NCBI RefSeq assembly: GCF_010681825.2
Contig: NZ_CP066776.1
Location: forward strand, 3,348,001 to 3,412,000
Source of the DNA: Sulfuriroseicoccus oceanibius
GTDB lineage: Bacteria; Verrucomicrobiota; Verrucomicrobiia; Verrucomicrobiales; SLCJ01
Reading direction: 5' to 3'
Length of the DNA: 64,000 nucleotides
A program made the position numbers and the translations under genes. The notes under the pieces are model-generated. The model was given only the letters and a program-made list of their open reading frames with translations. It was not told where the DNA came from and did no database searches. Positions 1 to 64,000 of this stretch are shown here, one piece after another; position 1 is the stretch's first letter, and every line of letters starts with the position of its first letter.

Positions 1-157
1 CTCGGAATTCATAGCTGCTCGAGTAGCCGGCAACCAACTTGCCCGAGAAAACCGAAGGGCTTTCACTAACCACCTCAGTCGCTTTTGGAGCCTCACCAGC
101 AATAACAGGAGCGGCAACCATCAACGATGCCGCAAGGGTTTTAATCTCTAATTTCAT
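1..157 (-). CDS. Partial secreted protein, possibly an outer-membrane porin-like protein (N-terminus only)
   Basis: Only the first 52 codons are in the window; the gene continues past base 1. Reading leftwards from the ATG at 157, the peptide starts MKLEIKTLAASLMVAAPVIA, a typical signal peptide with a basic start, hydrophobic core and a probable cut after the alanine-glycine. The mature part ends with LVAGYSSSYEFR. A pattern of the type GY-x(3)-Y-x-FRG is common at the start of small putative porins (TorF-like family), so an outer-membrane beta-barrel is my best guess, but the fragment is too short to be sure. It points away from the MATE gene; the roughly 250 bases between them show nothing else I can name. 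Confidence 0.5.
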   Translation of the reverse strand, partial: MKLEIKTLAASLMVAAPVIAGEAPKATEVVSESPSVFSGKLVAGYSSSYEFR

Positions 158-406
158 ACATTTCTGGGTTTTGTGACGCTTTACGATCCCGATCAATGAG
201 CCTCCTAGCATCATGCGACTCACGGGAGGGCTCCAGCCACACAAGCGGATGGAACCCACTGGTCCTCAAGCACTAGACGTGCCAACAAACCCAAATGACA
301 CAAATTTGTCATACAGGGTCAACAATTCCCCCCGTCAAACACACTGGTCTCCAGCTAATCCTCTCTTGCGATCACTCGCATCCACCACCACGGTAACTAT
401 CAGCCT

Positions 407-1828
407 ATGTCAAAATCCGGAGTCACAGTGGATGCCGCAAACGATGGGGCCGCCCGGCGCGAACTCGGCGGCAACCTCGCGGGAAAGTCCATCCCCCACC
501 AAGTCGCGGTACTCGCGATCTGGCCGCTGTTAGAACAACTTCTAGGGTTCCTCGTCGGCATGACCGACTCCGTACTCGCAGGCCGCATTGGCGAAGGCGC
601 GGAACGTGTCGCGGCACTGGATGCTCTGGCTCTGGCTGCCTACCTCACTTGGTTGATGATGATCCTGCAAGGCGCAGCCGCGACCGGTGGCATGGCGATG
701 ATTTCCCGCGCCACTGGAGCTGACGACAAGGAACTCGCCAACCGCTCGCTAGGCCAGGCGCTTTTGCTCGGCTGCGTTGCCGGTATTCTGGCGGGTGGTG
801 CCCTGCTACTCTCTATGCCACTGCTGGTGAAACTCTTCGGGCTCTCTCCCGAAGCAGGCCGGCTCGCCACCATCTACATCGATATCGTCGCGCTCAGCGC
901 GCCATTCAGCGGCATCATGTTCGCCGGCAACGCCGCGCTCCGAGGATCGGGAGACACGCGAACCCCGTTCTTCGTGATGACCTTGGTCAATGGCATCAAC
1001 ATCGGACTGAGCTGGCTCTTCGTTTACGGCCCCGAGCCATTTGGAGGCAGAGGCATGACCGGCATCGCTCTTGGCACGACCATTGCCTGGGTCATGGGGG
1101 CGCTGGTCCTCACCGTGGTTCTTTTGGTTCGTTCAAAGGGGCTCAAACTAAACCTCAACGCACTGCGCCCGGACTACGACGTCATGCGGCGCATCGTGCG
1201 CGTCGGCGTCCCATCAGCGATCGAAATCTTCGGCATGTGGACCATCAACGCCCTCGTCGTGCGCATCATCAGCGGACTCCCCGCCGAGGGCACGCTCGGC
1301 GCCCACTTCATCGCAATCCGCTGCGAATCGCTCAGTTTCCTGCCGGGCTTCGCGCTCGGCGCCGCGTCTGCGACTCTCGCCGGCCAGTACCTGGGGATGG
1401 AGGACAAATCGCGAGCCAAGCAAGCCGCATGGACCTGCTGGATCGGCGGCGGTGCATTGATGACACTCATTGGAATCGTCTTTCTGGTCTTTTCAGAACA
1501 ACTGGTCGGCCTGATTGCTCCGGACTCCCCAGTTCACTTGGAATTGGCCGCTCCCATCGTCTTCCTCTGTGGTCTGACCCAGCCCATGTTGGCCACGTGC
1601 GTGATCCTCAAAACCACCTTCCGTGGTGCTGGGGATACCAAAGCCGTCATGCGCTACTCCTACGGCAGCATGCTCATCGTGCGCCTCGGCGGTGCCTATC
1701 TGGTCGGCTCCGTGCTGGGATTGGGCCTGTGGTGGATCTGGCTGGTCATGTCGTTTGACCTGCTCACTCAGGCCATCATCTTCGGCATCCGCTTCCACTC
1801 CGCAAAATGGATGGACGCCAAGGTCTGA
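407..1828 (+). CDS. MATE family multidrug/cation efflux transporter
   Basis: A 473-residue integral membrane protein, the usual length for MATE (multi antimicrobial extrusion) transporters, which expel drugs or metabolites in exchange for Na+ or H+. The two-fold repeat of the family is visible: the first half ends its sixth helix region with LRGSGDTRTPFF (about residue 180) and the second half has the matching FRGAGDTKAV (about residue 405). The protein is rich in hydrophobic helices throughout, with a 25-30 residue hydrophilic N-terminal tail before IPHQVAVLAIWPLLEQ. It ends in TGA, one of several genes here showing that TGA is a normal stop in this genome. It stands alone; the substrate cannot be told from sequence. 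Confidence 0.9.
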   Translation: MSKSGVTVDAANDGAARRELGGNLAGKSIPHQVAVLAIWPLLEQLLGFLVGMTDSVLAGRIGEGAERVAALDALALAAYLTWLMMILQGAAATGGMAMISRATGADDKELANRSLGQALLLGCVAGILAGGALLLSMPLLVKLFGLSPEAGRLATIYIDIVALSAPFSGIMFAGNAALRGSGDTRTPFFVMTLVNGINIGLSWLFVYGPEPFGGRGMTGIALGTTIAWVMGALVLTVVLLVRSKGLKLNLNALRPDYDVMRRIVRVGVPSAIEIFGMWTINALVVRIISGLPAEGTLGAHFIAIRCESLSFLPGFALGAASATLAGQYLGMEDKSRAKQAAWTCWIGGGALMTLIGIVFLVFSEQLVGLIAPDSPVHLELAAPIVFLCGLTQPMLATCVILKTTFRGAGDTKAVMRYSYGSMLIVRLGGAYLVGSVLGLGLWWIWLVMSFDLLTQAIIFGIRFHSAKWMDAKV

Positions 1829-1862
1829 CCCGCCGCCTCGTTACACTATCCCATCAAGGCGC

Positions 1863-1898
1863 AAAAAAGCCGCCACCAGGAATCACCCCAGTGGCGGC
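1863..1898 (-). terminator. Rho-independent terminator after clpC
   Basis: On the minus strand an 8-bp stem (GCCGCCAC paired with GTGGCGGC) is followed by six T. It lies just past the clpC stop codon and close to the end of the converging MATE gene. Confidence 0.8.
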
Positions 1899-1920
1899 CG
1901 ATTGAACTTCTTCGAAACGA

Positions 1921-4434
1921 TTACCGCTCGCTGCCGCTCTTGGCTTTACCTTTGCCGGTGCGCCCGGTGACATCGAACTCAAGCGCGTCCTCACTGTCGG
2001 ACTTGCGCACTTGAACGGTGTCGCCCTCGGCGATATCCCCGACCAAAAGTTTCTCTGCCAGCGGATCTTCAAGATAACGCTCAACCGCACGGCGCATCGG
2101 ACGCGCGCCGTAGCTCGGATCGTATCCCTTCTCGATCAGCAAGTCTTTCGCCGAACTGTCCAGATCCATCGAGATCTGCTTCTCAGCCAAACGGCCATCC
2201 ACCTTTTTGATCTCAAGGTCCACAATGCGCACGAGATCCTTGCGCTCCAGCATGTGGAACACAATCAGATCGTCGAGTCGGTTCAGGAACTCAGGCTTGA
2301 ATGCCTTGCGCGCCTGCTCGGTGAGCTTGTCTCGCATCACGTCGTAGTTGGCATCTTCTTCGCCGGTCGCGGCACCGAAGCCCATCACGTTCTGCTTCTT
2401 GATCAACTCCGCACCGACATTCGACGTCAGGATGATGATGGTATTGCGGAAATCCACACGGCGCCCGAGGCTGTCGGTGATCATCCCTTCCTCAAGCACC
2501 TGCAACAACAGGTTCATCACGTCCGGGTGCGCTTTCTCAATCTCATCGAAAAGCACCACCGAGTATGGACGACGACGCACCTGCTCGGACAGCTGGCCAC
2601 CTTCCTCGTGACCGACATAGCCCGGAGGCGATCCGATCAATCGGCTCGACGTGAACTTCTCCATGTACTCGGACATGTCGATCTGGATCAAGGCATCCGG
2701 ATCACCAAACATGAACTCCGCCAGGTTGCGCGCAAGATAGGTCTTACCCACACCGGTCGGCCCAAGGAACACAAACGATCCGATCGGACGACGAGGGTCT
2801 TTCAAGTCGGCACGGCTACGGCGCAGTGCCTTGGAAATAGCGACCACGGCCTCATCCTGGCCGATGACGGACTCACGCAACTCGTCTTCCATTTTGAGCA
2901 AGCGCTGTGTCTCCTTCTCCTCCATCCGCTGCAATGGCACCCCAGTCCACTTGGAAACCACTGCCATGATCTCGTCGTCATCGACGTCGACAATGGTCTC
3001 CTCGCTCTCGGTGCGCCATTCTTCCAACACGCTCTCAAGTCGAGCCTTGGCTTCCTTCTCTTCGTCGCGCAATGCGGCTGCCTTTTCGAAATCCTGATCC
3101 TTGATCGCCTCGGATTTGGCGCTGTGGATCTCCTCGATCTCCGCCTCAATGTCCTTCACCGACGGTGGACGGATCATAGACGCAATCCGAGCCTTGGCAC
3201 CAGCTTCGTCCATGATGTCGATCGCCTTGTCCGGCAGGTAACGGCCAGTCAAATAACGTGCGGACAAACGCACCGCAGCCTCGATCGCCGCGTCAGAAAA
3301 CTTCGCCTTGTGGTGAAGCTCGTACTTCACCTTCAAGCCCTGCAAAATCTTGATCGCATCGTCCACCGAGGGCTCATCAACCTTGACCTGCTGGAATCGA
3401 CGCTCCAACGCGCCATCTTTCTCGATGTGCTTGCGGTACTCGTTGATCGTTGTGGCACCGATGCACTGCAGCTCGCCGCGGCTCAGCGACGGCTTGATGA
3501 TGTTCGACGCGTCCATTGCGCCCTCGGCCGATCCCGCACCCACGATGGTGTGCAACTCATCAATGAAAAGGATCACATCACCGGCCCGACGGATCTCGTC
3601 CATCACCGCTTTGATCCGTTCTTCGAACTGACCACGGTACTTGGTACCAGCCACCATCAAGGCAAGATCCAAAGTGATCACCTTCTTGTCCCGCAGGATT
3701 TCAGGCACCTCACCGGCAGCGATCTCTTGCGCGAGACCTTCAACGATCGCGGTCTTACCCACGCCCGGCTCACCCACGAGCACAGGGTTGTTCTTGGTCC
3801 GGCGGCACAAAATCTGAATCACACGCTCGATCTCCTCAGACCGACCGATCACAGGATCCAAGCCCCCTTCACGAGCCAACTCGGTCAAGTCGCGACCAAA
3901 GGCACGCAAAGCCGGTGTGCGCGACGCCTTCTTCCCACCGAGCGCCTCTTCTTCACCAGGCATCTCGTCCATCTCGTCCTCGTCCGGCCCCTCGCTGAAG
4001 TTCGGGTCGAGCTCCTTGAGAACCTCGTTGCGCGCGGTGTCGATGTCCACGTTGAGGCTCTCAAGCACTCGTGCAGCGACACCTTCGCCTTCACGCAGCA
4101 AGCCCAGCAAAATGTGCTCGGTGCCCACGTACGAGTGGTTCAGCGCCTTCGCCTCTTTCGAGGACAGAGCCAACACCTTCTTCACGCGAGGTGTGTAGGG
4201 AATGTTGCCGGACATCTTGTTTTCAGGCCCGGCTCCGACCTGCTTCTCCACCTCCATACGCACCGTATTGAGGTCCATTCCAAGCTTCTGAAGCACATTG
4301 ACAGCAACACCCTGGCCCAGCTTGATCAAGCCAAGCAGCAAGTGCTCGGTGCCAACATAATTATGGTTGAAACGGTCGGCCTCCTTGCGGGCCAACGCCA
4401 AAACTTGTTGAGCTCGTGGGGTAAAATTACTCAT
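1921..4434 (-). CDS. clpC: ATP-dependent Clp protease ATP-binding subunit ClpC
   Basis: An 837-residue AAA+ unfoldase that feeds substrates to the ClpP protease. It has two N-terminal Clp_N repeats (about residues 1-145, each with the [10 protein letters not shown] / [10 protein letters not shown] motif), a first AAA module with Walker [10 protein letters not shown] and Walker [10 protein letters not shown], a central UVR-containing coiled coil around [14 protein letters not shown], a second AAA module with GPTGVGKTY and [10 protein letters not shown], and the C-terminal D2-small domain. The UVR segment and order mark it as ClpC, not ClpB. I chose the ATG at 4434 ([19 protein letters not shown]) because it matches the family start; an upstream start would add 20 unrelated residues. 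It follows mcsB by 20 bases, so it is the last gene of an mcsA-mcsB-clpC operon. Confidence 0.96.
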
Positions 4435-4454
4435 GTATTTCTCAAGTTGAAAAT

Positions 4455-5585
4455 TCAACGGGTCTCGTCGCCCGATGGCGAAGTCGCGTCCCATGTCCCG
4501 TCGCTATCTGATGGCATATCAGGCTCAGGGACTGACTTCAATTTTGTTCGCAACAATTCGGCTCGCACCACGTCCCGTTGCTCAGGACTGAGCGTCTCTT
4601 TGGCCAACAACTGCAAGTGGGCCGGCTGAATCTCCATCAACAACAGCTCAAGCGACTCGTCGGACCATTCCGGGATCAATCCACAATCCATCCCAAGACG
4701 CATCAAGGACAGCTGGTTCAATGCCTCTTTACTGGTCATCACGTGCGCGAAACGCAAGTTCGCATACGCCCGCCCGATCTGATCGCGCACCATCGTCGCA
4801 TTGTCCTCAAGCAACTTCTCACGGGCAGCCAACTCATGACGAATCGTCCGCTCGATCACCCGCTGCAGTCTCTCGATAATATCGCGCTCCGACTCCCCCA
4901 GCGTCCGCTGGTTCGACACCTGGAAAAGGTTCGCCTGCGCCTCGGAGCCCTCGCCAAAAATCCCGCGCACCGCCAGACCGATCCGGTTGGCAGCTGCAAT
5001 CACCTTACCGATCTGGTGACTCAACACCAAGCCAGGCAAGTGCAGCATCACACTCGCACGCATCCCCGTCCCAAGGTTACTCGGGCACGAGGTCAAGTAG
5101 CCGTACTTCGTGTCGAAGGCATAGTCGAGCTCCTGCTCCAGGCTGGAGTCAACGCGGTCGATGAAATCATACGCCTTCTCAAGATCGAAGCCGGGAAAAA
5201 TCGCCTGAATCCGCAGGTGATCCTCCTCATTGATCATGATGCTCAAGCTTTGCGAGCGGTTGATTACCACCGCACTGCCATTCGCATTGCCAGCCTGCTC
5301 TCGACTGATCAAATGCCGCTCCACCAACACTCTCTTGTCGATCGCGCTGAGGGAATCCAGCGATTTTGAAAAGCCCCGCTCCATCTCAGGCAACGCCTCA
5401 ACCGCAGGCAGAATCCGATCCAATGCGTGCATCCGCTGGTCCGGCTTCGCCCAACTAGGAAATACCTCGTCACACAAGTTGCGAGCCAACCGGATCCGAC
5501 TCGACACCACCACCCCATTGGAGCGCTGCTGCCCGCCAGTCATCCAGTCCGCGGGATATTTCAGCAATGTTGAGAATCGCATCAT
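4455..5585 (-). CDS. mcsB: Protein arginine kinase McsB
   Basis: An ATP:guanido phosphotransferase-type kinase that phosphorylates arginine residues on proteins, tagging them for ClpCP in Firmicutes. Family motifs are present: SSRIRLARN (ATP-binding arginines), [10 protein letters not shown] (substrate loop) and [20 protein letters not shown] (the catalytic-cysteine and flexible-loop region). About 376 residues, close to the usual 350-365. The start is ambiguous between two adjacent ATGs at 5585 and 5582 and a GTG at 5618; the ATGs fit family alignments best. It lies between mcsA and clpC, exactly as in Bacillus, but no ctsR repressor gene is seen here. Confidence 0.92.
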
Positions 5586-5657
5586 GAAAGAATCGCAATA
5601 TAAAAGGGGATCAGCCACCAGACAACAGTACGAACGAAGCCCACCGCCGCCCCCGCC

Positions 5658-6188
5658 TTAATCTTTTCCTGAGGAATCCGAATCAGCAGCGCCCTCGGCG
5701 ATCGTTGCCTCAACCTCGGTAAGCTGGTCGCGGAACCGCGCAGCATCTTCGTACCGCTCTTCCGCAATCGCCTTGGCCAACTCCTCTTCGAGCTCCTGAC
5801 GGCGCTCATCGAGCACCCGCCGCATCACCGCACCACTCGGAACCTTCCCGTGGTGACGAACGCCCTTGTGCATCGCCTTCACCAACGACTGCAAGCTGGG
5901 AGCGAACGCATCGTAGCACTTCGCACACCCCAACCGCCCCGACTTCTTCAGCTGCTCCAACGGATAGCCACAGGATGGACACTCCGTCGCCTCAAAGCCC
6001 GGGATCTCCACCTCCTCTTCGTTGCCAAACCCGAACAACAGATCAGCCAAAGCGAACCCGGTCGGATCCGTCACCCCTTTGTCTTGGGCGCAGGTCTCGC
6101 ACAGGTTCACTTTCTGCATCTTGCCGTCGACGATTTGCGTCAGGAATACTGTCGCCTTCTCGTCGCAAAGATCACACTTCATACCCAT
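5658..6188 (-). CDS. mcsA: McsA-like zinc-finger and UVR-domain activator of McsB
   Basis: A 176-residue protein with two zinc-finger pairs: CDLC near residue 5 with CETC near residue 30, then CPSC near 72 with CAKC near 90. A C-terminal UVR motif follows (about residues 130-170, the segment around AIAEERYEDAARFRDQL). This is the layout of McsA, which activates the McsB arginine kinase and links it to ClpC. It is the first gene of the mcsA-mcsB-clpC operon and starts at the ATG at 6188. Upstream I see no CtsR-type heptad operator that I could defend, so how the operon is controlled is open. Confidence 0.9.
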   Translation of the reverse strand: MGMKCDLCDEKATVFLTQIVDGKMQKVNLCETCAQDKGVTDPTGFALADLLFGFGNEEEVEIPGFEATECPSCGYPLEQLKKSGRLGCAKCYDAFAPSLQSLVKAMHKGVRHHGKVPSGAVMRRVLDERRQELEEELAKAIAEERYEDAARFRDQLTEVEATIAEGAADSDSSGKD

Positions 6189-6275
6189 CGTTGTTCGTCA
6201 GATTGTTCAACAGCGGCCATCGACGCAGGCCGACAGCTCGCTCAACAAACCGCCGGGCATGCGTGCCGCACCAGC

Positions 6276-7148
6276 TCACACACCAACTGGAGTGCCGGAT
6301 TCCGCCACCAGCGCACGGTATTTCGCGATCAATTCACGCGTAATCTCACCCGGCTGCCCGGACCCAATGGTTCGTTTATCCAACGATACGACTGGAATCA
6401 CTTCGGCGGCGGTTCCTGTCAGGAAACATTCATCAGCAGTGAAAATCTCGTAGCGACTCATGTACACCTCGCGCACCTCGTAGCCGCTCTCCACAGCGAG
6501 CTTCATGATGGTACGGCGGGTAATCCCGTCAAGCGCGCCCGCGGAAATCGACGGTGTGAAAATCACCCCGTCACGAACCACAAACACATTGTCGCCGGTG
6601 CACTCGGCCACGTAGCCCTGCTCGTTGAGCATCAGCGCCTCCAATGTGCCAGCCTGGATCGCTTCGATCTTAGCCATCACGTTGTTGAGGTAGTTGAGCG
6701 ATTTCACCTGAGGCGAAAGCGACGCAGGAGTCGGGCGGCGCGTGGCACAGGTGATGATGTCCAAGCCATTCTGGTAAAACTCTTCAGGGTAGAGCTTGAT
6801 AGTGTCGGCAATAATGATCACCGAAGCCTTCTCACAGAGGTATGGGTTCAGCCCGAGCCCACCGGCTCCGCGGGTCACCACCAGACGGATGTAACCATCG
6901 CGCAAACCATTGGCCGCCACAGTGTCGACGGTCGCCTGGGAAATCTCTTCAAGTGACATTGGCAACTCGAGGCAGATCGCACGCGCGGAATCCTCAAGGC
7001 GCTTGATGTGCGCATCGAGTTCGAAAATCCGGCCGTTGTAGATCCGGATCCCTTCAAAGATCCCATCACCATAAAGCAATCCGTGGTCGAAGACCGAAAT
7101 CTTCGCCTCTGACTTATCCACCAGCTGACCGTCGATATATACTTTCAT
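6276..7148 (-). CDS. ilvE: Class IV aminotransferase (branched-chain amino acid aminotransferase or D-amino-acid aminotransferase-like)
   Basis: A PLP-dependent fold-type IV aminotransferase of 290 residues. Seen: the N-terminal VFDHGLLYGDGIFEGIR motif typical of BCAT/DAAT proteins, the PLP-lysine region VKSLNYLNNVMAKIEA, and the C-terminal LTGTAAEVIPV phosphate-binding loop. In this family the enzyme swaps amino groups between branched-chain amino acids and 2-oxoglutarate; the LTGTAAEV form favours BCAT over D-amino-acid aminotransferase, but the split is not always clean. I chose the ATG at 7148 (MKVYIDGQ); a longer start would add an unrelated arginine-rich tail. Transcribed in the same direction as the genes on either side. 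Confidence 0.85.
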   Translation of the reverse strand: MKVYIDGQLVDKSEAKISVFDHGLLYGDGIFEGIRIYNGRIFELDAHIKRLEDSARAICLELPMSLEEISQATVDTVAANGLRDGYIRLVVTRGAGGLGLNPYLCEKASVIIIADTIKLYPEEFYQNGLDIITCATRRPTPASLSPQVKSLNYLNNVMAKIEAIQAGTLEALMLNEQGYVAECTGDNVFVVRDGVIFTPSISAGALDGITRRTIMKLAVESGYEVREVYMSRYEIFTADECFLTGTAAEVIPVVSLDKRTIGSGQPGEITRELIAKYRALVAESGTPVGV

Positions 7149-7243
7149 AGGAAACTGACGGGCAAGATGGCGCAATCCACGCCCCCCGCAATTAAAGATT
7201 CCTGACAATCGAGAGATCACAAGCGCCTCGCACCCTGCACCCC

Positions 7244-7960
7244 TCAGAGGACACCCGCCGTCGGCGCAGCATCCGCAGAAATCTGCCCATCCACCAAATG
7301 CAGCACCCTGTCCCCAAGATGAGTCAACCCTTCGTCGTGAGTGACCACCACCAGCGTGGTTCCCTTTTCGCTCACCAGATGCGTTAAAAGCTCCATCACC
7401 TCCGCTCCCGCTTTGCTGTCGAGGTTCCCTGTCGGCTCATCGGCAAAGAGAATCGCCGGCTCGTTCACCAGCGCCCGGGCAATCGCCACGCGCTGCTGCT
7501 CACCTCCCGACAACTCACTCGGCAAATGGTGCAGCCGATGCCCCATTCCAACCCGCTCCAAAATATCCTTGGCCTGCTCCAGGCGATCGTCACGCCCAAT
7601 GAATGCAGGCAGCAACACATTCTCCAATGCAGACAGCTCAGGCATCAGCAGGAAGTTCTGGAACACATACCCCATCATCTGGTTGCGAGTCCGCGAAATC
7701 TCCTTCCGGCCACCACGGTACAACGACTTCCCGTTGATCAAAACCTCGCCCGATGTCGGCCGCTCCAATCCGGCAAGCGTGTACATCAACGTCGTCTTCC
7801 CCGCGCCAGAGGGCCCGCACAAAAACACCTTCTCACCACGCTGAATCTCCAGAGAAACCCCGCGTAGTACATCAATCTGGCGCCGCCCAATCCGGAACTG
7901 ACGCGTCACATCCCTCGCGCTGATCAATCCATGATCCATATCACCGGCCGCCCCACTCAT
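7244..7960 (-). CDS. ABC transporter ATP-binding protein, LolD/MacB-type
   Basis: A 238-residue ABC ATPase. All signature elements are present: Walker A GPSGAGKTT, Q-loop in GYVFQNFLLMPELSALENV, signature LSGGEQQRVAIARAL, Walker B ILFADEPTGNLD and the switch histidine in VVVTHDE. The size and the DEPTGNLD sequence fit the LolD/MacB/FtsE group, which drives lipoprotein release or export of molecules across the envelope. No permease partner is next to it, so the true substrate is unknown. Its ATG at 7960 overlaps the TGA of trmL (ATGA overlap), so the two are co-translated. Confidence 0.88.
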   Translation of the reverse strand: MSGAAGDMDHGLISARDVTRQFRIGRRQIDVLRGVSLEIQRGEKVFLCGPSGAGKTTLMYTLAGLERPTSGEVLINGKSLYRGGRKEISRTRNQMMGYVFQNFLLMPELSALENVLLPAFIGRDDRLEQAKDILERVGMGHRLHHLPSELSGGEQQRVAIARALVNEPAILFADEPTGNLDSKAGAEVMELLTHLVSEKGTTLVVVTHDEGLTHLGDRVLHLVDGQISADAAPTAGVL

Positions 7961-8511
7961 ACCTGACCTCCATCCACATCGCCGCCGCACTGACGCAATG
8001 CCTCATACAAACCGATCCCAGCGGAGGTCGCCAGATTCAGACTCCGACCATTGGTCATCGGAATACGCACCGCCCGATCCAAATCCTCTTCGACCATCGC
8101 CGCAGGCAGCCCGCGCGTCTCTGGGCCGAAAACCAACGCATCCCCTAAAGCATAGTCCGCATCCCAGTGCGCCTTCTTGCCCCGCGTCGTGAAATAGTAC
8201 ATCGAACGGTCAGCACCGCCCTCCCCATTCCACGCTTGCTCAAACTCCTCGAAATTCTCCCACACCGCCAACTCAAGCTCAGGCCAGTAGTCCAACCCAG
8301 CACGCTTGAGCGAACGCTCGCTCAAATCAAACCCCAGAGGTTTGATCAAATGCAGCGGATTGCCACTCGCCCAACACATGCGCCCGATATTTCCCGTGTT
8401 CGGCGGAATCTCAGGCTCAAACAAAACCACATGGATCACGTCACGCCGCGCCAAAACCTGACGCCGCGCTGCGCCTGCCTCCAATGACTGCGTCCCGCCA
8501 CTCATAATCAA
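7957..8511 (-). CDS. trmL: tRNA (cytidine(34)-2'-O)-methyltransferase, SPOUT family
   Basis: A SPOUT-fold RNA methyltransferase of about 180 residues. The N-terminal LFEPEIPPNTGNIGRMCWA and the C-terminal knot RSLNLATSAGIGLYEAL are the diagnostic TrmL sequences; FGPETRGLP is the middle SAM-binding motif. In E. coli the enzyme methylates the ribose at wobble position 34 of tRNA-Leu. The first 25 residues before DVIHVVLFEPE are not conserved in the family, so the true start may lie further in. The stop codon overlaps the start of the ABC ATPase gene. Confidence 0.92.
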   Translation of the reverse strand: MIMSGGTQSLEAGAARRQVLARRDVIHVVLFEPEIPPNTGNIGRMCWASGNPLHLIKPLGFDLSERSLKRAGLDYWPELELAVWENFEEFEQAWNGEGGADRSMYYFTTRGKKAHWDADYALGDALVFGPETRGLPAAMVEEDLDRAVRIPMTNGRSLNLATSAGIGLYEALRQCGGDVDGGQV

Positions 8512-8556
8512 GTCTTACAACAAACCACCACACCCCGGATCCAATGATGCCAGCCT

Positions 8557-8739
8557 TTAGCGGCTGCCCATCTGCTGCCCCATGATACCAGCCCCTTCCC
8601 CCGGACGGATGTGATTCCACCCAAGCGAGCTCGACTTCGGCTGCGGGCCACGAGGCTTGGTCTGTTCACAACTCGTCAACAACACGCACAAGCCCCCAAG
8701 AGCCACCGCAAAAAACTTAACAAACAGAGATTTCATCAT
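8557..8739 (-). CDS. Small predicted lipoprotein, 60 residues
   Basis: A short reading frame that looks real because it begins with a full lipoprotein signal: MMKSLFVKFFAVALGGLCVL, then the lipobox LLTSC (cysteine near residue 24). The mature part is only about 36 residues, rich in Pro, Gly and Ser, and ends GIMGQQMGSR. I recognise no family. It sits between trmL and the terminator of the coiled-coil gene, on the same strand. Confidence 0.6.
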   Translation of the reverse strand: MMKSLFVKFFAVALGGLCVLLTSCEQTKPRGPQPKSSSLGWNHIRPGEGAGIMGQQMGSR

Positions 8740-8818
8740 CGAACATTCAAGGTTAGCACCGGCCTGACATCCGGCAAAGCGGCACCATCAAGCCGCGATC
8801 CCTGCGCCAATTCAAGCG

Positions 8819-8861
8819 AAAAAAAATCCGATCGACCGGGATCACTCCCAGCCGATCGGAT
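8819..8861 (-). terminator. Rho-independent terminator after the coiled-coil gene pair
   Basis: On the minus strand the stem ATCCGATCG paired with CGATCGGAT is followed by a run of T. It lies just past the stop codon at 8883. Confidence 0.75.
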
Positions 8862-8882
8862 CGAAAATCAAAGATAAACCGA

Positions 8883-9689
8883 TTAGCGGTTTGGCGTCTC
8901 GACGATCACGCGGTCACCAGGCATCACACGTGCACCTGGAGCGAGCGAGTTCGGAGCCACATCAGCGATGATGCGATTGCTCTCAAGCGAAACCACAGCA
9001 AGCTTGGCGATGTAGGTGTTGCCACGCTTCACAAGCAAGCTCTGATCCGCCGAGAAGCCTTGCGACTTACCTGCGTCGATCACCACAAAGCCCCAGTCGT
9101 TGTTGACCGCAGCAACGGTCGACTCGATCACGTTGCGAGCAATCCCCTCACGACGCTTGGCGATGGTACCACCGAGGCGCTCCAGTTGGCCTTGAGCGGT
9201 CTCGACGCGCTCAGCTGCAGCAGCGGCAAGCGTCTCGGTTTCTTCGAGCTCTTTGCGCAAGGCGATCTTGTCCTGCTCCATTTGCTGGATGGCCTGCTCA
9301 ATCTCCTCAGGCTCCTGGACTCCAACATCTCCGAGAACATCCTGAATCTCAGCAACGGTCTTATCGTAGTTCTCGATATCACGCTCCTGTGCCTGAATCT
9401 TACGCTGGCGGGCAGGCAACTGCTCCTTGGCACGGCGCAGATCTGACTCGAGAGTCAGTTTCTCCCCTTCCTGGCTTCCCTTGTTGGTAAGCGCAGTTTC
9501 CTTCACGCCCTCGCGCTCATCGATCTCCTGACTGGTGGAGTCAATGTCCTTGGTGAGCTGGCGGTTGTCCGCGGTCAGTTCAACGATATCCTTCTGCTTC
9601 TTGATCGCCTTGTTCAAGTTGGTGTAACTGAAAAAGGCGGCACCAAGTGCGCAGAAGAGCGCGACAAATAGTGTGATCGATCTAGCCAT
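8883..9689 (-). CDS. Membrane-anchored coiled-coil protein, paralogue of its upstream neighbour
   Basis: A 268-residue protein with one N-terminal membrane helix (ITLFVALFCALGAAFFSY) followed by a long coiled coil (about residues 25-170, heptad-like, rich in Glu, Gln, Lys). A compact C-terminal domain begins NNDWGFVVIDAGKSQGFSAD and ends GARVMPGDRVIVE. The C-terminal domain matches that of the neighbouring gene (YGRWGFVVIQGG ... GVQIMPGDQV), so the two arose by duplication. A similar GWVVINAG-type beta domain is seen in cell-envelope proteins such as FlgT, but no flagellar genes are near. I chose the ATG at 9689 (MARSITL). Role unknown; an envelope scaffold is likely. Confidence 0.8.
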   Translation of the reverse strand: MARSITLFVALFCALGAAFFSYTNLNKAIKKQKDIVELTADNRQLTKDIDSTSQEIDEREGVKETALTNKGSQEGEKLTLESDLRRAKEQLPARQRKIQAQERDIENYDKTVAEIQDVLGDVGVQEPEEIEQAIQQMEQDKIALRKELEETETLAAAAAERVETAQGQLERLGGTIAKRREGIARNVIESTVAAVNNDWGFVVIDAGKSQGFSADQSLLVKRGNTYIAKLAVVSLESNRIIADVAPNSLAPGARVMPGDRVIVETPNR

Positions 9690-9781
9690 CGTAATTTTTG
9701 GTTCTGGGGAAATAAAGGTTGGCGCGGCATCCCGCCGCAAGAATCTAAAGTTTGCTTATAGTCGTTTCAGCGGCGCGGACG

Positions 9782-10654
9782 TTAGGCATCCAGCAACGCG
9801 GTCACTCCTGCGGATGGTTCTTGATCTGCAGGCTTGGGAGCTGGCTTCACTTGGTCGCCCGGCATGATTTGCACACCACCCACCATCGAACCTTCAACCA
9901 GCGAACACACCGAAACAGATGGCTCCACGGTAGTCACAACAACCTGACCGATACGCTGGCCACCACGGATCACGTCGAGCGTTGCATTGGCATTCACTCC
10001 CTGATCGACACCACCCTGAATCACCACGAAGCCCCAGCGACCGTAAACTTCGCTGATGGTCGAGCGGAACGACGGACGCATGCGCCCAGTCTGCGCCATC
10101 TCAATGGTCTCACGATGACCACCGATCGATTTCTGCAACTGCTCGTTACGCGCAATGTTGCTGGCAAGCTCATCCTTCGCCGCGGCCAAGCTAGCACGCG
10201 TCGAGGCCAAATCGTCGCGAAGTCGCTCCACCTTTGCCTTGATTTGCTCAGGGTCACCGAACTTCTGAAGGTAACGGTTCATCTCATCGAGCTTCGCTTC
10301 GTTACGGGCAATCTGACGGTCGTAACGCTTCAAATCCTCGTCCACGTCGAGCTTGTCCTTGGAAAGCTGGCTATTCTCGGTGCGCAACACTTCAATCTCC
10401 TCATTCAACGAGGCGATCTCAGTATTGAGGGTGGCCAAGTCGTCCTGCTTCTCCGTCAGCGCTTCCGTCAAGGTCTCGTTGCGCTTCTCCTTGGCCTTGA
10501 ACACAGGCACCAGTGGAGTCTTGTCGTTGTATCGGGCCTTTGGCTCGTCACCGAACGGGTCACCGGCGAAGTCCGAGTAGTTCTGGTAAGTGAGGTAGGC
10601 CCCGGCTGCACCGGCCACACCGGCTGCGATCAAAATGTAGTCTGATACCTTCAT
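9782..10654 (-). CDS. Membrane-anchored coiled-coil protein (first of the paralogous pair)
   Basis: 290 residues: an N-terminal membrane helix (YILIAAGVAGAAGAYLTY), a linker rich in Asp and Pro, a coiled coil over about residues 50-190, and a C-terminal beta-type domain starting YGRWGFVVIQGGVDQGVNA. It ends with a short Pro/Lys tail. It lies 92 bases upstream of its paralogue on the same strand, and the pair shares one terminator. The duplicated WGFVVI-x(2)-G core suggests a common ligand or partner in the periplasm. I do not recognise a named family. Confidence 0.8.
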   Translation of the reverse strand: MKVSDYILIAAGVAGAAGAYLTYQNYSDFAGDPFGDEPKARYNDKTPLVPVFKAKEKRNETLTEALTEKQDDLATLNTEIASLNEEIEVLRTENSQLSKDKLDVDEDLKRYDRQIARNEAKLDEMNRYLQKFGDPEQIKAKVERLRDDLASTRASLAAAKDELASNIARNEQLQKSIGGHRETIEMAQTGRMRPSFRSTISEVYGRWGFVVIQGGVDQGVNANATLDVIRGGQRIGQVVVTTVEPSVSVCSLVEGSMVGGVQIMPGDQVKPAPKPADQEPSAGVTALLDA

Positions 10655-11006
10655 GGAGGGATTTTCTCTGCGTTAGCGCTGGGTTGGAGGGATTGATAGA
10701 AATTGAATCAGCAGACAGCGTCAAGACACTGTTCCGCATTGAACGCACATCATCTAGCGATGACTCAGGATGCTGACAATACAAATGTTCAAGAAATGTA
10801 GATCAATGACAATTTCACAGTCTCAGGTCAATGGGCAGACAAAACGCTCAGTTTCCGATATTTCTTAGAGATCTCTTCCAATCCGGAAGAATCCGCACCA
10901 TCAAATTTCAAACCGACCCAACAAATCCACAACCCCTGAACCCATCACCCCGCAATTTCCCCGATTCCGCTTGCACAGCCCCCAGACTGCTCCTAGCTTG
11001 GCTCCG
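10655..11006. other. Intergenic stretch with no recognised gene
   Basis: About 350 bases between the coiled-coil pair and the SRP RNA gene. It probably holds promoters for both directions. Small frames here have no start, signal or composition that supports a protein. Confidence 0.5.
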
Positions 11007-11100
11007 CTGTCAGGGACCACGGAGTAAAGACTCGTGAACCCCGCCAGGGCAGGAATGCAGCAACGGTAGCGTGTTCCTTATTGCCGTGGCTCCTTGGCAG
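11007..11100 (+). ncRNA. ffs: Bacterial signal recognition particle RNA (4.5S type)
   Basis: The conserved Ffh-binding hairpin is plain: AGGGCAGGAATGCAGCAACGG, a GGAA tetraloop closed by GCA/TGC with the asymmetric AGCA side. The flanks pair along their length: CTGTCAGGGA with CTCCTTGGCAG, CCACGG with CCGTGG, and GAAC with GTTC, giving one long hairpin of about 94 nt. It is followed directly by a run of eight T, the terminator. The RNA guides ribosomes making membrane and exported proteins to the translocon. Confidence 0.9.
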
Positions 11101-11137
11101 TCTTTTTTTTGCCCTGATCTCACGCCATCAGGCTCGA

Positions 11138-12043
11138 TCACTCGCCCTCTTCCGCATCAGGAGAGCTCACCCGCAGTTCCACACCACTGCGAAAGCCCAG
11201 CGGAGACTCGTAGAACAACGCATCGGCGAATGGAGGCCCATGCTCTTTCAAAAAGACCGTAGGGTCGACCCGCCCGTGGGAGCTGCCGCTCTCCATCGGC
11301 AGATAACCTGCCCCCAAGTATGGTCGGACACCCCGACGTACTTCAAAATGCAGGTGCGCCAGATAGGCTCCATCCGCATTCCCCACACTCCCTATATTCT
11401 CCCCGCGAGCCACTGTACTCCCCTCAAGCACAAAGATGGACTCCAAATGCGCATAAACGGTCTGGACCCACGTACCATCCGCCATCCGGTGCTGCAGAAC
11501 GACAACTCCTCCCCATCCCCCACCGACTTCCGCGGCAAAAAGCACGCCTCCATTGGCAGCCGCATATACAGGATCACCGAGGTCACTATTCTCCTGACCA
11601 ATTCCGTTCAAATCATCACCTGCATGACGACCACCACGCGTCGCGTTTGGTGCATCGAAACCTTGGGCATTATAAGTCATCGCCCCACTGCGCGCCCCCA
11701 TTGGCGAAATAAACCACCCCGCCTCCGGCAGCCCCACCAGCCACCACGGATCCACCGGCAGCAATTCATCACGAGCCGAGACATCGACCGCCTGCAGATC
11801 CTCATAGGTAGCCCCTAGAGCCACCACCGGCCCCGACTCCGACTCCAGCTGCTTGAGCTTCACCGCCACCGCAATCAACACCGCCACCACTACCAACCCA
11901 GTGGCGGCACTCCCAACCCACAGCGCACGTGCGCGCGATCCCTTGCGCAAACTCTGATCCGACGACGCTCCCTCCCATGCGCGGTTTTTTCCGTCAGTCC
12001 GGGGAAACCTAGGGTCGTGCTGCGTTCGGCGTGGCGTCATCAT
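11138..12043 (-). CDS. M23-type peptidoglycan endopeptidase (LytM domain), membrane anchored
   Basis: About 300 residues from the ATG at 12043. A basic cytoplasmic tail is followed by one membrane helix (about residues 40-62, GSAATGLVVVAVLIAVAV), then a periplasmic part with an M23 domain. The zinc motif is present as GGRHAGDDLNG (H-x3-D) and later HLHFEV (H-x-H). Such enzymes cut peptide cross-links in the cell wall or, when inactive, activate amidases; here the metal ligands look complete. The start is uncertain because a frame extends upstream to 12133, but that extension resembles no known N-terminus. It faces the SRP RNA gene and diverges from fur. Confidence 0.82.
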   Translation of the reverse strand: MMTPRRTQHDPRFPRTDGKNRAWEGASSDQSLRKGSRARALWVGSAATGLVVVAVLIAVAVKLKQLESESGPVVALGATYEDLQAVDVSARDELLPVDPWWLVGLPEAGWFISPMGARSGAMTYNAQGFDAPNATRGGRHAGDDLNGIGQENSDLGDPVYAAANGGVLFAAEVGGGWGGVVVLQHRMADGTWVQTVYAHLESIFVLEGSTVARGENIGSVGNADGAYLAHLHFEVRRGVRPYLGAGYLPMESGSSHGRVDPTVFLKEHGPPFADALFYESPLGFRSGVELRVSSPDAEEGE

Positions 12044-12194
12044 CGCTCCGAGTCTCCACCGGAGTCCATCTTCAGGCAAGAACGGATCACACCACCGCGC
12101 TCTCCAAATCATGCGGCCCTCGTAGTTGACCAACCGTTACCCGCAAGGCTACCTTGTGCACTCCATCCGACCAACCGCTGCCGACCGCCACTGC

Positions 12195-12689
12195 ATGAAT
12201 CAAGAGATCAAAGACCGCTTCGACGCCTTCGTAAAAAAGAAAGGCCTGCGCAAGACCGGTCAACGCGACGCTATCTTCCGCGCCGCCTTCGCCAATGAAG
12301 AACACTTCACAGCCGAAGAACTTCTCGAGCGCACCAAGGCGATTGACCCCAACACATCGCGCGCCACGGTCTACCGCACCATCCCATTGCTCATCGAAGC
12401 CGGACTGCTGCGGGAAATCGACCTCGGCGGCGATCTCAAGCACTACGACCCGAACTTCAACGACCACCCCGACCACGCTCACCTCATCTGCGTGGACTGC
12501 GGCAAGGTGATCGAGTTCTCCGACGCAAACCTTCAGGTGCTCGAAGACTGCATCGTGCGCCGCCTCGGCTTCCGGCCATCAACCTCCTCCCTCCGCATCG
12601 AGGCCTGTTGTGAGCAGTTGCGCCAGACCGGCACCTGCGAAAACCTGATCAACGCGCGTTTGGTGCGCCGCAAACTTCCGGTGCGCTAA
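12195..12689 (+). CDS. Fur family metal-responsive transcriptional repressor
   Basis: 164 residues with the Fur layout: a winged helix with recognition helix around SRATVYRTIPLLIEAGLL and a dimerisation/metal domain with HAHLICVDCGKVIEF. The first zinc pair CVDC is present. The usual second CxxC near the C-terminus is replaced by a cysteine cluster of different spacing (EACCEQLRQTGTCENL), so the structural zinc site may differ. I chose the ATG at 12195 (MNQEIKDRF); the upstream frame is not conserved. Iron Fur, Zur and PerR cannot be told apart safely from sequence alone, so I give no symbol. It diverges from the M23 peptidase gene. Confidence 0.88.
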   Translation: MNQEIKDRFDAFVKKKGLRKTGQRDAIFRAAFANEEHFTAEELLERTKAIDPNTSRATVYRTIPLLIEAGLLREIDLGGDLKHYDPNFNDHPDHAHLICVDCGKVIEFSDANLQVLEDCIVRRLGFRPSTSSLRIEACCEQLRQTGTCENLINARLVRRKLPVR

Positions 12690-12820
12690 CCCAACAGGCA
12701 CCGCCGCATTGCCCCCGAGCGGAGCAGACAATGCATCGCCGTGCTTGAGCTACGGCCAATCTCCGTCCATCGTGGCGCGAACTCATCACTTTCAATCAAC
12801 CAGCACTTACTAGCTATCTT

Positions 12821-14185
12821 ATGTGGAAAGGCAGATTCTCCCAACAAACCGCTGACCTCGTCCAACAATTCGGCGAATCCATCTCTTACGATTGGCGCCT
12901 CTATAAACACGACGTCCGCGGGTCCATCGCCCACGCCCGGGCCCAGCTCAATGCCGGACTCCTCACCGCTGACGAGTTCGCCCAAATCGAAGCGGGCCTG
13001 CGCTCGATCGAAGCAGACATCGACGCCGGTAACATGGAATGGTCCATCGCGCTGGAAGATGTCCACATGAACATCGAAAGCGAACTCACAAAACGCATCG
13101 GTGCCGCCGGCGGAAAACTCCACACCGCTCGCTCGCGCAACGACCAGGTCGCTACCGACACCCGCCTCTACTGCCGCGAAATGATCGACGTCACCATCGA
13201 CCTGATCCGCGACCTCCAGCGTGTCCTCGTGACAAAAGCCGAACAATACGCCGAATCCGTCGTACCTGGCTACACCCACCTTCAGCGAGGCCAGCCGGTC
13301 ACAATCGGCCACCACCTGCTCGCCTACGTCGAAATGCTCGACCGCGACGCCGACCGCCTCACCGACGCCCGCAAGCGCGTCAACATTTCCCCTCTCGGCT
13401 CCGGCGCGCTCGCCGGTTCGACCATCAACCTCGACCGCCACGCCATCGCCGCCGAGCTCGAATTCGACCGCCCGACCACCAACTCGATGGACGCCATCGC
13501 AGACCGCGATTACATCGCCGAGATCCTCTTCGCCCTCGCGCTGGTCGGCACCCACCTCTCCCGCTTCAGCGAAGACCTCATCCTCTGGACATCCGCCGAG
13601 TTCGGATTCGCCACCCTCAGCGATGCCCACACCACAGGCTCGTCGTTGATGCCGCAAAAGAAAAACCCTGACGTCGCCGAAATCACCCGCGGCAAAACCG
13701 GACGCCTCTACGGCAACCTGGTCGCTCTGCTCACCGCTGTGAAAGGCCTGCCGCTCACCTACAACCGCGACCTGCAGGAAGATAAAGAGCCTCTCTTCGA
13801 CTCAATCGACACCATCTCCCTCACCCTGCGCGTGAACACCGAAATGATCGCCGCCATGGAGATTAATGAGGAGCGCACCCTCGCCGCAGCCTCAGACCCA
13901 ATGCTGCTCGCCACCGACCTGGCGGACTACCTCGTGAAGCAAGGCGTCCCATTCCGCAGCGCCCACGAACTCGTCGGCACCGCGGTCGCCCTTTCAGTGG
14001 AAACCAACACCCCACTCGACAAACTGAGCGACGAGCAGTTGCAGAACATCTCGGAAAGCTACGGCCCTGACGCCCGCGAGGTCTTCGACCTCAAGCGCGC
14101 CCTCGCCGCCCGCACCAACCCAGGTGCCCCGTCACCGCAAAACGTGCGCAGCGAATGCCAACGCTGGTCGGATAAACTTTCCTAA
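12821..14185 (+). CDS. argH: Argininosuccinate lyase
   Basis: A 454-residue enzyme of the fumarase/aspartase superfamily, cleaving argininosuccinate to arginine and fumarate in the last step of arginine synthesis. It starts MWKGRFSQ, the family start, and carries HTARSRNDQVATD, GYTHLQRGQPVTIGHH (catalytic histidine) and the signature loop GSSLMPQKKNPD with its catalytic serine. Length matches the usual 450-470. No other arg gene is adjacent. The glycosyltransferase gene starts 36 bases after its stop and could be co-transcribed. Confidence 0.97.
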   Translation: MWKGRFSQQTADLVQQFGESISYDWRLYKHDVRGSIAHARAQLNAGLLTADEFAQIEAGLRSIEADIDAGNMEWSIALEDVHMNIESELTKRIGAAGGKLHTARSRNDQVATDTRLYCREMIDVTIDLIRDLQRVLVTKAEQYAESVVPGYTHLQRGQPVTIGHHLLAYVEMLDRDADRLTDARKRVNISPLGSGALAGSTINLDRHAIAAELEFDRPTTNSMDAIADRDYIAEILFALALVGTHLSRFSEDLILWTSAEFGFATLSDAHTTGSSLMPQKKNPDVAEITRGKTGRLYGNLVALLTAVKGLPLTYNRDLQEDKEPLFDSIDTISLTLRVNTEMIAAMEINEERTLAAASDPMLLATDLADYLVKQGVPFRSAHELVGTAVALSVETNTPLDKLSDEQLQNISESYGPDAREVFDLKRALAARTNPGAPSPQNVRSECQRWSDKLS

Positions 14186-14221
14186 TCCGTCCGCAATCCA
14201 TCAGCCTGACCTCCATCCATC

Positions 14222-14953
14222 ATGCTCCAAGGAAAACGCATCGCCGTCGTCATGCCCGCCTACTGGGCGGAAAAAACGGTCGCCAAAACCTATAACGCCA
14301 TCCCGAAAGACATCGTCGACCACATCATCCTGGTCGACGATTGCTCGAAGGATAACACCGTGGAAGCCGCCAAGGCGTTGGGGATTGAAACCTACCGCAA
14401 CGAGACCAACCTCAACTACGGAGGCAATGTGAAACGTTGCCTCCAGAAGGGCCTCGACGCCGGTGCCGATATCCTCATCCTCCTCCACCCAGACTTCCAG
14501 TACACGCCGAAGCTCATCCCTGCGATGAGCGCCATGCTGGCTACCGACGAGTACGATGTCTGTCTGGCATCACGCACATCGGGCAAAGGCGCACTCTCCG
14601 GAGGCATGCCGATCTGGCGCTTTGTCGCCAACTGGGGGCTCACCACGTTCATGGACTTCTGCTTCGGCGTCCATCACACCGAGTACCACACCGGCTACCG
14701 TGCCTACTCGCGCAAGGTCTTGGAAGAAGTCGATTTCCACGCCCTCGCCGATGACTTCATCTTCGACAACGAAATGTTCATCGCCGCCCTCAAGAACGGA
14801 TCCAACACGTGTGAAGTCACTTGCCCAACCAGCTACGAAGACGACGCCAGCTCGATCCCATTCTCCAAAGCCCTTCGCTACGGCATCCAGTGCGTGAAGA
14901 TCTCACTCAAATTCGTCGGCTGGCGAATCGCCGGTCGCCCTTCTGGAAAATAA
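14222..14953 (+). CDS. Family 2 glycosyltransferase (dolichol-phosphate-mannose synthase-like)
   Basis: A 243-residue GT-A fold glycosyltransferase. The N-terminal nucleotide-binding region IAVVMPAYWAEKTV and the acidic IILVDDCSKDNT motif are clear. A middle LLHPDFQY takes the place of the usual DxD metal site; this altered form is seen in some GT2 members. A GYRAYSRKVLEEVDF motif matches acceptor-side sequences of DPM1/undecaprenyl-type enzymes. No membrane helix is obvious except a short hydrophobic stretch in WGLTTFMDFCFGV. The sugar and acceptor are unknown. Confidence 0.85.
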   Translation: MLQGKRIAVVMPAYWAEKTVAKTYNAIPKDIVDHIILVDDCSKDNTVEAAKALGIETYRNETNLNYGGNVKRCLQKGLDAGADILILLHPDFQYTPKLIPAMSAMLATDEYDVCLASRTSGKGALSGGMPIWRFVANWGLTTFMDFCFGVHHTEYHTGYRAYSRKVLEEVDFHALADDFIFDNEMFIAALKNGSNTCEVTCPTSYEDDASSIPFSKALRYGIQCVKISLKFVGWRIAGRPSGK

Positions 14954-15159
14954 TAGTACCGCTCCACTATTTTTTTAAAACAACACGCATCCACTTCCAC
15001 TGGCCGCCTCGTATTCATGAGCAATGCAGGCCGAAGAGCCAGCAGGTGTGTTCATAGTGTTTCGCAAGCGCCTCAGACCTCTGGTCTGGGGCGTTTGTGA
15101 TTTCAGCCCCTACCTACCTATGAAACCGCACAGGTCCTCCTCATAAACCGAATCGCACC

Positions 15160-16209
15160 ATGCACACGCCCCCCAAACAAATGACAGGAGTTCAACTCAT
15201 CGGCCACGGGGATCTCTCTCAACTGCAGGTCAATCACTCGATCGATATCCCCACTCCAGGCCTCGGCGACGCTCTGATCAAAGTCCATGCAGCCGGAGTC
15301 AATAATACCGACCTCAATCTGCGCACCGGCTGGTATTCAAAATCAGACCAATCCAGTGACGACGCAGGATGGCAAGGCAACGCAATCCCTTTCCCTCTGA
15401 TCCAGGGAGCCGACGTCTGCGGCACCGTCGTCGCCGTCGGCCCGGAAGCCGATCCCCAACTCGTTGGATGCCGCGTGCTCGTCGAACCGTGCTTCCACGA
15501 ACGCCACGGGAAACAACTCGATCGTCCGGTCTATCTAGGGTCCGACTGCCATGGAGGATTCGCCGAATACACTACCGTCCCCGCCCGCTACGCCCATAGA
15601 ATCAACAGCACGCTCACCAGCACAGAGCTCGCCTCCTTCCCCTGCTCGTACTCCACCGCCGAAAACCTGCTCACCCGAGCGAAAGTCACCGCCCAAGACA
15701 TTGTTCTCATCACGGGCGCCTCAGGAGGTGTCGGCTCGGCCGCCATCCAACTCGCCAACGCCCGCGGCGCACGGGTCATCGCCGTCACATCTCCCTCGAA
15801 AGCGGACGCCTTACTCAAACTCGGCGCCCATCGCACAGTCGATCGTGACTCCCATCTGCCCGATACCGTCGGCACCGATTCCGTGGACGTCGTCATCGAC
15901 CTCGTAGGCGGCTCGCACTGGCCACTCCTACTGAACGCGCTCAAACCCTTCGGTCGCTACGCGACATCCGGTGCCATCGCCGGCCCGATCGTCGAACTCG
16001 ACCTGCGCACACTCTACCTCAAAGACCTCTCTCTCTTCGGTGGCACCGCCCTCTCTCCCGAAATATTCCCTGCTCTCATTCAGCGCATCGAATCAGGCAA
16101 CATCTCACCACTCGTCGCCCAAACATTCCCACTCGCTCAAATCCCAGAAGCCCAACGAGCGTTCGAATGCAAACAACACATCGGCAAGCTGGTCATCGAA
16201 ATCGCGTAG
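15160..16209 (+). CDS. Zinc-independent medium-chain dehydrogenase/reductase (quinone-oxidoreductase-like)
   Basis: A 349-residue MDR enzyme. The N-terminal GroES-like domain (about residues 1-150) has HAAGVNNTDLNLRTGWY and GADVCGTVVAVG; the Rossmann domain has the NAD(P) loop ITGASGGVGSAAIQLA. The usual structural-zinc cysteine quartet is absent, placing it with the quinone oxidoreductase/enoyl reductase branch. DNA uses the same GC-rich codons as its neighbours. The true substrate is not visible. It may share a terminator at 16382-16419 with whatever lies downstream. Confidence 0.85.
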   Translation: MHTPPKQMTGVQLIGHGDLSQLQVNHSIDIPTPGLGDALIKVHAAGVNNTDLNLRTGWYSKSDQSSDDAGWQGNAIPFPLIQGADVCGTVVAVGPEADPQLVGCRVLVEPCFHERHGKQLDRPVYLGSDCHGGFAEYTTVPARYAHRINSTLTSTELASFPCSYSTAENLLTRAKVTAQDIVLITGASGGVGSAAIQLANARGARVIAVTSPSKADALLKLGAHRTVDRDSHLPDTVGTDSVDVVIDLVGGSHWPLLLNALKPFGRYATSGAIAGPIVELDLRTLYLKDLSLFGGTALSPEIFPALIQRIESGNISPLVAQTFPLAQIPEAQRAFECKQHIGKLVIEIA

Positions 16210-16567
16210 CCCCACCCTATGCACGAGCAATCCCCTCATTCGCACCCACATCTGCAAAAAACTGGACTGGAAAAGCAACCGGCCTGATTGCCTGCGAAAA
16301 ACTTCCACGAAACGGAAATCACGTGCACATTGGCGGCGTCAATTACTGTTGTTTTCATTGTTGTTGACGTTTTGTTGTTTTCACCCCGGCTCTGTTCGCA
16401 GAGTCGGGGTGTTTTTTTTGCACCGCCCACGGGAGCCACCTCCAAGCAACCTAAGGTGAACGAGTTGGAAGAACGCGAACCACTCCGCGTATTAGGCACC
16501 CACGGTAGTCCGCCCCCCGAACTGCCGAGCTGCCAAACAAAGCCCCCCCACCTAACTCCCACCATCC
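16210..16567. other. Gene-free stretch between dehydrogenase and GH27 gene
   Basis: Holds the terminator element at 16351-16419 and about 150 bases of likely promoter/leader for the alpha-galactosidase. A frame that crosses it (16288-16776) has no coding character. Confidence 0.6.
16351..16419 (+). terminator. U-rich motif plus strong terminator, copy 3 of a recurring element
   Basis: GTTTTCATTGTT at 16351-16362 is followed by a T/G-rich tract, then a 13-bp stem with a TTCG loop (16382-16411) and eight T. Two more elements with the same layout lie at 57951-58006 and 58088-58146. It may end the dehydrogenase transcript, a small RNA, or the leader of the GH27 gene 149 bases downstream. Confidence 0.7.
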
Positions 16568-17785
16568 ATGATCAAGCCAATCTCCATCGTCGCCTGCGGT
16601 ATATTAGCCGTCCTCTCAGCGCACTCCGAACAAACCTCCCCTCGCAAGCAAACTCCCATCATGGGATGGAGCAGCTGGAATCACTTCCGTATCAAAATCG
16701 ACGAGAGCATCATCAAGGGGCAGGCCGACGCCATGGCGACCAACGGCATGAAGGAAGTTGGCTATCAGTTCATTAACATCGACGACGGATACTTCGGCGG
16801 CCGAGATGAAAACGGAACGCTCTTCTGCGACCCCGAAACCTTCCCCTCGGGCATGAAAGCTCTCGCATCGTACATCCACTCGAAAGGGCTGAAGGCCGGC
16901 ATCTACTCCGACGCAGGAAAGGACACATGCGGCACCAAGTGGGACAACGATCCCCGAGGCTACGGAGTCGGGCTCCTCGGCCACGACAAGAAGGACATCG
17001 CCCTGATGCTCGGAGATTGGGGGTACGACTTCCTCAAAGTCGACTGGTGCAGCGGTGAATGGATGGGCTTGGACGAAGAAACCAGGTACACAGAAATCGG
17101 AAAAATCGTACGCGAAACCAATCCATCGGCCATTTACAACATCTGCCGCTGGGAGTTCCCCGGCAAGTGGGCTCTAAAGGTCGCCGACTCTTGGCGAGTC
17201 TCCGCTGACATCGCACCAAACTTCAGCAGCATCTGCCACATCATCGATAAGTGCGAACCTCTCTGGATCCACGCGTCCCCCGGCAACATAAATGACATGG
17301 ACATGCTGCAAGTCGGCCGAGGCATGACTCTTGAGCAGGATAAATCCCACTTCGCCATGTGGTGCATGATGGCCTCACCTCTGCTTGCCGGCAACGACCT
17401 CCGATCAATGAAGCAGGAAACCCTCGAGATCCTCACCAACAAGGATCTCATCGCTATCAACCAGGACCCGCTCGTCTATCAAGCCCGCAAACTACATGAC
17501 GCAGGGGATCAGGAAGTCTGGGCCCGCCCATTGATCAAACGCACCGACGGCAAAGTCGCGGTAGCACTTTTCAACCGCAGCAACCAGCCCGCCCGAATCT
17601 CTGTCGATCTCGCCGCCCTAGGCATTGATCCCCACAAGGGCTATTCCATCCGTGACTGCTGGCTCCAGAAAACGACAGCCAACAACCAAACCTCGGAGTC
17701 GCTCACCTACAGCGTACCAGCACACGGCACCATCGTCCTCCGCATCTCCGGATCCAACACCCCACAGGACGTTTTCGCCCGATAG
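16568..17785 (+). CDS. Secreted glycoside hydrolase family 27 alpha-galactosidase
   Basis: 405 residues with a signal peptide (MIKPISIVACGILAVLSAHS). GH27 motifs follow in order: the MGWSSWNHF start of the TIM barrel, the NIDDGYFGG loop, YDFLKVDWC with the nucleophile aspartate, and a later DSWRVSADI carrying the likely acid/base aspartate. A C-terminal beta-sandwich runs from about residue 320. Such enzymes remove terminal alpha-galactose (or N-acetylgalactosamine) from oligosaccharides. Export suggests work on environmental polysaccharides. It stands alone, with a terminator-like element in its upstream region. Confidence 0.93.
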   Translation: MIKPISIVACGILAVLSAHSEQTSPRKQTPIMGWSSWNHFRIKIDESIIKGQADAMATNGMKEVGYQFINIDDGYFGGRDENGTLFCDPETFPSGMKALASYIHSKGLKAGIYSDAGKDTCGTKWDNDPRGYGVGLLGHDKKDIALMLGDWGYDFLKVDWCSGEWMGLDEETRYTEIGKIVRETNPSAIYNICRWEFPGKWALKVADSWRVSADIAPNFSSICHIIDKCEPLWIHASPGNINDMDMLQVGRGMTLEQDKSHFAMWCMMASPLLAGNDLRSMKQETLEILTNKDLIAINQDPLVYQARKLHDAGDQEVWARPLIKRTDGKVAVALFNRSNQPARISVDLAALGIDPHKGYSIRDCWLQKTTANNQTSESLTYSVPAHGTIVLRISGSNTPQDVFAR

Positions 17786-17823
17786 CCACATCACGCTACC
17801 ACAAGCAATCTAGGAGGAGGCAC

Positions 17824-18726
17824 TCACCCATTGCCGCCTCCCGTCTCCACGTGCTCGGTAATCAATTCGACTAACCGCCGCTCATGTGGCGCAAACACTT
17901 TGTCCGCCCGACTCACAATCCGCACACTCCGCGAAAAACGCCCGGCCGCCACTTCCACCATCCGGACCGCCCGCTTGCCGTAAACCGCTCTCGCCATTTC
18001 TGGAATAAACCCCACCCCGAGCCCTGCCTCGATCAGCCCGACCAACGTCTCCAAGCTACTGCAACGAATCCCTGTTCGTGGTTTAAAATCACGGGCTCTG
18101 CACTGCCGCACTGTCTGATCCGTCAAACAGTGCCCCTCCTGCATCACGAGCAACGCTTCCTCTTTCAACCTCTCCACATCCACCACATCGCTCTGAGCCA
18201 ACTCTGAATCAGCCGCCACCGTCAGCCACAGCGGTTCATCAAACAATCGCCGGTCAATCAGTCCGCTGACGTCCACATCCATGTCGCTGGTGATCGCAAA
18301 ATCCACATCCCCCGCCAGCACCAATTCAAGCAGCCGGACGGTCTCATCTTCCACTAGATCAATGGATACCTCTGGGAACCTCGCCCGCATCTGCCTCAAG
18401 ATCTCAGGCAACCAATAGGGAGCTATCGTAGGAATCGCCCCCACCGTGACCCGCTCGGCAATCAACTCCCCCCGATCCAAAAACAACCGCTCCACATCCC
18501 CCACCAACCCCAGGATCGCCGCGGCACGCCGCCACAACAATTTCCCCGCCGCAGTCAACTCCACCCCGCTGCGCCTCCGCACCACTACATCCGCCCCCAA
18601 CTCAAGCTCCAGCTTCTTGATCTGCTGACTCAGTGACGGCTGCGCCACCCCACACCGCGCGGCTGCGGCGCTGAAGGTCTTCTCCTCCACCAAAGCAACG
18701 AAATACTCCAACTGACGAATCTCCAT
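17824..18726 (-). CDS. oxyR: OxyR-like LysR family peroxide sensor
   Basis: 300 residues: N-terminal LysR helix-turn-helix (RQLEYFVALVEEKTFSAAAA) and a regulatory domain. The sequence EGHCLTDQTVRQC carries two cysteines nine residues apart, in the same setting as the peroxide-sensing Cys199 and Cys208 of E. coli OxyR (GHCLRDQ). That makes a disulphide-switch sensor very likely. It is transcribed away from a dps gene, and the 141-base gap holds an ATAG-N7-CTAT half-operator, so it probably controls dps and itself. Confidence 0.9.
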   Translation of the reverse strand: MEIRQLEYFVALVEEKTFSAAAARCGVAQPSLSQQIKKLELELGADVVVRRRSGVELTAAGKLLWRRAAAILGLVGDVERLFLDRGELIAERVTVGAIPTIAPYWLPEILRQMRARFPEVSIDLVEDETVRLLELVLAGDVDFAITSDMDVDVSGLIDRRLFDEPLWLTVAADSELAQSDVVDVERLKEEALLVMQEGHCLTDQTVRQCRARDFKPRTGIRCSSLETLVGLIEAGLGVGFIPEMARAVYGKRAVRMVEVAAGRFSRSVRIVSRADKVFAPHERRLVELITEHVETGGGNG

Positions 18727-18737
18727 AGGCTCTATCT

Positions 18738-18761
18738 ATAGATATTACCTATACATCATAG
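18738..18761. promoter_or_regulatory. Candidate OxyR binding site between oxyR and dps
   Basis: ATAG-N7-CTAT is perfect at 18738-18752 and another ATAG follows at 18758, with CTAT and ATAG also just before. OxyR binds tandem ATAG-N7-CTAT units, so this fits, though the spacing of the second unit is not ideal. Confidence 0.55.
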
Positions 18762-18816
18762 AGAAAAGATCAATTTCACCTACAGAGCGTCTTACCCTAG
18801 GATCATCTCGTAACCA

Positions 18817-18846
18817 ATTCAGACCTCCTTAACGAAGGAGCTGAAT
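18817..18846 (+). promoter_or_regulatory. Hairpin just upstream of dps
   Basis: ATTCAG and CTCCTT pair with AAGGAG and CTGAAT across an AACG loop, with a 2-nt bulge: 12 bp in all, 21 bases before the dps start. The AAGGAG arm looks like a ribosome-binding sequence held in a stem. Whether it is within the transcript is not known. Confidence 0.45.
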
Positions 18847-18867
18847 CACACCACTTAACAAAATCCT

Positions 18868-19320
18868 ATGATGAGCAAAGCAACCAACCAAAACGTAATC
18901 GACGCACTGCGCCAAGTCGTAGCAGACAGCTACGCGCTGATCGGCCAAACCCATATCTGTCACTGGAACGTACGCGGTCCCGGCTTCTTCGCTCTCCATA
19001 CCGCGTTCGAAGAGCAATACACCGAACTCTTCCCCGCAGTCGACGAACTCGCCGAACGCATCCGCGCACTCGGGGCCCTCGCCCCCGGCGGCCTGGCCAA
19101 CCTCTCCGCCATGTCCCATATCGAGGAAATCGCCGAAGACGCCAGCGCCGAAGAAATGGTCGCCCACCTCGCAAAGGGGAACGAAACACTCGTAACCAGC
19201 CTGCGCACCCTCCGCGACGCTGCGGGAGATTCAGGCGACAATGAAACCGAGGATCTCGCCATCGCCCGCATTCAAGTGCACGAAAAAACCCTCTGGATGC
19301 TCAAGAGTTTCCTCGAGTGA
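18868..19320 (+). CDS. dps: Dps family ferritin-like DNA/iron protein
   Basis: 150 residues of the Dps/ferritin-like fold. The inter-subunit ferroxidase motif is visible as CHWNVRGPGFFALHTAFEEQYTE split over two helices (H in HWNVRG, E in FEEQY, D in AVDELAERI). Dps proteins form 12-mers that store iron, use up H2O2 and protect DNA. Its divergence from an OxyR-like gene is the classic peroxide-response arrangement. The two possible ATGs at 18868 and 18871 differ by one residue. Confidence 0.93.
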   Translation: MMSKATNQNVIDALRQVVADSYALIGQTHICHWNVRGPGFFALHTAFEEQYTELFPAVDELAERIRALGALAPGGLANLSAMSHIEEIAEDASAEEMVAHLAKGNETLVTSLRTLRDAAGDSGDNETEDLAIARIQVHEKTLWMLKSFLE

Positions 19321-19375
19321 TCCACTTCATTCACCGCTTCCCAATCCCTACAGCCTCCCTCATTGGGAGGCTGTT

Positions 19376-20488
19376 TCATTTTACAGCCGCCACCAAAGAC
19401 CGGCTACTGCCCCTCACCCTCAACTTTCCACCGATTAAAACCGACTGCGTCGCAGTCTCATCGTCAACCTGGGCTAGCGCCAACTCAGCTACCTTTGCCG
19501 CCATCCGCGATGCCAGAACCTTCGGACTCTTCTCCACCACATCCAACTGCGGCCTCATCGTGTCCAACAACGGGTTATCGTCCAGCAACACCACCGAGAG
19601 ATCCTCCGGGCAACGTATCCCTTGCTCAATCATAAACGACCACAACGCGGGGACCAAAGGAGCGCTCCACACTACCAACGCCGTCGGCGGAGTGAGTTGA
19701 AACGAGCGCCGCAACAAATCGATAAACCCATCCGGATCACCATCCCAAAAGGGCATATTATACGGGCCAAACTGTATCCCAGCCTCCTTGAATAGCCGCT
19801 GAACCGCCAATGTAATCCCCCCCGAATCATCAGGCTTTCCAATACGCGGCAACACAATCCGCCGATGGCCTAAACCAATCAGATGCCCCAATGCCTGCTC
19901 GACAACAACTTGTCCCGAGAAACTCACCAGACACGCGCTGCCCGGCCTGAACTGACCTCCAACAAAAACCGCGCGAATCCGATGCTGCCGAAACCACCGC
20001 GCCACATGCTCACCACTATTCCAAATCACATAAATATCGGCAGGATGATCCGCCACCATGCACCGCAGTTCATCTTCACTCATATCTCCGGTAGCCGCCG
20101 TCACCACACTGACCCGTCTCCCTTGCTCTTCAAACAACCTCAGCAGATGCCCATAGAACTCTCGGTCGACCCGTCCCAGACGGTCATACGAAATTCGCGT
20201 TAACATCACAACACGAGGACACGCCACCGGAGTCGCACCAACACCAGTTACTTGCCCCAAGACTTCACTCTCTACCACGCGCCGAGCCTTCCCCTTTACA
20301 ACCGGCTCCACCACGCCCCACGCCTCCAACACTTGAAGCGCCTTGGTCATCGTTGCCTTGCTCACCCCCATCTCGTCGGCCAACGTCCGAATCCCCGGCA
20401 ACTCCCGCCCCCATCGCCGCTCGCCAATCTCCTGCCGAAGCTTCCCGGCAACCCGCTCCGCCAAAGTCATTTTGATGTATCCGCTCAT
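19376..20488 (-). CDS. GntR-type winged-helix regulator with LacI-type sugar-binding domain
   Basis: 370 residues. The N-terminus (about 1-75) is a GntR wHTH with LPGIRTLADEMGVSKATMTKALQVL. From about residue 90 on it is a periplasmic-binding-type effector domain of the LacI/GalR family (LIGLGHRRIVLPRIG, ALVVWSAPLVPALW, VVLLDDNPLL). This design is common in Verrucomicrobiota next to carbohydrate genes. It diverges from two PEP-CTERM genes; a perfect palindrome lies 13 bases upstream of its start. A paralogue is at 56756. The effector is unknown. Confidence 0.88.
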   Translation of the reverse strand: MSGYIKMTLAERVAGKLRQEIGERRWGRELPGIRTLADEMGVSKATMTKALQVLEAWGVVEPVVKGKARRVVESEVLGQVTGVGATPVACPRVVMLTRISYDRLGRVDREFYGHLLRLFEEQGRRVSVVTAATGDMSEDELRCMVADHPADIYVIWNSGEHVARWFRQHRIRAVFVGGQFRPGSACLVSFSGQVVVEQALGHLIGLGHRRIVLPRIGKPDDSGGITLAVQRLFKEAGIQFGPYNMPFWDGDPDGFIDLLRRSFQLTPPTALVVWSAPLVPALWSFMIEQGIRCPEDLSVVLLDDNPLLDTMRPQLDVVEKSPKVLASRMAAKVAELALAQVDDETATQSVLIGGKLRVRGSSRSLVAAVK

Positions 20489-20500
20489 CTCGGACGCACC

Positions 20501-20525
20501 GTCTCATTTTATGAGACACAGTGTC
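20501..20525. promoter_or_regulatory. Palindromic operator candidate upstream of the GntR-LacI regulator
   Basis: GTCTCATTTTATGAGAC (7-bp arms, 3-base centre) overlaps a second small palindrome GACACAGTGTC. It lies between the regulator and the PEP-CTERM gene at 20632 and could serve both. Confidence 0.5.
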
Positions 20526-20631
20526 ACGCACTTTCAAACAACTAGCAATTTTAGAGCAATGAAGGAGCTGCTAGCGTCTAGCCCGAACGCCACGGAGCAC
20601 GTGCGTTCATGTAGTAACAAACCCAAAACAA

Positions 20632-21414
20632 ATGAAAAACATCGCAACAGCACTCACTTGCTTAGCAATGATCGGCTCGGCTTCGGCCGCATCCATCGCG
20701 ATCAACTTCGCCGAAAATACCAATCAAGCCTTTGTCGGAGGAACCGCCCTCGGACCAACCGGCATCGACGGCTCGAACTGGAACAGCTCCATCGATCGCG
20801 ACTCCGGTGATTTCAATGCCGGATCCATCACCAACCTTAAAGATGACTCCGGTGCCTTGACAGGTGCGTCTGTTACATGGAACTCACAAAACACATGGGT
20901 GGCATCCGGCGGCACAGGCTCCGATGACGCCAAGCTTACAACGGGGTACCTGGACGACGCCAATACCATTGGCTTCGATAACACCACCGGTGGAGCCGTC
21001 GGTGTCGACATCACCGTGAGCGGCATCACATTTGATACATACACAATCTACGGCATCCTTGCATCCGATGCTGGAGATCAATACTCATCACGCAATTTCC
21101 AAGTAAACGGATCTTACGTATGGGGCGGATCCAACCGTAATGCCCAGGCCGAGGCCTATGGAAATTCCACTGCCGCCTTCAATGCAACAGGCAGCTACTG
21201 GGTGGAAATCGAGCAAGGCGTAACCCGTGGCAACTATTGGACATTCGATGCAACCGGTTCAACAGTTCGAGTGAACGGCATTGACGCATGGGACGGAGGC
21301 CGCGGATCACTCGCAGGAATCGTAATCGTCGATACAACGGCCGTACCAGAACCGTCCTCCGCAGCCCTCCTCGGACTCGGTGGGCTTGCAATGATTCTGC
21401 GTCGCCGCAAGTAG
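20632..21414 (+). CDS. PEP-CTERM sorted secreted protein, 260 residues
   Basis: A secreted protein with a signal peptide (MKNIATALTCLAMIGSASA) and the C-terminal exosortase tail VPEPSSAALLGLGGLAMIL then RRRK. The tail directs cleavage at PEP and release or anchoring by an exosortase, whose gene is not in the window. The middle is rich in Gly, Asn, Ser and Thr, beta-type, with alternating VDITVSGITFDTYT-like strands; likely a single beta-sandwich. No catalytic motif is seen. The short leader and the divergent regulator suggest controlled expression, perhaps linked to extracellular matrix. Confidence 0.85.
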   Translation: MKNIATALTCLAMIGSASAASIAINFAENTNQAFVGGTALGPTGIDGSNWNSSIDRDSGDFNAGSITNLKDDSGALTGASVTWNSQNTWVASGGTGSDDAKLTTGYLDDANTIGFDNTTGGAVGVDITVSGITFDTYTIYGILASDAGDQYSSRNFQVNGSYVWGGSNRNAQAEAYGNSTAAFNATGSYWVEIEQGVTRGNYWTFDATGSTVRVNGIDAWDGGRGSLAGIVIVDTTAVPEPSSAALLGLGGLAMILRRRK

Positions 21415-21442
21415 TCTGAATCGCAGTAGCGAACAATCCTCA

Positions 21443-21475
21443 TACCGCAGCGATCTAGGTCGTTGCGGTATTTTT
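21443..21475 (+). terminator. Rho-independent terminator after the first PEP-CTERM gene
   Basis: Stem TACCGCAGCG paired with CGTTGCGGTA, then five T. Confidence 0.8.
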
Positions 21476-21631
21476 CTACCCAGATCCCTCCCCTCCCCTC
21501 AGGCGTCCTGTTTTTTCAGACACGCTCCATCAGAGACTCACCAACAAACTCATCGCCAACTGGAACCCAAATAGTTAACCTACTCATCCCGATTCCCCCG
21601 CCCCAACATCAACCCAACAATCGTAATTCCA

Positions 21632-22249
21632 ATGAAAATCATCCCAGCCATCGCTCTGGCCGCCACATTCGTCGGCGCGGCGTCCGCTGCCACCGTGTCC
21701 ATCTCAAACAACAGTTTCGAGTCTCCTGGCGCCAACGGCGGCTTTACTTTCCAAACTCCCACCGACTGGACAAACGAAGGAGGCAGCGTCTTCTTGGAGG
21801 ATATCACTTCCGTAGGGTTCTCTCTAGGCACCGCAGACGGAGCGGATTTCCTCACCCTGCAAGACACAGGCACCGTCTCCCAAAACCTTGGTGTCAGCTA
21901 CATCGCAGGCAATATTTACACACTCACTCTGGCGATCACGAACCGTACCGGACAAGCAAACACCAATTCAGGTATCTTTGCGCTCCATGACGACAACGGC
22001 GAGTTGGCTTCTTTCTCTGTGGATACAACCGCGTTTACCGGCGACCAAGTCAACAACTTCAACGACTACTCATTCGACTACACCGCCACTGGCGCGGAAG
22101 TCGGCAACATCACCGTCGTGTTGTCGGAAGAGAACAGCTCCGGCCGCTTCCACATCGACAACGTCCGCCTCACTGCGGTTCCCGAGCCTTCGTCAGCTGC
22201 ACTGCTCGGCCTCGGCGGTCTCGCCATGATTCTAATCCGTCGCAAGTAG
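21632..22249 (+). CDS. PEP-CTERM sorted secreted protein, 205 residues
   Basis: Signal peptide (MKIIPAIALAATFVGAASAA) followed directly by the start of a carbohydrate-binding-like beta-sandwich: NNSFESPGANGGFTFQTPTD, a form seen in discoidin/CBM-like and PEP-CTERM proteins of Verrucomicrobiota and Planctomycetes. It ends VPEPSSAALLGLGGLAMIL and IRRK, nearly the same tail as its neighbour. Each gene has its own terminator, so the two are separate transcripts. A surface-exposed binding role is likely; no enzyme motif is seen. Confidence 0.85.
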   Translation: MKIIPAIALAATFVGAASAATVSISNNSFESPGANGGFTFQTPTDWTNEGGSVFLEDITSVGFSLGTADGADFLTLQDTGTVSQNLGVSYIAGNIYTLTLAITNRTGQANTNSGIFALHDDNGELASFSVDTTAFTGDQVNNFNDYSFDYTATGAEVGNITVVLSEENSSGRFHIDNVRLTAVPEPSSAALLGLGGLAMILIRRK

Positions 22250-22266
22250 ATTGCTGGACACTCAAG

Positions 22267-22311
22267 CGACCGTCCCCGTTGTGTAACAGGAGGGCGGTCG
22301 TTTTTTTTTTT
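22267..22311 (+). terminator. Rho-independent terminator after the second PEP-CTERM gene
   Basis: CGACCG-CC pairs with GG-CGGTCG, followed by eleven T. Confidence 0.8.
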
Positions 22312-22650
22312 CACTCAATAACCTCCAATACATCAAATCTCCCCGAAAGCGGGTGAAGGCTGCCCCCCGCATAAGCTCCTGATGAAAAAATTCCCCGCTA
22401 AGCGATAGATACAGTCTTGCAATTTTCTTCATCATTTTTCAGGATCGGCGACTCTCGCCCCCAACAGGCTTACCAAAGCCCAACAACAAACAACAGCAAG
22501 CCGCAGTGGTCCCCGACCGCTGCGGCTTTGCTTATCCAAGGCACTCTTCCCAATAAGTCCTATAGGCCCTATACGACCTATTTCTCCACCTCCGTCCCCC
22601 CTAGGTCGCACTCGCCTCGTCGCTCCGCCCTCACCTCCCGAATTCTGGGC
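22312..22650. other. Gene-free stretch downstream of the rRNA operon
   Basis: Holds a GC-rich hairpin (AAGCCGCAGTGG pairing with CCGCTGCGGCTT, about 22499-22530) and one copy of the 9-bp-period repeat at 22552-22583. No coding frame is convincing. Confidence 0.6.
22552..22583. repeat. 9-bp-period dispersed repeat, copy a
   Basis: Three tandem nonamers of the form GNCCTATAN: GTCCTATAG, GCCCTATAC, GACCTATTT. Related copies are at 39351, 40272 and 41692. Confidence 0.65.
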
Positions 22651-22688
22651 AAAAAAAATCCCCATCTCCTATTCGGAGATGGGGATCA
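22651..22688 (-). terminator. Terminator of the rRNA operon
   Basis: On the minus strand GATCCCCATCTCC pairs with GGAGATGGGGAT, followed by eight T. It is directly after the 5S gene. Confidence 0.9.
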
Positions 22689-22695
22689 TCAAGTT

Positions 22696-22808
22696 CTGGC
22701 GGCGACCTACTCTCGCATGGCCTATCGCCACACTACCATCGGCGCAACGTCGTTTCACTTCCGGGTTCGGGATGGGACCGGGTGGGACCAACGTGCTATA
22801 GCCACCAG
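22696..22808 (-). rRNA. rrf: 5S ribosomal RNA
   Basis: On the minus strand: TGGTGGCTATAGC at the 5' side, CCCATCCCGAACCCGGAAGTGAAAC in the middle (conserved 5S loop, split here: CCCATCCCGAAC and GAAGTGAAAC), and GAGAGTAGGTCGCCGCCA at the 3' end. Ends are approximate. Confidence 0.93.
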
Positions 22809-22953
22809 ATGGCAGCCACGATGCCGATTCATTTGTTTCGTGGCTGGTAATCTGATGACCAGTTGCCTGGGCTTCAGAACTTGATGAAAAAAGATCTACG
22901 CGAACAACTCAGTCTGAGCTGACGTGTGAGTGAACCTCCTTGGGGTGATTCAC

Positions 22954-22969
22954 TGATATCTGTATGCAG
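22954..22969 (-). promoter_or_regulatory. 3' arm of the pre-23S processing stem
   Basis: These 16 bases are the exact reverse complement of 26031-26046, on the other side of the 23S gene. Such stems bring the two ends of pre-23S RNA together for RNase III cutting. Confidence 0.75.
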
Positions 22970-23067
22970 AAGAGGTAATAAGAAACACAATCTTGTGTCT
23001 TTCGATTCCCGTCATTCCTGACGTTCGTTTAGAGAAATAAAACCAATCTAAACAAGAAGAACAAGTC

Positions 23068-25890
<2,823 letters not shown>

Positions 25891-26030
25891 CTCTTGATTT
25901 AGATCAGTAAGTAACTCACCTCCTCAAGGGAGGATCATTACAAAATTTACCGTTGTTAGTATTTCCACTAGACGTCAGGATAGAAATCATTGTCACACAA
26001 TGAAATTGTATTTCTATATTACTTTTTATC

Positions 26031-26046
26031 CTGCATACAGATATCA
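26031..26046 (-). promoter_or_regulatory. 5' arm of the pre-23S processing stem
   Basis: Pairs perfectly with 22954-22969 over 16 bp; see that entry. Confidence 0.75.
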
Positions 26047-26104
26047 AAGAACCATCTCTTTTGGATCACCATCGTTCCACTCAAACCAACAACGTCTCAA
26101 TAAA

Positions 26105-26181
26105 TGGTGGGCCAGACAGGACTTGAACCTGTGACCTCACGCTTATCAAGCGCGCGCTCTAACCAACTGAGCTACAGGCCC
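26105..26181 (-). tRNA. tRNA-Ile (GAT)
   Basis: 77 nt including encoded CCA. Acceptor GGGCCTG pairs with CTGGCCC-side bases, D arm GTTGGTTAGAGC, anticodon loop TTGATAA, T arm GGTTCAAGTCC. It lies in the 16S-23S spacer. Confidence 0.95.
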
Positions 26182-26265
26182 TTCATTTGGCGTAGCCAGT
26201 AGCTGGCAGCTAGTAGCAAGGTTTCCCTTCCTACTCCCTACTTCCTACTCGCTACTTGAAGACGT

Positions 26266-26341
26266 TGGTGGAGGCATGGGGATTCGAACCCCAGACATCC
26301 AGCTTGCAAAGCTGGCGCTCTACCAACTGAGCTATACCCCC
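26266..26341 (-). tRNA. tRNA-Ala (TGC)
   Basis: 76 nt with encoded CCA. Anticodon loop TTTGCAA, T arm GGGGTTCGAATCCCC. It comes before tRNA-Ile in the direction of transcription, the reverse of the common 16S-Ile-Ala-23S order. Confidence 0.95.
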
Positions 26342-26538
26342 GTTGGAAAACGGTTTTTGTGGAAGGAGAAGTAAAGACTAAAATGTGCACTGCGCGATTC
26401 CAAACGCACTCAAGGTTGTGAGTTGTCAGTTCATTTCTTCCCTGACTGCGCCAGCTTGTTTCCAAACTTATGCTGCAAGCAGCACTTAGGCGTCGACCTA
26501 TTTGCCGGATATTTCCGTGAGACGGACCGGTCAAATTA

Positions 26539-28092
<1,554 letters not shown>

Positions 28093-28570
28093 AGAAATTG
28101 GTATTGGCGTATTGCCAAAAAGTTTTCAGTCCGATCAAGCAGCTCCACAGCCACTTGCCAGACCCGTGCGATAAACTTGTCACCGCACAGTACACATTTT
28201 AGCCTTTTCTTCTCCAATTCATACTGACACTCTCCGGTCAGCACGAATCCAACTTTTCAAAAGATCTCACACGCTCGGACATAAAAAAAACGACCACCTT
28301 CGCTCAACTCTCGCTGAAGCAGCAGGCGATCGACTTCGCGTCGTTCGCGTCCGGCTCGTTCCGGCCGGGCTTGAAGTATACGCACGCCCAAAGTCCCCGC
28401 AACTCATTTTGAGGCGGAAGGTGCGAATTATTCGCATATTCACACCCTGCGCCCACCCCTCAACCCGCTGAAATCCAGCAACGTACGACGGTCCGAACAT
28501 TCACTTAAAATTCGGGTTACTGCGTCCAGCGGGCACGCCATCACTGATTCCACCGTCCTCCAAACACGAC
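28093..28570. other. Upstream region of the rRNA operon, unexplained in part
   Basis: About 480 bases. The part near 28093-28260 is the 16S leader and must hold the rRNA promoter. At 28284-28291 a T8 run on the minus strand follows a weak CTTCAGC...GCGAAG stem, as if a transcript ended there. The stretch 28300-28560 has hairpins (GCCGGAACGAGCCGG and similar) but no convincing protein. See findings. Confidence 0.5.
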
Positions 28571-28571
28571 A

Positions 28572-28595
28572 AAGGCCGCCCTCACGGGCGGCCTT
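28572..28595 (-). terminator. Hairpin after the lipoprotein gene at 28654
   Basis: AAGGCCGCC and GGCGGCCTT pair across a 5-base loop. The T tract after it is poor (TTTGTCG), so it is a moderate terminator. Confidence 0.6.
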
Positions 28596-28653
28596 GTTGC
28601 TTGAATTCATGTCCCCCCCTCTTACTGAGGGAGCAGGCATCCGGATCGCTGGA

Positions 28654-29223
28654 CTACCGACCTGTCGAGATTGGCGTCGAAGCACGCGGCACACCTCCCC
28701 GGGGCTGCAATGACACCGCATCGCTTCGGTAAATCTGATTCGGACTAAACAGAAAGCCCGGCTCTCCGTCCTTCATTACAAACTTGGTTGGCTTGAACAC
28801 GGGCAAGGTCAGATCACTATTTGGATCATACGCCGCCTTCGAGGTGTAGCTCCCGTAGACATAGTACTCACGGTTGTTGTCGAACCCGTGCGCCGGAATC
28901 GCCTCGGCTTCCGGCAATCGATCCGGCACCTGGACACTCCACTCATCCATAATGACGAGCTGCGCGTCTTCCCAGCTCTGGCGAGGCTTCCGCAGATAGC
29001 CCCAGAACCGGGTATCCGGCACATGATACCGTCGGCCAATATAGTAATCCCCCAAAGGCTCGACGGCGATTTGCGCATCACGCTTGGCAATAGCAGCGGC
29101 AACCGCGGGATCCATTGTCACGCACGAGTTCAATCCGGCGGCTACCAGCATCGCGGCAACGCCTCGTACGAACCAACGTTTCACACTTGGGCTATTAGAA
29201 AGGTTAATCAGAAGTTTCATCAT
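28654..29223 (-). CDS. Predicted lipoprotein, 189 residues
   Basis: An exported lipoprotein of unknown family: N-terminal basic and hydrophobic region (about residues 15-33, FVRGVAAMLVAAGLNSC), lipobox GLNSC with the cysteine near residue 34. The mature protein includes YYIGRRYHVPDTRFWGYLR, suggesting a small globular domain with aromatic residues. It lies just downstream of the MTAP gene on the same strand (18 bases), so it may be co-transcribed. No catalytic motif seen. Confidence 0.72.
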   Translation of the reverse strand: MMKLLINLSNSPSVKRWFVRGVAAMLVAAGLNSCVTMDPAVAAAIAKRDAQIAVEPLGDYYIGRRYHVPDTRFWGYLRKPRQSWEDAQLVIMDEWSVQVPDRLPEAEAIPAHGFDNNREYYVYGSYTSKAAYDPNSDLTLPVFKPTKFVMKDGEPGFLFSPNQIYRSDAVSLQPRGGVPRASTPISTGR

Positions 29224-29241
29224 TGAAATACAATAAGATCG

Positions 29242-30132
29242 TTACTTCGCGGCAATCCAGCGGCGGAGAATGGGCTCAAGGCGGAGGGCTGTCTCGGCAG
29301 GCCAGAATTCACGCGGAGTCATGATTGCCGGATCCAGAGCCTGGTGCTCCGACCAATCGGCCAAACTCGGCATCTTCGGCACGGCACTGGCAATGATCTG
29401 TTTCGCCATCGCTGCGTTTGCGTGGAGATGCCCGATCACGGTATCCGCGGAGACATCCTCTTCGTCCTCCTTCCAGCAATCGTAGTCCGTCACCATCGAC
29501 AGGGTAGCAAGCGCGATCTCCGCCTCACGCGCAAGTTTCGCCTCCGGCAAATTGGTCATCCCGATCACGTCGAAGCCATCGCGACGGTTGCGCTCGCTTT
29601 CCGCCTTAGTGGAGAATGCGGGACCGTCCATACAAACGTAGGTTCCCCCGTCGTGCACGGTTGCCCCCGCGGCACGCGCCTCACCAACCAGGATCTCACG
29701 CAACCCGGCGCTCACCGGCTCGCCGAACGAAACGTGCCCGACGATCCCATTGCCGAAGAAGGTATGCTCGTCCCGCTTGCTTGTGCGATCAAAGTATTGA
29801 TCCGGCACGACAATCGAGCGCGGCGCATACTCCTCCTTCAAGCTCCCCACTGCCGTGACACAGATCACAAACCGCACACCAAGCGAGCGCAACGCCCACA
29901 TATTGGCACGATGCGGCACCTCATGAGGCAACAACCGATGCCCGCGACCATGACGCGGCAGGAAGTAGATCGTACGCCCGCCCAGCTCACCTTGAATCAA
30001 CGCGTCCGACGGAGCACCAAATGGCGTCTCCACTTGCACCTCGCGCACATTCTCCAAGCCCTCCATCTCATACAAGCCGCTTCCTCCAATCACCCCGATG
30101 GCGGGGACTGCCGGGTCAGATCCAATATCCAT
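29242..30132 (-). CDS. mtnP: S-methyl-5'-thioadenosine phosphorylase
   Basis: About 296 residues, a purine nucleoside phosphorylase-type enzyme that splits methylthioadenosine into adenine and methylthioribose-1-phosphate (methionine salvage). Seen: IGVIGGSGLYEM at the start, PRHGRGHRLLPHEV (phosphate site), MDGPAFSTKAESE, IGMTNLPEAKLAREAEI and DYDCWKE. I chose the ATG at 30132 (MDIGSDPAVPAIG); the longer frame up to 30237 would add an unrelated 35 residues. Other salvage genes are not adjacent. Confidence 0.93.
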   Translation of the reverse strand: MDIGSDPAVPAIGVIGGSGLYEMEGLENVREVQVETPFGAPSDALIQGELGGRTIYFLPRHGRGHRLLPHEVPHRANMWALRSLGVRFVICVTAVGSLKEEYAPRSIVVPDQYFDRTSKRDEHTFFGNGIVGHVSFGEPVSAGLREILVGEARAAGATVHDGGTYVCMDGPAFSTKAESERNRRDGFDVIGMTNLPEAKLAREAEIALATLSMVTDYDCWKEDEEDVSADTVIGHLHANAAMAKQIIASAVPKMPSLADWSEHQALDPAIMTPREFWPAETALRLEPILRRWIAAK

Positions 30133-30257
30133 GGAGGTTTTGATAGCCGCGACAGGATGGCCAGACAATGGCAATCTGCCGATAGGTCCGCATTTCTGAC
30201 CGGAAGCAGCACCTCCTTGCATTCCCGCGTGGCGCACCGCATCCTTTCGCAGAACTC

Positions 30258-30680
30258 ATGGCCACTCCTGATCAAAACGAACTCACCTCCACCCGCGCCG
30301 ACAAATGGCTGTGGGCGACCCGTTTTTTCAAAACCCGCGCACTGGCGACCGAGGCATGCGCCGGTGACAAAATCAAACGCGACGGGAAAGCGATCAAAGC
30401 ATCCACCAACCTGAGCTGCGGCCAGCGGATCGAGATCTCGAAGGACGGACTGATCCGCGAAGTCGAAATCAACCGGGTGATCAACAAACGGGTCGGGCAC
30501 AAGGTCGCGATCGAGTGCTACATCGACCACACGCCACAGGCGCGGATCGATGCGGTGCGCGAACAGAAGGCGGCAGCAGCGGCCCACCGTCCGACCGGGC
30601 TTGGCCGACCGACCAAACGCGACCGCCGCGACATCGACTCGCTCAAACGCGCACTCGGCGACATGGGCTACGGGAAATAA
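30258..30680 (+). CDS. S4-domain RNA-binding protein, Hsp15-like
   Basis: 140 residues with an N-terminal S4 domain: RADKWLWATRFFKTRALATE, GDKIKRDGKAIKAST and GQRIEISKDGL. The Lys/Arg-rich C-terminal tail ends GRPTKRDRRDIDSLKRAL. In E. coli, Hsp15 binds stalled 50S subunits with nascent chains after heat stress; the tail DRRDID-type is a known feature of the family. It diverges from mtnP. Confidence 0.9.
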   Translation: MATPDQNELTSTRADKWLWATRFFKTRALATEACAGDKIKRDGKAIKASTNLSCGQRIEISKDGLIREVEINRVINKRVGHKVAIECYIDHTPQARIDAVREQKAAAAAHRPTGLGRPTKRDRRDIDSLKRALGDMGYGK

Positions 30681-30707
30681 TTTCATTAGCAAGGCTCACC
30701 ACACCCG

Positions 30708-32711
30708 ATGGAACTTCGAGAATTTGCCCAACGCGTGCTTTTCGCCACCACCCTGGAAGAAAAGCTCGCCGGCCCGCCCGCGGGAGATCCGATCACCGAC
30801 AACGATCCGGGCGGAGCCATCGCCGGCAGCCCGACACCGGGACGCCCCGCCGACCTGAGGATGCACCGGAGTGGCGAGAAGATCAATTTCCCGAAGGACC
30901 CGACACTGATCGACGAGGAGAAGCGCGCGATTTTGCTCCACTTTTTCGCCAACCACGAGCTATTGGCGGTCGAGCTGATGGCGCTGGTGCTGCTCAAGTT
31001 CCCCGACGCCCCCAAGCGCTTCCGCAAAGGGATCTACAACACATTGCGGGAGGAGCAAGCCCACACCAAATGGTACACCAGCCGCATGCAGCAGTGCGGT
31101 GTCCATTTCGGCGACTTCCCGGTCAGCGGCATGATCTGGGAGCAGATCTCGACAATGGAGACGCCGCTCGACTACGTCAGCCGGTTGAGCCTTACGTTCG
31201 AGCAATCCAACCTCGACTACTCCAAGCACTATTCCGAGGTCATGACGCAGGCGGGCGACACCGCGACCGCGAAGATCCTCGGGCGCATCTATCGCGATGA
31301 AATCAGCCACGTGGGCTACGGGCTCCACTGGTTCCGCCACTGGAAAGACGAAAAGGACAACGACTGGCAGGCATTTAAAAAGCAGCTGAGGTTTCCGATG
31401 TCCCCGATCCGTGCCAAAGCGCATGGAAACGTACCATTCAACGCGGAAGGGAGACTTCGCGCCGGGCTGGAGCAATCGTTCATCGACGAACTTGAGGTTT
31501 TCGGAAGGTCGCGCGGCCGTACCCCGGACGTCTATTGGTTCAACCCGGGCTGTGAGGCGGAGATGGTGAACGCGGAATCCAAGGGACTGTCGGCATTGGC
31601 CCGTGATGCGGAGTTGCTCCCGATCGCATTCACCCATGCGGACGACGTCTTGCTCGTCAAACAGGAGCCGTCGCTCAAGCACCTGGCCTACCTGCAGAAG
31701 AATGGGTTCAACCTACCGGAAATCATCACCTCCACTCGGGAGCTCGACGACCGCAAGCTGCGCAACCTGAAACCGTGGGGCTGGTCGCCGACTGCCGAAC
31801 AAACCATCGGTGCGCTGCACAGCCAATGCCGCGGCGCCGACGAACAAGCCCGCCGCGCCGCAGATCACAACACCGCCTCCACACTCGCCAAGGAACTGAC
31901 CCTCACCGCGCAGCAGCGCTGGAACGAACAGACTGACCAGGCAAGGCTGGAGATCGGATGCGTCGGCACCGCTCACGAGACAATCGAATCGCTGGCAGCG
32001 CACGCCGCACGGCTCCGCGCGGAGGGCCACGAGTCGCTAGTCATGAAGAGCAACTACGGCGCCGCCGCCCAAGGCAACCAATGCCTATTTGATGGCACTC
32101 CCGTCGAGAAAGCGCATGGGTGGATCGAACGCCAACTTGCGGCAGGCCAGAGCATCATTTTGGAACCATGGCGCGACAAAGTGTTCGAATACTCTGCGCA
32201 CTTCGACCGCAGTGCTCCCGGCGTGGTGCGCTTCCAAGGGTTCACGCGCATCCACACCAACCGCCGGGGCCAGTGGAAGGCGAGCGAAGCTGGCGCGAAG
32301 TTTGGCACTGGTCTGACTCCGGAGCTGGCGGCCTTTCTTCATGCACGGCACGGCGCACTGCACGCCCACCAATCGTCGATGCCCGCGCTCCTCAACGATC
32401 TGCTCGAGCCTCTCGGCTATTTCGGTCCGGTCGGGATTGATGCGTTTGTCTGGAGGGACACCGGCGGCGAGCTACGCAACCAACTGATTGTTGAGATCAA
32501 CTGCCGCCACACCATGGGGCGGACGGCACTCGAATTGAGGCGACGTCTCGCCCCCGACCAGCACCTTTGTTTTCAAATCACCCGCGGCCCGCTCCCTGAA
32601 AGTGACGATCCGGCCGTTGTCCGCAACGTCGCCATCAACGATCCGGAGACCAACCCCGAATGGCACGCCACCGCCACCATCCGCAATGGCTGGATGCCGG
32701 TGACGATATAG
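30708..32711 (+). CDS. Fusion protein: DUF455 ferritin-like domain plus ATP-grasp-like ligase domain
   Basis: 667 residues. The first part (about 1-285) is a DUF455/ferritin-like helical domain: helices with HELLAVELMALVLL, REEQAHTKWY and YRDEISHVGYGLHWF give the E/H pattern of a two-metal site. The second part (about 300-667) looks like an ATP-grasp fold: SLVMKSNYGAAAQGN (nucleotide loop), SIILEPWRDKVFEYSAHF and the C-terminal GPVGIDAF ... VEINCRHTMGRTAL with acidic and Asn metal ligands. The pairing of an iron-type domain and a carboxylate-amine ligase in one chain is unusual; the product is not known. It follows the S4 gene by 27 bases. Confidence 0.8.
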   Translation: MELREFAQRVLFATTLEEKLAGPPAGDPITDNDPGGAIAGSPTPGRPADLRMHRSGEKINFPKDPTLIDEEKRAILLHFFANHELLAVELMALVLLKFPDAPKRFRKGIYNTLREEQAHTKWYTSRMQQCGVHFGDFPVSGMIWEQISTMETPLDYVSRLSLTFEQSNLDYSKHYSEVMTQAGDTATAKILGRIYRDEISHVGYGLHWFRHWKDEKDNDWQAFKKQLRFPMSPIRAKAHGNVPFNAEGRLRAGLEQSFIDELEVFGRSRGRTPDVYWFNPGCEAEMVNAESKGLSALARDAELLPIAFTHADDVLLVKQEPSLKHLAYLQKNGFNLPEIITSTRELDDRKLRNLKPWGWSPTAEQTIGALHSQCRGADEQARRAADHNTASTLAKELTLTAQQRWNEQTDQARLEIGCVGTAHETIESLAAHAARLRAEGHESLVMKSNYGAAAQGNQCLFDGTPVEKAHGWIERQLAAGQSIILEPWRDKVFEYSAHFDRSAPGVVRFQGFTRIHTNRRGQWKASEAGAKFGTGLTPELAAFLHARHGALHAHQSSMPALLNDLLEPLGYFGPVGIDAFVWRDTGGELRNQLIVEINCRHTMGRTALELRRRLAPDQHLCFQITRGPLPESDDPAVVRNVAINDPETNPEWHATATIRNGWMPVTI

Positions 32712-32749
32712 CGGCTGTGATTCCGCTCCGATCATCCAGACCATCTGAC

Positions 32750-33625
32750 ATGAAAAACCTCCTGAAAAAGACCGCACTTACCGCACTACTCCTCTCCACC
32801 CTATCAGGCGCTCAAGCTGCGGAGTCCTATCCGCTGCATCAGCTGGATTACACGTTACCGACAGGCACTGTAGTCACCACCGAATACACCGGTCACTGCG
32901 ACGAGATGAAGATCCGCTTCCAAAACGGAAATCAAGCCAGGACCGGCGCAGGCTCGCTTCACCAACACAGTGAGACTATCGACCGAACCCTCGGTCCATC
33001 GGAAAGAGAAATCGAGGTAACCGAAAACCAGACTAACCGAGCTCTTACAATTAATGGGATTCCCATGCCGTCTCGACCGGAAATAGACCCATTGCGAGGA
33101 GTCAAGATGCTTGCGGTGAAGGTCGGCAATCGATGGCAGCTAAAGTTTCAACCAAATGCGGAACCCACCAGCGAGCAAAAGACCAAACTTAAACAGAAAG
33201 AGGCGTCGATGAACGCCAAGCGCTGGCACTATTCACTCGTCCCACGCCATGTCGGCGAAACCTGGCAAGGCGACATGGACATGTTAAAGTCGATTTCAGG
33301 ATTGGATCGCGACATCAAGGGCGAAATGACAATCACCTTCTCGAAGCTCACCGAATATCACGGTCAGAAGTGCGCGGTGTTGGATTTCACTTTCCAGGTC
33401 ACAGGCAAGAATGATGAAGGGGCCACCATGGTGCTCAAGGGGCAGGGAAGCTCGACGCGCTCGCTAATCCACTTCATCGACCTCAAGCGTGATTCCAAAG
33501 TCACATCCACCATGACTCGCACCGAGGGAGCGCGTTCCCTGACAATGGACATGCCAACATCGCTCTCGACGAGAACGACGATCACCAGACCAAACGAACC
33601 AGAAAACGGCGAATCCCCTCAATGA
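32750..33625 (+). CDS. Secreted protein of unknown function, 291 residues
   Basis: Starts with a signal peptide: MKNLLKKTALTALLLSTLSG then AQA. The mature protein is beta-rich, hydrophilic and Thr/Lys-rich, ending in a Thr/Arg stretch (SLSTRTTITRPNEPENG). I recognise no family with confidence. The ATG at 32750 was chosen over an upstream in-frame start that overlaps the DUF455 fusion gene and has no signal. The stop of the upstream gene is 38 bases before. Confidence 0.75.
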   Translation: MKNLLKKTALTALLLSTLSGAQAAESYPLHQLDYTLPTGTVVTTEYTGHCDEMKIRFQNGNQARTGAGSLHQHSETIDRTLGPSEREIEVTENQTNRALTINGIPMPSRPEIDPLRGVKMLAVKVGNRWQLKFQPNAEPTSEQKTKLKQKEASMNAKRWHYSLVPRHVGETWQGDMDMLKSISGLDRDIKGEMTITFSKLTEYHGQKCAVLDFTFQVTGKNDEGATMVLKGQGSSTRSLIHFIDLKRDSKVTSTMTRTEGARSLTMDMPTSLSTRTTITRPNEPENGESPQ

Positions 33626-33862
33626 TGCTCTCGTAGAGAACCACGTCCCCGTGATCCGTCGCATTGCGAGTACCCTCTACAAGCGACCACATCGAGACCG
33701 GCAGCGGAGCGGACGCCGCACCCACGATCACCGCTCCCCCCTTCGAATCCGAACGATTCCCAGACAGCGGTGGCAAAAGTGGATTTTCGCCCTTATCTAT
33801 AGAGCGTTCGCTCACGGCGCATCCTGCGCGGGGCGGCAGCAACACAAAATCGACGTATCACT

Positions 33863-34321
33863 ATGTCCCTTCCATTCGCATCCCGTGATGATCGCAAAGC
33901 GGTTGAATCCGCCTTGGCCTTCGCCCCGAAGTTCGACGAGAACGGCTTGATTGTGGCCATCGCGACGGACCATGTGACCAACGAGGTTCTCATGGTCGCC
34001 TACATGAACGAGGAGTCGCTGCGCAAGACTCTCGAGCTTGGAGAAGCGGTTTACTTCAGCCGCAGCCGTCAGGAGATCTGGCATAAGGGAGCCACCAGTG
34101 GTCACGTCCAGAAGGTCAAAGAGATCAAAACCGACTGCGACCAAGACGCGCTTGTGCTCAAGGTCGAGCAAATCGGATCGGGCTGCTGCCACGCCGGCTA
34201 CCCGTCCTGCTTCTACCGTGCGGTGCCACTGGAAAGCGATGTCACCGCCACCGACGGCGACTACCCGCTGACCCAGCAGTCCGAACAGAGCTACGACCCG
34301 GACGCCGTTTACAAGAAGTAA
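33863..34321 (+). CDS. hisI: Phosphoribosyl-AMP cyclohydrolase
   Basis: 152 residues. It opens the purine ring of PR-AMP in the third step of histidine synthesis. The family sequences VLMVAYMNEESLRKTLE, YFSRSRQEIWHKGATSGH and DCDQDALVLKVEQ (the metal and substrate site) are intact. It is the HisI domain alone, not fused to HisE. Other his genes are elsewhere. It has its own strong terminator. Confidence 0.96.
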   Translation: MSLPFASRDDRKAVESALAFAPKFDENGLIVAIATDHVTNEVLMVAYMNEESLRKTLELGEAVYFSRSRQEIWHKGATSGHVQKVKEIKTDCDQDALVLKVEQIGSGCCHAGYPSCFYRAVPLESDVTATDGDYPLTQQSEQSYDPDAVYKK

Positions 34322-34336
34322 GCATTCACAACCAAA

Positions 34337-34378
34337 GCGCCCCGTCCGCATCACTCGCGGACGGGGCGCTTTTTTTTT
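34337..34378 (+). terminator. Rho-independent terminator after hisI
   Basis: A 13-bp GC stem (GCGCCCCGTCCGC with its complement) followed by nine T. Confidence 0.92.
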
Positions 34379-34400
34379 GATTTAATCACAGACACCTCTG

Positions 34401-34757
34401 CTACGAGACAACCTCCGCAGCGATCACCGACACCTCGACCAGCAACTCGGGGCGGGCCATACGCGCTTCGACACAGGCACGTGCCGGAGCATACCCCTCG
34501 GGCACCCATGCATCCCACACCTCGTTCATTGCCGCGAAGTCCTTCATGTCGCGAAGGTAGACCGTAGCGGAGAGCATGTGGTTGCGGTCGGATCCGGCCT
34601 GGACCAGCAATTCATCCACTTTCTCCAGCATGGTGGCGGTTTGTTCGGCAATCCCGGCATCCGCGTCCTTACAAACCTGGCCGCAAAGGTAGATCGTGCC
34701 GTTATGCTTCACGATCCGGCTCATTCTTTGTTTCGTATCCTGACGTTCGATCATCAT
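34401..34757 (-). CDS. ridA: RidA family protein (enamine/imine deaminase)
   Basis: 118 residues from the ATG at 34757 (an adjacent ATG at 34754 is possible). The family sequences [27 protein letters not shown] and [11 protein letters not shown] are clear; the last arginine binds the substrate. RidA enzymes destroy reactive 2-aminoacrylate and related imines. The upstream in-frame extension (to 34793) is unlikely. Confidence 0.9.
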
Positions 34758-34874
34758 GGCGGCACCGTATACCACAAAACAAACCACCTCCACTCGGCAA
34801 GGCTACCTAATGGAGGTGGCAAAGAATGATTCGACCGACACAGAACCGCTTCGGCTCGTGCCGGAGTCATCCGA

Positions 34875-36053
34875 TTACTTCGGATCAAAGACGTCGAGGC
34901 TCCACTCGTCGCGCCATTCAATTTTCATCCCCTCGTCGGTGAACTCAATCGGCAGCCAGACATAGCGGCCATCGATTGCGTTGTTCGGGCGCCACTGGTC
35001 AAACATGGCAATGTAAGCGTCATCCTTCCCCTGAACCGGAAGGATGAATGTACTCTGCCCACCAAAGGTGATCTCCGCATTCTCGCCCACGCATGGGTTC
35101 CCCAGCTCCTTCCATGGTCCGAAAATCGAATCGGCCACAGCGGAGCGCGCGGCATTTGGCGCCCATCCGGTGCACCCCGAGGCGATGATGTAATACTTCC
35201 CGTCACGCTTGCAGATCGCGGGTGCCTCCATCCAGCGGTGCGGGAAAAAGCGAGCGTACTCGCCGGCGTGGTCGAGATAGTCCGGCGTCAGCTTCGAGAT
35301 ATGCAGTGTGGCATTGTGCTCGGACGAGTAGAGATGGTAGGCGGCACCGTCGTCATCGACAAACAAAGTCATGTCGCGAGCCATCTGCCCACCCTCAAAA
35401 TCCGCACCCAGCACATTGTACTGCTTCTGGTTCTCATCGACGCCCCCGCCGAAGTACTTCCCTTTCGCCTTCGCGATCGACTCCGGATCCTTCAAATCCT
35501 CGGTCACATTCACCGGCCACACACCAGCATTCGGGCGCATGCTACGGACATAAGTGAATGGTCCGGTCGGATTGTCCGCCACGGCCACACCGGAACGCGC
35601 CGCCGAATACCCCTGCCCTTTGAGTTCCAAATGGAACCACATCACGAACTTCTTCGTGGTCTCGTTGTAGATCACCTTCGGTCGCTCGATGATGCAACCT
35701 TTTACAATCTCACTCTCCGGATCATCGGAAACCGCGAGCGCAATGCCTTCGTCTTTCCAATTGTAGAGATCCTTGGACGAATAAACATGCACGCCGACCT
35801 CCGCACGGTTACCCGCCGTGCCTTCGATCTTGTGCTCGCCGTACCAATAATAGGTTCCCTCGTGGAAGAGCACCCCGCCGCCGTGCGCATTGATGTGCAC
35901 ACCTTTGTCATCAGGCCAAACTTCCCCTGGCTTGAAGGAATCCGCCGCCTGCGCGACCTGACCCGCGACTAACGACAGACCAAAACCAATCGCGGCCCCG
36001 AGGCGGAACCGCTTTTTCACCTGCTTCTGAATGTTGGACGTCTGTTGTTTCAT
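34875..36053 (-). CDS. Secreted GH43-like glycoside hydrolase
   Basis: 392 residues. A signal peptide (after a basic start, GAAIGFGLSLVAGQVAQAA) leads into a five-bladed beta-propeller: VHINAHGGGVLFHEGTYYW at the start, later ARDMTLFVDDDGAAYHLYSS and FFPHRWMEAPAICKRDGKYY. The pattern is that of GH43 family beta-xylosidase/galactan hydrolases. Catalytic acids are likely the D in the first HGGG-blade area and the E in the MEAPAI blade. The ATG at 36053 was chosen (MKQQTSNIQ). Its likely role is digestion of plant or algal polysaccharide. Confidence 0.85.
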   Translation of the reverse strand: MKQQTSNIQKQVKKRFRLGAAIGFGLSLVAGQVAQAADSFKPGEVWPDDKGVHINAHGGGVLFHEGTYYWYGEHKIEGTAGNRAEVGVHVYSSKDLYNWKDEGIALAVSDDPESEIVKGCIIERPKVIYNETTKKFVMWFHLELKGQGYSAARSGVAVADNPTGPFTYVRSMRPNAGVWPVNVTEDLKDPESIAKAKGKYFGGGVDENQKQYNVLGADFEGGQMARDMTLFVDDDGAAYHLYSSEHNATLHISKLTPDYLDHAGEYARFFPHRWMEAPAICKRDGKYYIIASGCTGWAPNAARSAVADSIFGPWKELGNPCVGENAEITFGGQSTFILPVQGKDDAYIAMFDQWRPNNAIDGRYVWLPIEFTDEGMKIEWRDEWSLDVFDPK

Positions 36054-36122
36054 GTGGTGCCCACAGACGTCCAACCAGAGATAAATGTTACATACCAATC
36101 CGGGAAGAATCCCACCGCGGCG

Positions 36123-37013
36123 TTAATACTGGCGCGAGAACTTGGAAAAGTCCGGCTTCCGCTTCTCCACGAATGCCTCGCGCCCTTCCGCAGCCTCGTC
36201 GGTGCCGTACGCCAGACGAGTCGCCTCACCCGCGAAGATCTGCTGCCCCACCATCCCGTCGTCGGTCAGGTTGAACGCATACTTCAGCATCTTTTGCGCG
36301 GTTGGTGACTTTTCGTTGATGATGCAGGCCCACTCGAGCGCCTTCTTTTCCAGCTCCGCGTGAGGCACCACTTTGTTCACCATCCCCATCTCATATGCGT
36401 CCTGAGCGGTGTAACGCAGACCGAGGAAGAAAATCTCACGTGCCCGCTTCTGCCCGACTTGTTTGGCAAGATACGCCGAGCCATAACCCGCGTCGAAACT
36501 CGCAACATCCGCATCCTTTTGCTGGAACACAGCGTGCTCTTTCGATGCCAGGGTCAGGTCGCAAACGACATGCAACGAATGGCCACCGCCCACCGCGTAA
36601 CCTGGAACCACTGCGATCACGACCTTTGGCATGAAGCGGATCAAGCGCTGCACTTCCAGAATGTGCAAGCGCCCGAGCCCTGCGCCCGTCGCATCCTCGG
36701 TGCCCTCGTATTTGTAACCGTCCTTGCCACGCACCCGCTGGTCGCCGCCGGAACAAAACGCCCAACCGCCATCCTTCGGGCTAGGTCCGTTACCGGTCAG
36801 CAGCACCACGCCGATCGACGCATTGGTTCGCGCGTGCTCGAGCGCGCGATACAACTCATCCACGGTTTGCGGGCGAAATGCGTTACGGCACTCCGGACGG
36901 TTGAACGCGATCCGCACCGTGCCACCGACGACCGCCTCGTGATAGGTGATATCTTCAAACGAAAAGCCCTCGACTTCCTTCCAGTCCTCAGCGTGGAAAA
37001 TTTCTGAAACCAT
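36123..37013 (-). CDS. menB: 1,4-dihydroxy-2-naphthoyl-CoA synthase
   Basis: 296 residues of the crotonase superfamily. MenB-specific sequences are FNRPECRNAFRPQTVDELY, FCSGGDQRVRGKDGY, PGYAVGGGHSLHVVCDLTLA and QKDADVASFDAGYGSAYLA. The enzyme makes the second ring of menaquinone. Length and start fit family; the ATG at 37013 (MVSEIFHAEDWK) was chosen. A palindrome lies 95 bases upstream at 37108. Other men genes are not in the window. Confidence 0.95.
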   Translation of the reverse strand: MVSEIFHAEDWKEVEGFSFEDITYHEAVVGGTVRIAFNRPECRNAFRPQTVDELYRALEHARTNASIGVVLLTGNGPSPKDGGWAFCSGGDQRVRGKDGYKYEGTEDATGAGLGRLHILEVQRLIRFMPKVVIAVVPGYAVGGGHSLHVVCDLTLASKEHAVFQQKDADVASFDAGYGSAYLAKQVGQKRAREIFFLGLRYTAQDAYEMGMVNKVVPHAELEKKALEWACIINEKSPTAQKMLKYAFNLTDDGMVGQQIFAGEATRLAYGTDEAAEGREAFVEKRKPDFSKFSRQY

Positions 37014-37107
37014 GCACTCATTTAAGCCCGCGCCCCCAGACATGCGAGTGCAATTTGGCACAGAAACGATGCAGGCCAATCAGCCCACTCTCAGATGATG
37101 TCCGGTG

Positions 37108-37133
37108 TTTATGACATTCCGAAATGTCATAAA
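37108..37133. promoter_or_regulatory. Palindrome upstream of menB
   Basis: Arms TTTATGACATT and AATGTCATAAA around a CCGA centre: 11 bp perfect. It lies after the M20 gene stop (37150) and upstream of menB on the same strand. It has no T tract after it, so an operator is more likely than a terminator. Confidence 0.45.
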
Positions 37134-37149
37134 TCCGACAACTTGAGGA

Positions 37150-38313
37150 CTAGGCATTCGCCACAGCAAGCAGGCACTCGCGGTAGAATTCGACACCTTC
37201 CTCAAGCGCAGCGATCTCGATCCACTCGTCTTTGGTGTGCGCCTGGGCGATCGAGCCCGGCCCCGCCGCAACCGATGGAATCCCACCATTACCCAAATGC
37301 GCGCCATCGCAGAACCACGGAGCGGTCACCAGCTTGCCCCGTGTTCCCTTGGTCAGCGCCTGCAACACAGGGTTGTCCTCCGGCGTCCACATTGGCTTGC
37401 AGTTGGCCACTTCATAGAGAGTGCAATCCTTCAACCCGAGCTCATCGAGGTACTCGCGCACCAGGTTCGTTGGGTCCGCATCCGCCAGGTTCGGCGTCGT
37501 GCGGATGTCCACCATGACCCGTGCGCGGTCGGCCACGATGTTCGGCCGCGTACCGCCACTGATCTCGCCGATATTCAAACTCGGCACGCCCAATACATCG
37601 TGGGCGTAATCGCGTTTGAGTCGGTCGAAAAACTCACCGGAAGCACCGACCACAAAACGAGCGAGATCGACAATCGCGTTGTGCCCACGCTCGGGCGTCG
37701 ACGCATGGGCTGCCTGTCCGCGCGCCGCCACTTCAATCCACGCGCACCCCTTGTGGGCATGCACGAAATCACATTCGGTCGGCTCGCCGACAATCGCAAA
37801 GTCGTAGCGATCGCCATAACCCTGGGCGAAATCAATCGATCCCGGCTGGCCGGTCTCCTCACCCATCAACCCCACGAACGTGACCTCAATCGGCAACGTC
37901 GCGAGCTCGTCGCGCATCTGGTGAAGACACCACAGCATCGCCGCGGCAGTGCCTTTGGTGTCGGACGCACCGCGCCCCCAGACCTTCCCGTCGCGGATCT
38001 CCCCGCCGAAAGGATCGATGCTCATTCCGGAGATCCCGACCGTGTCGAGATGCGGGGCCAACAAAAGCCGAACCTTCGGCTCGCCAGCGCCATTGAATGG
38101 AATCGTTCCGATCACATTCGGGCGGCCGTCGACCACTTCGTCGAAATGGACGTCGGCGCCGAGGTCGCGCAGCAACTCGGCCACGCGGCGCGCCACCTTC
38201 TGCTCACCGCAGAACTCGTGTTCGGCTTCGGTGGCGCTGTCCGGATTCACACTCGGAATCCGGACCAGCTCCTGCAAAAGCTCGACTACACTTTGAGGGA
38301 ACGCCGTGGCCAT
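37150..38313 (-). CDS. M20 family metallopeptidase (ArgE/DapE/carboxypeptidase G2 type)
   Basis: 387 residues. Zinc-binding motifs are clear: LAPHLDTVG (H and D), GRGASDTKG (bridging D), GLMGEETGQ (catalytic E and second ligand), with dimer/lid region in the middle and a final AQAHTKDEWIE (H). Members cut acyl groups from amino acids or peptides; whether it is an acetylornithine deacetylase (fits the argH nearby only loosely) or a dipeptidase is unclear. Confidence 0.88.
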   Translation of the reverse strand: MATAFPQSVVELLQELVRIPSVNPDSATEAEHEFCGEQKVARRVAELLRDLGADVHFDEVVDGRPNVIGTIPFNGAGEPKVRLLLAPHLDTVGISGMSIDPFGGEIRDGKVWGRGASDTKGTAAAMLWCLHQMRDELATLPIEVTFVGLMGEETGQPGSIDFAQGYGDRYDFAIVGEPTECDFVHAHKGCAWIEVAARGQAAHASTPERGHNAIVDLARFVVGASGEFFDRLKRDYAHDVLGVPSLNIGEISGGTRPNIVADRARVMVDIRTTPNLADADPTNLVREYLDELGLKDCTLYEVANCKPMWTPEDNPVLQALTKGTRGKLVTAPWFCDGAHLGNGGIPSVAAGPGSIAQAHTKDEWIEIAALEEGVEFYRECLLAVANA

Positions 38314-38325
38314 AAGATCGCTTGC

Positions 38326-39279
38326 TTACTTGGCCTGCTGGCGGCCAATGAACCACTCGGCAAACTTCGGCAGACCTTCCTTGATCTTGGTCTGCGGGTT
38401 GTAACCGATCAGCTCCTTCGCTTTCGAAATATCCGCAAAGGTACGCGGCACGTCGCCTGGCTGTTCTGGCATCAGGTTGATCTGTGCCTTCTTGCCAATA
38501 GCCGACTCGATTCCTTCGATAAGCTCCTTGAGCGTGGTGGTCTGCGACTCGCCGAGGTTGAGGATCTCGAACGGCTTGTCGTTGTAGTTAAATGAACCAA
38601 CGATGCCATCCACGATGTCGTCGATATAAGTATAGTCTCGGCGGGTCGATCCGTCGCCGTACTGGTCGATCGGCGTGCCGTCCCAGATCTTCTGGCTGAA
38701 CTTGTGGATCGCCAGGTCAGGGCGCTGACCAGGTCCGTACACGGTGAAGAACCGCAAACAAACAATCTGCATGCCGTAGAGGTGGCTGAAGTTCGAGCAC
38801 ATGTGCTCACCAGCCAGCTTGGTCATCGCGTATGGAGAAATCGTGCGCTGGAGCAAATCGTCCTCGGCGAATGGCACTTTGTCATTCACACCGTAAACCG
38901 ACGAGCTCGACGCAAAGAGTACCTTCTTGACCCCATTATCACGGGCGGCTTCCAGAATATTGAACGTACCGCTGATGTTGGTGGAGATATAAAGCTCCGG
39001 ATCTTCCAACGACGGGCGCACACCGGCACGGGCGGCTAGGTGGATCACCGCATCAATACCGTGGCTGAATGCTTCCTTCACCGCTTCTTTGTCGCGGATG
39101 TCTCCTTCGATCACCACAGAGCCTTCAGGCAAGCGGGTCGCCACGTTCTCACGCTTGATCGACGGATCATAGTAATCGTTAAAATCATCGAGCACGACAA
39201 TCTCGTGACCCATTTCACCGAATCGACGGGCGGTATGCGACCCGATAAAACCTGCACCTCCTGTGATGAGAATTTTCAT
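38326..39279 (-). CDS. NAD-dependent nucleotide-sugar epimerase/dehydratase (UDP-glucuronate 4-epimerase-like)
   Basis: 317 residues of the extended SDR family. GGAGFIGSHTARRF binds NAD; catalysis uses the Y-x3-K in SPYAMTKLAGEHM and the Ser/Thr of FASSSSVYG. The sequence DFNDYYDPSIKREN and RFFTVYGPGQRPDLA match UDP-glucuronate 4-epimerases (also called capI-type), but other UDP-sugars are possible. ATG at 39279 chosen (MKILITGG). It ends 12 bases before the start of the M20 gene, so the two may be co-transcribed. Confidence 0.88.
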   Translation of the reverse strand: MKILITGGAGFIGSHTARRFGEMGHEIVVLDDFNDYYDPSIKRENVATRLPEGSVVIEGDIRDKEAVKEAFSHGIDAVIHLAARAGVRPSLEDPELYISTNISGTFNILEAARDNGVKKVLFASSSSVYGVNDKVPFAEDDLLQRTISPYAMTKLAGEHMCSNFSHLYGMQIVCLRFFTVYGPGQRPDLAIHKFSQKIWDGTPIDQYGDGSTRRDYTYIDDIVDGIVGSFNYNDKPFEILNLGESQTTTLKELIEGIESAIGKKAQINLMPEQPGDVPRTFADISKAKELIGYNPQTKIKEGLPKFAEWFIGRQQAK

Positions 39280-39350
39280 GTTGGCACACCCTAATGCGCC
39301 AGCGCCAAAGGTCAAAACCAATCATGGGGTGCAGACGGCCGGGAATTAGA

Positions 39351-39385
39351 GAAATAAGTCTTATAGGCCCTATCGGACCTATGAG
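39351..39385. repeat. 9-bp-period dispersed repeat, copy b
   Basis: Nonamers GTCTTATAG, GCCCTATCG, GACCTATGA. Same family as copies at 22552, 40272 and 41692. Confidence 0.65.
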
Positions 39386-39573
39386 AGAAGACTCCGTTGC
39401 ACCCTGCAGCTTCACGGGCTAGATTGCGGCTCCCTCACGAACCCATTGATGGTGAGCGCGGCGGGCAGGCACGATAATTTCAAGCCAATAAAAAATTTTG
39501 TTGCCGCCCTGCAAGAGCTGTGGCAGGTTCCGCGCCCGTTCACCTACGGAAACCAACCGAGGACGAAAGCACC

Positions 39574-39876
39574 ATGGCATACGCAATTTTCAAAACAGGC
39601 GGTAAGCAGTACCGCGTCTCAGAAGGCGACAAGATCAACGTCGAGAAACTCGACCTCGAAGTCGGCGCGGAAGCGTCGTTCGACGAAGTGCTTTACGTTG
39701 ACGGCAAGGTTGGCACCCCATTCGTGGAAGGCGCCAAGGTGACCGCAGAGGTCGTTGCTCAGAACCGCGCAGACAAAGTCATCGCGTTCAAATTCAAGCG
39801 TCGTAAGGGTTACCACAAGACCAAGGGCCACCGCCGCCAGATCACTTACATCCAGATCAAGTCGATCTCCGCGTAA
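39574..39876 (+). CDS. rplU: Ribosomal protein L21
   Basis: 100 residues, starting [19 protein letters not shown], the L21 signature, and ending with the basic [20 protein letters not shown]. It binds 23S rRNA in the large subunit. The ATG at 39574 was chosen; the upstream frame is not conserved. It is first of the usual rplU-rpmA pair, 46 bases ahead of rpmA. Confidence 0.97.
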
Positions 39877-39922
39877 GTTCCGCTCACCCATCATTTCCAC
39901 CCCAAGCTAGGAGACTCATCCC

Positions 39923-40180
39923 ATGGCACATAAAAAAGGACAAGGTTCCGTCAAGAACGGCCGCGACTCGAACAGCAAGCGCCGCGGCGTGAAAAAGTTC
40001 GGTAGCGAAGCCGTTATCGCAGGCAACATTCTCATCCGTCAGACCGGCACCAAGTGGAAGCCAGGCAAGAACGTCGGATGCGGAAAAGACTACACCCTTT
40101 TCGCTCTTACCGACGGCGTCGTCCGCTTCGACCAGAACGGTCGCCGCGTCAACGTCGACGAAGTAGTGGCAGCCGGCTAA
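39923..40180 (+). CDS. rpmA: Ribosomal protein L27
   Basis: 85 residues. The start [20 protein letters not shown] is the family start with GS(V/T)KNGRDS near the peptidyl-transferase centre; the sequence [15 protein letters not shown]-like (here [15 protein letters not shown]) follows. An AGGAG sits about 10 bases before the ATG. There is no N-terminal cleavable extension of the Firmicutes kind. Confidence 0.97.
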
Positions 40181-40209
40181 TCGCCTCGCTCCATTGCGAA
40201 TCCATTTAC

Positions 40210-40248
40210 AAGACCGTGCCGCAGCTCCTGCGGTACGGTCTTTTTTTT
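40210..40248 (+). terminator. Rho-independent terminator after rpmA
   Basis: AGACCGT-CCGCAG pairs with CTGCGG-ACGGTCT, followed by a run of T. Confidence 0.9.
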
Positions 40249-40271
40249 GTGCCCGGCGTGAAAGGGCTCAA

Positions 40272-40309
40272 GAAATAGGTCCTATGGGACTGATGGGACC
40301 TATCGGGAG
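40272..40309. repeat. 9-bp-period dispersed repeat, copy c
   Basis: Nonamers ATAGGTCCT, ATGGGACTG, ATGGGACCT, then ATCGGG. Copies b, c and d all lie within 2.4 kb. Confidence 0.65.
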
Positions 40310-40373
40310 AAACGTGGCTCAATCTGAGTTTAGGCTTCGGAGCCTGGGGATTTCGAATATAACAACCCCTCCG

Positions 40374-41699
40374 ATGAAGCCGAAACTGAAACGAGCCCTG
40401 ATTCTCTCTGCGATCGCCGTGACATTGCTCACGATTGCTGGAGCCACATGGTTCTTGAGCCCAGCTCTCACCAAAGCCCTCAACTGGCCCAAGGCTCGCG
40501 CAAATTGGGAAGCCAAGGGAGAGTCGTTCGACCCTCACGACTTTCAGCCCGCTGCGGTGACCGACTCCTCCAACGCTGCACTTCATCCTTGGCTTACCAC
40601 ACAACTACAAGCCACCGAATACCCGGATCTTGAAAGCGAGATTCTTAGAGGAATCCCAGAGGATCTGGTGGACAAGATCTTCGCCTACCCCTACCACGAT
40701 CGGGAAACCCTCCCACGCGAGCTCGCCCAACGCTTTCTCGACGCCACCGCCAATGCACCTAGCGTCGCATTGGCCACCGAGATTTCATCGCGCCCCAACT
40801 GGCAACGACTTGATCACAACACGCCATTCCACAACGACTGGGCGGTAAACCAGGTGGCACGAGACCTCAAACACCTATGGTACGCCCACTCGGCCTGCCA
40901 CTTGATTCTGGACAATCCAGAGGAAGCCTGGCGCGATGCTGCCCGGATCAGGACGGTTCGAGACTGGACCAAAAACGGCATCGGACTAACACCCCACCTG
41001 TTGAACGTTACTACCCACACATCCCTCAGCAACGTATGGCGAACCGGCATTGAACTCGACGCATGGACTGACAACCAACTTCTGGAAATCGCGCGCAGCG
41101 ACGGATGGGAGACCTCCGCCCGCGATCGCACGCTTCAGGCACTACGAGGCGAAGTGGCGTCATCAGTAGCCACCTTCCAGTCGATAGCTGATAACGCGAA
41201 GACCCGCCGAATGCGTGTGTTCATTGCGGCCCAGCAACACGCCCTCGCCCAGATCATCATGCCCCCCATTTCCCGCTATGAAGCCCTGCCAGCCAACACC
41301 CCATTGATCGTACTCGGAAACGACCTCGAAACCACCAGCAACGAGCACTCGAAAGACATCCGTGCAAGGCTCACCGAAACTCTCGCTAGCGCAGGCCGCT
41401 ATGTACTAACGACCTACGTGCCTGCAGTGTGTGAAGAGGTCACCCAATCCCGCCTCACCCGTGTTGCGGCGGCGCTCACGCTATACCACCGGCAGCACGG
41501 TCACTATCCAAAGTCAATCGACGCCCTCACCCCTGACATCCTGCCAGCACCAGCAACCGACCCGATGACCAATGGGTCTCTGCTCTACCGCATTGAAGAT
41601 GACGGCAGCGCCACCATCTGGTCGGTCGGCATTGACCAAACCGACGACCAAGGGAAAGGCGACGACGTGGTGCTCACGTTGTCAGCATTACAAAAATAG
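40374..41699 (+). CDS. Membrane-anchored protein of unknown function, 441 residues
   Basis: Starts with one membrane helix (ALILSAIAVTLLTIAGATWF, near residues 8-28), then a long mostly helical, soluble part. I recognise no family; the tail ends YRIEDDGSATIWSVGIDQTD, a pattern seen at the end of some secreted pilin-like or prepilin-like (type II secretion G-type) proteins of Planctomycetes/Verrucomicrobiota. The ATG at 40374 was chosen because it begins a basic-plus-hydrophobic signal; the upstream frame runs through the repeat. The stop TAG lies inside repeat copy d. Confidence 0.7.
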   Translation: MKPKLKRALILSAIAVTLLTIAGATWFLSPALTKALNWPKARANWEAKGESFDPHDFQPAAVTDSSNAALHPWLTTQLQATEYPDLESEILRGIPEDLVDKIFAYPYHDRETLPRELAQRFLDATANAPSVALATEISSRPNWQRLDHNTPFHNDWAVNQVARDLKHLWYAHSACHLILDNPEEAWRDAARIRTVRDWTKNGIGLTPHLLNVTTHTSLSNVWRTGIELDAWTDNQLLEIARSDGWETSARDRTLQALRGEVASSVATFQSIADNAKTRRMRVFIAAQQHALAQIIMPPISRYEALPANTPLIVLGNDLETTSNEHSKDIRARLTETLASAGRYVLTTYVPAVCEEVTQSRLTRVAAALTLYHRQHGHYPKSIDALTPDILPAPATDPMTNGSLLYRIEDDGSATIWSVGIDQTDDQGKGDDVVLTLSALQK

Positions 41700-41726
41700 G
41701 CCCCATAGGACTTATAAGACCTATTG
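41692..41726. repeat. 9-bp-period dispersed repeat, copy d
   Basis: Nonamers ATAGGCCCC, ATAGGACTT, ATAAGACCT. It overlaps the stop codon of the upstream gene. Confidence 0.65.
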
Positions 41727-41745
41727 AGGAGGCTCCGCCCCCCCC

Positions 41746-42111
41746 CTACGCGTCCTCATCCATCGAGCGGCGCTTATGGGAAATATCCAGGTACAGATTG
41801 TAGCAGGCGACCGTGAATGGGAATGAGTTCTGAAGAATCCCAACCGAGTCGTTCTTACCAAAGATGAAATAGCTGAGCGCCATCAAGCTGCCGACAATCG
41901 ACATGTACCAGAACATGCGCGGCATGGTGACCTGCTTGCTCCGTTTCGACGCCCAAAGCTGAACCAACCAGCGGCCAGCGAATAGAATGGTCCCCACATA
42001 ACCGACAAGCTTCCATCCAGTGATCGTCACCGATTCGATGCCGAACAACGGTCGATGCATCGGGCTGAGATCTGCATCGGCCAGGAGAGTGGAAAGGAAG
42101 AAAATGTCCAT
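41746..42111 (-). CDS. Lipid-A-disaccharide synthase N-terminal-like membrane protein (LAB_N domain)
   Basis: 121 residues with three or four hydrophobic helices: ITGWKLVGYVGTILFAGRWLVQLWASKRS, MFWYMSIVGSLMALSYFIFG and SFPFTVACYNLYLDIS (given in parts). The W-x(2)-Q-W/L-x(2)-S-K-R-S motif is that of the small LAB_N family found at the N-terminus of some LpxB proteins or alone. Its role in lipid A or membrane lipid handling is unproven. Confidence 0.8.
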   Translation of the reverse strand: MDIFFLSTLLADADLSPMHRPLFGIESVTITGWKLVGYVGTILFAGRWLVQLWASKRSKQVTMPRMFWYMSIVGSLMALSYFIFGKNDSVGILQNSFPFTVACYNLYLDISHKRRSMDEDA

Positions 42112-42202
42112 AATGAGCGACGAAAAGGATTTCGCGAGGGAGCCTCGACAATCGGCTCGTCACCGGTAAGTTGCAACCAGCGAATCCGCCGATCCTCTGC
42201 GC

Positions 42203-43375
42203 ATGATTTACCTCGACAACAACGCCACCACCCCGCTGCTGCCCGAAGTCGTCGACGCAATGTTGCCGTTTCTCACCAAGCACTACGCCAACCCATCAGT
42301 GGCGTACGACTTTGCTGCACCGGTGCGCGAAGCGATGGAGAAAGCACACGTTCAGGTGGCGGAGTTGATCAACGCCTCGCCGGAGGAAATCATCTTCACC
42401 GGCTGTGGCACGGAAGCAGACAACTCAGCAATCGCCTCGGCGCTGGCACTACAGCCATCCCGCAAGAAAGTGGTGGTCGGAGCTACCGAGCACAGCGCCA
42501 TCGGCAAAGCCGCCGCCCACATCGCGGGCAAACAAAACGTGCTCGTCATTCCGGTCCAACGAGATGGTCGGCTCGACCTGGAGGTGCTCCGCTCCACACT
42601 CGAAAACCACGCCCCCGAGATCGCACTGGTTTCCATCATGTGGGCGAACAACGAAACCGGTGTGATCCACCCGGTGGAGGAAATTGCAGCCCTCACCCAG
42701 GCCGCCGGCATCCCATTCCACACCGACGCCATCCAGGCAGCAGGGAAAGTCCCGATCGACGTCGCCGCCCTGCCCGTCACCTACCTCTCACTGGCAGCGC
42801 ATAAGTTTCATGGCCCGAAAGGCGTGGGCGCACTCTACGTCCGCACCGGCGCTCGTTTCCGCAACCAACTCGTCGGCGGCGGACAAGAAGCGGGACGCCG
42901 CGCCGGCACGGAGAATGTCGCCGGCATCGTCGCGATGGGCGCCGCCGCGGAAGCCATGCGCTATCGCATCGCCGATGGTGTGATGCATCGCGTCGAGCTC
43001 CTGCGAAACCATTTCGAGAATCTGGTCGTCGACGGTCTGGACAGTGTCACGATCAATGGCTCGCCGGAGCACCGCGTGCCGAACACATCGAACCTGTGCA
43101 TTTCCGGTGCCCGCGCCGAGGCAATGCTGATGCTTCTCGACGAAGCGGGGCTCTGCTGTTCATCGGGCTCGGCATGCAAAACCGGCAGCAGCGCTCCATC
43201 GGCAGTGCTCACCGCAATGGGGATCCCAGCGCGCGACGCACGAACCAGCTTGCGCTTTTCCCTGAGCTCGCTGACCACTGCGGTCGAGGTCGAATCCGCC
43301 GCCAAGCTGGTGATCGATGCCGCCGTCCGCGTCCGCCGGGAATCGCCCCAAGGCGGAGTCGTCATCCACAGCTAA
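42203..43375 (+). CDS. Cysteine desulfurase, NifS/IscS-type
   Basis: 390 residues, PLP-dependent. IYLDNNATTPLLPEV start; PLP lysine in SLAAHKFHGPKGVGALY; the active cysteine in CCSSGSACKTGSSAPS loop, the long-loop form typical of class I desulfurases (IscS/NifS). It takes sulfur from cysteine for Fe-S clusters, thiolation or, in some species, supplies selenium. It lies 23 bases upstream of the SufS gene and upstream of the selenoprotein A gene. Confidence 0.93.
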   Translation: MIYLDNNATTPLLPEVVDAMLPFLTKHYANPSVAYDFAAPVREAMEKAHVQVAELINASPEEIIFTGCGTEADNSAIASALALQPSRKKVVVGATEHSAIGKAAAHIAGKQNVLVIPVQRDGRLDLEVLRSTLENHAPEIALVSIMWANNETGVIHPVEEIAALTQAAGIPFHTDAIQAAGKVPIDVAALPVTYLSLAAHKFHGPKGVGALYVRTGARFRNQLVGGGQEAGRRAGTENVAGIVAMGAAAEAMRYRIADGVMHRVELLRNHFENLVVDGLDSVTINGSPEHRVPNTSNLCISGARAEAMLMLLDEAGLCCSSGSACKTGSSAPSAVLTAMGIPARDARTSLRFSLSSLTTAVEVESAAKLVIDAAVRVRRESPQGGVVIHS

Positions 43376-43398
43376 GTTTTTCCAACCATCTCCCAACC

Positions 43399-44628
43399 AT
43401 GTCCCCAATCGACATTCAGAAAATCCGCGAAGACTTCCCGATTCTGCACCAGCAGATCAACGGACGCCCACTCGTGTATCTCGACAACGCGGCCACCTCG
43501 CAAAAGCCGCTCCAAGTGCTTGAGGCCTCGGCGAACTACTACCGCAACATCAACAGCAACATCCATCGCGGTGTGCACAAACTGGCGCAATCCGCTACCG
43601 CCGCCCACGAACAGGCACGCGAGACCATTGCCAAACACCTCAACGCCAGCCGCCCGGAAGAAGTCATCTTCACCTCCGGCACCACCGACAGCATCAACCT
43701 GGTGGCAAACGTGCTGGAGCGCAGTGGCACCATCGGCGAGGGCGACGAGATTCTGATCTCCGGCCTGGAGCACCACTCCAATACCGTCCCATGGCAAATG
43801 CTGTGCGAGGCAACCGGCGCGACACTCAAAGTCATCCCGGTTCTCGAAGACGGATCACTCGATCAGGAGGCGTTCGCCACGCTGCTCGGCCCACAAACCA
43901 AGGTACTCTCGGTCAACCAAGTCTCGAACGCACTCGGCACCATCAACCCGGTGAAGGATATGATCGCCGCCGCACGCAAGGTTGGTGACGTCATCACGGT
44001 TGTCGACGGCGCCCAGTCGATCCCACACATGGCAATCGACGTGCAGGACCTCGATTGCGATTTCTTCGCGTTTTCCGGCCATAAAGTTTTCGCTCCGACC
44101 GGTGTCGGCATCCTGTTCGGCAAGTACGACCTGCTTGAGAAACTCCCCCCATGGAAGGGCGGCGGCGAAATGATCCGCCTGGTCACTTTCGAAAAGACCA
44201 CCTACAACGATCCACCGTTCAAATACGAGGCCGGCACCCCGAACATCGAAGGTGGCATCGCCCTGGCTGCTGCCCTCGACTACGCCAATGCCATCGGGAT
44301 GGACAACATCTACGCCCAGGAAAAGTTGCTACTCGACCGCGCGACCGCAGGCTTGAGCGAGATCGACGGCGTCAAGATCTACGGCACCTGCCCAAACAAA
44401 GCATCAGTGCTTTCGTTCCTCATCGAGGGCATCCACCACTTCGATCTGGGCTCGATCATGGACCAAATGGGTGTCGCCGTCCGCACCGGTCACCACTGCT
44501 GCCAGCCACTGATGTCACGCTTCGGCATCACCGGCACAGTGCGCGCCTCGTTCGCCGTCTACAACACGGAAGAAGAAGTCGATGCATTCATCGCCGCAGT
44601 TAAAAAAGGCGCGATGATGCTAAGCTAA
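43399..44628 (+). CDS. sufS: Cysteine desulfurase/selenocysteine lyase, SufS-type
   Basis: 409 residues of the class II desulfurase family. YLDNAATSQKPLQV near the start, the PLP lysine in FAFSGHKVFAPTGVGILFG, and the active cysteine in RTGHHCCQPLM (family RTGHHCAQP). Members (SufS, CsdB) cleave cysteine and also selenocysteine, releasing selenide-type selenium usable by SelD. Known: this family has selenocysteine lyase activity. Inferred: its position 86 bases ahead of a selenoprotein gene may be functional. No sufBCDE genes are adjacent. The ATG at 43399 was chosen. Confidence 0.94.
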   Translation: MSPIDIQKIREDFPILHQQINGRPLVYLDNAATSQKPLQVLEASANYYRNINSNIHRGVHKLAQSATAAHEQARETIAKHLNASRPEEVIFTSGTTDSINLVANVLERSGTIGEGDEILISGLEHHSNTVPWQMLCEATGATLKVIPVLEDGSLDQEAFATLLGPQTKVLSVNQVSNALGTINPVKDMIAAARKVGDVITVVDGAQSIPHMAIDVQDLDCDFFAFSGHKVFAPTGVGILFGKYDLLEKLPPWKGGGEMIRLVTFEKTTYNDPPFKYEAGTPNIEGGIALAAALDYANAIGMDNIYAQEKLLLDRATAGLSEIDGVKIYGTCPNKASVLSFLIEGIHHFDLGSIMDQMGVAVRTGHHCCQPLMSRFGITGTVRASFAVYNTEEEVDAFIAAVKKGAMMLS

Positions 44629-44714
44629 GCCCCTGCCAAGCAGGGAAATTCTCCGAATTGAAAACGATCCGCGACTTGATAGCCACGGACCGAGTCGCTA
44701 CGCTCGCCTCCAAT

Positions 44715-45431
44715 ATGATCTCCCATCCTCTTCGCTCCATCGCGCGCTTGCTACTCGCGTTGGTGGTCACCTGGGCCTCTCTGGGGACGGCCGCAGCCGC
44801 CGACGACAAGATTGACGTTGCCAAGCACTTCGAAGGCAAGTTGCTCAAGCTTGCCTCCAACGGCCAACCAGTTCCCTACGAAACGACGGCCAAGCCGCAG
44901 TTCTACCTGATCTACTTCGCCGCCAGCTGGTGAGGCCCATGCGCGAAAGTGACACCCGGGTTGGTGTCCAAATACCGTGAACTCAAGCAAGGTCCTAACG
45001 GCAATCAGTTCGAAGTCATCTTCGTCTCGGCAGACCGAGGTCCCGACGAAATGATCAAGTACATGCGCAAGACCAGCATGCCGTGGCCTGCGCTCGACTA
45101 CATCGAGATGAACAGCGCGAAGCCATTTCGCAAAATGACGGGAGGCGGCATCCCGAACGCACTTCTTGTCACCAAAGACGGCCGCTACATCAACAGTGGC
45201 TACAAGAACAAGGGCAAAGGAAAATACCAAGGTGTTGGCCCGGTCGTTGAAACCTTGGAGCAACTTCTCTCCGTCGAAGGTGGCGCCGAGGCAGTCGAAG
45301 AAGCCGCCGAGAGCGCGGTAAAGGAAGCTGCCGCCAAGGCCGCTGCCATATTCGATGTGTCACAGACCCGCTGGACCGTTGCCATCGTGCTGGCCTCCCT
45401 GACCTTCCTGTTCCTTTTCTTCAAGCGCTAG
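44715..45431 (+). CDS. Exported thioredoxin-like selenoprotein A (UGPC motif, in-frame TGA = Sec73)
   Basis: 238 residues read through the TGA at 44931-44933. Order: signal peptide (MISHPLRSIARLLLALVVTW then ASLGTAAAA), a short N-terminal part, the beta strand FYLIYFAASW, then U-G-P-C. Downstream the thioredoxin fold goes on: SKYRELKQGPN, FEVIFVSADRG, MPWPALDY, and the cis-proline loop GGGIPNALLVTKDG. The C-terminus has one membrane helix (WTVAIVLASLTFLFLFFKR), so it is anchored facing the periplasm. Without read-through, each half makes no sense: the first stops at the active-site tryptophan and the second has no good start. The related TGA-containing genes B and C support Sec. A TTG start upstream at 44658 is possible but lacks a good signal. 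Confidence 0.85.
44931..44968 (+). promoter_or_regulatory. TGA (Sec) codon and SECIS-like hairpin of gene A
   Basis: TGA at 44931-44933, then 17 bases, then GACACC-CGGGTT-GGTGTC (44951-44968): a perfect 6-bp stem with a GG-containing 6-base loop. Bacterial SECIS elements sit right after the UGA and have a short stem with G in the apical loop, bound by SelB. Confidence 0.75.
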
Positions 45432-45441
45432 TTGCTTGCCA

Positions 45442-45474
45442 GCGGGGCGTTGATTTTTTTCTGCAACGCCCCGC
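45442..45474. repeat. Inverted repeat with T tract in its loop, after selenoprotein A
   Basis: GCGGGGCGTTG (45442-45452) pairs with CAACGCCCCGC (45464-45474), 11 bp perfect; the loop holds seven T. A normal terminator has T after the stem, not in it. Confidence 0.7.
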
Positions 45475-45576
45475 AACCATCTTTCTCCATCAGGGTTCCC
45501 TTGATTAAGCCAACGCGGAAAGCACTTCAGCCCACCGCCCGAGGCCGAATCAAAAAACACTACCTGTTAAAGAAAG

Positions 45577-46050
45577 ATGAAAAAATCCGTACTCACCCTC
45601 GCTGCTCTTGCTGCCACCATCGGTTACGCTGCTGCAGATCAAGACCGCGAACGCCCACAACCGCCGGCTCCAGAAGAGATCGCCCAGCAGATGCTCGCCG
45701 ATCACGACGAGAACGGCGACGGAGCCCTCGACGCCGAGGAACTCAAGGCCGCCCACGAAGCACGAAAAGAACAGGCCAAGGAACGCCGACGCCGCAAAGG
45801 TGAAGGAAAGGGCTTCCGCAAAGGCCCACGCCCACCACGAGGTGACGGCGATGAAGATGGTCAGAAGCGCGAACGCCGCAAGCGCCCAACCGCTGAAGAC
45901 GTGATCGAAAAACATGACACCGATGCCAGCGGATCGCTCGATGAGGCAGAACTCACCGACATGATCGAAGCCCGCCGTGAACACATGCGCGAACGCCGGC
46001 ACAAGCGCGGCGGCGGCCGTGGCCCACGCGGACCAATCGACCAAGACTAA
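45577..46050 (+). CDS. Secreted EF-hand protein, 157 residues
   Basis: A signal peptide (MKKSVLTLAALAATIGYAAA) leads to two EF-hand loops: DHDENGDGALDAEEL (about residues 42-56) and KHDTDASGSLDEAEL (about 110-124), each with the D-x-D-x-D/S-G pattern of calcium-binding loops. Between and after them are very basic Arg/Lys/Gly stretches (RRRKGEGKGFRKGPRPPRGD). The family is a common secreted EF-hand type in Verrucomicrobiota and Planctomycetes; function is not known. It lies 145 bases after selenoprotein A with its own terminator. Confidence 0.82.
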   Translation: MKKSVLTLAALAATIGYAAADQDRERPQPPAPEEIAQQMLADHDENGDGALDAEELKAAHEARKEQAKERRRRKGEGKGFRKGPRPPRGDGDEDGQKRERRKRPTAEDVIEKHDTDASGSLDEAELTDMIEARREHMRERRHKRGGGRGPRGPIDQD

Positions 46051-46075
46051 TCCCCTCCGACTGAATTCAGCCACC

Positions 46076-46112
46076 AGCCGACTCCCTCACTTGGGAGTCG
46101 GCTGATTTTTTT
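46076..46112 (+). terminator. Rho-independent terminator after the EF-hand gene
   Basis: AGCCGACTCCC pairs with GGGAGTCGGCT, followed by GA and seven T. Confidence 0.9.
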
Positions 46113-46421
46113 GCTGCGTACGCGGCCGCTGGGAAGGAACACAACACGCCCCAACAGGTCGGACCTGATGTATTGATCGGCAGCGATGCCGATTCCGATA
46201 GCGAAGAGAGAGGCTGCTGGAGCTGGGCGATACCTCAAAGCTCAGCTTATGAACCAACCAAATCGGCATCCTCCCTGACAGGGAGGCGCAAACCAGCCTG
46301 GGGTGACGGGAGCCTCAGGCGACCACACCCTGGGATCACCGTGCCCTACCAGCCGGCCGAGCCGACGACCTCGTCGAAACCCTAAGCCCCCCCCCGATGG
46401 CCGCTAAAGAAAACGCAGCCA
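46113..46421. other. Gene-free stretch
   Basis: About 310 bases between the EF-hand terminator and the end of the lipoprotein gene on the other strand. I see no good frame, RNA or repeat shared with the rest of the window. Confidence 0.6.
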
Positions 46422-47006
46422 TTACTGACCGACCATCTCTTTGATATCTTTGAACGTGAACGATTCTTCACGTCCGCTCAGCGGAACGATATTGTCCACC
46501 GGTTCATCATCGAGATATCGGTCATTGCTGACCTCGACATTATCGTAGGTCGAGTAGCTCTTCCCTTGGAGCCGGCTATCCGACGTGGCGTACTCACCGG
46601 TCTTGTAATTCTTGCGGTCAGTCAGCGCCCGCTCATTACCGCCCCGATAGGCACTGGTCGCAAACGCCTGACTGGCATCACGTGCTTCGTTGGTGCGGAA
46701 TTCAGACACGCCGCGGTAGTTCTGAGTGCGGAACTCCCCGCTCTTGAACTCACTCACACGGTAGTCACTACGCAACTTGGTCTTTCCTTCCGCTCTGAAG
46801 CCCTTTTTCTCAAACTGACTGCGGCGCCCTCCGCCCCCTCCACCGCTGTACATTTGGTTATTCGCAAGACGCTCCTCAAACGAGCCGCCAGAATAGGAGA
46901 CATCATCCCCTGCGGAGCCAGAGCTCTTGCAGCCCACAGAAAAGCTCACCGCCGCCACGAGGAGTGACGATGCCAAAAGACGAAACGGATGGATCCCTGC
47001 GCTCAC
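46422..47006 (-). CDS. Predicted lipoprotein, 194 residues
   Basis: Signal with lipobox: HPFRLLASSLLVAAVSFSVGC, cysteine near residue 26 (given to 20: FRLLASSLLVAAVSFSVGC). The mature protein is low-complexity and polar: a GGGGGG run, several RT/EF/YR repeats such as FRTQNYRGVSEFRTNEAR and KNYKTGEYATSD. It resembles disordered surface lipoproteins; no domain is recognised. It diverges from the selenoprotein B-C operon. Confidence 0.75.
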   Translation of the reverse strand: MSAGIHPFRLLASSLLVAAVSFSVGCKSSGSAGDDVSYSGGSFEERLANNQMYSGGGGGGRRSQFEKKGFRAEGKTKLRSDYRVSEFKSGEFRTQNYRGVSEFRTNEARDASQAFATSAYRGGNERALTDRKNYKTGEYATSDSRLQGKSYSTYDNVEVSNDRYLDDEPVDNIVPLSGREESFTFKDIKEMVGQ

Positions 47007-47123
47007 GGGCGAGACCCTACTCTCTCCGCCAGAACGGGTAAAGGGGAATTGTCACAGGCGGAGCCGCAGAAATGCGTTACATTTGAGCAAGGAATTCGAA
47101 CTTTTTTCGTAATCCCCACCGCT

Positions 47124-47151
47124 TTGATCGTTCCTGCGTCATAGGTATTCT
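47124..47151 (+). promoter_or_regulatory. Candidate promoter of the selenoprotein B-C operon
   Basis: TTGATC (47124-47129) and TATTCT (47146-47151) are 16 bases apart, about 55 bases before the ATG at 47205. Weak evidence: only one of many such pairs a random search would find. Confidence 0.3.
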
Positions 47152-47204
47152 CATGTTCAGGCCGTGCCTGAGCCCACACACACTCCAAGCACACACATCC
47201 ACCC

Positions 47205-47894
47205 ATGAAAACACACTGCAGAAGCCTCGCTCTGGCTGGTCTGGCGCTCGCACTCAGCGCCAGCGCGGATGCCAGAACCTGGACCAGCTCTGACGGCTCC
47301 AAGACATTCGAAGGCACGTTCATCAGCGAACGCGGCGAGAAAGTCACCGTCGATGTCAACGGCCGCCGCCTCACATTCACAAAAGACAAACTGTCCGAGG
47401 CCGACCAAACATGGATCGCTGAGAACAGCAAACCTGAACCACCAGAAGCCACCGGAGAAGCGGATCTGTCGTCACAAGCAATCGGCAAAGAGGTGGAGAA
47501 GAAACTCGCCAAACTCGACGGCAAACGGGTCAAATCCTACAAACTGACCAAAGCACCCGAGTACTACATCCTTTACTTCTCGGCCAGCTGGTGAGGCCCT
47601 TGTAAATCTTCTGCTCCACAGTTGGTGGAGAAATACAACGACCAGATCGCCGATAACGACAAAGCCGAGATGATTCACATCAGTCTCGACCGCAGCGATG
47701 AAGCCGCAGAGAAGTGGGCAAAAAACGCCAAGATGCCATGGCCTATCATGCTTCCTAAAAAGGCCAACAAGACATCATTGAAGAAATTTGCCGGACGCGG
47801 TGTCCCTCACTACGTCCTCGTCGACAAAGATGGCAACAAACTCGCAGAAGGCCAATACCAAGCCTTCAGCAAACTGAAGGAACTGACCAAATAA
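47205..47894 (+). CDS. Exported thioredoxin-like selenoprotein B with SHD1-like domain (UGPC, in-frame TGA = Sec130)
   Basis: 229 residues when the TGA at 47592-47594 is read. Order: signal peptide (MKTHCRSLALAGLALALSAS), an SHD1-like domain (about residues 24-75, RTWTSSDGSKTFEGTFISER then VTVDVNGRRLTFTKDKLSEAD), a linker, then the thioredoxin-like domain: EYYILYFSASW-U-GPCKSSAPQLVEKY, AEMIHISLDRSDEAAEKWA, MPWPIMLPKKAN and GRGVPHYVLVDKDGNKLAEG with the cis-proline. SHD1-like domains are usual in secreted Planctomycete and Verrucomicrobial proteins. The next gene starts 6 bases after its stop. Confidence 0.88.
47592..47630 (+). promoter_or_regulatory. TGA (Sec) codon and SECIS-like hairpin of gene B
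   Basis: TGA at 47592-47594, 19 bases, then CTCCAC-AGTTG-GTGGAG (47614-47630): 6-bp perfect stem with a 5-base loop containing GTTG. Same layout as gene A with different bases. Confidence 0.78.
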
Positions 47895-47900
47895 CACCCC

Positions 47901-48389
47901 ATGAAGCAATTCGCTCTCCCCATAGTCAAGGCGCTCGCATTCCTCGCGATCGCAGCAACCGCCCACGCCGGCACGATCAAAGAAAAACTCGCTGGGAACA
48001 CATCGGTGCTCGAAGGCACTGAGTTCAAAGCCCAGGATATCCAAGGCGAGCCGGAATATTACATTCTCTATTTCTCGGCCAGCTGGTGAGGACCATGCCG
48101 TAGTACCGCTCCACAGTTGGTGGAGACTTACGCGAAGACCATCGCCACGAACGACAAAGTCGAAATGGTGCACCTCAGCGCCGACCGCAACGCAAAAGCC
48201 GCGACTACCTGGGCGGCCAAGGAAAAGTTCCCATGGCCAACCGTCCTTCCTGAAAAGGTGAAAGCCACCGGGTTGGAAAAGTACGCCGCAGGCTACGTTC
48301 CCGACTACATCCTCGTCGATAAAGAAGGCAAGGAACTGGCCCGCAAGAGCGGCGCCGTATTCGCCAAGCTCAAAGAACTCACCGAGTAA
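47901..48389 (+). CDS. Exported thioredoxin-like selenoprotein C (UGPC, in-frame TGA = Sec63)
   Basis: 162 residues through the TGA at 48087-48089. It is the shortest of the three: signal peptide (FALPIVKALAFLAIAATAHA), a 30-residue lead, then EYYILYFSASW-U-GPCRSTAPQLVETYAKT, VEMVHLSADRN, FPWPTVLPEKV and AGYVPDYILVDKEGKELAR with the cis-proline. It is clearly a duplicate of B: from YYILYFSASWUGPC to the end they align with few gaps. It follows B by 6 bases, so B and C are one operon, closed by the terminator at 48416. Confidence 0.88.
48087..48125 (+). promoter_or_regulatory. TGA (Sec) codon and SECIS-like hairpin of gene C
   Basis: TGA at 48087-48089, 19 bases, then CTCCAC-AGTTG-GTGGAG (48109-48125), identical to gene B, though other bases between TGA and stem differ. 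Confidence 0.78.
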
Positions 48390-48415
48390 TCATCCACCAA
48401 TCGAAGTTTCCTTCA

Positions 48416-48450
48416 GCTCCCGCAGCCTCGCGCTGCGGGAGCATTTTTTT
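48416..48450 (+). terminator. Terminator of the selenoprotein B-C operon
   Basis: GCTCCCGCAG pairs with CTGCGGGAGC, followed by A and seven T. Confidence 0.9.
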
Positions 48451-48579
48451 GCCGCTCGCACAGCGTGTGTCATCACACCAAATCGGAGAGTCACCCCACA
48501 GTTCCGCACTCCGTTGCGCAGCACTGCGGCAACAGCCTTCCAGCCGTCTGAGCGCGCGCCCCAAATACGCTAAACAACC

Positions 48580-50235
48580 TTACCCAACCAACAATGCCTT
48601 GGCATGCTGGCGACCCGACTCGGAAGTCGATCCCCCAAGCATCCGCGCGATCTCACCCACGCGCTCGTCGCCGCTAACCTCCCGCAGCTTCGAATATGTG
48701 CGGTCATCTTCCACCACCTTGTCGACAACGAAATGCTGCCCGCCACAGGCCGCGACCTGCGGCAAGTGCGTGATCGTAATGAGCTGACGTTTGGCCGCAA
48801 TGGTCTGCATCTTCCGTCCCACCGCATGCGCCACTTCACCGCCGACATTGGCGTCGATTTCATCGAAGACCAACAAGGCCACTTGGTCCTGCTCGGCGAG
48901 TGCGCTCTTCACCGCCAGCATCACCCGGGAAATCTCACCGCTGGATCCGATCAAGCGCAAAGGTTTCGCGGGCTCGCCTGGGTTCGGCATAAATTGAAAC
49001 TCCACCGCATCCAGTCCGTGAGGCCCCGGTGTGTCGAGAGCCTCCACGTCCACGGCGAAGCGCGATTGCTTGAACCCAAGGTCCTTCAAATTCGCCTCGA
49101 TCTCGACCGCCAGCTTCGGCGCTGCCTTGGCACGAACCTCCGACAGCTTGCGCCCAATCTCGCGCACACTCTGTTCCGCGCGGTTCGCCTCTTGCTCCAA
49201 GCGCTCGAGCTCGTCGCCCCGGTTCTGGATCGAATGCAACCGCTCGGATGCTCGCTCGTAAAACGACTTCACCTCGTCGATCGTGTCGCCGTACTTGCGC
49301 TTCAGAGATTCGATCACATCCACCCGTTGCTCCAACTGGGCAATCTCCTGCGGGTCAATTTCCACCTCATCCCGGTAGTCCGCCAACCCGCTGCTCAGTT
49401 CACCCAGTTCAATCACCGCCGAATCCAGCCCTGAGAACAACTCAGCCGCCGAGGGGTCGAGCCGCTCCAGTTCACGCGCCGCCCGCTGCACATCGCCAAG
49501 CCGCGCCACCACGCCGTCATCGCCGTCCACCGCATCGCCGATCAACCCGGAAAGCTCAATCAAGCGCACCGCATTCGTTCCACGACGGTAGCGGTCGAGC
49601 ATTTGCTCCTCATCGAGATCGTCCAGCGATGCCGCCTCGATCTCCTTGATCTGATGTTCCAACAAATCCACCTCCTGCTCCGACGCCCTCTCGCTATCAC
49701 GGAGCTGCTTCCATCGATTATGGGCGTCCTGCCACGTTTTCCATGCGAGGCGGTACTCCGCGTGCAAATCCACGCCGGCGCCAAATGCATCGAGAAGATG
49801 GCGTTGATGATCGCGCGACAACAAAGACTGATGGTCATGCGGCCCGTGCAGGTCGATCAAGTACTCACCAATCGCCTTCATCACCTGCAAAGTCACTGGC
49901 GAGCAGTTCACGAATTGTTTGTTAGCGCCCCCCAAACTCACGACGCGGCGCAGTAAAAGCTGACCGTCCTCACAGGCCACGCCGCCCGACTCCTCCAAAA
50001 TCGCATCGATCTTGCGAGTGTCCGGCAGTTGGAAAACCGCTTCCACCACACACTTGTCCTCACCACTCCGCACCAGCGATCGGTCGGCTCGCTCGCCGAG
50101 CACCAGGTTCAACGCCCCCACAATCACCGACTTGCCCGCCCCGGTCTCACCTGTGACCGACACCATCCCCGGCGACAACTCCCAAACCAATTCTTCGACC
50201 AGGGCCAGGTTCTGAATTCGCAGTGTGGTGAGCAT
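48580..50235 (-). CDS. recN: DNA repair protein RecN
   Basis: 551 residues of the SMC-like RecN family. Walker A GETGAGKS near the start (SVTGETGAGKSVIVGAL), a central coiled coil, the ABC signature LIGSSGEISRVMLAVKS, and Walker B LLVFDEIDANVGGEVA near residue 460-475. RecN acts at double-strand breaks, tethering DNA ends in homologous repair. The start MLTTLRIQNLALVEE matches the family. It stands alone on the minus strand between the selenoprotein operon and a divergent MBL-fold gene. Confidence 0.96.
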   Translation of the reverse strand: MLTTLRIQNLALVEELVWELSPGMVSVTGETGAGKSVIVGALNLVLGERADRSLVRSGEDKCVVEAVFQLPDTRKIDAILEESGGVACEDGQLLLRRVVSLGGANKQFVNCSPVTLQVMKAIGEYLIDLHGPHDHQSLLSRDHQRHLLDAFGAGVDLHAEYRLAWKTWQDAHNRWKQLRDSERASEQEVDLLEHQIKEIEAASLDDLDEEQMLDRYRRGTNAVRLIELSGLIGDAVDGDDGVVARLGDVQRAARELERLDPSAAELFSGLDSAVIELGELSSGLADYRDEVEIDPQEIAQLEQRVDVIESLKRKYGDTIDEVKSFYERASERLHSIQNRGDELERLEQEANRAEQSVREIGRKLSEVRAKAAPKLAVEIEANLKDLGFKQSRFAVDVEALDTPGPHGLDAVEFQFMPNPGEPAKPLRLIGSSGEISRVMLAVKSALAEQDQVALLVFDEIDANVGGEVAHAVGRKMQTIAAKRQLITITHLPQVAACGGQHFVVDKVVEDDRTYSKLREVSGDERVGEIARMLGGSTSESGRQHAKALLVG

Positions 50236-50340
50236 AGTGGGTGGTTGCGGTGATCTGATGATTATGGCAATGCTTGCCTACGAATGCGCAGATCCTGCGC
50301 GTTCTGCAACAGGAATCGCAAGCACGAACGCTAACGATCG

Positions 50341-51126
50341 ATGAGCGGAATGAAAATCACTTTTCTAGGGACGGGAACATCTGTCGGTGTGCCCGTCATC
50401 AGTTGCCACTGCGAAGTCTGCACCTCCAATGACCCGCGCGATACCCGCCTGCGCTCGTCCATCCACGTCGAGGCCCAAGACGGCACCTGCTGGATCGTCG
50501 ACTGCGGCCCGGACCTGCGCACCCAATGCCTCCGCGCCGGAATCGAACACCTGGACGCCGTACTCATCTCCCATGCCCACACCGACCACGTCATGGGCTT
50601 CGATGACCTGCGCCCATTCTCGTGGCGCAAGGATGACGGGCTCCCCATCTATGCCACCCACGACTCACTGGTCACGCTGCGCCAGTCGTTCGGCTTCGCA
50701 TTCGACAACGCCATCCGCCAAAAGGGCTACTTCCACCCCAACCCGATGTGCCTCACAGGGCCATTCCACCTCGGTACCACCCGGGTCACTCCTCTGCCCG
50801 TCATCCACGGCAACGTCGACACCATCGGCTACCTTTTTGAAACAGAAGCAGGCAAGCGCATCGCCTACATGAGCGACGTCAAGACCGTGCCCGCTGAATC
50901 CCGCGAGCAACTGGGATCCCTCGACTTGCTCGTCATCGACGCACTGCGCCCCGCCCCGCACCCGACCCACATGTGCATCGACGAAGCGCTTGCGTTTTCG
51001 GAACGGATCGGTTCTCCTCGCACCCTGCTGACCCACCTCACCCACGACATCCGGTTCCGCGACCTGGAGCCCTCGCTCCCCAACCACGTGGAGATTGCCT
51101 ATGACATGCTGGAAGTCGTGATTTGA
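50341..51126 (+). CDS. MBL-fold metallo-hydrolase, PhnP-like
   Basis: 261 residues of the metallo-beta-lactamase fold. FLGTGTSVGVPVISCHCEVC gives the N-terminal strand and a CHCEVC motif like the zinc site of PhnP; SHAHTDHVMGFDDL is the H-x-H-x-DH active site, and MSDVKTVP and LTHLTHD complete the metal ligands. PhnP-type enzymes are phosphodiesterases (cyclic ribose phosphates); no phn cluster is present, so the substrate is open. Ends in TGA. Confidence 0.9.
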   Translation: MSGMKITFLGTGTSVGVPVISCHCEVCTSNDPRDTRLRSSIHVEAQDGTCWIVDCGPDLRTQCLRAGIEHLDAVLISHAHTDHVMGFDDLRPFSWRKDDGLPIYATHDSLVTLRQSFGFAFDNAIRQKGYFHPNPMCLTGPFHLGTTRVTPLPVIHGNVDTIGYLFETEAGKRIAYMSDVKTVPAESREQLGSLDLLVIDALRPAPHPTHMCIDEALAFSERIGSPRTLLTHLTHDIRFRDLEPSLPNHVEIAYDMLEVVI

Positions 51127-51155
51127 GCGTGGCCTACGCTCCACATTCACTTCTC

Positions 51156-52760
51156 ATGCCCCGCATTGTTTCTCATTTCCTCGCCCTGCTCGTGCTCGGA
51201 GCCTTGTTGCTCCAACCGGCACTCGCCCGCCGCACCGCTCCACCCGAGATCGACCGCTCACAGGTGCTGGTCGTATTCAACCAAAACGAGCAGGCCTCGC
51301 GCGAGCTCGCCGAGCACTACGCCACAGCTCGCAACATCCCGCGGGAAAACCTGCTGGGCCTCCGTTGCTCGGAAAAAGAGACCATCACCCGCAGCGAGTT
51401 CATCACCTCGATCGAACGACCGATCCGCGACCACCTGAGCAAAAACAAATTGTGGCAACTCGCCCGAACGCGGCAAGGCACGCAGGAAGCCGTCGCCAGC
51501 AAAATCAAAGTCATCGTGATGATCAAGGGCGTCCCGCTCCGCGTCTCACGCGACGCGCTCGAGATAGAAGGCAAGAAGGGCACGTTCAAAGCCAACGAAG
51601 CCGCCATCGACTCGGAACTCGCCGCACTCGGGCTGATCGACCACCCAACCACCGGCTTCGTCCGCAACCCGTACTTCAAGAAGGATCAGAGCATCACCGA
51701 AGCCAACATCCCGTGGCTCTTCCTCGTCGGCCGCATCGACGGCCCAAGCTATAAGATCGCGCGCCGCATGATCGACGACGCGATCCAAGTCGAGAAATCC
51801 GGCCTGTGGGGCATGGGCGTGGTCGACCTGGCTGGTAAGTTCCCGCTCGGTGAGGCCTGGCTCAAGAACATCTATAAAGCCAACTGGAAAGCTGGCATCC
51901 CCACACTCATCGACCGCCACAAGCCGACCATTCCATCGCACTACCCGCTGCGTGATACCGCAGTCTACTTTGGTTGGTACAGCGGCCACCGCGACGGCCC
52001 TCTCATGAACCCGGACTGGAAGTTCAAACAAGGTGCCGTCGCCGTTCACCTCCACTCGTTCAGCGCCGCCACCGTGCGCACGACGGACAAACACTGGGTC
52101 GGCCCGATCCTCAATGCAGGTGCGGCAGCCACCGTCGGCAACGTCTACGAACCCTACCTCCAGCTCACCCATTACTTTGAGCTCCTCCACCAACGTCTGC
52201 TCGATGGCTACACATTGGTCGAGGCCGGCTACATGTCACTGCCTGCGGTTTCGTGGATGAATGTGACCATGGGCGACCCGCTCTACCGCCCGTTCGCCCG
52301 CCGTCACGAGTTGAAGATCAGCCCGAGTGATCTCCCTCAGGACAAAGATTACATCGCCATTGCCGTGGCTTTTTCCTCCTGGGGGCGCACTCCGATGACA
52401 CTCCACCGCAAACTGGAGCAGGCCTTCCGCCGGACTCGCAATGGAATTTACTACGAAACGATTGCTCTCCACCACTACCAGCAGAATGGGTTCAGCGAGT
52501 GCATCGAGTTCCTCCAGCGCGCGCAGCAGATCTACTCGTCCCCAGCCGACAAACTGCGCTGCGGTCTACTTGAAGCGGATGCCTTGCTCGCTAAAAAACA
52601 GAAAGCCGACGCTCTCGACCTCCTGCGTGATTTGAAAAAGCGCTATCGCCGCGAGCCATCGGTCAAAGCGGCAGAAGTCATGCTCAGCCGCCTCACACCA
52701 AAGCCGAAACCCAAACCGGCAACGGATGCAAAGGAGAAGAAATCATCACAAGCTGGTTAG
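51156..52760 (+). CDS. TIGR03790-family secreted protein
   Basis: About 534 residues. A signal peptide (IVSHFLALLVLGALLLQPAL) then the family start VLVVFNQNEQASRELAEHY, with IPRENLLGLRCSEKETI and later GAAATVGNVYEPYLQLTHYF and VSWMNVTMGDPLYRPF. TIGR03790 proteins are exported, 350-500 residues, found in marine and soil bacteria; their activity is unknown. The C-terminal 130 residues form a helical TPR-like region (QKADALDLLRDLKKRYRREP). I chose the ATG at 51156; the earlier GTG at 51123 overlaps the MBL stop. Confidence 0.88.
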   Translation: MPRIVSHFLALLVLGALLLQPALARRTAPPEIDRSQVLVVFNQNEQASRELAEHYATARNIPRENLLGLRCSEKETITRSEFITSIERPIRDHLSKNKLWQLARTRQGTQEAVASKIKVIVMIKGVPLRVSRDALEIEGKKGTFKANEAAIDSELAALGLIDHPTTGFVRNPYFKKDQSITEANIPWLFLVGRIDGPSYKIARRMIDDAIQVEKSGLWGMGVVDLAGKFPLGEAWLKNIYKANWKAGIPTLIDRHKPTIPSHYPLRDTAVYFGWYSGHRDGPLMNPDWKFKQGAVAVHLHSFSAATVRTTDKHWVGPILNAGAAATVGNVYEPYLQLTHYFELLHQRLLDGYTLVEAGYMSLPAVSWMNVTMGDPLYRPFARRHELKISPSDLPQDKDYIAIAVAFSSWGRTPMTLHRKLEQAFRRTRNGIYYETIALHHYQQNGFSECIEFLQRAQQIYSSPADKLRCGLLEADALLAKKQKADALDLLRDLKKRYRREPSVKAAEVMLSRLTPKPKPKPATDAKEKKSSQAG

Positions 52761-52982
52761 CTTGGAGCTCAGTGTCGGCGAGATCATCGAAGGACGTCTT
52801 GCCTGAACTGTGATGAGTCCCGAGTAACAACGCCCCCCCAATCCGCTACAATTTGATGACAGGCATCAAAGTGCAAAAGGCCACCAAAGACACCACAAAC
52901 CACTCCACACCAACTCATTACAAAAACACCCAACCCCGCGCATGTGGCGCAGGATTGGGTGGAAGAGAACGGAAGTGATACC

Positions 52983-54380
52983 TTAGCTCACCTTGGTCCT
53001 ACCTTGCAGCATATCCACTACATCGGCAGCACCATACGAGTCGTGTGGCGAATCGAGAAGGTAGCGCAGGAACGAGAAGTCCGAGCCACTGGTGACAATC
53101 GGCGGGATCACCTCGCCATCGCGCACCTGGCCAAGACCAATGGTCGAGAGCAAGCCATTGCACAGGCACTGCTTGCCAGCGCACATATCCGAGGATCCAC
53201 CACGCTCGACAAACTTGGAAACCGGTGACGACGGGCAACGGAACGAAACCTCGCCATTCTTGCTCACAAAGCCGGAGCGCAAATACCCAAGATCGCATCG
53301 TCGAGTCGACTCATCAGGCACTTCATAGCCATCGAGTTCGATCAACTTGATAGGATAACCTGTCGGCGACGCATTAAAATCCGTCTCCACATGGAGCTTG
53401 TGAGCGAAATACTTCTCGATCACTTCTTGTTTGATCTCAGGGAGGATGCCCGACTCACGGCAGTAGGCAAAAGCGGTGCCAACCTGCACGCCCTGGGCGC
53501 CATCGACCTTGGCCGCCTCGAGCATATCGTAGGAAGCACATCCTCCTGCGAGCCAGAATGGGCGGCCCAATTCGCGGATCTTCGCCAGGTTCACCTCATC
53601 GCGAGGTCCATACTGACCACGACGCGGTGGTGCGTTGTGCCCACCGGCGGAGTGGTGCTCGATCACAAAACCATCCACATGCCCGGTCGCACGCTTGACC
53701 AATGTACGCGCCAGCGTGTCCGACGAAATGACCGCAATGAACTTAGGACGCTTCAATTCGGTGATACCCACCGGGCAGTACTCATCCGGGTCAAACTGCT
53801 GGAAATAACTCTCCTCGCCACCGCTGACATGCACTTTCAATTCCACCGACTTGATTCCAGCCAAGCCATCCAGAATTCCTGGGATCATCAAAGGAATCCC
53901 GCCCCCCATCAGCACGTAATCCACGCCGGCAATCATCGCGCCAAAAAGCGTCGGCATGGTCGGAAGCTGGATCTTCTCCAACAGGTTCATCCCGATCACT
54001 CCATCATGCCCTTCCTTGGCGAGCCATACCTCGACAAAGGCGCCCATCATCATCATGTCCACGCTGGTGCGGGTCAGTTGAAGTGACGGCATCGGCAACA
54101 CCTTGAACGGTTTGTCCGCAGGCTTGCCGCCCTCGATGAAATACTTGTCGAGAATCGCCTTTGCCAGATCCTGATCGGGATACGCGGCCATCGCCCGGCG
54201 GACGGAGCCATCCGGGTCTCCGTTCTGCAACCGACGCGCCAAAACCGTGTCCAGCGCCGTTCCAGAGACGACTCCCAATTGCCCAGCCTGCGCCACAGCC
54301 TTGGCAAGCGTCCAGTTCGATACCCCTACACCCATGCCTCCTTGGATGATCTCGGGAAGTTGTTCATTTGCAGTGCTCAT
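52983..54380 (-). CDS. Nitronate monooxygenase family protein (2-nitropropane dioxygenase-like)
   Basis: 465 residues with an FMN-binding TIM barrel. IIQGGMGVGVSNWTLAKAVA is the N-terminal nitronate monooxygenase/FabK/PfaD motif; VDGFVIEHHSAGGHNAPPRR holds the H-x-A-G-G-H-like FMN loop, and GGCASYDMLEAAKVDGAQGV with VGTAFAYC the phosphate-binding C-terminal part. Several cysteines cluster near the C-terminus (MCAGKQCLCNG), which is unusual for the family and could bind a metal or cluster. The ATG at 54380 is one of several close choices. Confidence 0.85.
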   Translation of the reverse strand: MSTANEQLPEIIQGGMGVGVSNWTLAKAVAQAGQLGVVSGTALDTVLARRLQNGDPDGSVRRAMAAYPDQDLAKAILDKYFIEGGKPADKPFKVLPMPSLQLTRTSVDMMMMGAFVEVWLAKEGHDGVIGMNLLEKIQLPTMPTLFGAMIAGVDYVLMGGGIPLMIPGILDGLAGIKSVELKVHVSGGEESYFQQFDPDEYCPVGITELKRPKFIAVISSDTLARTLVKRATGHVDGFVIEHHSAGGHNAPPRRGQYGPRDEVNLAKIRELGRPFWLAGGCASYDMLEAAKVDGAQGVQVGTAFAYCRESGILPEIKQEVIEKYFAHKLHVETDFNASPTGYPIKLIELDGYEVPDESTRRCDLGYLRSGFVSKNGEVSFRCPSSPVSKFVERGGSSDMCAGKQCLCNGLLSTIGLGQVRDGEVIPPIVTSGSDFSFLRYLLDSPHDSYGAADVVDMLQGRTKVS

Positions 54381-54404
54381 ACGCGTCATTCGTAAAATTT
54401 TCAA

Positions 54405-54708
54405 TCCTCCTCAGAACGAGGGGATTCCGCTTATTTGCGCTGTCTGGAGACGGAGTTCCATAAGATTCCGTCCATTGTTCCGCATCCCCTCCCGAGCGGT
54501 TCGGATTCGGACTAAAGGAAGAATCGCAGACCAACGAATCCCCCTCCCCCTCCGGCCGGACTCCGCCCCCCACGTCTGTTATCCACACCTTCCATCCACG
54601 CCCCCTCGGAGCGACACCTCAGGAAAACAAAATCGGGGCTCCGGATTTCTCCGAAGCCCCGACCGAAAACGAACCACTCCCACTAGCGGGGTGGCGCATT
54701 CGCTAGCA
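54405..54708. other. Gene-free stretch upstream of the nitronate monooxygenase gene
   Basis: About 300 bases; holds the gnd terminator at 54633-54662 and likely promoter sequence. No other feature seen. Confidence 0.6.
54633..54662 (-). terminator. Terminator after gnd
   Basis: On the minus strand TCGGGGCTTCGGAG pairs with CTCCGGAGCCCCGA region around a short loop, then TTTTGTTTT. Confidence 0.8.
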
Positions 54709-56130
54709 TTAATCAATCACCTCAGGCCAGTCGGTGTGGAAGAACTCACCACGTGGCTTGTCGGTGCGCTCGTAGGTGTGCGCGCCAAAGAAGTCACGCT
54801 GCGCCTGGAGCAGGTTGGCCGACAGACGCTCGTTGCGGTAGCTGTCGTAGTAACCGAGGCTCGCGCTGAAGGCCGGCACAGGGATTCCATTGGAAACCGC
54901 CAAAGCAACCACTTCGCGCCAGTTCTGCTGGTTCTTGTTCAACACGTCCTTGAAGAACGGATCGAGCATCAGGTTGCTGAGCTCTGCGTTGTTGCGGTAC
55001 GCGTCGGTGATGCGGTTGAGGAAACGAGCACGGATGATGCAGCCGCCGCGCCAGATGGCTGCGATTGCCGCGAGGTCCAGGTTCCAGCCCTTCTGCTCGC
55101 CGGTGGTGGCGATGAGGTCCAGCCCCTGTGCGTAGGAAATGATCTTCGACGCGTAGAGAGCGTCGCGGACTTTGTCGACCAACGCAGCCTTCTCCACGGA
55201 AAGCTCGACTTTTGGCCCTTCCAACTGAGTGCTGGCGTCGACACGCTTCTCTTTCATCGACGAAAGGATGCGGGCTTCCACTGCTGCGTTGATGGTGGAA
55301 ATCACCACGGCGTTTTCCACCGCGTTCATGATGGTCCAGCGACCGGTGCCTTTCTGGCCGGCTGTATCGAGGATCACATCGACGATAGGCGCGCCGGTCT
55401 CCGGATCATTCTGCTTGAAGATCTCAGCGGTAATCTGAATCAGGTAGCTCTCAAGGTCGCCGTTGTTCCACTCGGTGAACACAGCGGCAAGCTCCTCTGC
55501 GGTGAAACCAGCTGCCTTGAAAATGCTGTACGCTTCGCAGATCAGCTGCATGTCGCCGTACTCGATGCCGTTGTGGATCATCTTCACGTAGTGACCGGCA
55601 CCACCAGGACCGATGTGGGTCACGCATGCCTCGCCGTCCACCTTGGCGGAGATGCTCTCGAAAATTGGCTTCATCACATCCCAGGTCGACTCAGGTCCAC
55701 CAGGCATGATCGATGGCCCTTTGCGGGCACCTTCCTCACCACCGGAAACGCCGGCACCAATGAAACGCAGACCTTCCTTCTCAAGCCAGGCGTCACGGCG
55801 CTCGGTGTCGGTGTAAAGTGAGTTACCACCGTCAATGATGATGTCCCCTTCTTCGAGCAGAGGAATCAATGACTCGATCACCGCGTCAACAGGACCACCA
55901 GCCTTGACCATGATCATCACCTTGCGTGGGCGTGCAAGACTCTGGACAAACTCCTCCAAGCTCTGGGTGCCCACCAACTTCTTGTCCGGATGCGCCGACA
56001 CAAATTCATCGGTCACCGAACCGGTTCGGTTATATACAGAAACCTGGAACCCGCGGCTCTCCACATTGAGCACCAAGTTCTGTCCCATCACAGCAAGCCC
56101 GATCAGGCCGAAGTCGCTTTTGTTTTCCAT
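54709..56130 (-). CDS. gnd: 6-phosphogluconate dehydrogenase, decarboxylating
   Basis: 473 residues, the family length. NADP-binding GLIGLAVMGQNLVLNVESRG, the signature GVSGGEEGARKGPSIMPGG, KMIHNGIEYGDMQLICEAY (catalytic lysine and substrate site), KGTGRWT and the C-terminal HTYERTD. It oxidises 6-phosphogluconate to ribulose-5-phosphate, giving NADPH. The ATG at 56130 was chosen (MENKSDFGLIG). Confidence 0.97.
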   Translation of the reverse strand: MENKSDFGLIGLAVMGQNLVLNVESRGFQVSVYNRTGSVTDEFVSAHPDKKLVGTQSLEEFVQSLARPRKVMIMVKAGGPVDAVIESLIPLLEEGDIIIDGGNSLYTDTERRDAWLEKEGLRFIGAGVSGGEEGARKGPSIMPGGPESTWDVMKPIFESISAKVDGEACVTHIGPGGAGHYVKMIHNGIEYGDMQLICEAYSIFKAAGFTAEELAAVFTEWNNGDLESYLIQITAEIFKQNDPETGAPIVDVILDTAGQKGTGRWTIMNAVENAVVISTINAAVEARILSSMKEKRVDASTQLEGPKVELSVEKAALVDKVRDALYASKIISYAQGLDLIATTGEQKGWNLDLAAIAAIWRGGCIIRARFLNRITDAYRNNAELSNLMLDPFFKDVLNKNQQNWREVVALAVSNGIPVPAFSASLGYYDSYRNERLSANLLQAQRDFFGAHTYERTDKPRGEFFHTDWPEVID

Positions 56131-56234
56131 GGGCACAACTTCGCGAGAAATCCGCACGAAACAAGTTGGAGTTTGCTTTCAATCCGCGCTTTCCCCCGAT
56201 CCCCCCAAAAGGCCCGCCCGACGTCACACCAACA

Positions 56235-56580
56235 ACCGGAAGGCCGTCCCACCAGCGCTTCGCACCGTCTCACGAGCGTCGATGGAGCAACCTCACTCTT
56301 GAGGTTGAACGCGCGACTCCGCATCACGCAGCGCCCCACGGACCGCCGGTTTCCCATCCGGCCATCCCGCAGTCGCGGGACTACGCTAGAAGCGTAGCCA
56401 TCGGAGCGCAGCGACCACTCTCCCAAAACTCACCTCACGCAAAGCCCCGAAGATCCCAAAGAAGAGCTACCGATCCGATCGCCACAAAAGCTTCGTGTCC
56501 TTCCAGCCCTTCGAGGTTCCCCCCCCAATTCAAAAATCCCATGAATCATGTCAATCCTGTCCAAAAACTTCCCTGAGGCA
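56235..56580. repeat. Composite intergenic repeat, copy R1
   Basis: An array of short modules shared with 61660-61955 and 63277-64000: GCGCTTCGCACC, a hairpin AACCTCA-CTCT-TGAGGTT, GCATCACGCAGCGCC, GCCGG hairpin, GAGCGCAGCGACCACTC, then a CACGCAAAGC ... AATCATGTCAATCCTGTCC tail. No frame in it looks coding; short frames that run through all copies are shadows of the repeat. Confidence 0.7.
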
Positions 56581-56755
56581 GCGACGGCAGAAATACTGAC
56601 CCTCCACCACACAACGCCCCCACCGCCAATCTCGGAAACTCCCTCGACATCAACCGCAAGCCCACCAATGGTCTGCTCATAAAACCATCAGCACGGATTC
56701 GACTTGCTCTCAAAAGTCCTTTATTGGCACCTTTGACAAACCCGTCATACAAATT
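56581..56755. other. Upstream region of the second GntR-LacI regulator
   Basis: 175 bases with no gene; holds TGAC-N6-GTCA close to the start codon, a possible operator half. Confidence 0.4.
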
Positions 56756-57850
56756 ATGTCCGCACCAGTTCCAAAGCGCATCTCTCTCCTCGCGCAAACG
56801 GTCAACAGCATCCGCAATCAAATCTACGATGGATCGTGGGGACAATACCTGCCGCCGGAGCGCACCCTCTGTGAGCGCCTCCAGATCAGCCGCAGTACTC
56901 TGCGCAGGGCTCTCGAAAAAGTCGCGGCCGAAGGACTCATCGACCTCGGCGGCTCCGGCAAACGCAGAACCATCCTCGCAAAACCCGATCCGGAACGCGC
57001 CCGCCTGCCAGAGGAATACACCAACACCACCCACCGCATCGTCTGGCTCAGCCAAACCCCATTGGCCGAGATGTCCAGCATCAACATCCGCCTCATCGCG
57101 TCCCTCCAGGCGCGCCTCGCCCAGCGCAACTGCACACTCTCCATCATCCAACTACCGGAGCGCGTCCGCGAAAAACCGGAACGCCACATGGATAGGTGGA
57201 TGGGCGATATCGAAGCCGATGCCTGGATTCTCCACTGGATGCCCGAGCCCGTCCAACGCTGGTTCCACCATCACCGCCGTGACGCCTGTATCTTCGGCAC
57301 ACCGGCAGACGGCATCGACCTCGCCAGCATCGAGTTCGACACCGCCGCTGCCATGCAGCACGCCACTATCCAACTCCAACACAGCGGACACACCCACATC
57401 GCCTTGCTGCGCCCCGATAACAAACTGGTAGGTGACCAACGCATGGAGGAACGCTTCCTCCAACTCGCAACCGACAACATCCACCACACGGCCATCCGCA
57501 TCGGTGACGAACCCGAACAGATCGAGCGGGAACTCGTTCGCGTTTTCACCAAAAACGACCAACGCCCACCGTCCGCGTTGATCTGTACCCACGTCCACAG
57601 CGCACTCTACGCCACCACTTGGCTCCAACACCACCGCATCAAAATCCCCGACCAAGTCAGCATCATCCTGCTGCGGTCCCAACCACTCATGCGCTACGTT
57701 TATCCATCCCTCTCGCATTATGCGATCAACGAAGAGCGAGCCGTCACCGAGATCATCCCACAGCTCAATGACCTGATGAGCGCACACATTTCCTCATCAG
57801 CCCGAATCAACCTCATCCCTGAATTCAAAAAGGGAAACAGCTCGCGATAA
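56756..57850 (+). CDS. GntR-type winged-helix regulator with LacI-type ligand domain (paralogue of the gene at 19376)
   Basis: 364 residues. N-terminal wHTH about 8-75: LPPERTLCERLQISRSTLRRALEKV (in parts), then a LacI-type binding domain with GHTHIALLRPDNKLVGDQR, SALICTHVHSALYATTWL and IPDQVSIILL. The same design as the regulator at 19376-20488, but sequence similarity is only moderate. It lies 427 bases upstream of the double esterase gene, with two terminator-like elements in between, and probably controls it. Confidence 0.85.
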   Translation: MSAPVPKRISLLAQTVNSIRNQIYDGSWGQYLPPERTLCERLQISRSTLRRALEKVAAEGLIDLGGSGKRRTILAKPDPERARLPEEYTNTTHRIVWLSQTPLAEMSSINIRLIASLQARLAQRNCTLSIIQLPERVREKPERHMDRWMGDIEADAWILHWMPEPVQRWFHHHRRDACIFGTPADGIDLASIEFDTAAAMQHATIQLQHSGHTHIALLRPDNKLVGDQRMEERFLQLATDNIHHTAIRIGDEPEQIERELVRVFTKNDQRPPSALICTHVHSALYATTWLQHHRIKIPDQVSIILLRSQPLMRYVYPSLSHYAINEERAVTEIIPQLNDLMSAHISSSARINLIPEFKKGNSSR

Positions 57851-57950
57851 CCACTGCTCAAAAAAAACGCGATCTCCGTGCATTTTCTTTGAACGCACTG
57901 CCACTGCAGAGAAACAAACCATCTGTTGTCATGGTCGTGTGACCTGATGT

Positions 57951-58006
57951 GTTTTCATTGTTTTTTGTTTTCCTCCCGGAGTTCACGCTCCGGGAGGTTT
58001 TTTTTT
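57951..58006 (+). terminator. U-rich motif plus strong terminator, copy 1
   Basis: GTTTTCATTGTT (57951-57962), U-rich spacer, then CCTCCCGGAG paired with CTCCGGGAGG (57972-57997) and nine T. Also ends the regulator transcript at least. Confidence 0.8.
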
Positions 58007-58087
58007 ACATTTGTTTTGAACGCCGTGCCCATGAGCGGACACGTAACGTTTGTAAATCCGCTTCATGTGCCTGGCGCTTGTTTCGGT

Positions 58088-58146
58088 GTTTTCATTGTTT
58101 TGTTTTGGTTTTCCTCCCAAGGTTCGCGCCTTGGGAGGTTTTTTTT
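58088..58146 (+). terminator. U-rich motif plus strong terminator, copy 2
   Basis: GTTTTCATTGTT (58088-58099), then CCTCCCAAGG paired with CCTTGGGAGG (58113-58138) and eight T. The upstream flank TTTGAACGC-N2-TGCC is shared with copy 1, so the whole unit looks duplicated. Confidence 0.8.
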
Positions 58147-58276
58147 ATGTCTGAAAAACCCGTAATGGTATCAACGTGAACCATCGCAGATTCCATAGCG
58201 TTCTGTCGTCCACTCAGAGATATTCTGCGGCACACCCCCAGCCCACGGCTGACTGGATATCATCGAGTTAACGCAC

Positions 58277-61200
58277 ATGAACCGCATTTCCCGCATCCTT
58301 GCACTCACGGCCTGCACCACATTGGCAGCCCCTCTGACCTCCGCCTACGCGGAACACTATAAGCTCTTCGTTCTCACCGGACAGTCCAACTCACTCGGCA
58401 CTACCAATGGAGGTGAGAGCGATCCAAGCTCGGGCAGCGATCCCGCCGACAGCCACATCAAGTTCGCCTGGCGCAATGTCCAAAATGCCACGACCACTAT
58501 TGGCCACTCCGGCCAAACCTTGGACCCAGCTACCACCACCGCGGACTTCACCACGCTTCAGGATCAGCAGGGCGGTGTCTACGGAGGCAGCGCCACGCAC
58601 TGGGGACCGGAAATTTCCTTCGGCCGCAATCTCTTCAAAGCAGGCGTCCGTAACTTCGGCATCATCAAAGCCAGCCGTGGCGGCGGCGGTAACACATTCT
58701 GGGACAAATCCGCCGGCGGCCACATGTACACCGACGTCGTCGATACCGTGACCGAAGCCACCGCCGACCTCACCGCAGACGGCCATACCTTCGAAATCGT
58801 CGGCCTGCTCTACTTCCAAGGTGAAAGCAACACCGCTGCCGAAGCCTCCGTCGCCGGCAGCCGATTCAAAACACTCGTCGACAACCTGCGCTCGGACCTC
58901 CCGAACGCAGCGTCACTCCACGGGTTGATCGGCGGCATCGCGAAATCCGGCAGCGAGGAAGACACCACTCGCGCCCAGCACGCTGCCATCGCCGCCAGCA
59001 CATCCTACATTTCCTACTTCGATAACGTCGACCAAACCGCCAACTACTCACCCGACGGCCTCCACTTTAACAAGCAAGGAAAACTGACCATCGGCCAGCG
59101 TTTTGCCAATGCCGCATTCGACGCAGGCATCGTCTCCCGCCACTACGGACGTCTCGTGTTCATTGGCGACTCCATCACCCAGGGCGGTAACGGAGACCAT
59201 CCGAGCTATCGCTACCAGGTCTTCAAGAACCTGGCCAACGCCAACGTCCCGGCCGACGCAGCTACCGGCTATCAGTTCGTCGGCAGCGTCACCGGAGCCC
59301 ACACCACCGCCAGCGGTGGCGGCAACGTCACCACCCCGGACGTCAACGGCCAAAGCTTTAGCAATGTCCACGAAGGCCACTACGGCTGGCGCGTATCCTG
59401 GGAAGTCGGACGCGTCGCCCTGCCCGCTGGGCGCCGCAGTGGCAACCGAGGTGAAGGCACCTTGCTCAACTGGACCGGTCAGGCCAACCCTCAAGAGTAC
59501 GACTTGGACTCCATCGGCAACAAGGTCCCGTACCCCGACCCAGCGGCTTCGGACACAGGCAATACCGGCACGACCTACACCCCGGACACTGCAGTGATCA
59601 AAATCGGTATCAACGACATCGCCGACGGGGTCGCCGTCACTCAGATCCGCGACGACATCGGCACTATGATCGACCAACTCCAGGCCGCCAACGCCAATGT
59701 CCGCATCTTCCTCAGCCAGGTGCTCTACATCAACAAGGGCGCAGCTCTGAACGCAAAAGTCGACGAACTGAATGCGCTGCTTCCCTCCTTGGCTGCCGAC
59801 AAAACCACGAGCACCTCGCCGATCTGGGTGATCGAAACCAACACCGGCTTTAACCCAGTCACCCAGACTTTCGACCAAGTGCACCCGAACGCTGACGGCG
59901 AAGCCTACGTCGGCAACCGCATCTCCGGCGGCCTCGCATTGATCGAAATGCCCGTACCTGGCGGCGTCACCGCCCTGCCATTGCAAGAAAAAGACAGCAA
60001 CGACCTCGGCTCAGCCAAATTTGAAGGAACCGACATCTGGAACACCGGCAGCTTTGCCACCGGATGGATCAGCAACGGCAATCCCGGCGCAACGGCAGCC
60101 GACGACAACGACATCCGCATCACCCACCCCGGTGATGCGATCGCCCACTGGATCGAAGGCACCAACACAGGATGGTCCGACATCAACGACGGCATCTGGA
60201 CCTGGGAAGCCCGCTTCAAGTTCGACGCACTCCCGAATGGCTTCATCGTCTGGCTCGGCACGGGCGAGGACGCAATTTTCATCGAGCTCTATGCCGACCG
60301 CACCCAGGACACCGGCGGGCAATCGTTCAACGTTGCACACAACAACACCGATGGCCAGTTCCACACGTTCAGAGTCACCCACGACCCGAATACCAACCGC
60401 TACCACGTCTGGCGCGATGACGTACAGCTCACCCCTGCAGGAGGTGCCCCATACGACGGCCCCACCGATGACGAACGCATGATCCTCGGTGACTTCACCG
60501 GCAGTTCCTTCGGCGACGGCTACTCAGTCACCGTAGACTACGTGATGTATCGCGGCGGCTACGAGGGCAACGAAATCCACAATGGCACTTCGTTCATCAA
60601 CAGTTGGACGAATGCACAAAATGCCCTCACCGCAACCATCGTTAACTCCACAGACCTTCAGCTCGTTAACCCTGGATCGGGGCCCGCATGGCTCGAAGGG
60701 GAGAACACCGATTGGGCAACCAAAAACGACAGCTACTGGACATGGGAGTCACGGATCAAGTGCGACAACGTAGCCAACGGGTTCATCATCTGGCTCGAAA
60801 CCGGAGCCAAGGCAATCCAAGTCGCGCTCTTTCCGGACCGCACGGAAGACCTCGGAGCCAACAGCTTCTCCATCAGCCACAACAACGTCGATGGAGAATT
60901 CCACACCTTCCGCATCGGCTACGACGCGGCACGCGAAGTCTACCACGTCTGGCGCGACGGCGAACGCCTCACCAATACCCAGGGCGCGACACCAGACGCA
61001 AACGTCCTCACCCAGCGCATGATCCTCGGTGACTACACAACCGGCCCGTTCGGCAATAACTTCGATGTCACCATCGACTACATCCGCACCGACTCAGGTA
61101 ACTCATACCTGCCCCTCACCGCCGACGCCGACAAGGACGGCCTGCCCGACCTGTGGGAAGACCGCTACTACGGCAGCCTCACCGGCGCATCCGCAACCGC

Positions 61201-61510
61201 AGACGACGATGCCGACGGCCGCAACAACCTCGACGAGTACACAGCCGACACCAACCCAACCGATTCCAACTCGACACTAACCGTCACATCGACCGTGAAC
61301 TCCGCCGAGGGCACATGGAACCTGACCGTCCCGAAATCGTCCACCGCCCGGCGCTATACCCTCAAAAAGAGCGTCGATCTTGGAATCGCGGATCCGTGGG
61401 CCGCTGTGCCGGGCCAAGGCCCCATCACCGGCAACGGCAGCAACCTCGTCTTCCAAGACACCCCGACCGGCAACCGCACCTTCTACAAGGTCGAAGTCTC
61501 CCACCCATAG
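58277..61510 (+). CDS. Secreted double esterase: sialate-O-acetylesterase-like plus SGNH hydrolase with two concanavalin-like modules and a Ca-binding tail
   Basis: 1077 residues. Signal peptide, then a first esterase domain (about 27-290) with the GQSNSLG and GESN-type (FQGESNTAAE) motifs and DGLHFNKQGK, as in carbohydrate/sialate O-acetylesterases. A second, SGNH/GDSL domain (about 290-560): VFIGDSITQGG (serine), ... DQVHPNADGEAY (Asp/His). Two similar beta-sandwich modules (about 575-765 and 770-950) share WIEG-N-T-W-x-D, NDGIWTWEARFKF / NDSYWTWESRIKC and MILGD. The tail has Ca-binding D-rich repeats (DADKDGLPDLWEDRYYG, then DDDADGRNNLDEYTADT). It probably removes acetyl groups from polysaccharide at the cell surface. 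Confidence 0.88.
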   Translation: MNRISRILALTACTTLAAPLTSAYAEHYKLFVLTGQSNSLGTTNGGESDPSSGSDPADSHIKFAWRNVQNATTTIGHSGQTLDPATTTADFTTLQDQQGGVYGGSATHWGPEISFGRNLFKAGVRNFGIIKASRGGGGNTFWDKSAGGHMYTDVVDTVTEATADLTADGHTFEIVGLLYFQGESNTAAEASVAGSRFKTLVDNLRSDLPNAASLHGLIGGIAKSGSEEDTTRAQHAAIAASTSYISYFDNVDQTANYSPDGLHFNKQGKLTIGQRFANAAFDAGIVSRHYGRLVFIGDSITQGGNGDHPSYRYQVFKNLANANVPADAATGYQFVGSVTGAHTTASGGGNVTTPDVNGQSFSNVHEGHYGWRVSWEVGRVALPAGRRSGNRGEGTLLNWTGQANPQEYDLDSIGNKVPYPDPAASDTGNTGTTYTPDTAVIKIGINDIADGVAVTQIRDDIGTMIDQLQAANANVRIFLSQVLYINKGAALNAKVDELNALLPSLAADKTTSTSPIWVIETNTGFNPVTQTFDQVHPNADGEAYVGNRISGGLALIEMPVPGGVTALPLQEKDSNDLGSAKFEGTDIWNTGSFATGWISNGNPGATAADDNDIRITHPGDAIAHWIEGTNTGWSDINDGIWTWEARFKFDALPNGFIVWLGTGEDAIFIELYADRTQDTGGQSFNVAHNNTDGQFHTFRVTHDPNTNRYHVWRDDVQLTPAGGAPYDGPTDDERMILGDFTGSSFGDGYSVTVDYVMYRGGYEGNEIHNGTSFINSWTNAQNALTATIVNSTDLQLVNPGSGPAWLEGENTDWATKNDSYWTWESRIKCDNVANGFIIWLETGAKAIQVALFPDRTEDLGANSFSISHNNVDGEFHTFRIGYDAAREVYHVWRDGERLTNTQGATPDANVLTQRMILGDYTTGPFGNNFDVTIDYIRTDSGNSYLPLTADADKDGLPDLWEDRYYGSLTGASATADDDADGRNNLDEYTADTNPTDSNSTLTVTSTVNSAEGTWNLTVPKSSTARRYTLKKSVDLGIADPWAAVPGQGPITGNGSNLVFQDTPTGNRTFYKVEVSHP

Positions 61511-61545
61511 TTCCTCGTTAAAAATCGCCCGGACGCACGATCAAT

Positions 61546-61580
61546 ATGCCCGCTGAGCCCCCCGCTCAGCGGGCATTTTT
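61546..61580 (+). terminator. Terminator after the esterase gene
   Basis: ATGCCCGCTGAGC pairs with GCTCAGCGGGCAT, followed by T5. Confidence 0.88.
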
Positions 61581-61659
61581 GTGCCCATCCTCAATCGCGA
61601 CACTCACCCCATAGATCGACGAGCCCCCATGGAATCACGGTGTCCCCACCGTCCGTGGA

Positions 61660-61955
61660 ACAGCCCCATCCCCATTGTCGACGAGGACGTCGAACCACCA
61701 CGCATCCTCCGCATCACACAGAGGCCCCACGGACCGCCGGTTTCCCATCCGGCCACCAATCCTCAAGGAGCGCAGCGACCACTACTCCCCCTCCTTCGCC
61801 CGACGGCAGGAATGCCGTCCCTCCAGCGCTTCGCACCGCCACACGAACGGCGATGGAGCAACCTCACTCTTGAGGTTGACCGAGCGACTCCAGCATACCC
61901 TACCACGCTTCTCTCTCCGAAATCCCGTGAATCATGTCAATCCTGTCCAAACACG
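61660..61955. repeat. Composite intergenic repeat, copy R2
   Basis: Same modules as R1 in a shifted order: TCGACG-AGGA-CGTCGA palindrome, ACGGACCGCCGGTTTCCC, GAGCGCAGCGACCACT, GCGCTTCGCACC, AACCTCA-TGAGGTT hairpin, AATCATGTCAATCCTGTCC. It is flanked by the esterase terminator and the next gene. Confidence 0.7.
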
Positions 61956-61995
61956 ATTCCAAAACCGCCGCCCCTCGCATCCGGCTCCTCCGGTC

Positions 61996-63096
61996 CTACC
62001 GTTTGCGCCGCAAATGAAGCTTCAGTCCCTGATAACGGACTGTCGAAGAACCGGTTCCCATGGAGGCGCGCGCGCCCGACGAACCACGAAGGCGCATCGC
62101 CAAATCAAAGCGATCCTCGTAAATCGGCTCTCCCTTGTCGAACAAGACGCCATTCAAACGGGAAGTCTCCTCGCCCAGACCCACCCGGACAGCGACATCA
62201 CCACCGCCCGAATTGGCAAAACTCAGCACATAAACACGTCCCTGCCGCAGCCTTACACCGCTCGGAAACTCAAAACGGGTCACCACCCCGTCACCCAATG
62301 CCAAATCCTTCACCGTGCTCTCTGCAATCTCAGCTCCGAGCCCCCAGGTCGAGGCATCACCATCCGCATCCTCGCTCAGCACCAGCTTCACTGATTTGTT
62401 ATCAATATCATCCTGATGTCCCATCAATTTAGCGCCCCCCACCTCAATGGCATCCACCTCCATGCTCTGCGCCATGGTGAAGGTCTGACCACACGACTCT
62501 TCGAAATTCGCACTATCAACCGCGGGCAACGACGAAACATCTCCATCTGCAGTGGCCTCAAGCCTCATCGCCAGGTCGAACCGCCCCTCGAAAGCAGGCT
62601 TTTTGTCGGAAAACAAACACCAGCCGGGACGCGCCCCGGCTGGACTGAGCCCTACACGCCGGGTTGCCACACGTCCTCGCCCATCCAGCACTACCAACGC
62701 ATAGACCCGCCCCCCTCTAAGGCGCACAGGCTGCGCCAAGTTCGCGGTGACATCAGACCCCTGACCAAGTAACTCCACGGCTTCAGACCGCGCCAATACT
62801 TCACCAGGATCCCAAGTTTCCGGGTTGCCATCGAGATCCTCACGCAACTCCACCGAAACCGCCCCTAGCCAGCCATTCTCTTTGTCCTCTTTATAGAAAT
62901 GGGCCGCACGCCCCAACGTCACCGCATCCACATTCAATCCGCCACCCACAGGGAGCGCAAACGTCTGCCCAATCGGGCCCAAAAGATTTGCCTGATCCTC
63001 CGCAGGCAAACTGGAAACCGAGTTCCCCACCGCCGACACCACGGCACACCCAAAAACCGTCAAAAACAACCACTTACGCATCATCATCATCTCCAT
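61996..63096 (-). CDS. Secreted two-repeat beta-sandwich protein of unknown function
   Basis: 366 residues with a signal peptide (after MRKW: FLTVFGCAVVSAVGNSVSS). The mature part is two copies of one domain, about residues 30-185 and 190-350, sharing SSLPA-x-D-x-A-N, GQTFA/TM, V-x-V/D-A, and a repeat of RVYALVVLDGRGR / RVYVLSFANSGGG. The last residues LKLHLRRKR are basic, like a sorting or anchoring tail, but no PEP motif is seen. The ATG at 63096 begins a run of four methionine codons; the true start may be inside it. A carbohydrate-binding role is only a guess. Confidence 0.78.
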   Translation of the reverse strand: MEMMMMRKWLFLTVFGCAVVSAVGNSVSSLPAEDQANLLGPIGQTFALPVGGGLNVDAVTLGRAAHFYKEDKENGWLGAVSVELREDLDGNPETWDPGEVLARSEAVELLGQGSDVTANLAQPVRLRGGRVYALVVLDGRGRVATRRVGLSPAGARPGWCLFSDKKPAFEGRFDLAMRLEATADGDVSSLPAVDSANFEESCGQTFTMAQSMEVDAIEVGGAKLMGHQDDIDNKSVKLVLSEDADGDASTWGLGAEIAESTVKDLALGDGVVTRFEFPSGVRLRQGRVYVLSFANSGGGDVAVRVGLGEETSRLNGVLFDKGEPIYEDRFDLAMRLRGSSGARASMGTGSSTVRYQGLKLHLRRKR

Positions 63097-63275
63097 TCAG
63101 ACCAGCAGATAAAAAGGATATTCCGCGCCAAAACTCAAGTACGAATCGATCGCCGCCACCCTCACCCAAAACCAGACACATTTAAGCGTTAGAACCCATC
63201 AAAAAATAAAAATCCTCTCCCGTAATCAGCAGAGAGCAGCACGCCCCCATCCGCCTACCACTCTACCAAAACCTT

Positions 63276-64000
63276 CCTCACGCAAAGCACCCAAAGACCC
63301 AAAGGAGAAGTAGCGATCCAATTGCCACAAGAACTTCGACCTCTTCGCGCCCTTCGCCGCCCTCCCCCCAACTCATAAATCCCGTGAATCATGTCCATCG
63401 TGTCCAAAAATGCACCGGCACCGCTCCGTCCGACGGGCGACGATGGACCAACCTCACTCCTGAGGTTGAACGAGCGGCTCCGCTCCACCCTAACCACCCC
63501 CGAACATCCCCTTTGTCGACGAGGACGTCGAACCTCCATACACCCTCCGCATCACGCAGCGCCCCCTCGGACCGCCGTTCTCCAGTACGGCCATCAATCC
63601 CCACGGAGCGCAGCGACCACTCTTCCTCACCAGACCTCACGCAAAGCACCCTAAGCCCCAAAGAAGAAGCACCGATCCGCCCCCCAATACAACTTCGTGC
63701 TCTTCGTCCCTTCGAGGTTCCCCTCCAATTCACAAATCCCGTAAATCATGTCCATCCTGTCCAAAAATGCACCGGCACCGCTCCGTCCGACGGGCGACGA
63801 TGGACCAACCTCACTCCTGAGGTTGAACGAGCGGCTCCGCTCCACCCTAACCCACCGCAATGCCTGCCACGCCCATCCCAGTTGTCGACGAGGACGTCGA
63901 ACCTCCATGGCCCCTCCGCATCACGCAGCGCCCACTCGGACCGCCGTTCTCCAGTACGGCCCCCAATCCCCACGGAGCGCAGCGACCACTCTTCCCTCAA
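63276..64000. repeat. Two tandem copies (R3, R4) of the composite repeat, about 360 bp each
   Basis: The same module order recurs: CTCACGCAAAGCAC at 63277 and 63636, TGCACCGGCACCGCTCCG at 63411 and 63768, and GGAGCGCAGCGACCACTC at 63605 and 63974, so the period is 357-369 bases. The second copy runs off the window. All bases 63097-64000 hold no convincing gene. Confidence 0.8.

What the first reader, a model, noticed from the sequence alone, without database searches (positions are those of the whole stretch)
30708..32711. Fusion of a ferritin-like DUF455 domain and an ATP-grasp-like domain
A di-metal helical domain followed by a ligase-type domain in one 667-residue protein suggests oxidation then ATP-dependent coupling (or a peptide/amino-acid modifying enzyme). 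The product is unknown.
Basis: inference. Interest (0 to 1): 0.5.

Follow-up and report, generated by a model that had tools for sequence, protein, structure and literature searches.

The report
Diiron domain fused to ATP-grasp ligase
One bacterial protein joins an iron-binding, probably oxygen-handling domain to an ATP-driven ligase domain of the kind that links amino acids; both parts look active and have travelled together through evolution, but what it makes is unknown.

Summary
The 667-aa ORF is real and both domain calls hold. Residues 42-259 match DUF455 (PF04305, 2.6e-50). The six ligands expected of a ferritin-like diiron site (E84, E116-x2-H119, E165, E198-x2-H201) are identical in 64 of 64 full-length relatives. 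The C-terminal half has no database match of its own. Family profiles place it among ATP-grasp enzymes, nearest to amino-acid/peptide ligases: PGM1-like proteins (hhalign 98.5%), LdmS model (7 of 39 members, best 1.9e-6), PDB 7r8p 2.7e-7 and PGM1 4.1e-5. K395, K447, D578, E596, N598 and R600 are 64 of 64. AlphaFold gave no usable model of this half, so the fold rests on sequence. The fusion occurs in 26 of 57 nearest relatives, 14 of 288 sampled genomes of the phylum and 40 of 58 genomes of a second, small phylum. Its halves diverge in step (r 0.81). No neighbouring gene is widely conserved. Most likely it is a single-chain "oxidise and ligate" enzyme for amino-acid-like substrates; the oxidation, substrates and product are untested. 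My paper searches found no report of it. New variant of a known kind.

The parts
30708..32711 (+). Gene for the 667-aa fusion protein, stop codon included
   Evidence: only copy in the genome
30831..31484 (+). DUF455 (PF04305) ferritin-like domain, residues 42-259
   Evidence: 2.6e-50, above the curated cut-off; low-confidence model is a four-helix bundle, top 50 Foldseek rows are all ferritin/Dps-type, none below E 0.001
30957..30959 (+). E84, predicted Fe ligand
   Evidence: 64 of 64; also in two stand-alone DUF455 proteins
31053..31064 (+). E116-x2-H119, predicted Fe ligands
   Evidence: 64 of 64 each
31200..31202 (+). E165, predicted Fe ligand
   Evidence: 64 of 64
31299..31310 (+). E198-x2-H201, predicted Fe ligands
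   Evidence: 64 of 64 each
31509..31526 (+). Interdomain motif S-x-G-R-x-P, residues 268-273
   Evidence: S 61, G 64, R 63, P 62 of 64; absent from the two Bacteroidales stand-alone homologues, which begin just after it
31533..31787 (+). Pre-ATP-grasp region, about residues 276-360
   Evidence: PF18604 matched here in relatives; shared with stand-alone homologues; boundary approximate
31875..32627 (+). ATP-grasp region, about residues 390-640
   Evidence: boundary approximate
31890..31892 (+). K395, conserved lysine, possible nucleotide contact
   Evidence: 64 of 64, but not aligned with a lysine in the stand-alone homologues
32046..32048 (+). K447, predicted ATP-phosphate lysine
   Evidence: 64 of 64; 17 of 17
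32439..32441 (+). D578, predicted Mg ligand
   Evidence: 64 of 64; 17 of 17
32493..32507 (+). E596-x-N598-x-R600, predicted Mg ligands and arginine
   Evidence: 64 of 64 each; 17 of 17

Best explanation
A self-contained two-site enzyme. The C-terminal half is an ATP-grasp ligase of the L-amino-acid/peptide-ligase type: it would use Mg-ATP to turn the carboxylate of one amino-acid-like substrate into an acyl phosphate, which the amine of a second substrate attacks to give an amide (dipeptide-like) product. The N-terminal half is a DUF455 ferritin-like diiron domain that activates O2 and oxidises one of the substrates or the coupled product. Shown here by sequence: the fusion, both complete sets of predicted catalytic residues, the family relationships, and long common descent of the two halves. 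Inferred: metal identity, oxygenase chemistry, amino-acid substrates, order of steps, product. Rough odds: C-half is a working ATP-grasp ligase 0.95; N-half binds a diiron centre 0.85; both sites act in one pathway as described 0.45.
For: DUF455 at 2.6e-50, in 28 of 28 relatives. Six diiron ligands 64 of 64, kept in distant stand-alone DUF455 proteins. N-half profile's PDB hits: 8 of 13 are diiron ferritin-like proteins, best R2 at 0.011. C-half: PreAtp-grasp 8 of 28; LdmS 7 of 39; hhalign 98.5% to PGM1-like with nine controls at 0.1-0.5%; PDB 7r8p 2.7e-7, PGM1 4.1e-5, ATP-grasp peptide ligase 1.2e-4, propargylglycine-glutamate ligase 0.0086, and 15 of 17 hits up to E 10 are ATP-grasp proteins. 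K447, D578, E596, N598, R600 invariant in fusions and stand-alone homologues. Divergence of the halves correlated, r 0.81, 0 of 999 permutations as high. Precedent: heme-oxygenase-like diiron oxidases lie near ATP-grasp ligases in at least 25 gene clusters (passages of PMC13185094).
Against: No match for this protein's own C-half in Pfam, NCBIfam or PDB sequences. Direct hhalign to RimK, RimK-like, AccC-like and CarB-like profiles is weak (0.3-10.9%). Without added stand-alone homologues the only ATP-grasp PDB hit is 7r8p at 0.0027; the extended profile already held three PGM1-like proteins. The stand-alone Bacteroidales homologue L071 has no significant Pfam or PDB match. The C-half has no usable structure model. 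No conserved pathway neighbours name a product. The ligase half exists without DUF455 (L071) and DUF455 without a ligase, so each can work alone. Oxygenase activity of any DUF455 protein is not shown by any search.
Confidence: 0.45

Rival explanations
1. The ATP-grasp half makes the amide product alone. The diiron half is not an oxygenase but a ferroxidase, peroxide-reducing or iron/O2-sensing domain that protects or gates the ligase.
For: The N-half's best sequence and fold resemblances include bacterioferritin and ferritins as well as oxygenases. A stand-alone DUF455 gene lies next to a peroxiredoxin gene in Sphingomonas. The ligase family works without DUF455 in Bacteroidales.
Against: The fold matches are weak (none below E 0.001) and cannot separate ferroxidase from oxygenase. 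Fusion-specific residues near the ligands (H83, Q117, Q166, N168, 64 of 64; changed in two stand-alone proteins) suggest a site tuned to a specific job.
Confidence: 0.3
2. A peptide- or protein-modifying enzyme: the ATP-grasp half adds or cross-links residues on a peptide or protein (as RimK, PGM1 or graspetide ligases do) and the diiron half oxidises the same peptide.
For: PGM1, a peptide ligase (passage), is among the nearest structures; RimK-family models hit the PGM1-like relatives.
Against: No neighbouring gene family recurs in more than 4 of 34 fusion-bearing loci (ORFs of 80 aa or more, so short precursor peptides would be missed); hhalign to RimK is 0.3%.
Confidence: 0.15
3. The second half is not a working ATP-grasp enzyme, or has another fold.
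For: No match for this protein's own C-half; structure model uninformative.
Against: predicted catalytic residues 64 of 64.
Confidence: 0.03

Closest known systems
LdmS, L-aspartate--L-methionine ligase (NCBIfam NF047900); PDB 7r8p/7r8q is probably this protein (recalled, not checked in any call)
   Same: Nearest named family of the C-half: 7 of 39 members hit the model, best 1.9e-6; 7r8p is the best PDB hit
   Different: No DUF455 domain in the model; all scores shown are far below its 475-bit cut-off; substrates here unknown
PGM1 peptide ligase (3wvq) and PGM1-like proteins
   Same: PGM1 hit at 4.1e-5; PGM1-like proteins of the same phylum at hhalign 98.5%; PreAtp-grasp model shared
   Different: No diiron domain; PGM1 acts in a pheganomycin pathway (passage of PMC8939145), here no gene cluster
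Bacteroidales stand-alone ATP-grasp-like hypothetical proteins (L071, WP_122246558.1; L072)
   Same: Homologous to the whole C-half, pre-ATP-grasp region included (hhalign 100%, P 4.1e-41)
   Different: No DUF455 domain, and no DUF455 among the annotated neighbours of L071; the stretch of L072 is unannotated
Stand-alone DUF455 proteins (PF04305) of proteobacteria
   Same: Same domain and the same six predicted metal ligands
   Different: About 275-285 aa, no ATP-grasp half, about 27% identical to this N-half
Heme-oxygenase-like diiron oxidases clustered with ATP-grasp ligases (mangotoxin MboA with MboC/MboD)
   Same: Diiron oxidase plus amino-acid ligase acting on related substrates (passages of PMC13185094)
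   Different: There separate proteins in gene clusters and a heme-oxygenase-like fold; here one chain, a ferritin-like domain, no cluster

Membership tests
DUF455 (PF04305) | Whole-protein score above Pfam's gathering score | tested here: met
   171.7 bits against 34.3
Ferritin-like diiron proteins | E / E-x2-H / E / E-x2-H on four helices | tested here: met
   Ligands 64 of 64, on helices 70-97, 103-129, 153-181, 185-213 of a low-confidence model
Ferritin-like diiron proteins | Bound Fe (or Mn) pair and O2 chemistry | not testable with these tools
   Needs protein
ATP-grasp superfamily | Profile homology to proven members | tested here: met
   (through the family; this protein alone scores nothing)
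ATP-grasp superfamily | Nucleotide lysine and the D...E-x-N Mg ligands (motif recalled) | tested here: met
   K447, D578, E596, N598 64 of 64, 17 of 17
ATP-grasp superfamily | ATP-grasp fold | tested here: inconclusive
   AlphaFold pLDDT about 20-50 over the C-half with three sequences
LdmS (NF047900) | Score above the 475-bit equivalog cut-off | tested here: not met
   This C-half: no match up to E 0.1; the fusion L026 13.1 bits and stand-alone L071 31.4 bits
PGM1 / PreAtp-grasp (PF18604) | Score above the 27.5-bit gathering score | tested here: not met
   This protein: no match; shown relatives 13.6-22 bits; bits of the best member (1.6e-6) were not printed
Heme-oxygenase-like diiron oxidases | Haem_oxygenas_2-type domain | tested here: not met
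   2 of 28 relatives at E 0.1-0.2, below cut-off, none for this protein

The most novel reading that the evidence does not exclude
A single-chain 'oxidise and ligate' enzyme that makes an unrecognised small molecule of core physiology, such as an oxidised amino-acid dipeptide with a protective or signalling role. It would be shared by most members of one small phylum and scattered through a second, and needs no gene cluster, so cluster-based genome mining would not see it.
Probability: 0.2. Interest if true: 0.7.

Novelty: new variant of a known kind. Interest (0 to 1): 0.42.

Why it matters
DUF455 is listed by Pfam as a protein of unknown function. A partner domain of defined chemistry in the same chain narrows its likely substrates to those of an amino-acid or peptide ligase and makes the question testable with one purified protein. 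If the diiron half is an oxygenase, this would be a ferritin-like counterpart, in one polypeptide, of the diiron-oxidase plus ATP-grasp pairs described from natural-product clusters (passages of PMC13185094).

Tried and rejected
AlphaFold of the whole protein with three sequences (mean pLDDT 41) said nothing about the C-half. The N-half model (pLDDT 57) supports only a ferritin-like bundle; no Foldseek match reached E 0.001. Viral contigs gave no relatives for a deeper alignment (could not run). Neighbour analysis found no partner. Direct hhalign to RimK, RimK-like, AccC-like and CarB-like profiles was not significant. PF18604 is rare in the phylum: 2 of 115 genomes, none over its cut-off. Promoter scan of 30200-33700 found nothing.

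Considered and rejected: a chance ORF (relatives in two phyla); a wrong join of two genes (one open frame in dozens of genomes); a conserved biosynthetic cluster; membership in LdmS or in the heme-oxygenase-like oxidases.

Rows dropped: L029 and L030 (C-half only, short contigs) left out of A1; L024 (truncated) and L058 (near-duplicate) left out of A3; L021, L024, L025 (truncated), L003 and L058 (near-duplicates) and L094, L095 (the loci L002, L003 again) left out of the 64 sequences; six sequences without the exact S-x-G-R-x-P string left out of the 63 C-halves, which still hold L094 and L095 as duplicates. L077 and L079 carry the fusion but lost it to longer overlapping ORFs in the crude gene calling; they are counted among the 34 loci. 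Labels sulfatase, MQO, PPK, AccC-like and CarB-like for sets used are mine, from the look of the sequences, not from a call.

Full report
What is there. The ORF at 30708-32711 (+) encodes 667 residues from an ATG, 27 bases after an S4-domain gene. It is the only copy in its 3.5-Mb genome, and the only DUF455 there. Residues 42-259 are DUF455 at 2.6e-50; nothing is named in the rest of this protein by Pfam, NCBIfam or PDB sequence search.

Relatives. Of 57 nearest genomes searched, 28 match; 26 have both halves in one frame (three of these cut by contig ends), and two (L029, L030) show only the C-half on short contigs. With two MAG contigs labelled proteobacterial (L002, L003) the 26 form a 28-sequence alignment. 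In a sample of 288 genomes of the phylum, 14 carry the whole fusion and 3 carry only distant C-half relatives. The genome of L002 lies in a group of 58 genomes that the tool treats as one phylum; 40 of 58 match, 37 with one match spanning both halves, one with two matches in one frame, and two (G354, G369) with the first part of DUF455 on another contig. The fusion is therefore old and shared by two phyla. It is patchy in the window's own order: 14 of 14 sampled genomes of genus g3 and 14 of 14 of family f5 lack it.

The N-terminal half. E84, E116, H119, E165, E198 and H201 are identical in 64 of 64 full-length sequences and in two distant stand-alone DUF455 proteins. This is the usual ligand set of ferritin-like diiron proteins (general knowledge). 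Of the profile's 13 PDB hits up to E 5, 8 are such proteins (R2 best at 0.011; bacterioferritin, aldehyde decarbonylase, MiaE) and 5 are unrelated. A low-confidence model (pLDDT 57) puts the ligands on four helices; all 50 listed of 738 Foldseek matches are ferritin- or Dps-type, none below E 0.001. H83, Q117, Q166 and N168 are 64 of 64 in fusions but differ in the two stand-alone proteins.

The C-terminal half. Relatives hit PreAtp-grasp (8 of 28, best 1.6e-6), ATP-grasp_3 (1) and ATP-grasp (1); those whose scores were printed are below the curated cut-offs. Of 39 C-halves, 7 hit LdmS, best 1.9e-6, but not this protein's own. A 63-row C-half profile matches PGM1-like proteins of the same phylum (98.5%, P 3.9e-15) and Bacteroidales stand-alone proteins (100%). 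Nine controls (DUF455, three unrelated families, five reversed families) give 0.1-0.5%. Against that, direct matches to RimK, RimK-like, AccC-like and CarB-like profiles stay at 0.3-10.9%. Searched alone, fusion C-halves find one PDB entry below 0.01, 7r8p at 0.0027; the next hits are ferritins, taken as chance, at 0.19 or worse. Extended with two Bacteroidales and three PGM1-like proteins, the profile finds 7r8p 2.7e-7, PGM1 4.1e-5, an ATP-grasp peptide ligase 1.2e-4, L-propargylglycine--L-glutamate ligase 0.0086, then PurD, PurK and biotin-carboxylase-type proteins; 15 of 17 hits up to E 10 are ATP-grasp proteins, two are not. K395, K447, D578, E596, N598 and R600 are 64 of 64. K447, D578, E596, N598 and R600 are also invariant across the 17 sequences that include the stand-alone families; K395 is not. 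AlphaFold could not test the fold.

Do the halves belong together? Pairwise identities of the two halves across 64 proteins correlate at r 0.81, with 0 of 999 label permutations as high; the N-half is the better conserved (mean identity 0.50 against 0.29). This shows long joint descent, not joint chemistry. A motif S-x-G-R-x-P between the domains is nearly fixed in fusions and absent from the two Bacteroidales proteins. In 34 fusion-bearing loci the most widespread neighbour family occurs in 4 (ORFs of at least 80 aa). No ATP-grasp gene is annotated beside the two stand-alone DUF455 genes that I looked at, and no DUF455 gene beside L071; those plasmid gene tables are incomplete. None of 15 plasmid records with a match holds the fusion: 2 match the C-half only and 13 the N-half only.

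Reading. The best-supported account is a two-site enzyme that couples amino-acid-like substrates with ATP and oxidises a substrate or the product. The ligase half is close to shown by sequence; diiron binding is likely; oxygenase chemistry and joint action are inference. Heme-oxygenase-like diiron oxidases are reported near ATP-grasp ligases (1447 sequences, at least 25 clusters, among them MboA with MboC/MboD; passages of PMC13185094). Here the diiron domain is ferritin-like and the two parts are one chain. The main rival is that the diiron half protects or regulates.

Literature. Searches for DUF455, COG2833, ATP-grasp with ferritin-like, ATP-grasp ligase with ferritin-like, and ATP-grasp with diiron and fusion protein listed no paper whose title or abstract start concerns this fusion; I did not read every listed paper. 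The one passage naming DUF455 itself that I read says that it was related to a known fold only through designed intermediate sequences (PMC4520260). PMC8939145 was seen in passages and does not mention ferritin. The LdmS paper is not held; I know it from a reference list and recall, and that 7r8p is LdmS is recalled.

Noticed in passing
window 44658-45431, 47205-47894, 47901-48389 (+): Three thioredoxin-like ORFs, two of them adjacent, each with an in-frame TGA at the active-site motif W-U-G-P-C. The genome has SelA (1.9e-112) and a tRNA-Sec with anticodon TCA, so they are probably selenoproteins that ordinary gene callers would split. No SECIS element was sought; the start of the first ORF is uncertain.
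   Followed up: partly
L089 and L091 (genomes G009, G108): PGM1-like stand-alone ATP-grasp proteins are followed in both genomes by the same second gene, which looks like a peptidase (my label from the sequence).
   Followed up: no
L002, L003 (genomes G324, G325): MAGs deposited as Proteobacteria fall in a 58-genome group that the tool treats as one phylum, so the depositors' label is probably outdated; 40 of 58 carry the fusion.
   Followed up: partly
L071, L072: Bacteroidales 'plasmid' records carry a 402-419 aa ATP-grasp-like hypothetical protein that is homologous to the whole C-half and hits the LdmS model (8.4e-8 and 0.009); the records look like chromosome pieces (housekeeping genes around).
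   Followed up: partly

Follow-up and report, generated by a model that had tools for sequence, protein, structure and literature searches.

Predicted exported thioredoxin-like proteins with probable active-site selenocysteine in Sulfuriroseicoccus oceanibius and other Verrucomicrobiales

A 2026 review catalogued 119 prokaryotic selenoprotein families or subfamilies, and its list includes both an experimentally verified selenocysteine (Sec) thioredoxin (PF00085) and a thiol-disulfide isomerase-like protein, each with the redox motif UxxC (PMC13188914). The thiol-disulfide isomerase-like selenoprotein, which is TlpA-like, was predicted in 2005 from four sequences of the Sargasso Sea metagenome (PMC1088965) and was filed under pfam13905 in 2022 (PMC9312934, where MAK15852.1 is a catalogued entry). 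Verrucomicrobia go unmentioned in the accessible text of the selenoprotein reviews PMC13188914 and PMC9312934, and a literature search that covered few subscription papers found no report of a thioredoxin-type selenoprotein in Verrucomicrobia. Here we describe three thioredoxin-like genes in a 64,000-nucleotide stretch of S. oceanibius DNA (the window). Their best explanation, to which we assign a probability of about 0.9, is that they are selenoprotein genes in which a bacterial SECIS (bSECIS) hairpin directs Sec into a WUGPC motif, and that their products are exported tryparedoxin/ResA-like thiol-disulfide oxidoreductases, probably reduced via DsbD.

Each of the three frames (Table 1) contains a single in-frame TGA, which occupies the x of an xGPC motif that follows Ser-Trp. 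As the original prediction had claimed, the TGA takes the same place in the redox motif of all three paralogs (AASW-U-GPC in gene 1, SASW-U-GPC in genes 2 and 3), and the frame continues through GPC into a full thioredoxin C-terminal half: 165, 99, and 99 open codons follow the TGA in genes 1, 2, and 3, with cis-Pro segments that read GIP, GVP, and YVP, respectively. The read-through products matched Pfam Thioredoxin_8 (PF13905) at 55.7, 52.7, and 44.9 bits (gathering cut-off 27), with matches that span the TGA, and the same profile was matched by 21/21 aligned family members. All three products have hydrophobic N termini with AxA-like sites, as judged by eye; the transmembrane-like tail of gene 1 is a feature the original prediction had not mentioned. 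The SHD1 fusion that it had proposed stood only in part, being confined to gene 2, where the match to SHD1 (PF03983) was weak and under the cut-off of 23.7 (14.0 bits, E 0.047). This profile reached E values down to 6.6e-5 in 2 of the 21 family members, and the structure model of gene 2 predicted strands at residues 23-59; because the match is below cut-off and strands are predicted there, we call the domain SHD1-like only. Genes 2 and 3 are separated by 6 bases and probably form an operon.

Table 1 Features of the three-gene region, in window coordinates
Feature	Span	Strand	Description
Sec-thioredoxin gene 1 (probable)	44715..45431	+	Putative signal peptide, Thioredoxin_8 with UGPC, linker rich in Ala and Glu, transmembrane-like tail at the C terminus (WTVAIVLASLTFLFLFFKR); 238 aa with TGA read
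Sec TGA codon, gene 1	44931..44933	+
Candidate bSECIS hairpin, gene 1	44951..44968	+	GACACC-CGGGTT-GGTGTC; 23 nt from UGA to loop
Sec-thioredoxin gene 2 (probable)	47205..47894	+	Putative signal peptide, SHD1-like beta domain, Thioredoxin_8 with UGPC; 229 aa
Sec TGA codon, gene 2	47592..47594	+
bSECIS hairpin, gene 2	47614..47630	+	CTCCAC-AGTTG-GTGGAG
Sec-thioredoxin gene 3 (probable)	47901..48389	+	Putative signal peptide, Thioredoxin_8 with UGPC; 162 aa
Sec TGA codon, gene 3	48087..48089	+
bSECIS hairpin, gene 3	48109..48125	+	CTCCAC-AGTTG-GTGGAG
Terminator-like hairpin downstream of gene 2-3 pair	48416..48442	+	Pattern match only

A whole-genome search found no close family members besides genes 1-3, together with four distant thioredoxins that lack the TGA. 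The original picture of a three-member family in one region therefore holds for this genome, but the family has many members across the order. We scanned named genomes for relatives using peptide patterns that lie outside the active site. Of the 48 loci recovered in this way from Akkermansiaceae, Roseibacillus, and further Verrucomicrobiales, 25 were near full length, and all 25 carry TGA at the site. The original prediction had proposed a search for SWUGPC or SWCGPC relatives, and the relatives do keep TGA at the same codon. Altogether, we collected 73 distinct TGA sites at the active-site codon, nearly all from other Verrucomicrobiales, and where homologs encode a residue at this position it is Cys, never Trp. 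A family match was present in 276/387 genomes of the order, with TGA in some and without it in others. When 388 genomes were drawn from the phylum, the TGA matches among those listed were all in Verrucomicrobiales and none came from other orders and classes, which we read as a tendency. Tandem arrays of two or three copies occur at four loci. We also considered sequencing error as the source of the TGA, and it is ruled out because the codon recurs in dozens of separate assemblies.

Several of these relatives differ in form. At Roseibacillus-type loci (L031 at 5641 and 6394, L035 at 5628 and 6394, and similar ones), a lipoprotein-like Sec thioredoxin lies immediately upstream of the SHD1-like one; it has an SCKET lipobox, an STUGPC motif, and its own hairpin (CTCCAG-AGTTR-CTGGAG). 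A divergent Sec branch (L194, L196, and L198, in family f3 genomes) carries UGAC, UGGC, or UGFC motifs and new stem sequences. One match reported with a single TGA (L192, in G080, a genome without selA) showed no TGA redox motif on inspection and is probably a decayed or misframed copy.

Sec insertion in bacteria would call for a hairpin after the UGA, and we searched for one using our own implementation of the published bSECIS model. In genes 2 and 3, the model placed an AGUUG loop 25 nt from the UGA (-9.1 kcal/mol). An alignment of 34 TGA genes showed a hairpin of six pairs with an AGTTN loop at nucleotides 23-39, where numbering starts at the T of the UGA. Standard pairs filled 90.3% of the pair cells at 74 distinct TGA sites, with 29 two-sided changes, compared with maxima of 82.9% and 10 in 2000 column shuffles; sliding the register lowered the standard pairs to 34-58%, a second pair counter gave the same direction, and in 22 Cys genes only 54.5% were paired at these columns. 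The model found a hairpin at 72/73 TGA sites versus 9/22 Cys sites, and at a mean of 13.7/73 after synonymous reshuffling. Codon choice at the loop followed the same division: wherever TGA genes have Leu there, its codon is TTR (62/62), versus 1/18 Cys genes, and such codons make up 22% of the Leu codons of the window. The Cys homolog L109 encodes the same APQLVEKY peptide as gene 2, with codons (CAA CTC GTG GAA) that break the hairpin. The stem differs in L196 (CGAAAC-AGTTG-GTTTCG) and is extended in L200. Thus, a bacterial SECIS hairpin is conserved with compensatory changes in the TGA genes and is eroded in their Cys homologs. The candidate hairpin of gene 1 (loop CGGGUU, 23 nt from the UGA, -8.6 kcal/mol) was equaled by 24 of 2000 synonymous reshuffles, and its register is unlike the one in genes 2 and 3, which puts it outside the covariation set.

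The genome, a single contig of 3.50 Mb, encodes the corresponding machinery. The original prediction had proposed a search for selA, selB, selC, and selD, and all four were found: SelA, SelB, and SelD each gave a profile match over cut-off, and tRNA-Sec was detected both by Rfam (RF01852, 65.8 bits) and by ARAGORN (tRNA-SeC, anticodon tca). The selD gene adjoins tRNA-Sec and itself contains one in-frame TGA, in the frame SSCAGUASKLG, which is the known Sec site of SelD; a hairpin (CACGCA-GGTTC-TGCGTG) follows. At least one more Sec gene, from an established family, is therefore present in this genome. These findings bear on whether the UGA could be read as Trp or as a suppressor residue instead of Sec. 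The reading frame alone cannot tell which residue is inserted, but TGA is an ordinary stop here, ending 21 of the 46 long ORFs called mechanically in the window (as had been claimed), the homologs have Cys and never Trp at the site, and the genome has its own tRNA-Sec and a Sec-type SelD; we consider such a reading highly improbable.

Across the order, selA was found in 118/387 genomes. Among the matches listed, it was present in 68/74 genomes with a TGA member versus 10/55 with non-TGA members only (odds ratio 51, Fisher p 2e-18, a p value that is generous because related genomes are not independent); the TGA position behind these counts was confirmed at the fetched loci only. Among the six TGA genomes without selA, G199, G249, and G381 have tRNA-Sec above cut-off, and G197 proved on inspection to have Cys at the site. 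In G326 and G355 (86% and 83% complete), we found a TGA member, yet neither selA nor tRNA-Sec. It could be argued that the TGAs are true stops, leaving decayed genes or a short exported N-terminal fragment, and standard gene calling does break the family genes at the TGA. However, the same codon is followed by an open second half at more than 70 distinct sites, the hairpin covaries and the codons past the TGA are biased, the genome contains Sec machinery, and TGA members are strongly associated with selA, all of which makes true stops very hard to credit. The Sec reading put forward in the original prediction is borne out by the sel genes, by the retention of TGA in relatives, and by the covarying hairpin.

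We next asked how the Sec and Cys forms are related. A tree of 85 domains required five Sec/Cys changes, three of them forced by well supported branches, and placed genes 2 and 3 within the main Sec group. Gene 1 grouped with L076, a Cys ortholog from the same genus (support 97) that shares 46% identity and the C-terminal tail; Sec and Cys have therefore been exchanged within one genus. The L076 genome has selA and tRNA-Sec, and because L076 retains GGGTTA at the loop position, a recent loss of Sec could account for its Cys. The grouping suggests an independent origin for the Sec of gene 1, which we do not claim because a tree with all Sec rows constrained together was not rejected (p-AU 0.10). 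A more speculative proposal, which we offer tentatively, is that Verrucomicrobiales run a dedicated extracytoplasmic relay with several Sec thioredoxins per genome and that in this genome gene 1, whose SECIS is built differently, acquired its Sec separately from genes 2 and 3, placing two Sec origins within 3.7 kb.

The structure model of gene 2 (mean pLDDT 88) matched a nematode thioredoxin and tryparedoxins most closely (Z 13-15 over residues 90-229), followed by StoA/ResA/DsbE-like folds (Z about 11, same residues), and the genome encodes a full-length DsbD of 737 aa. Because the hairpin is conserved, the codons are biased, and the sel genes co-occur, we infer SelB-directed insertion: SelB with Sec-tRNA(Sec) would bind the hairpin about 25 nt past the UGA, and Sec would enter at the first position of WUGPC. 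The finished chains carry signal-peptide-like N termini and so would act outside the cytoplasm, those of genes 2 and 3 free in the periplasm and that of gene 1 on a C-terminal membrane anchor. There, the Sec selenolate may attack a disulfide or oxidized thiol, the second Cys would resolve the attack as a selenenylsulfide, and this would then be reduced, most likely by the DsbD of the same genome. The fold matches, the signal-like N termini, and the full-length DsbD together point to extracytoplasmic thiol-disulfide exchange with Sec as the nucleophile and DsbD as the likely reductant; the export signals suggest a periplasmic selenium redox system.

Sec is common in peroxidases, and the AhpC-TSA and Redoxin profiles also match among the read-through products, either of which could point to a role as thiol peroxidases or peroxiredoxin-like enzymes instead of disulfide oxidoreductases. 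These proteins, however, carry UxxC at the thioredoxin position, as opposed to the TxxU of Sec peroxiredoxins (PMC13188914), and the nearest folds are tryparedoxin, StoA, and ResA. We therefore regard a peroxidase role as unlikely, though deserving more weight than either alternative reading of the TGA, and favor disulfide oxidoreductases.

The surroundings of the genes name no substrate: no neighbors are conserved beyond close relatives. Two cysteine desulfurase-type class-V aminotransferases (42203-43375 and 43096-44628, + strand) lie immediately 5' of gene 1. Enzymes of this type can supply selenium; relatives do not share this neighborhood (42203-44628). Between genes 1 and 2 lie a small EF-hand protein with a signal-peptide-like N terminus (45577-46050, + strand), a strong terminator-like hairpin past it (46075-46104), and a putative lipoprotein on the opposite strand (46422-47006), which has a lipobox-like VGCKSS and no Pfam match.

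These data place an order-wide family, split at the TGA by ordinary gene calling, in the selenoproteome of Verrucomicrobia. The relatives provide a natural experiment in which Sec and Cys forms of a near-identical peptide occur with and without the SECIS hairpin, and the presence of multiple, apparently exported Sec thioredoxins raises the question of which extracytoplasmic functions of these bacteria require selenium.

Among characterized proteins, the tryparedoxin/nucleoredoxin-like and StoA/ResA/TlpA groups resemble the present ones in supplying the best folds for the model, in the SxSW-x-xPC motif, and in the cis-Pro, but they use Cys. ResA and StoA are likewise extracytoplasmic. The Sec thioredoxin of PF00085 shares the thioredoxin fold and Sec as the first residue of UxxC, whereas Thioredoxin_8 is the better fit for the proteins described here, which also have signal-peptide-like N termini. 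No NCBIfam model, selenoprotein models included, scored above cut-off, and TsoB and TUGYCR were far below. The Grd, Prd, SAO, and Tso operons also set several selenoprotein genes side by side (PMC13188914), but the neighbors here are paralogs of one family without conserved pathway genes. Compared by domain and motif only, the Sargasso Sea thiol-disulfide isomerase-like selenoprotein has the same Pfam domain and the same UxxC; the SHD1-like fusion, membrane tail, and tandem copies seen here are not mentioned for it in the accessible portions of PMC1088965 and PMC9312934. The novelty originally suggested is thus upheld only in part, as both a Thioredoxin_8 UxxC selenoprotein and Sec thioredoxins had already been catalogued. 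Because Sec thioredoxin-like proteins, including those with Thioredoxin_8 and UxxC, have been predicted since 2005, we conclude that the genes belong to a known kind of selenoprotein, here as an order-wide set with multiple copies that is unusual in its spread, copy number, and architecture.
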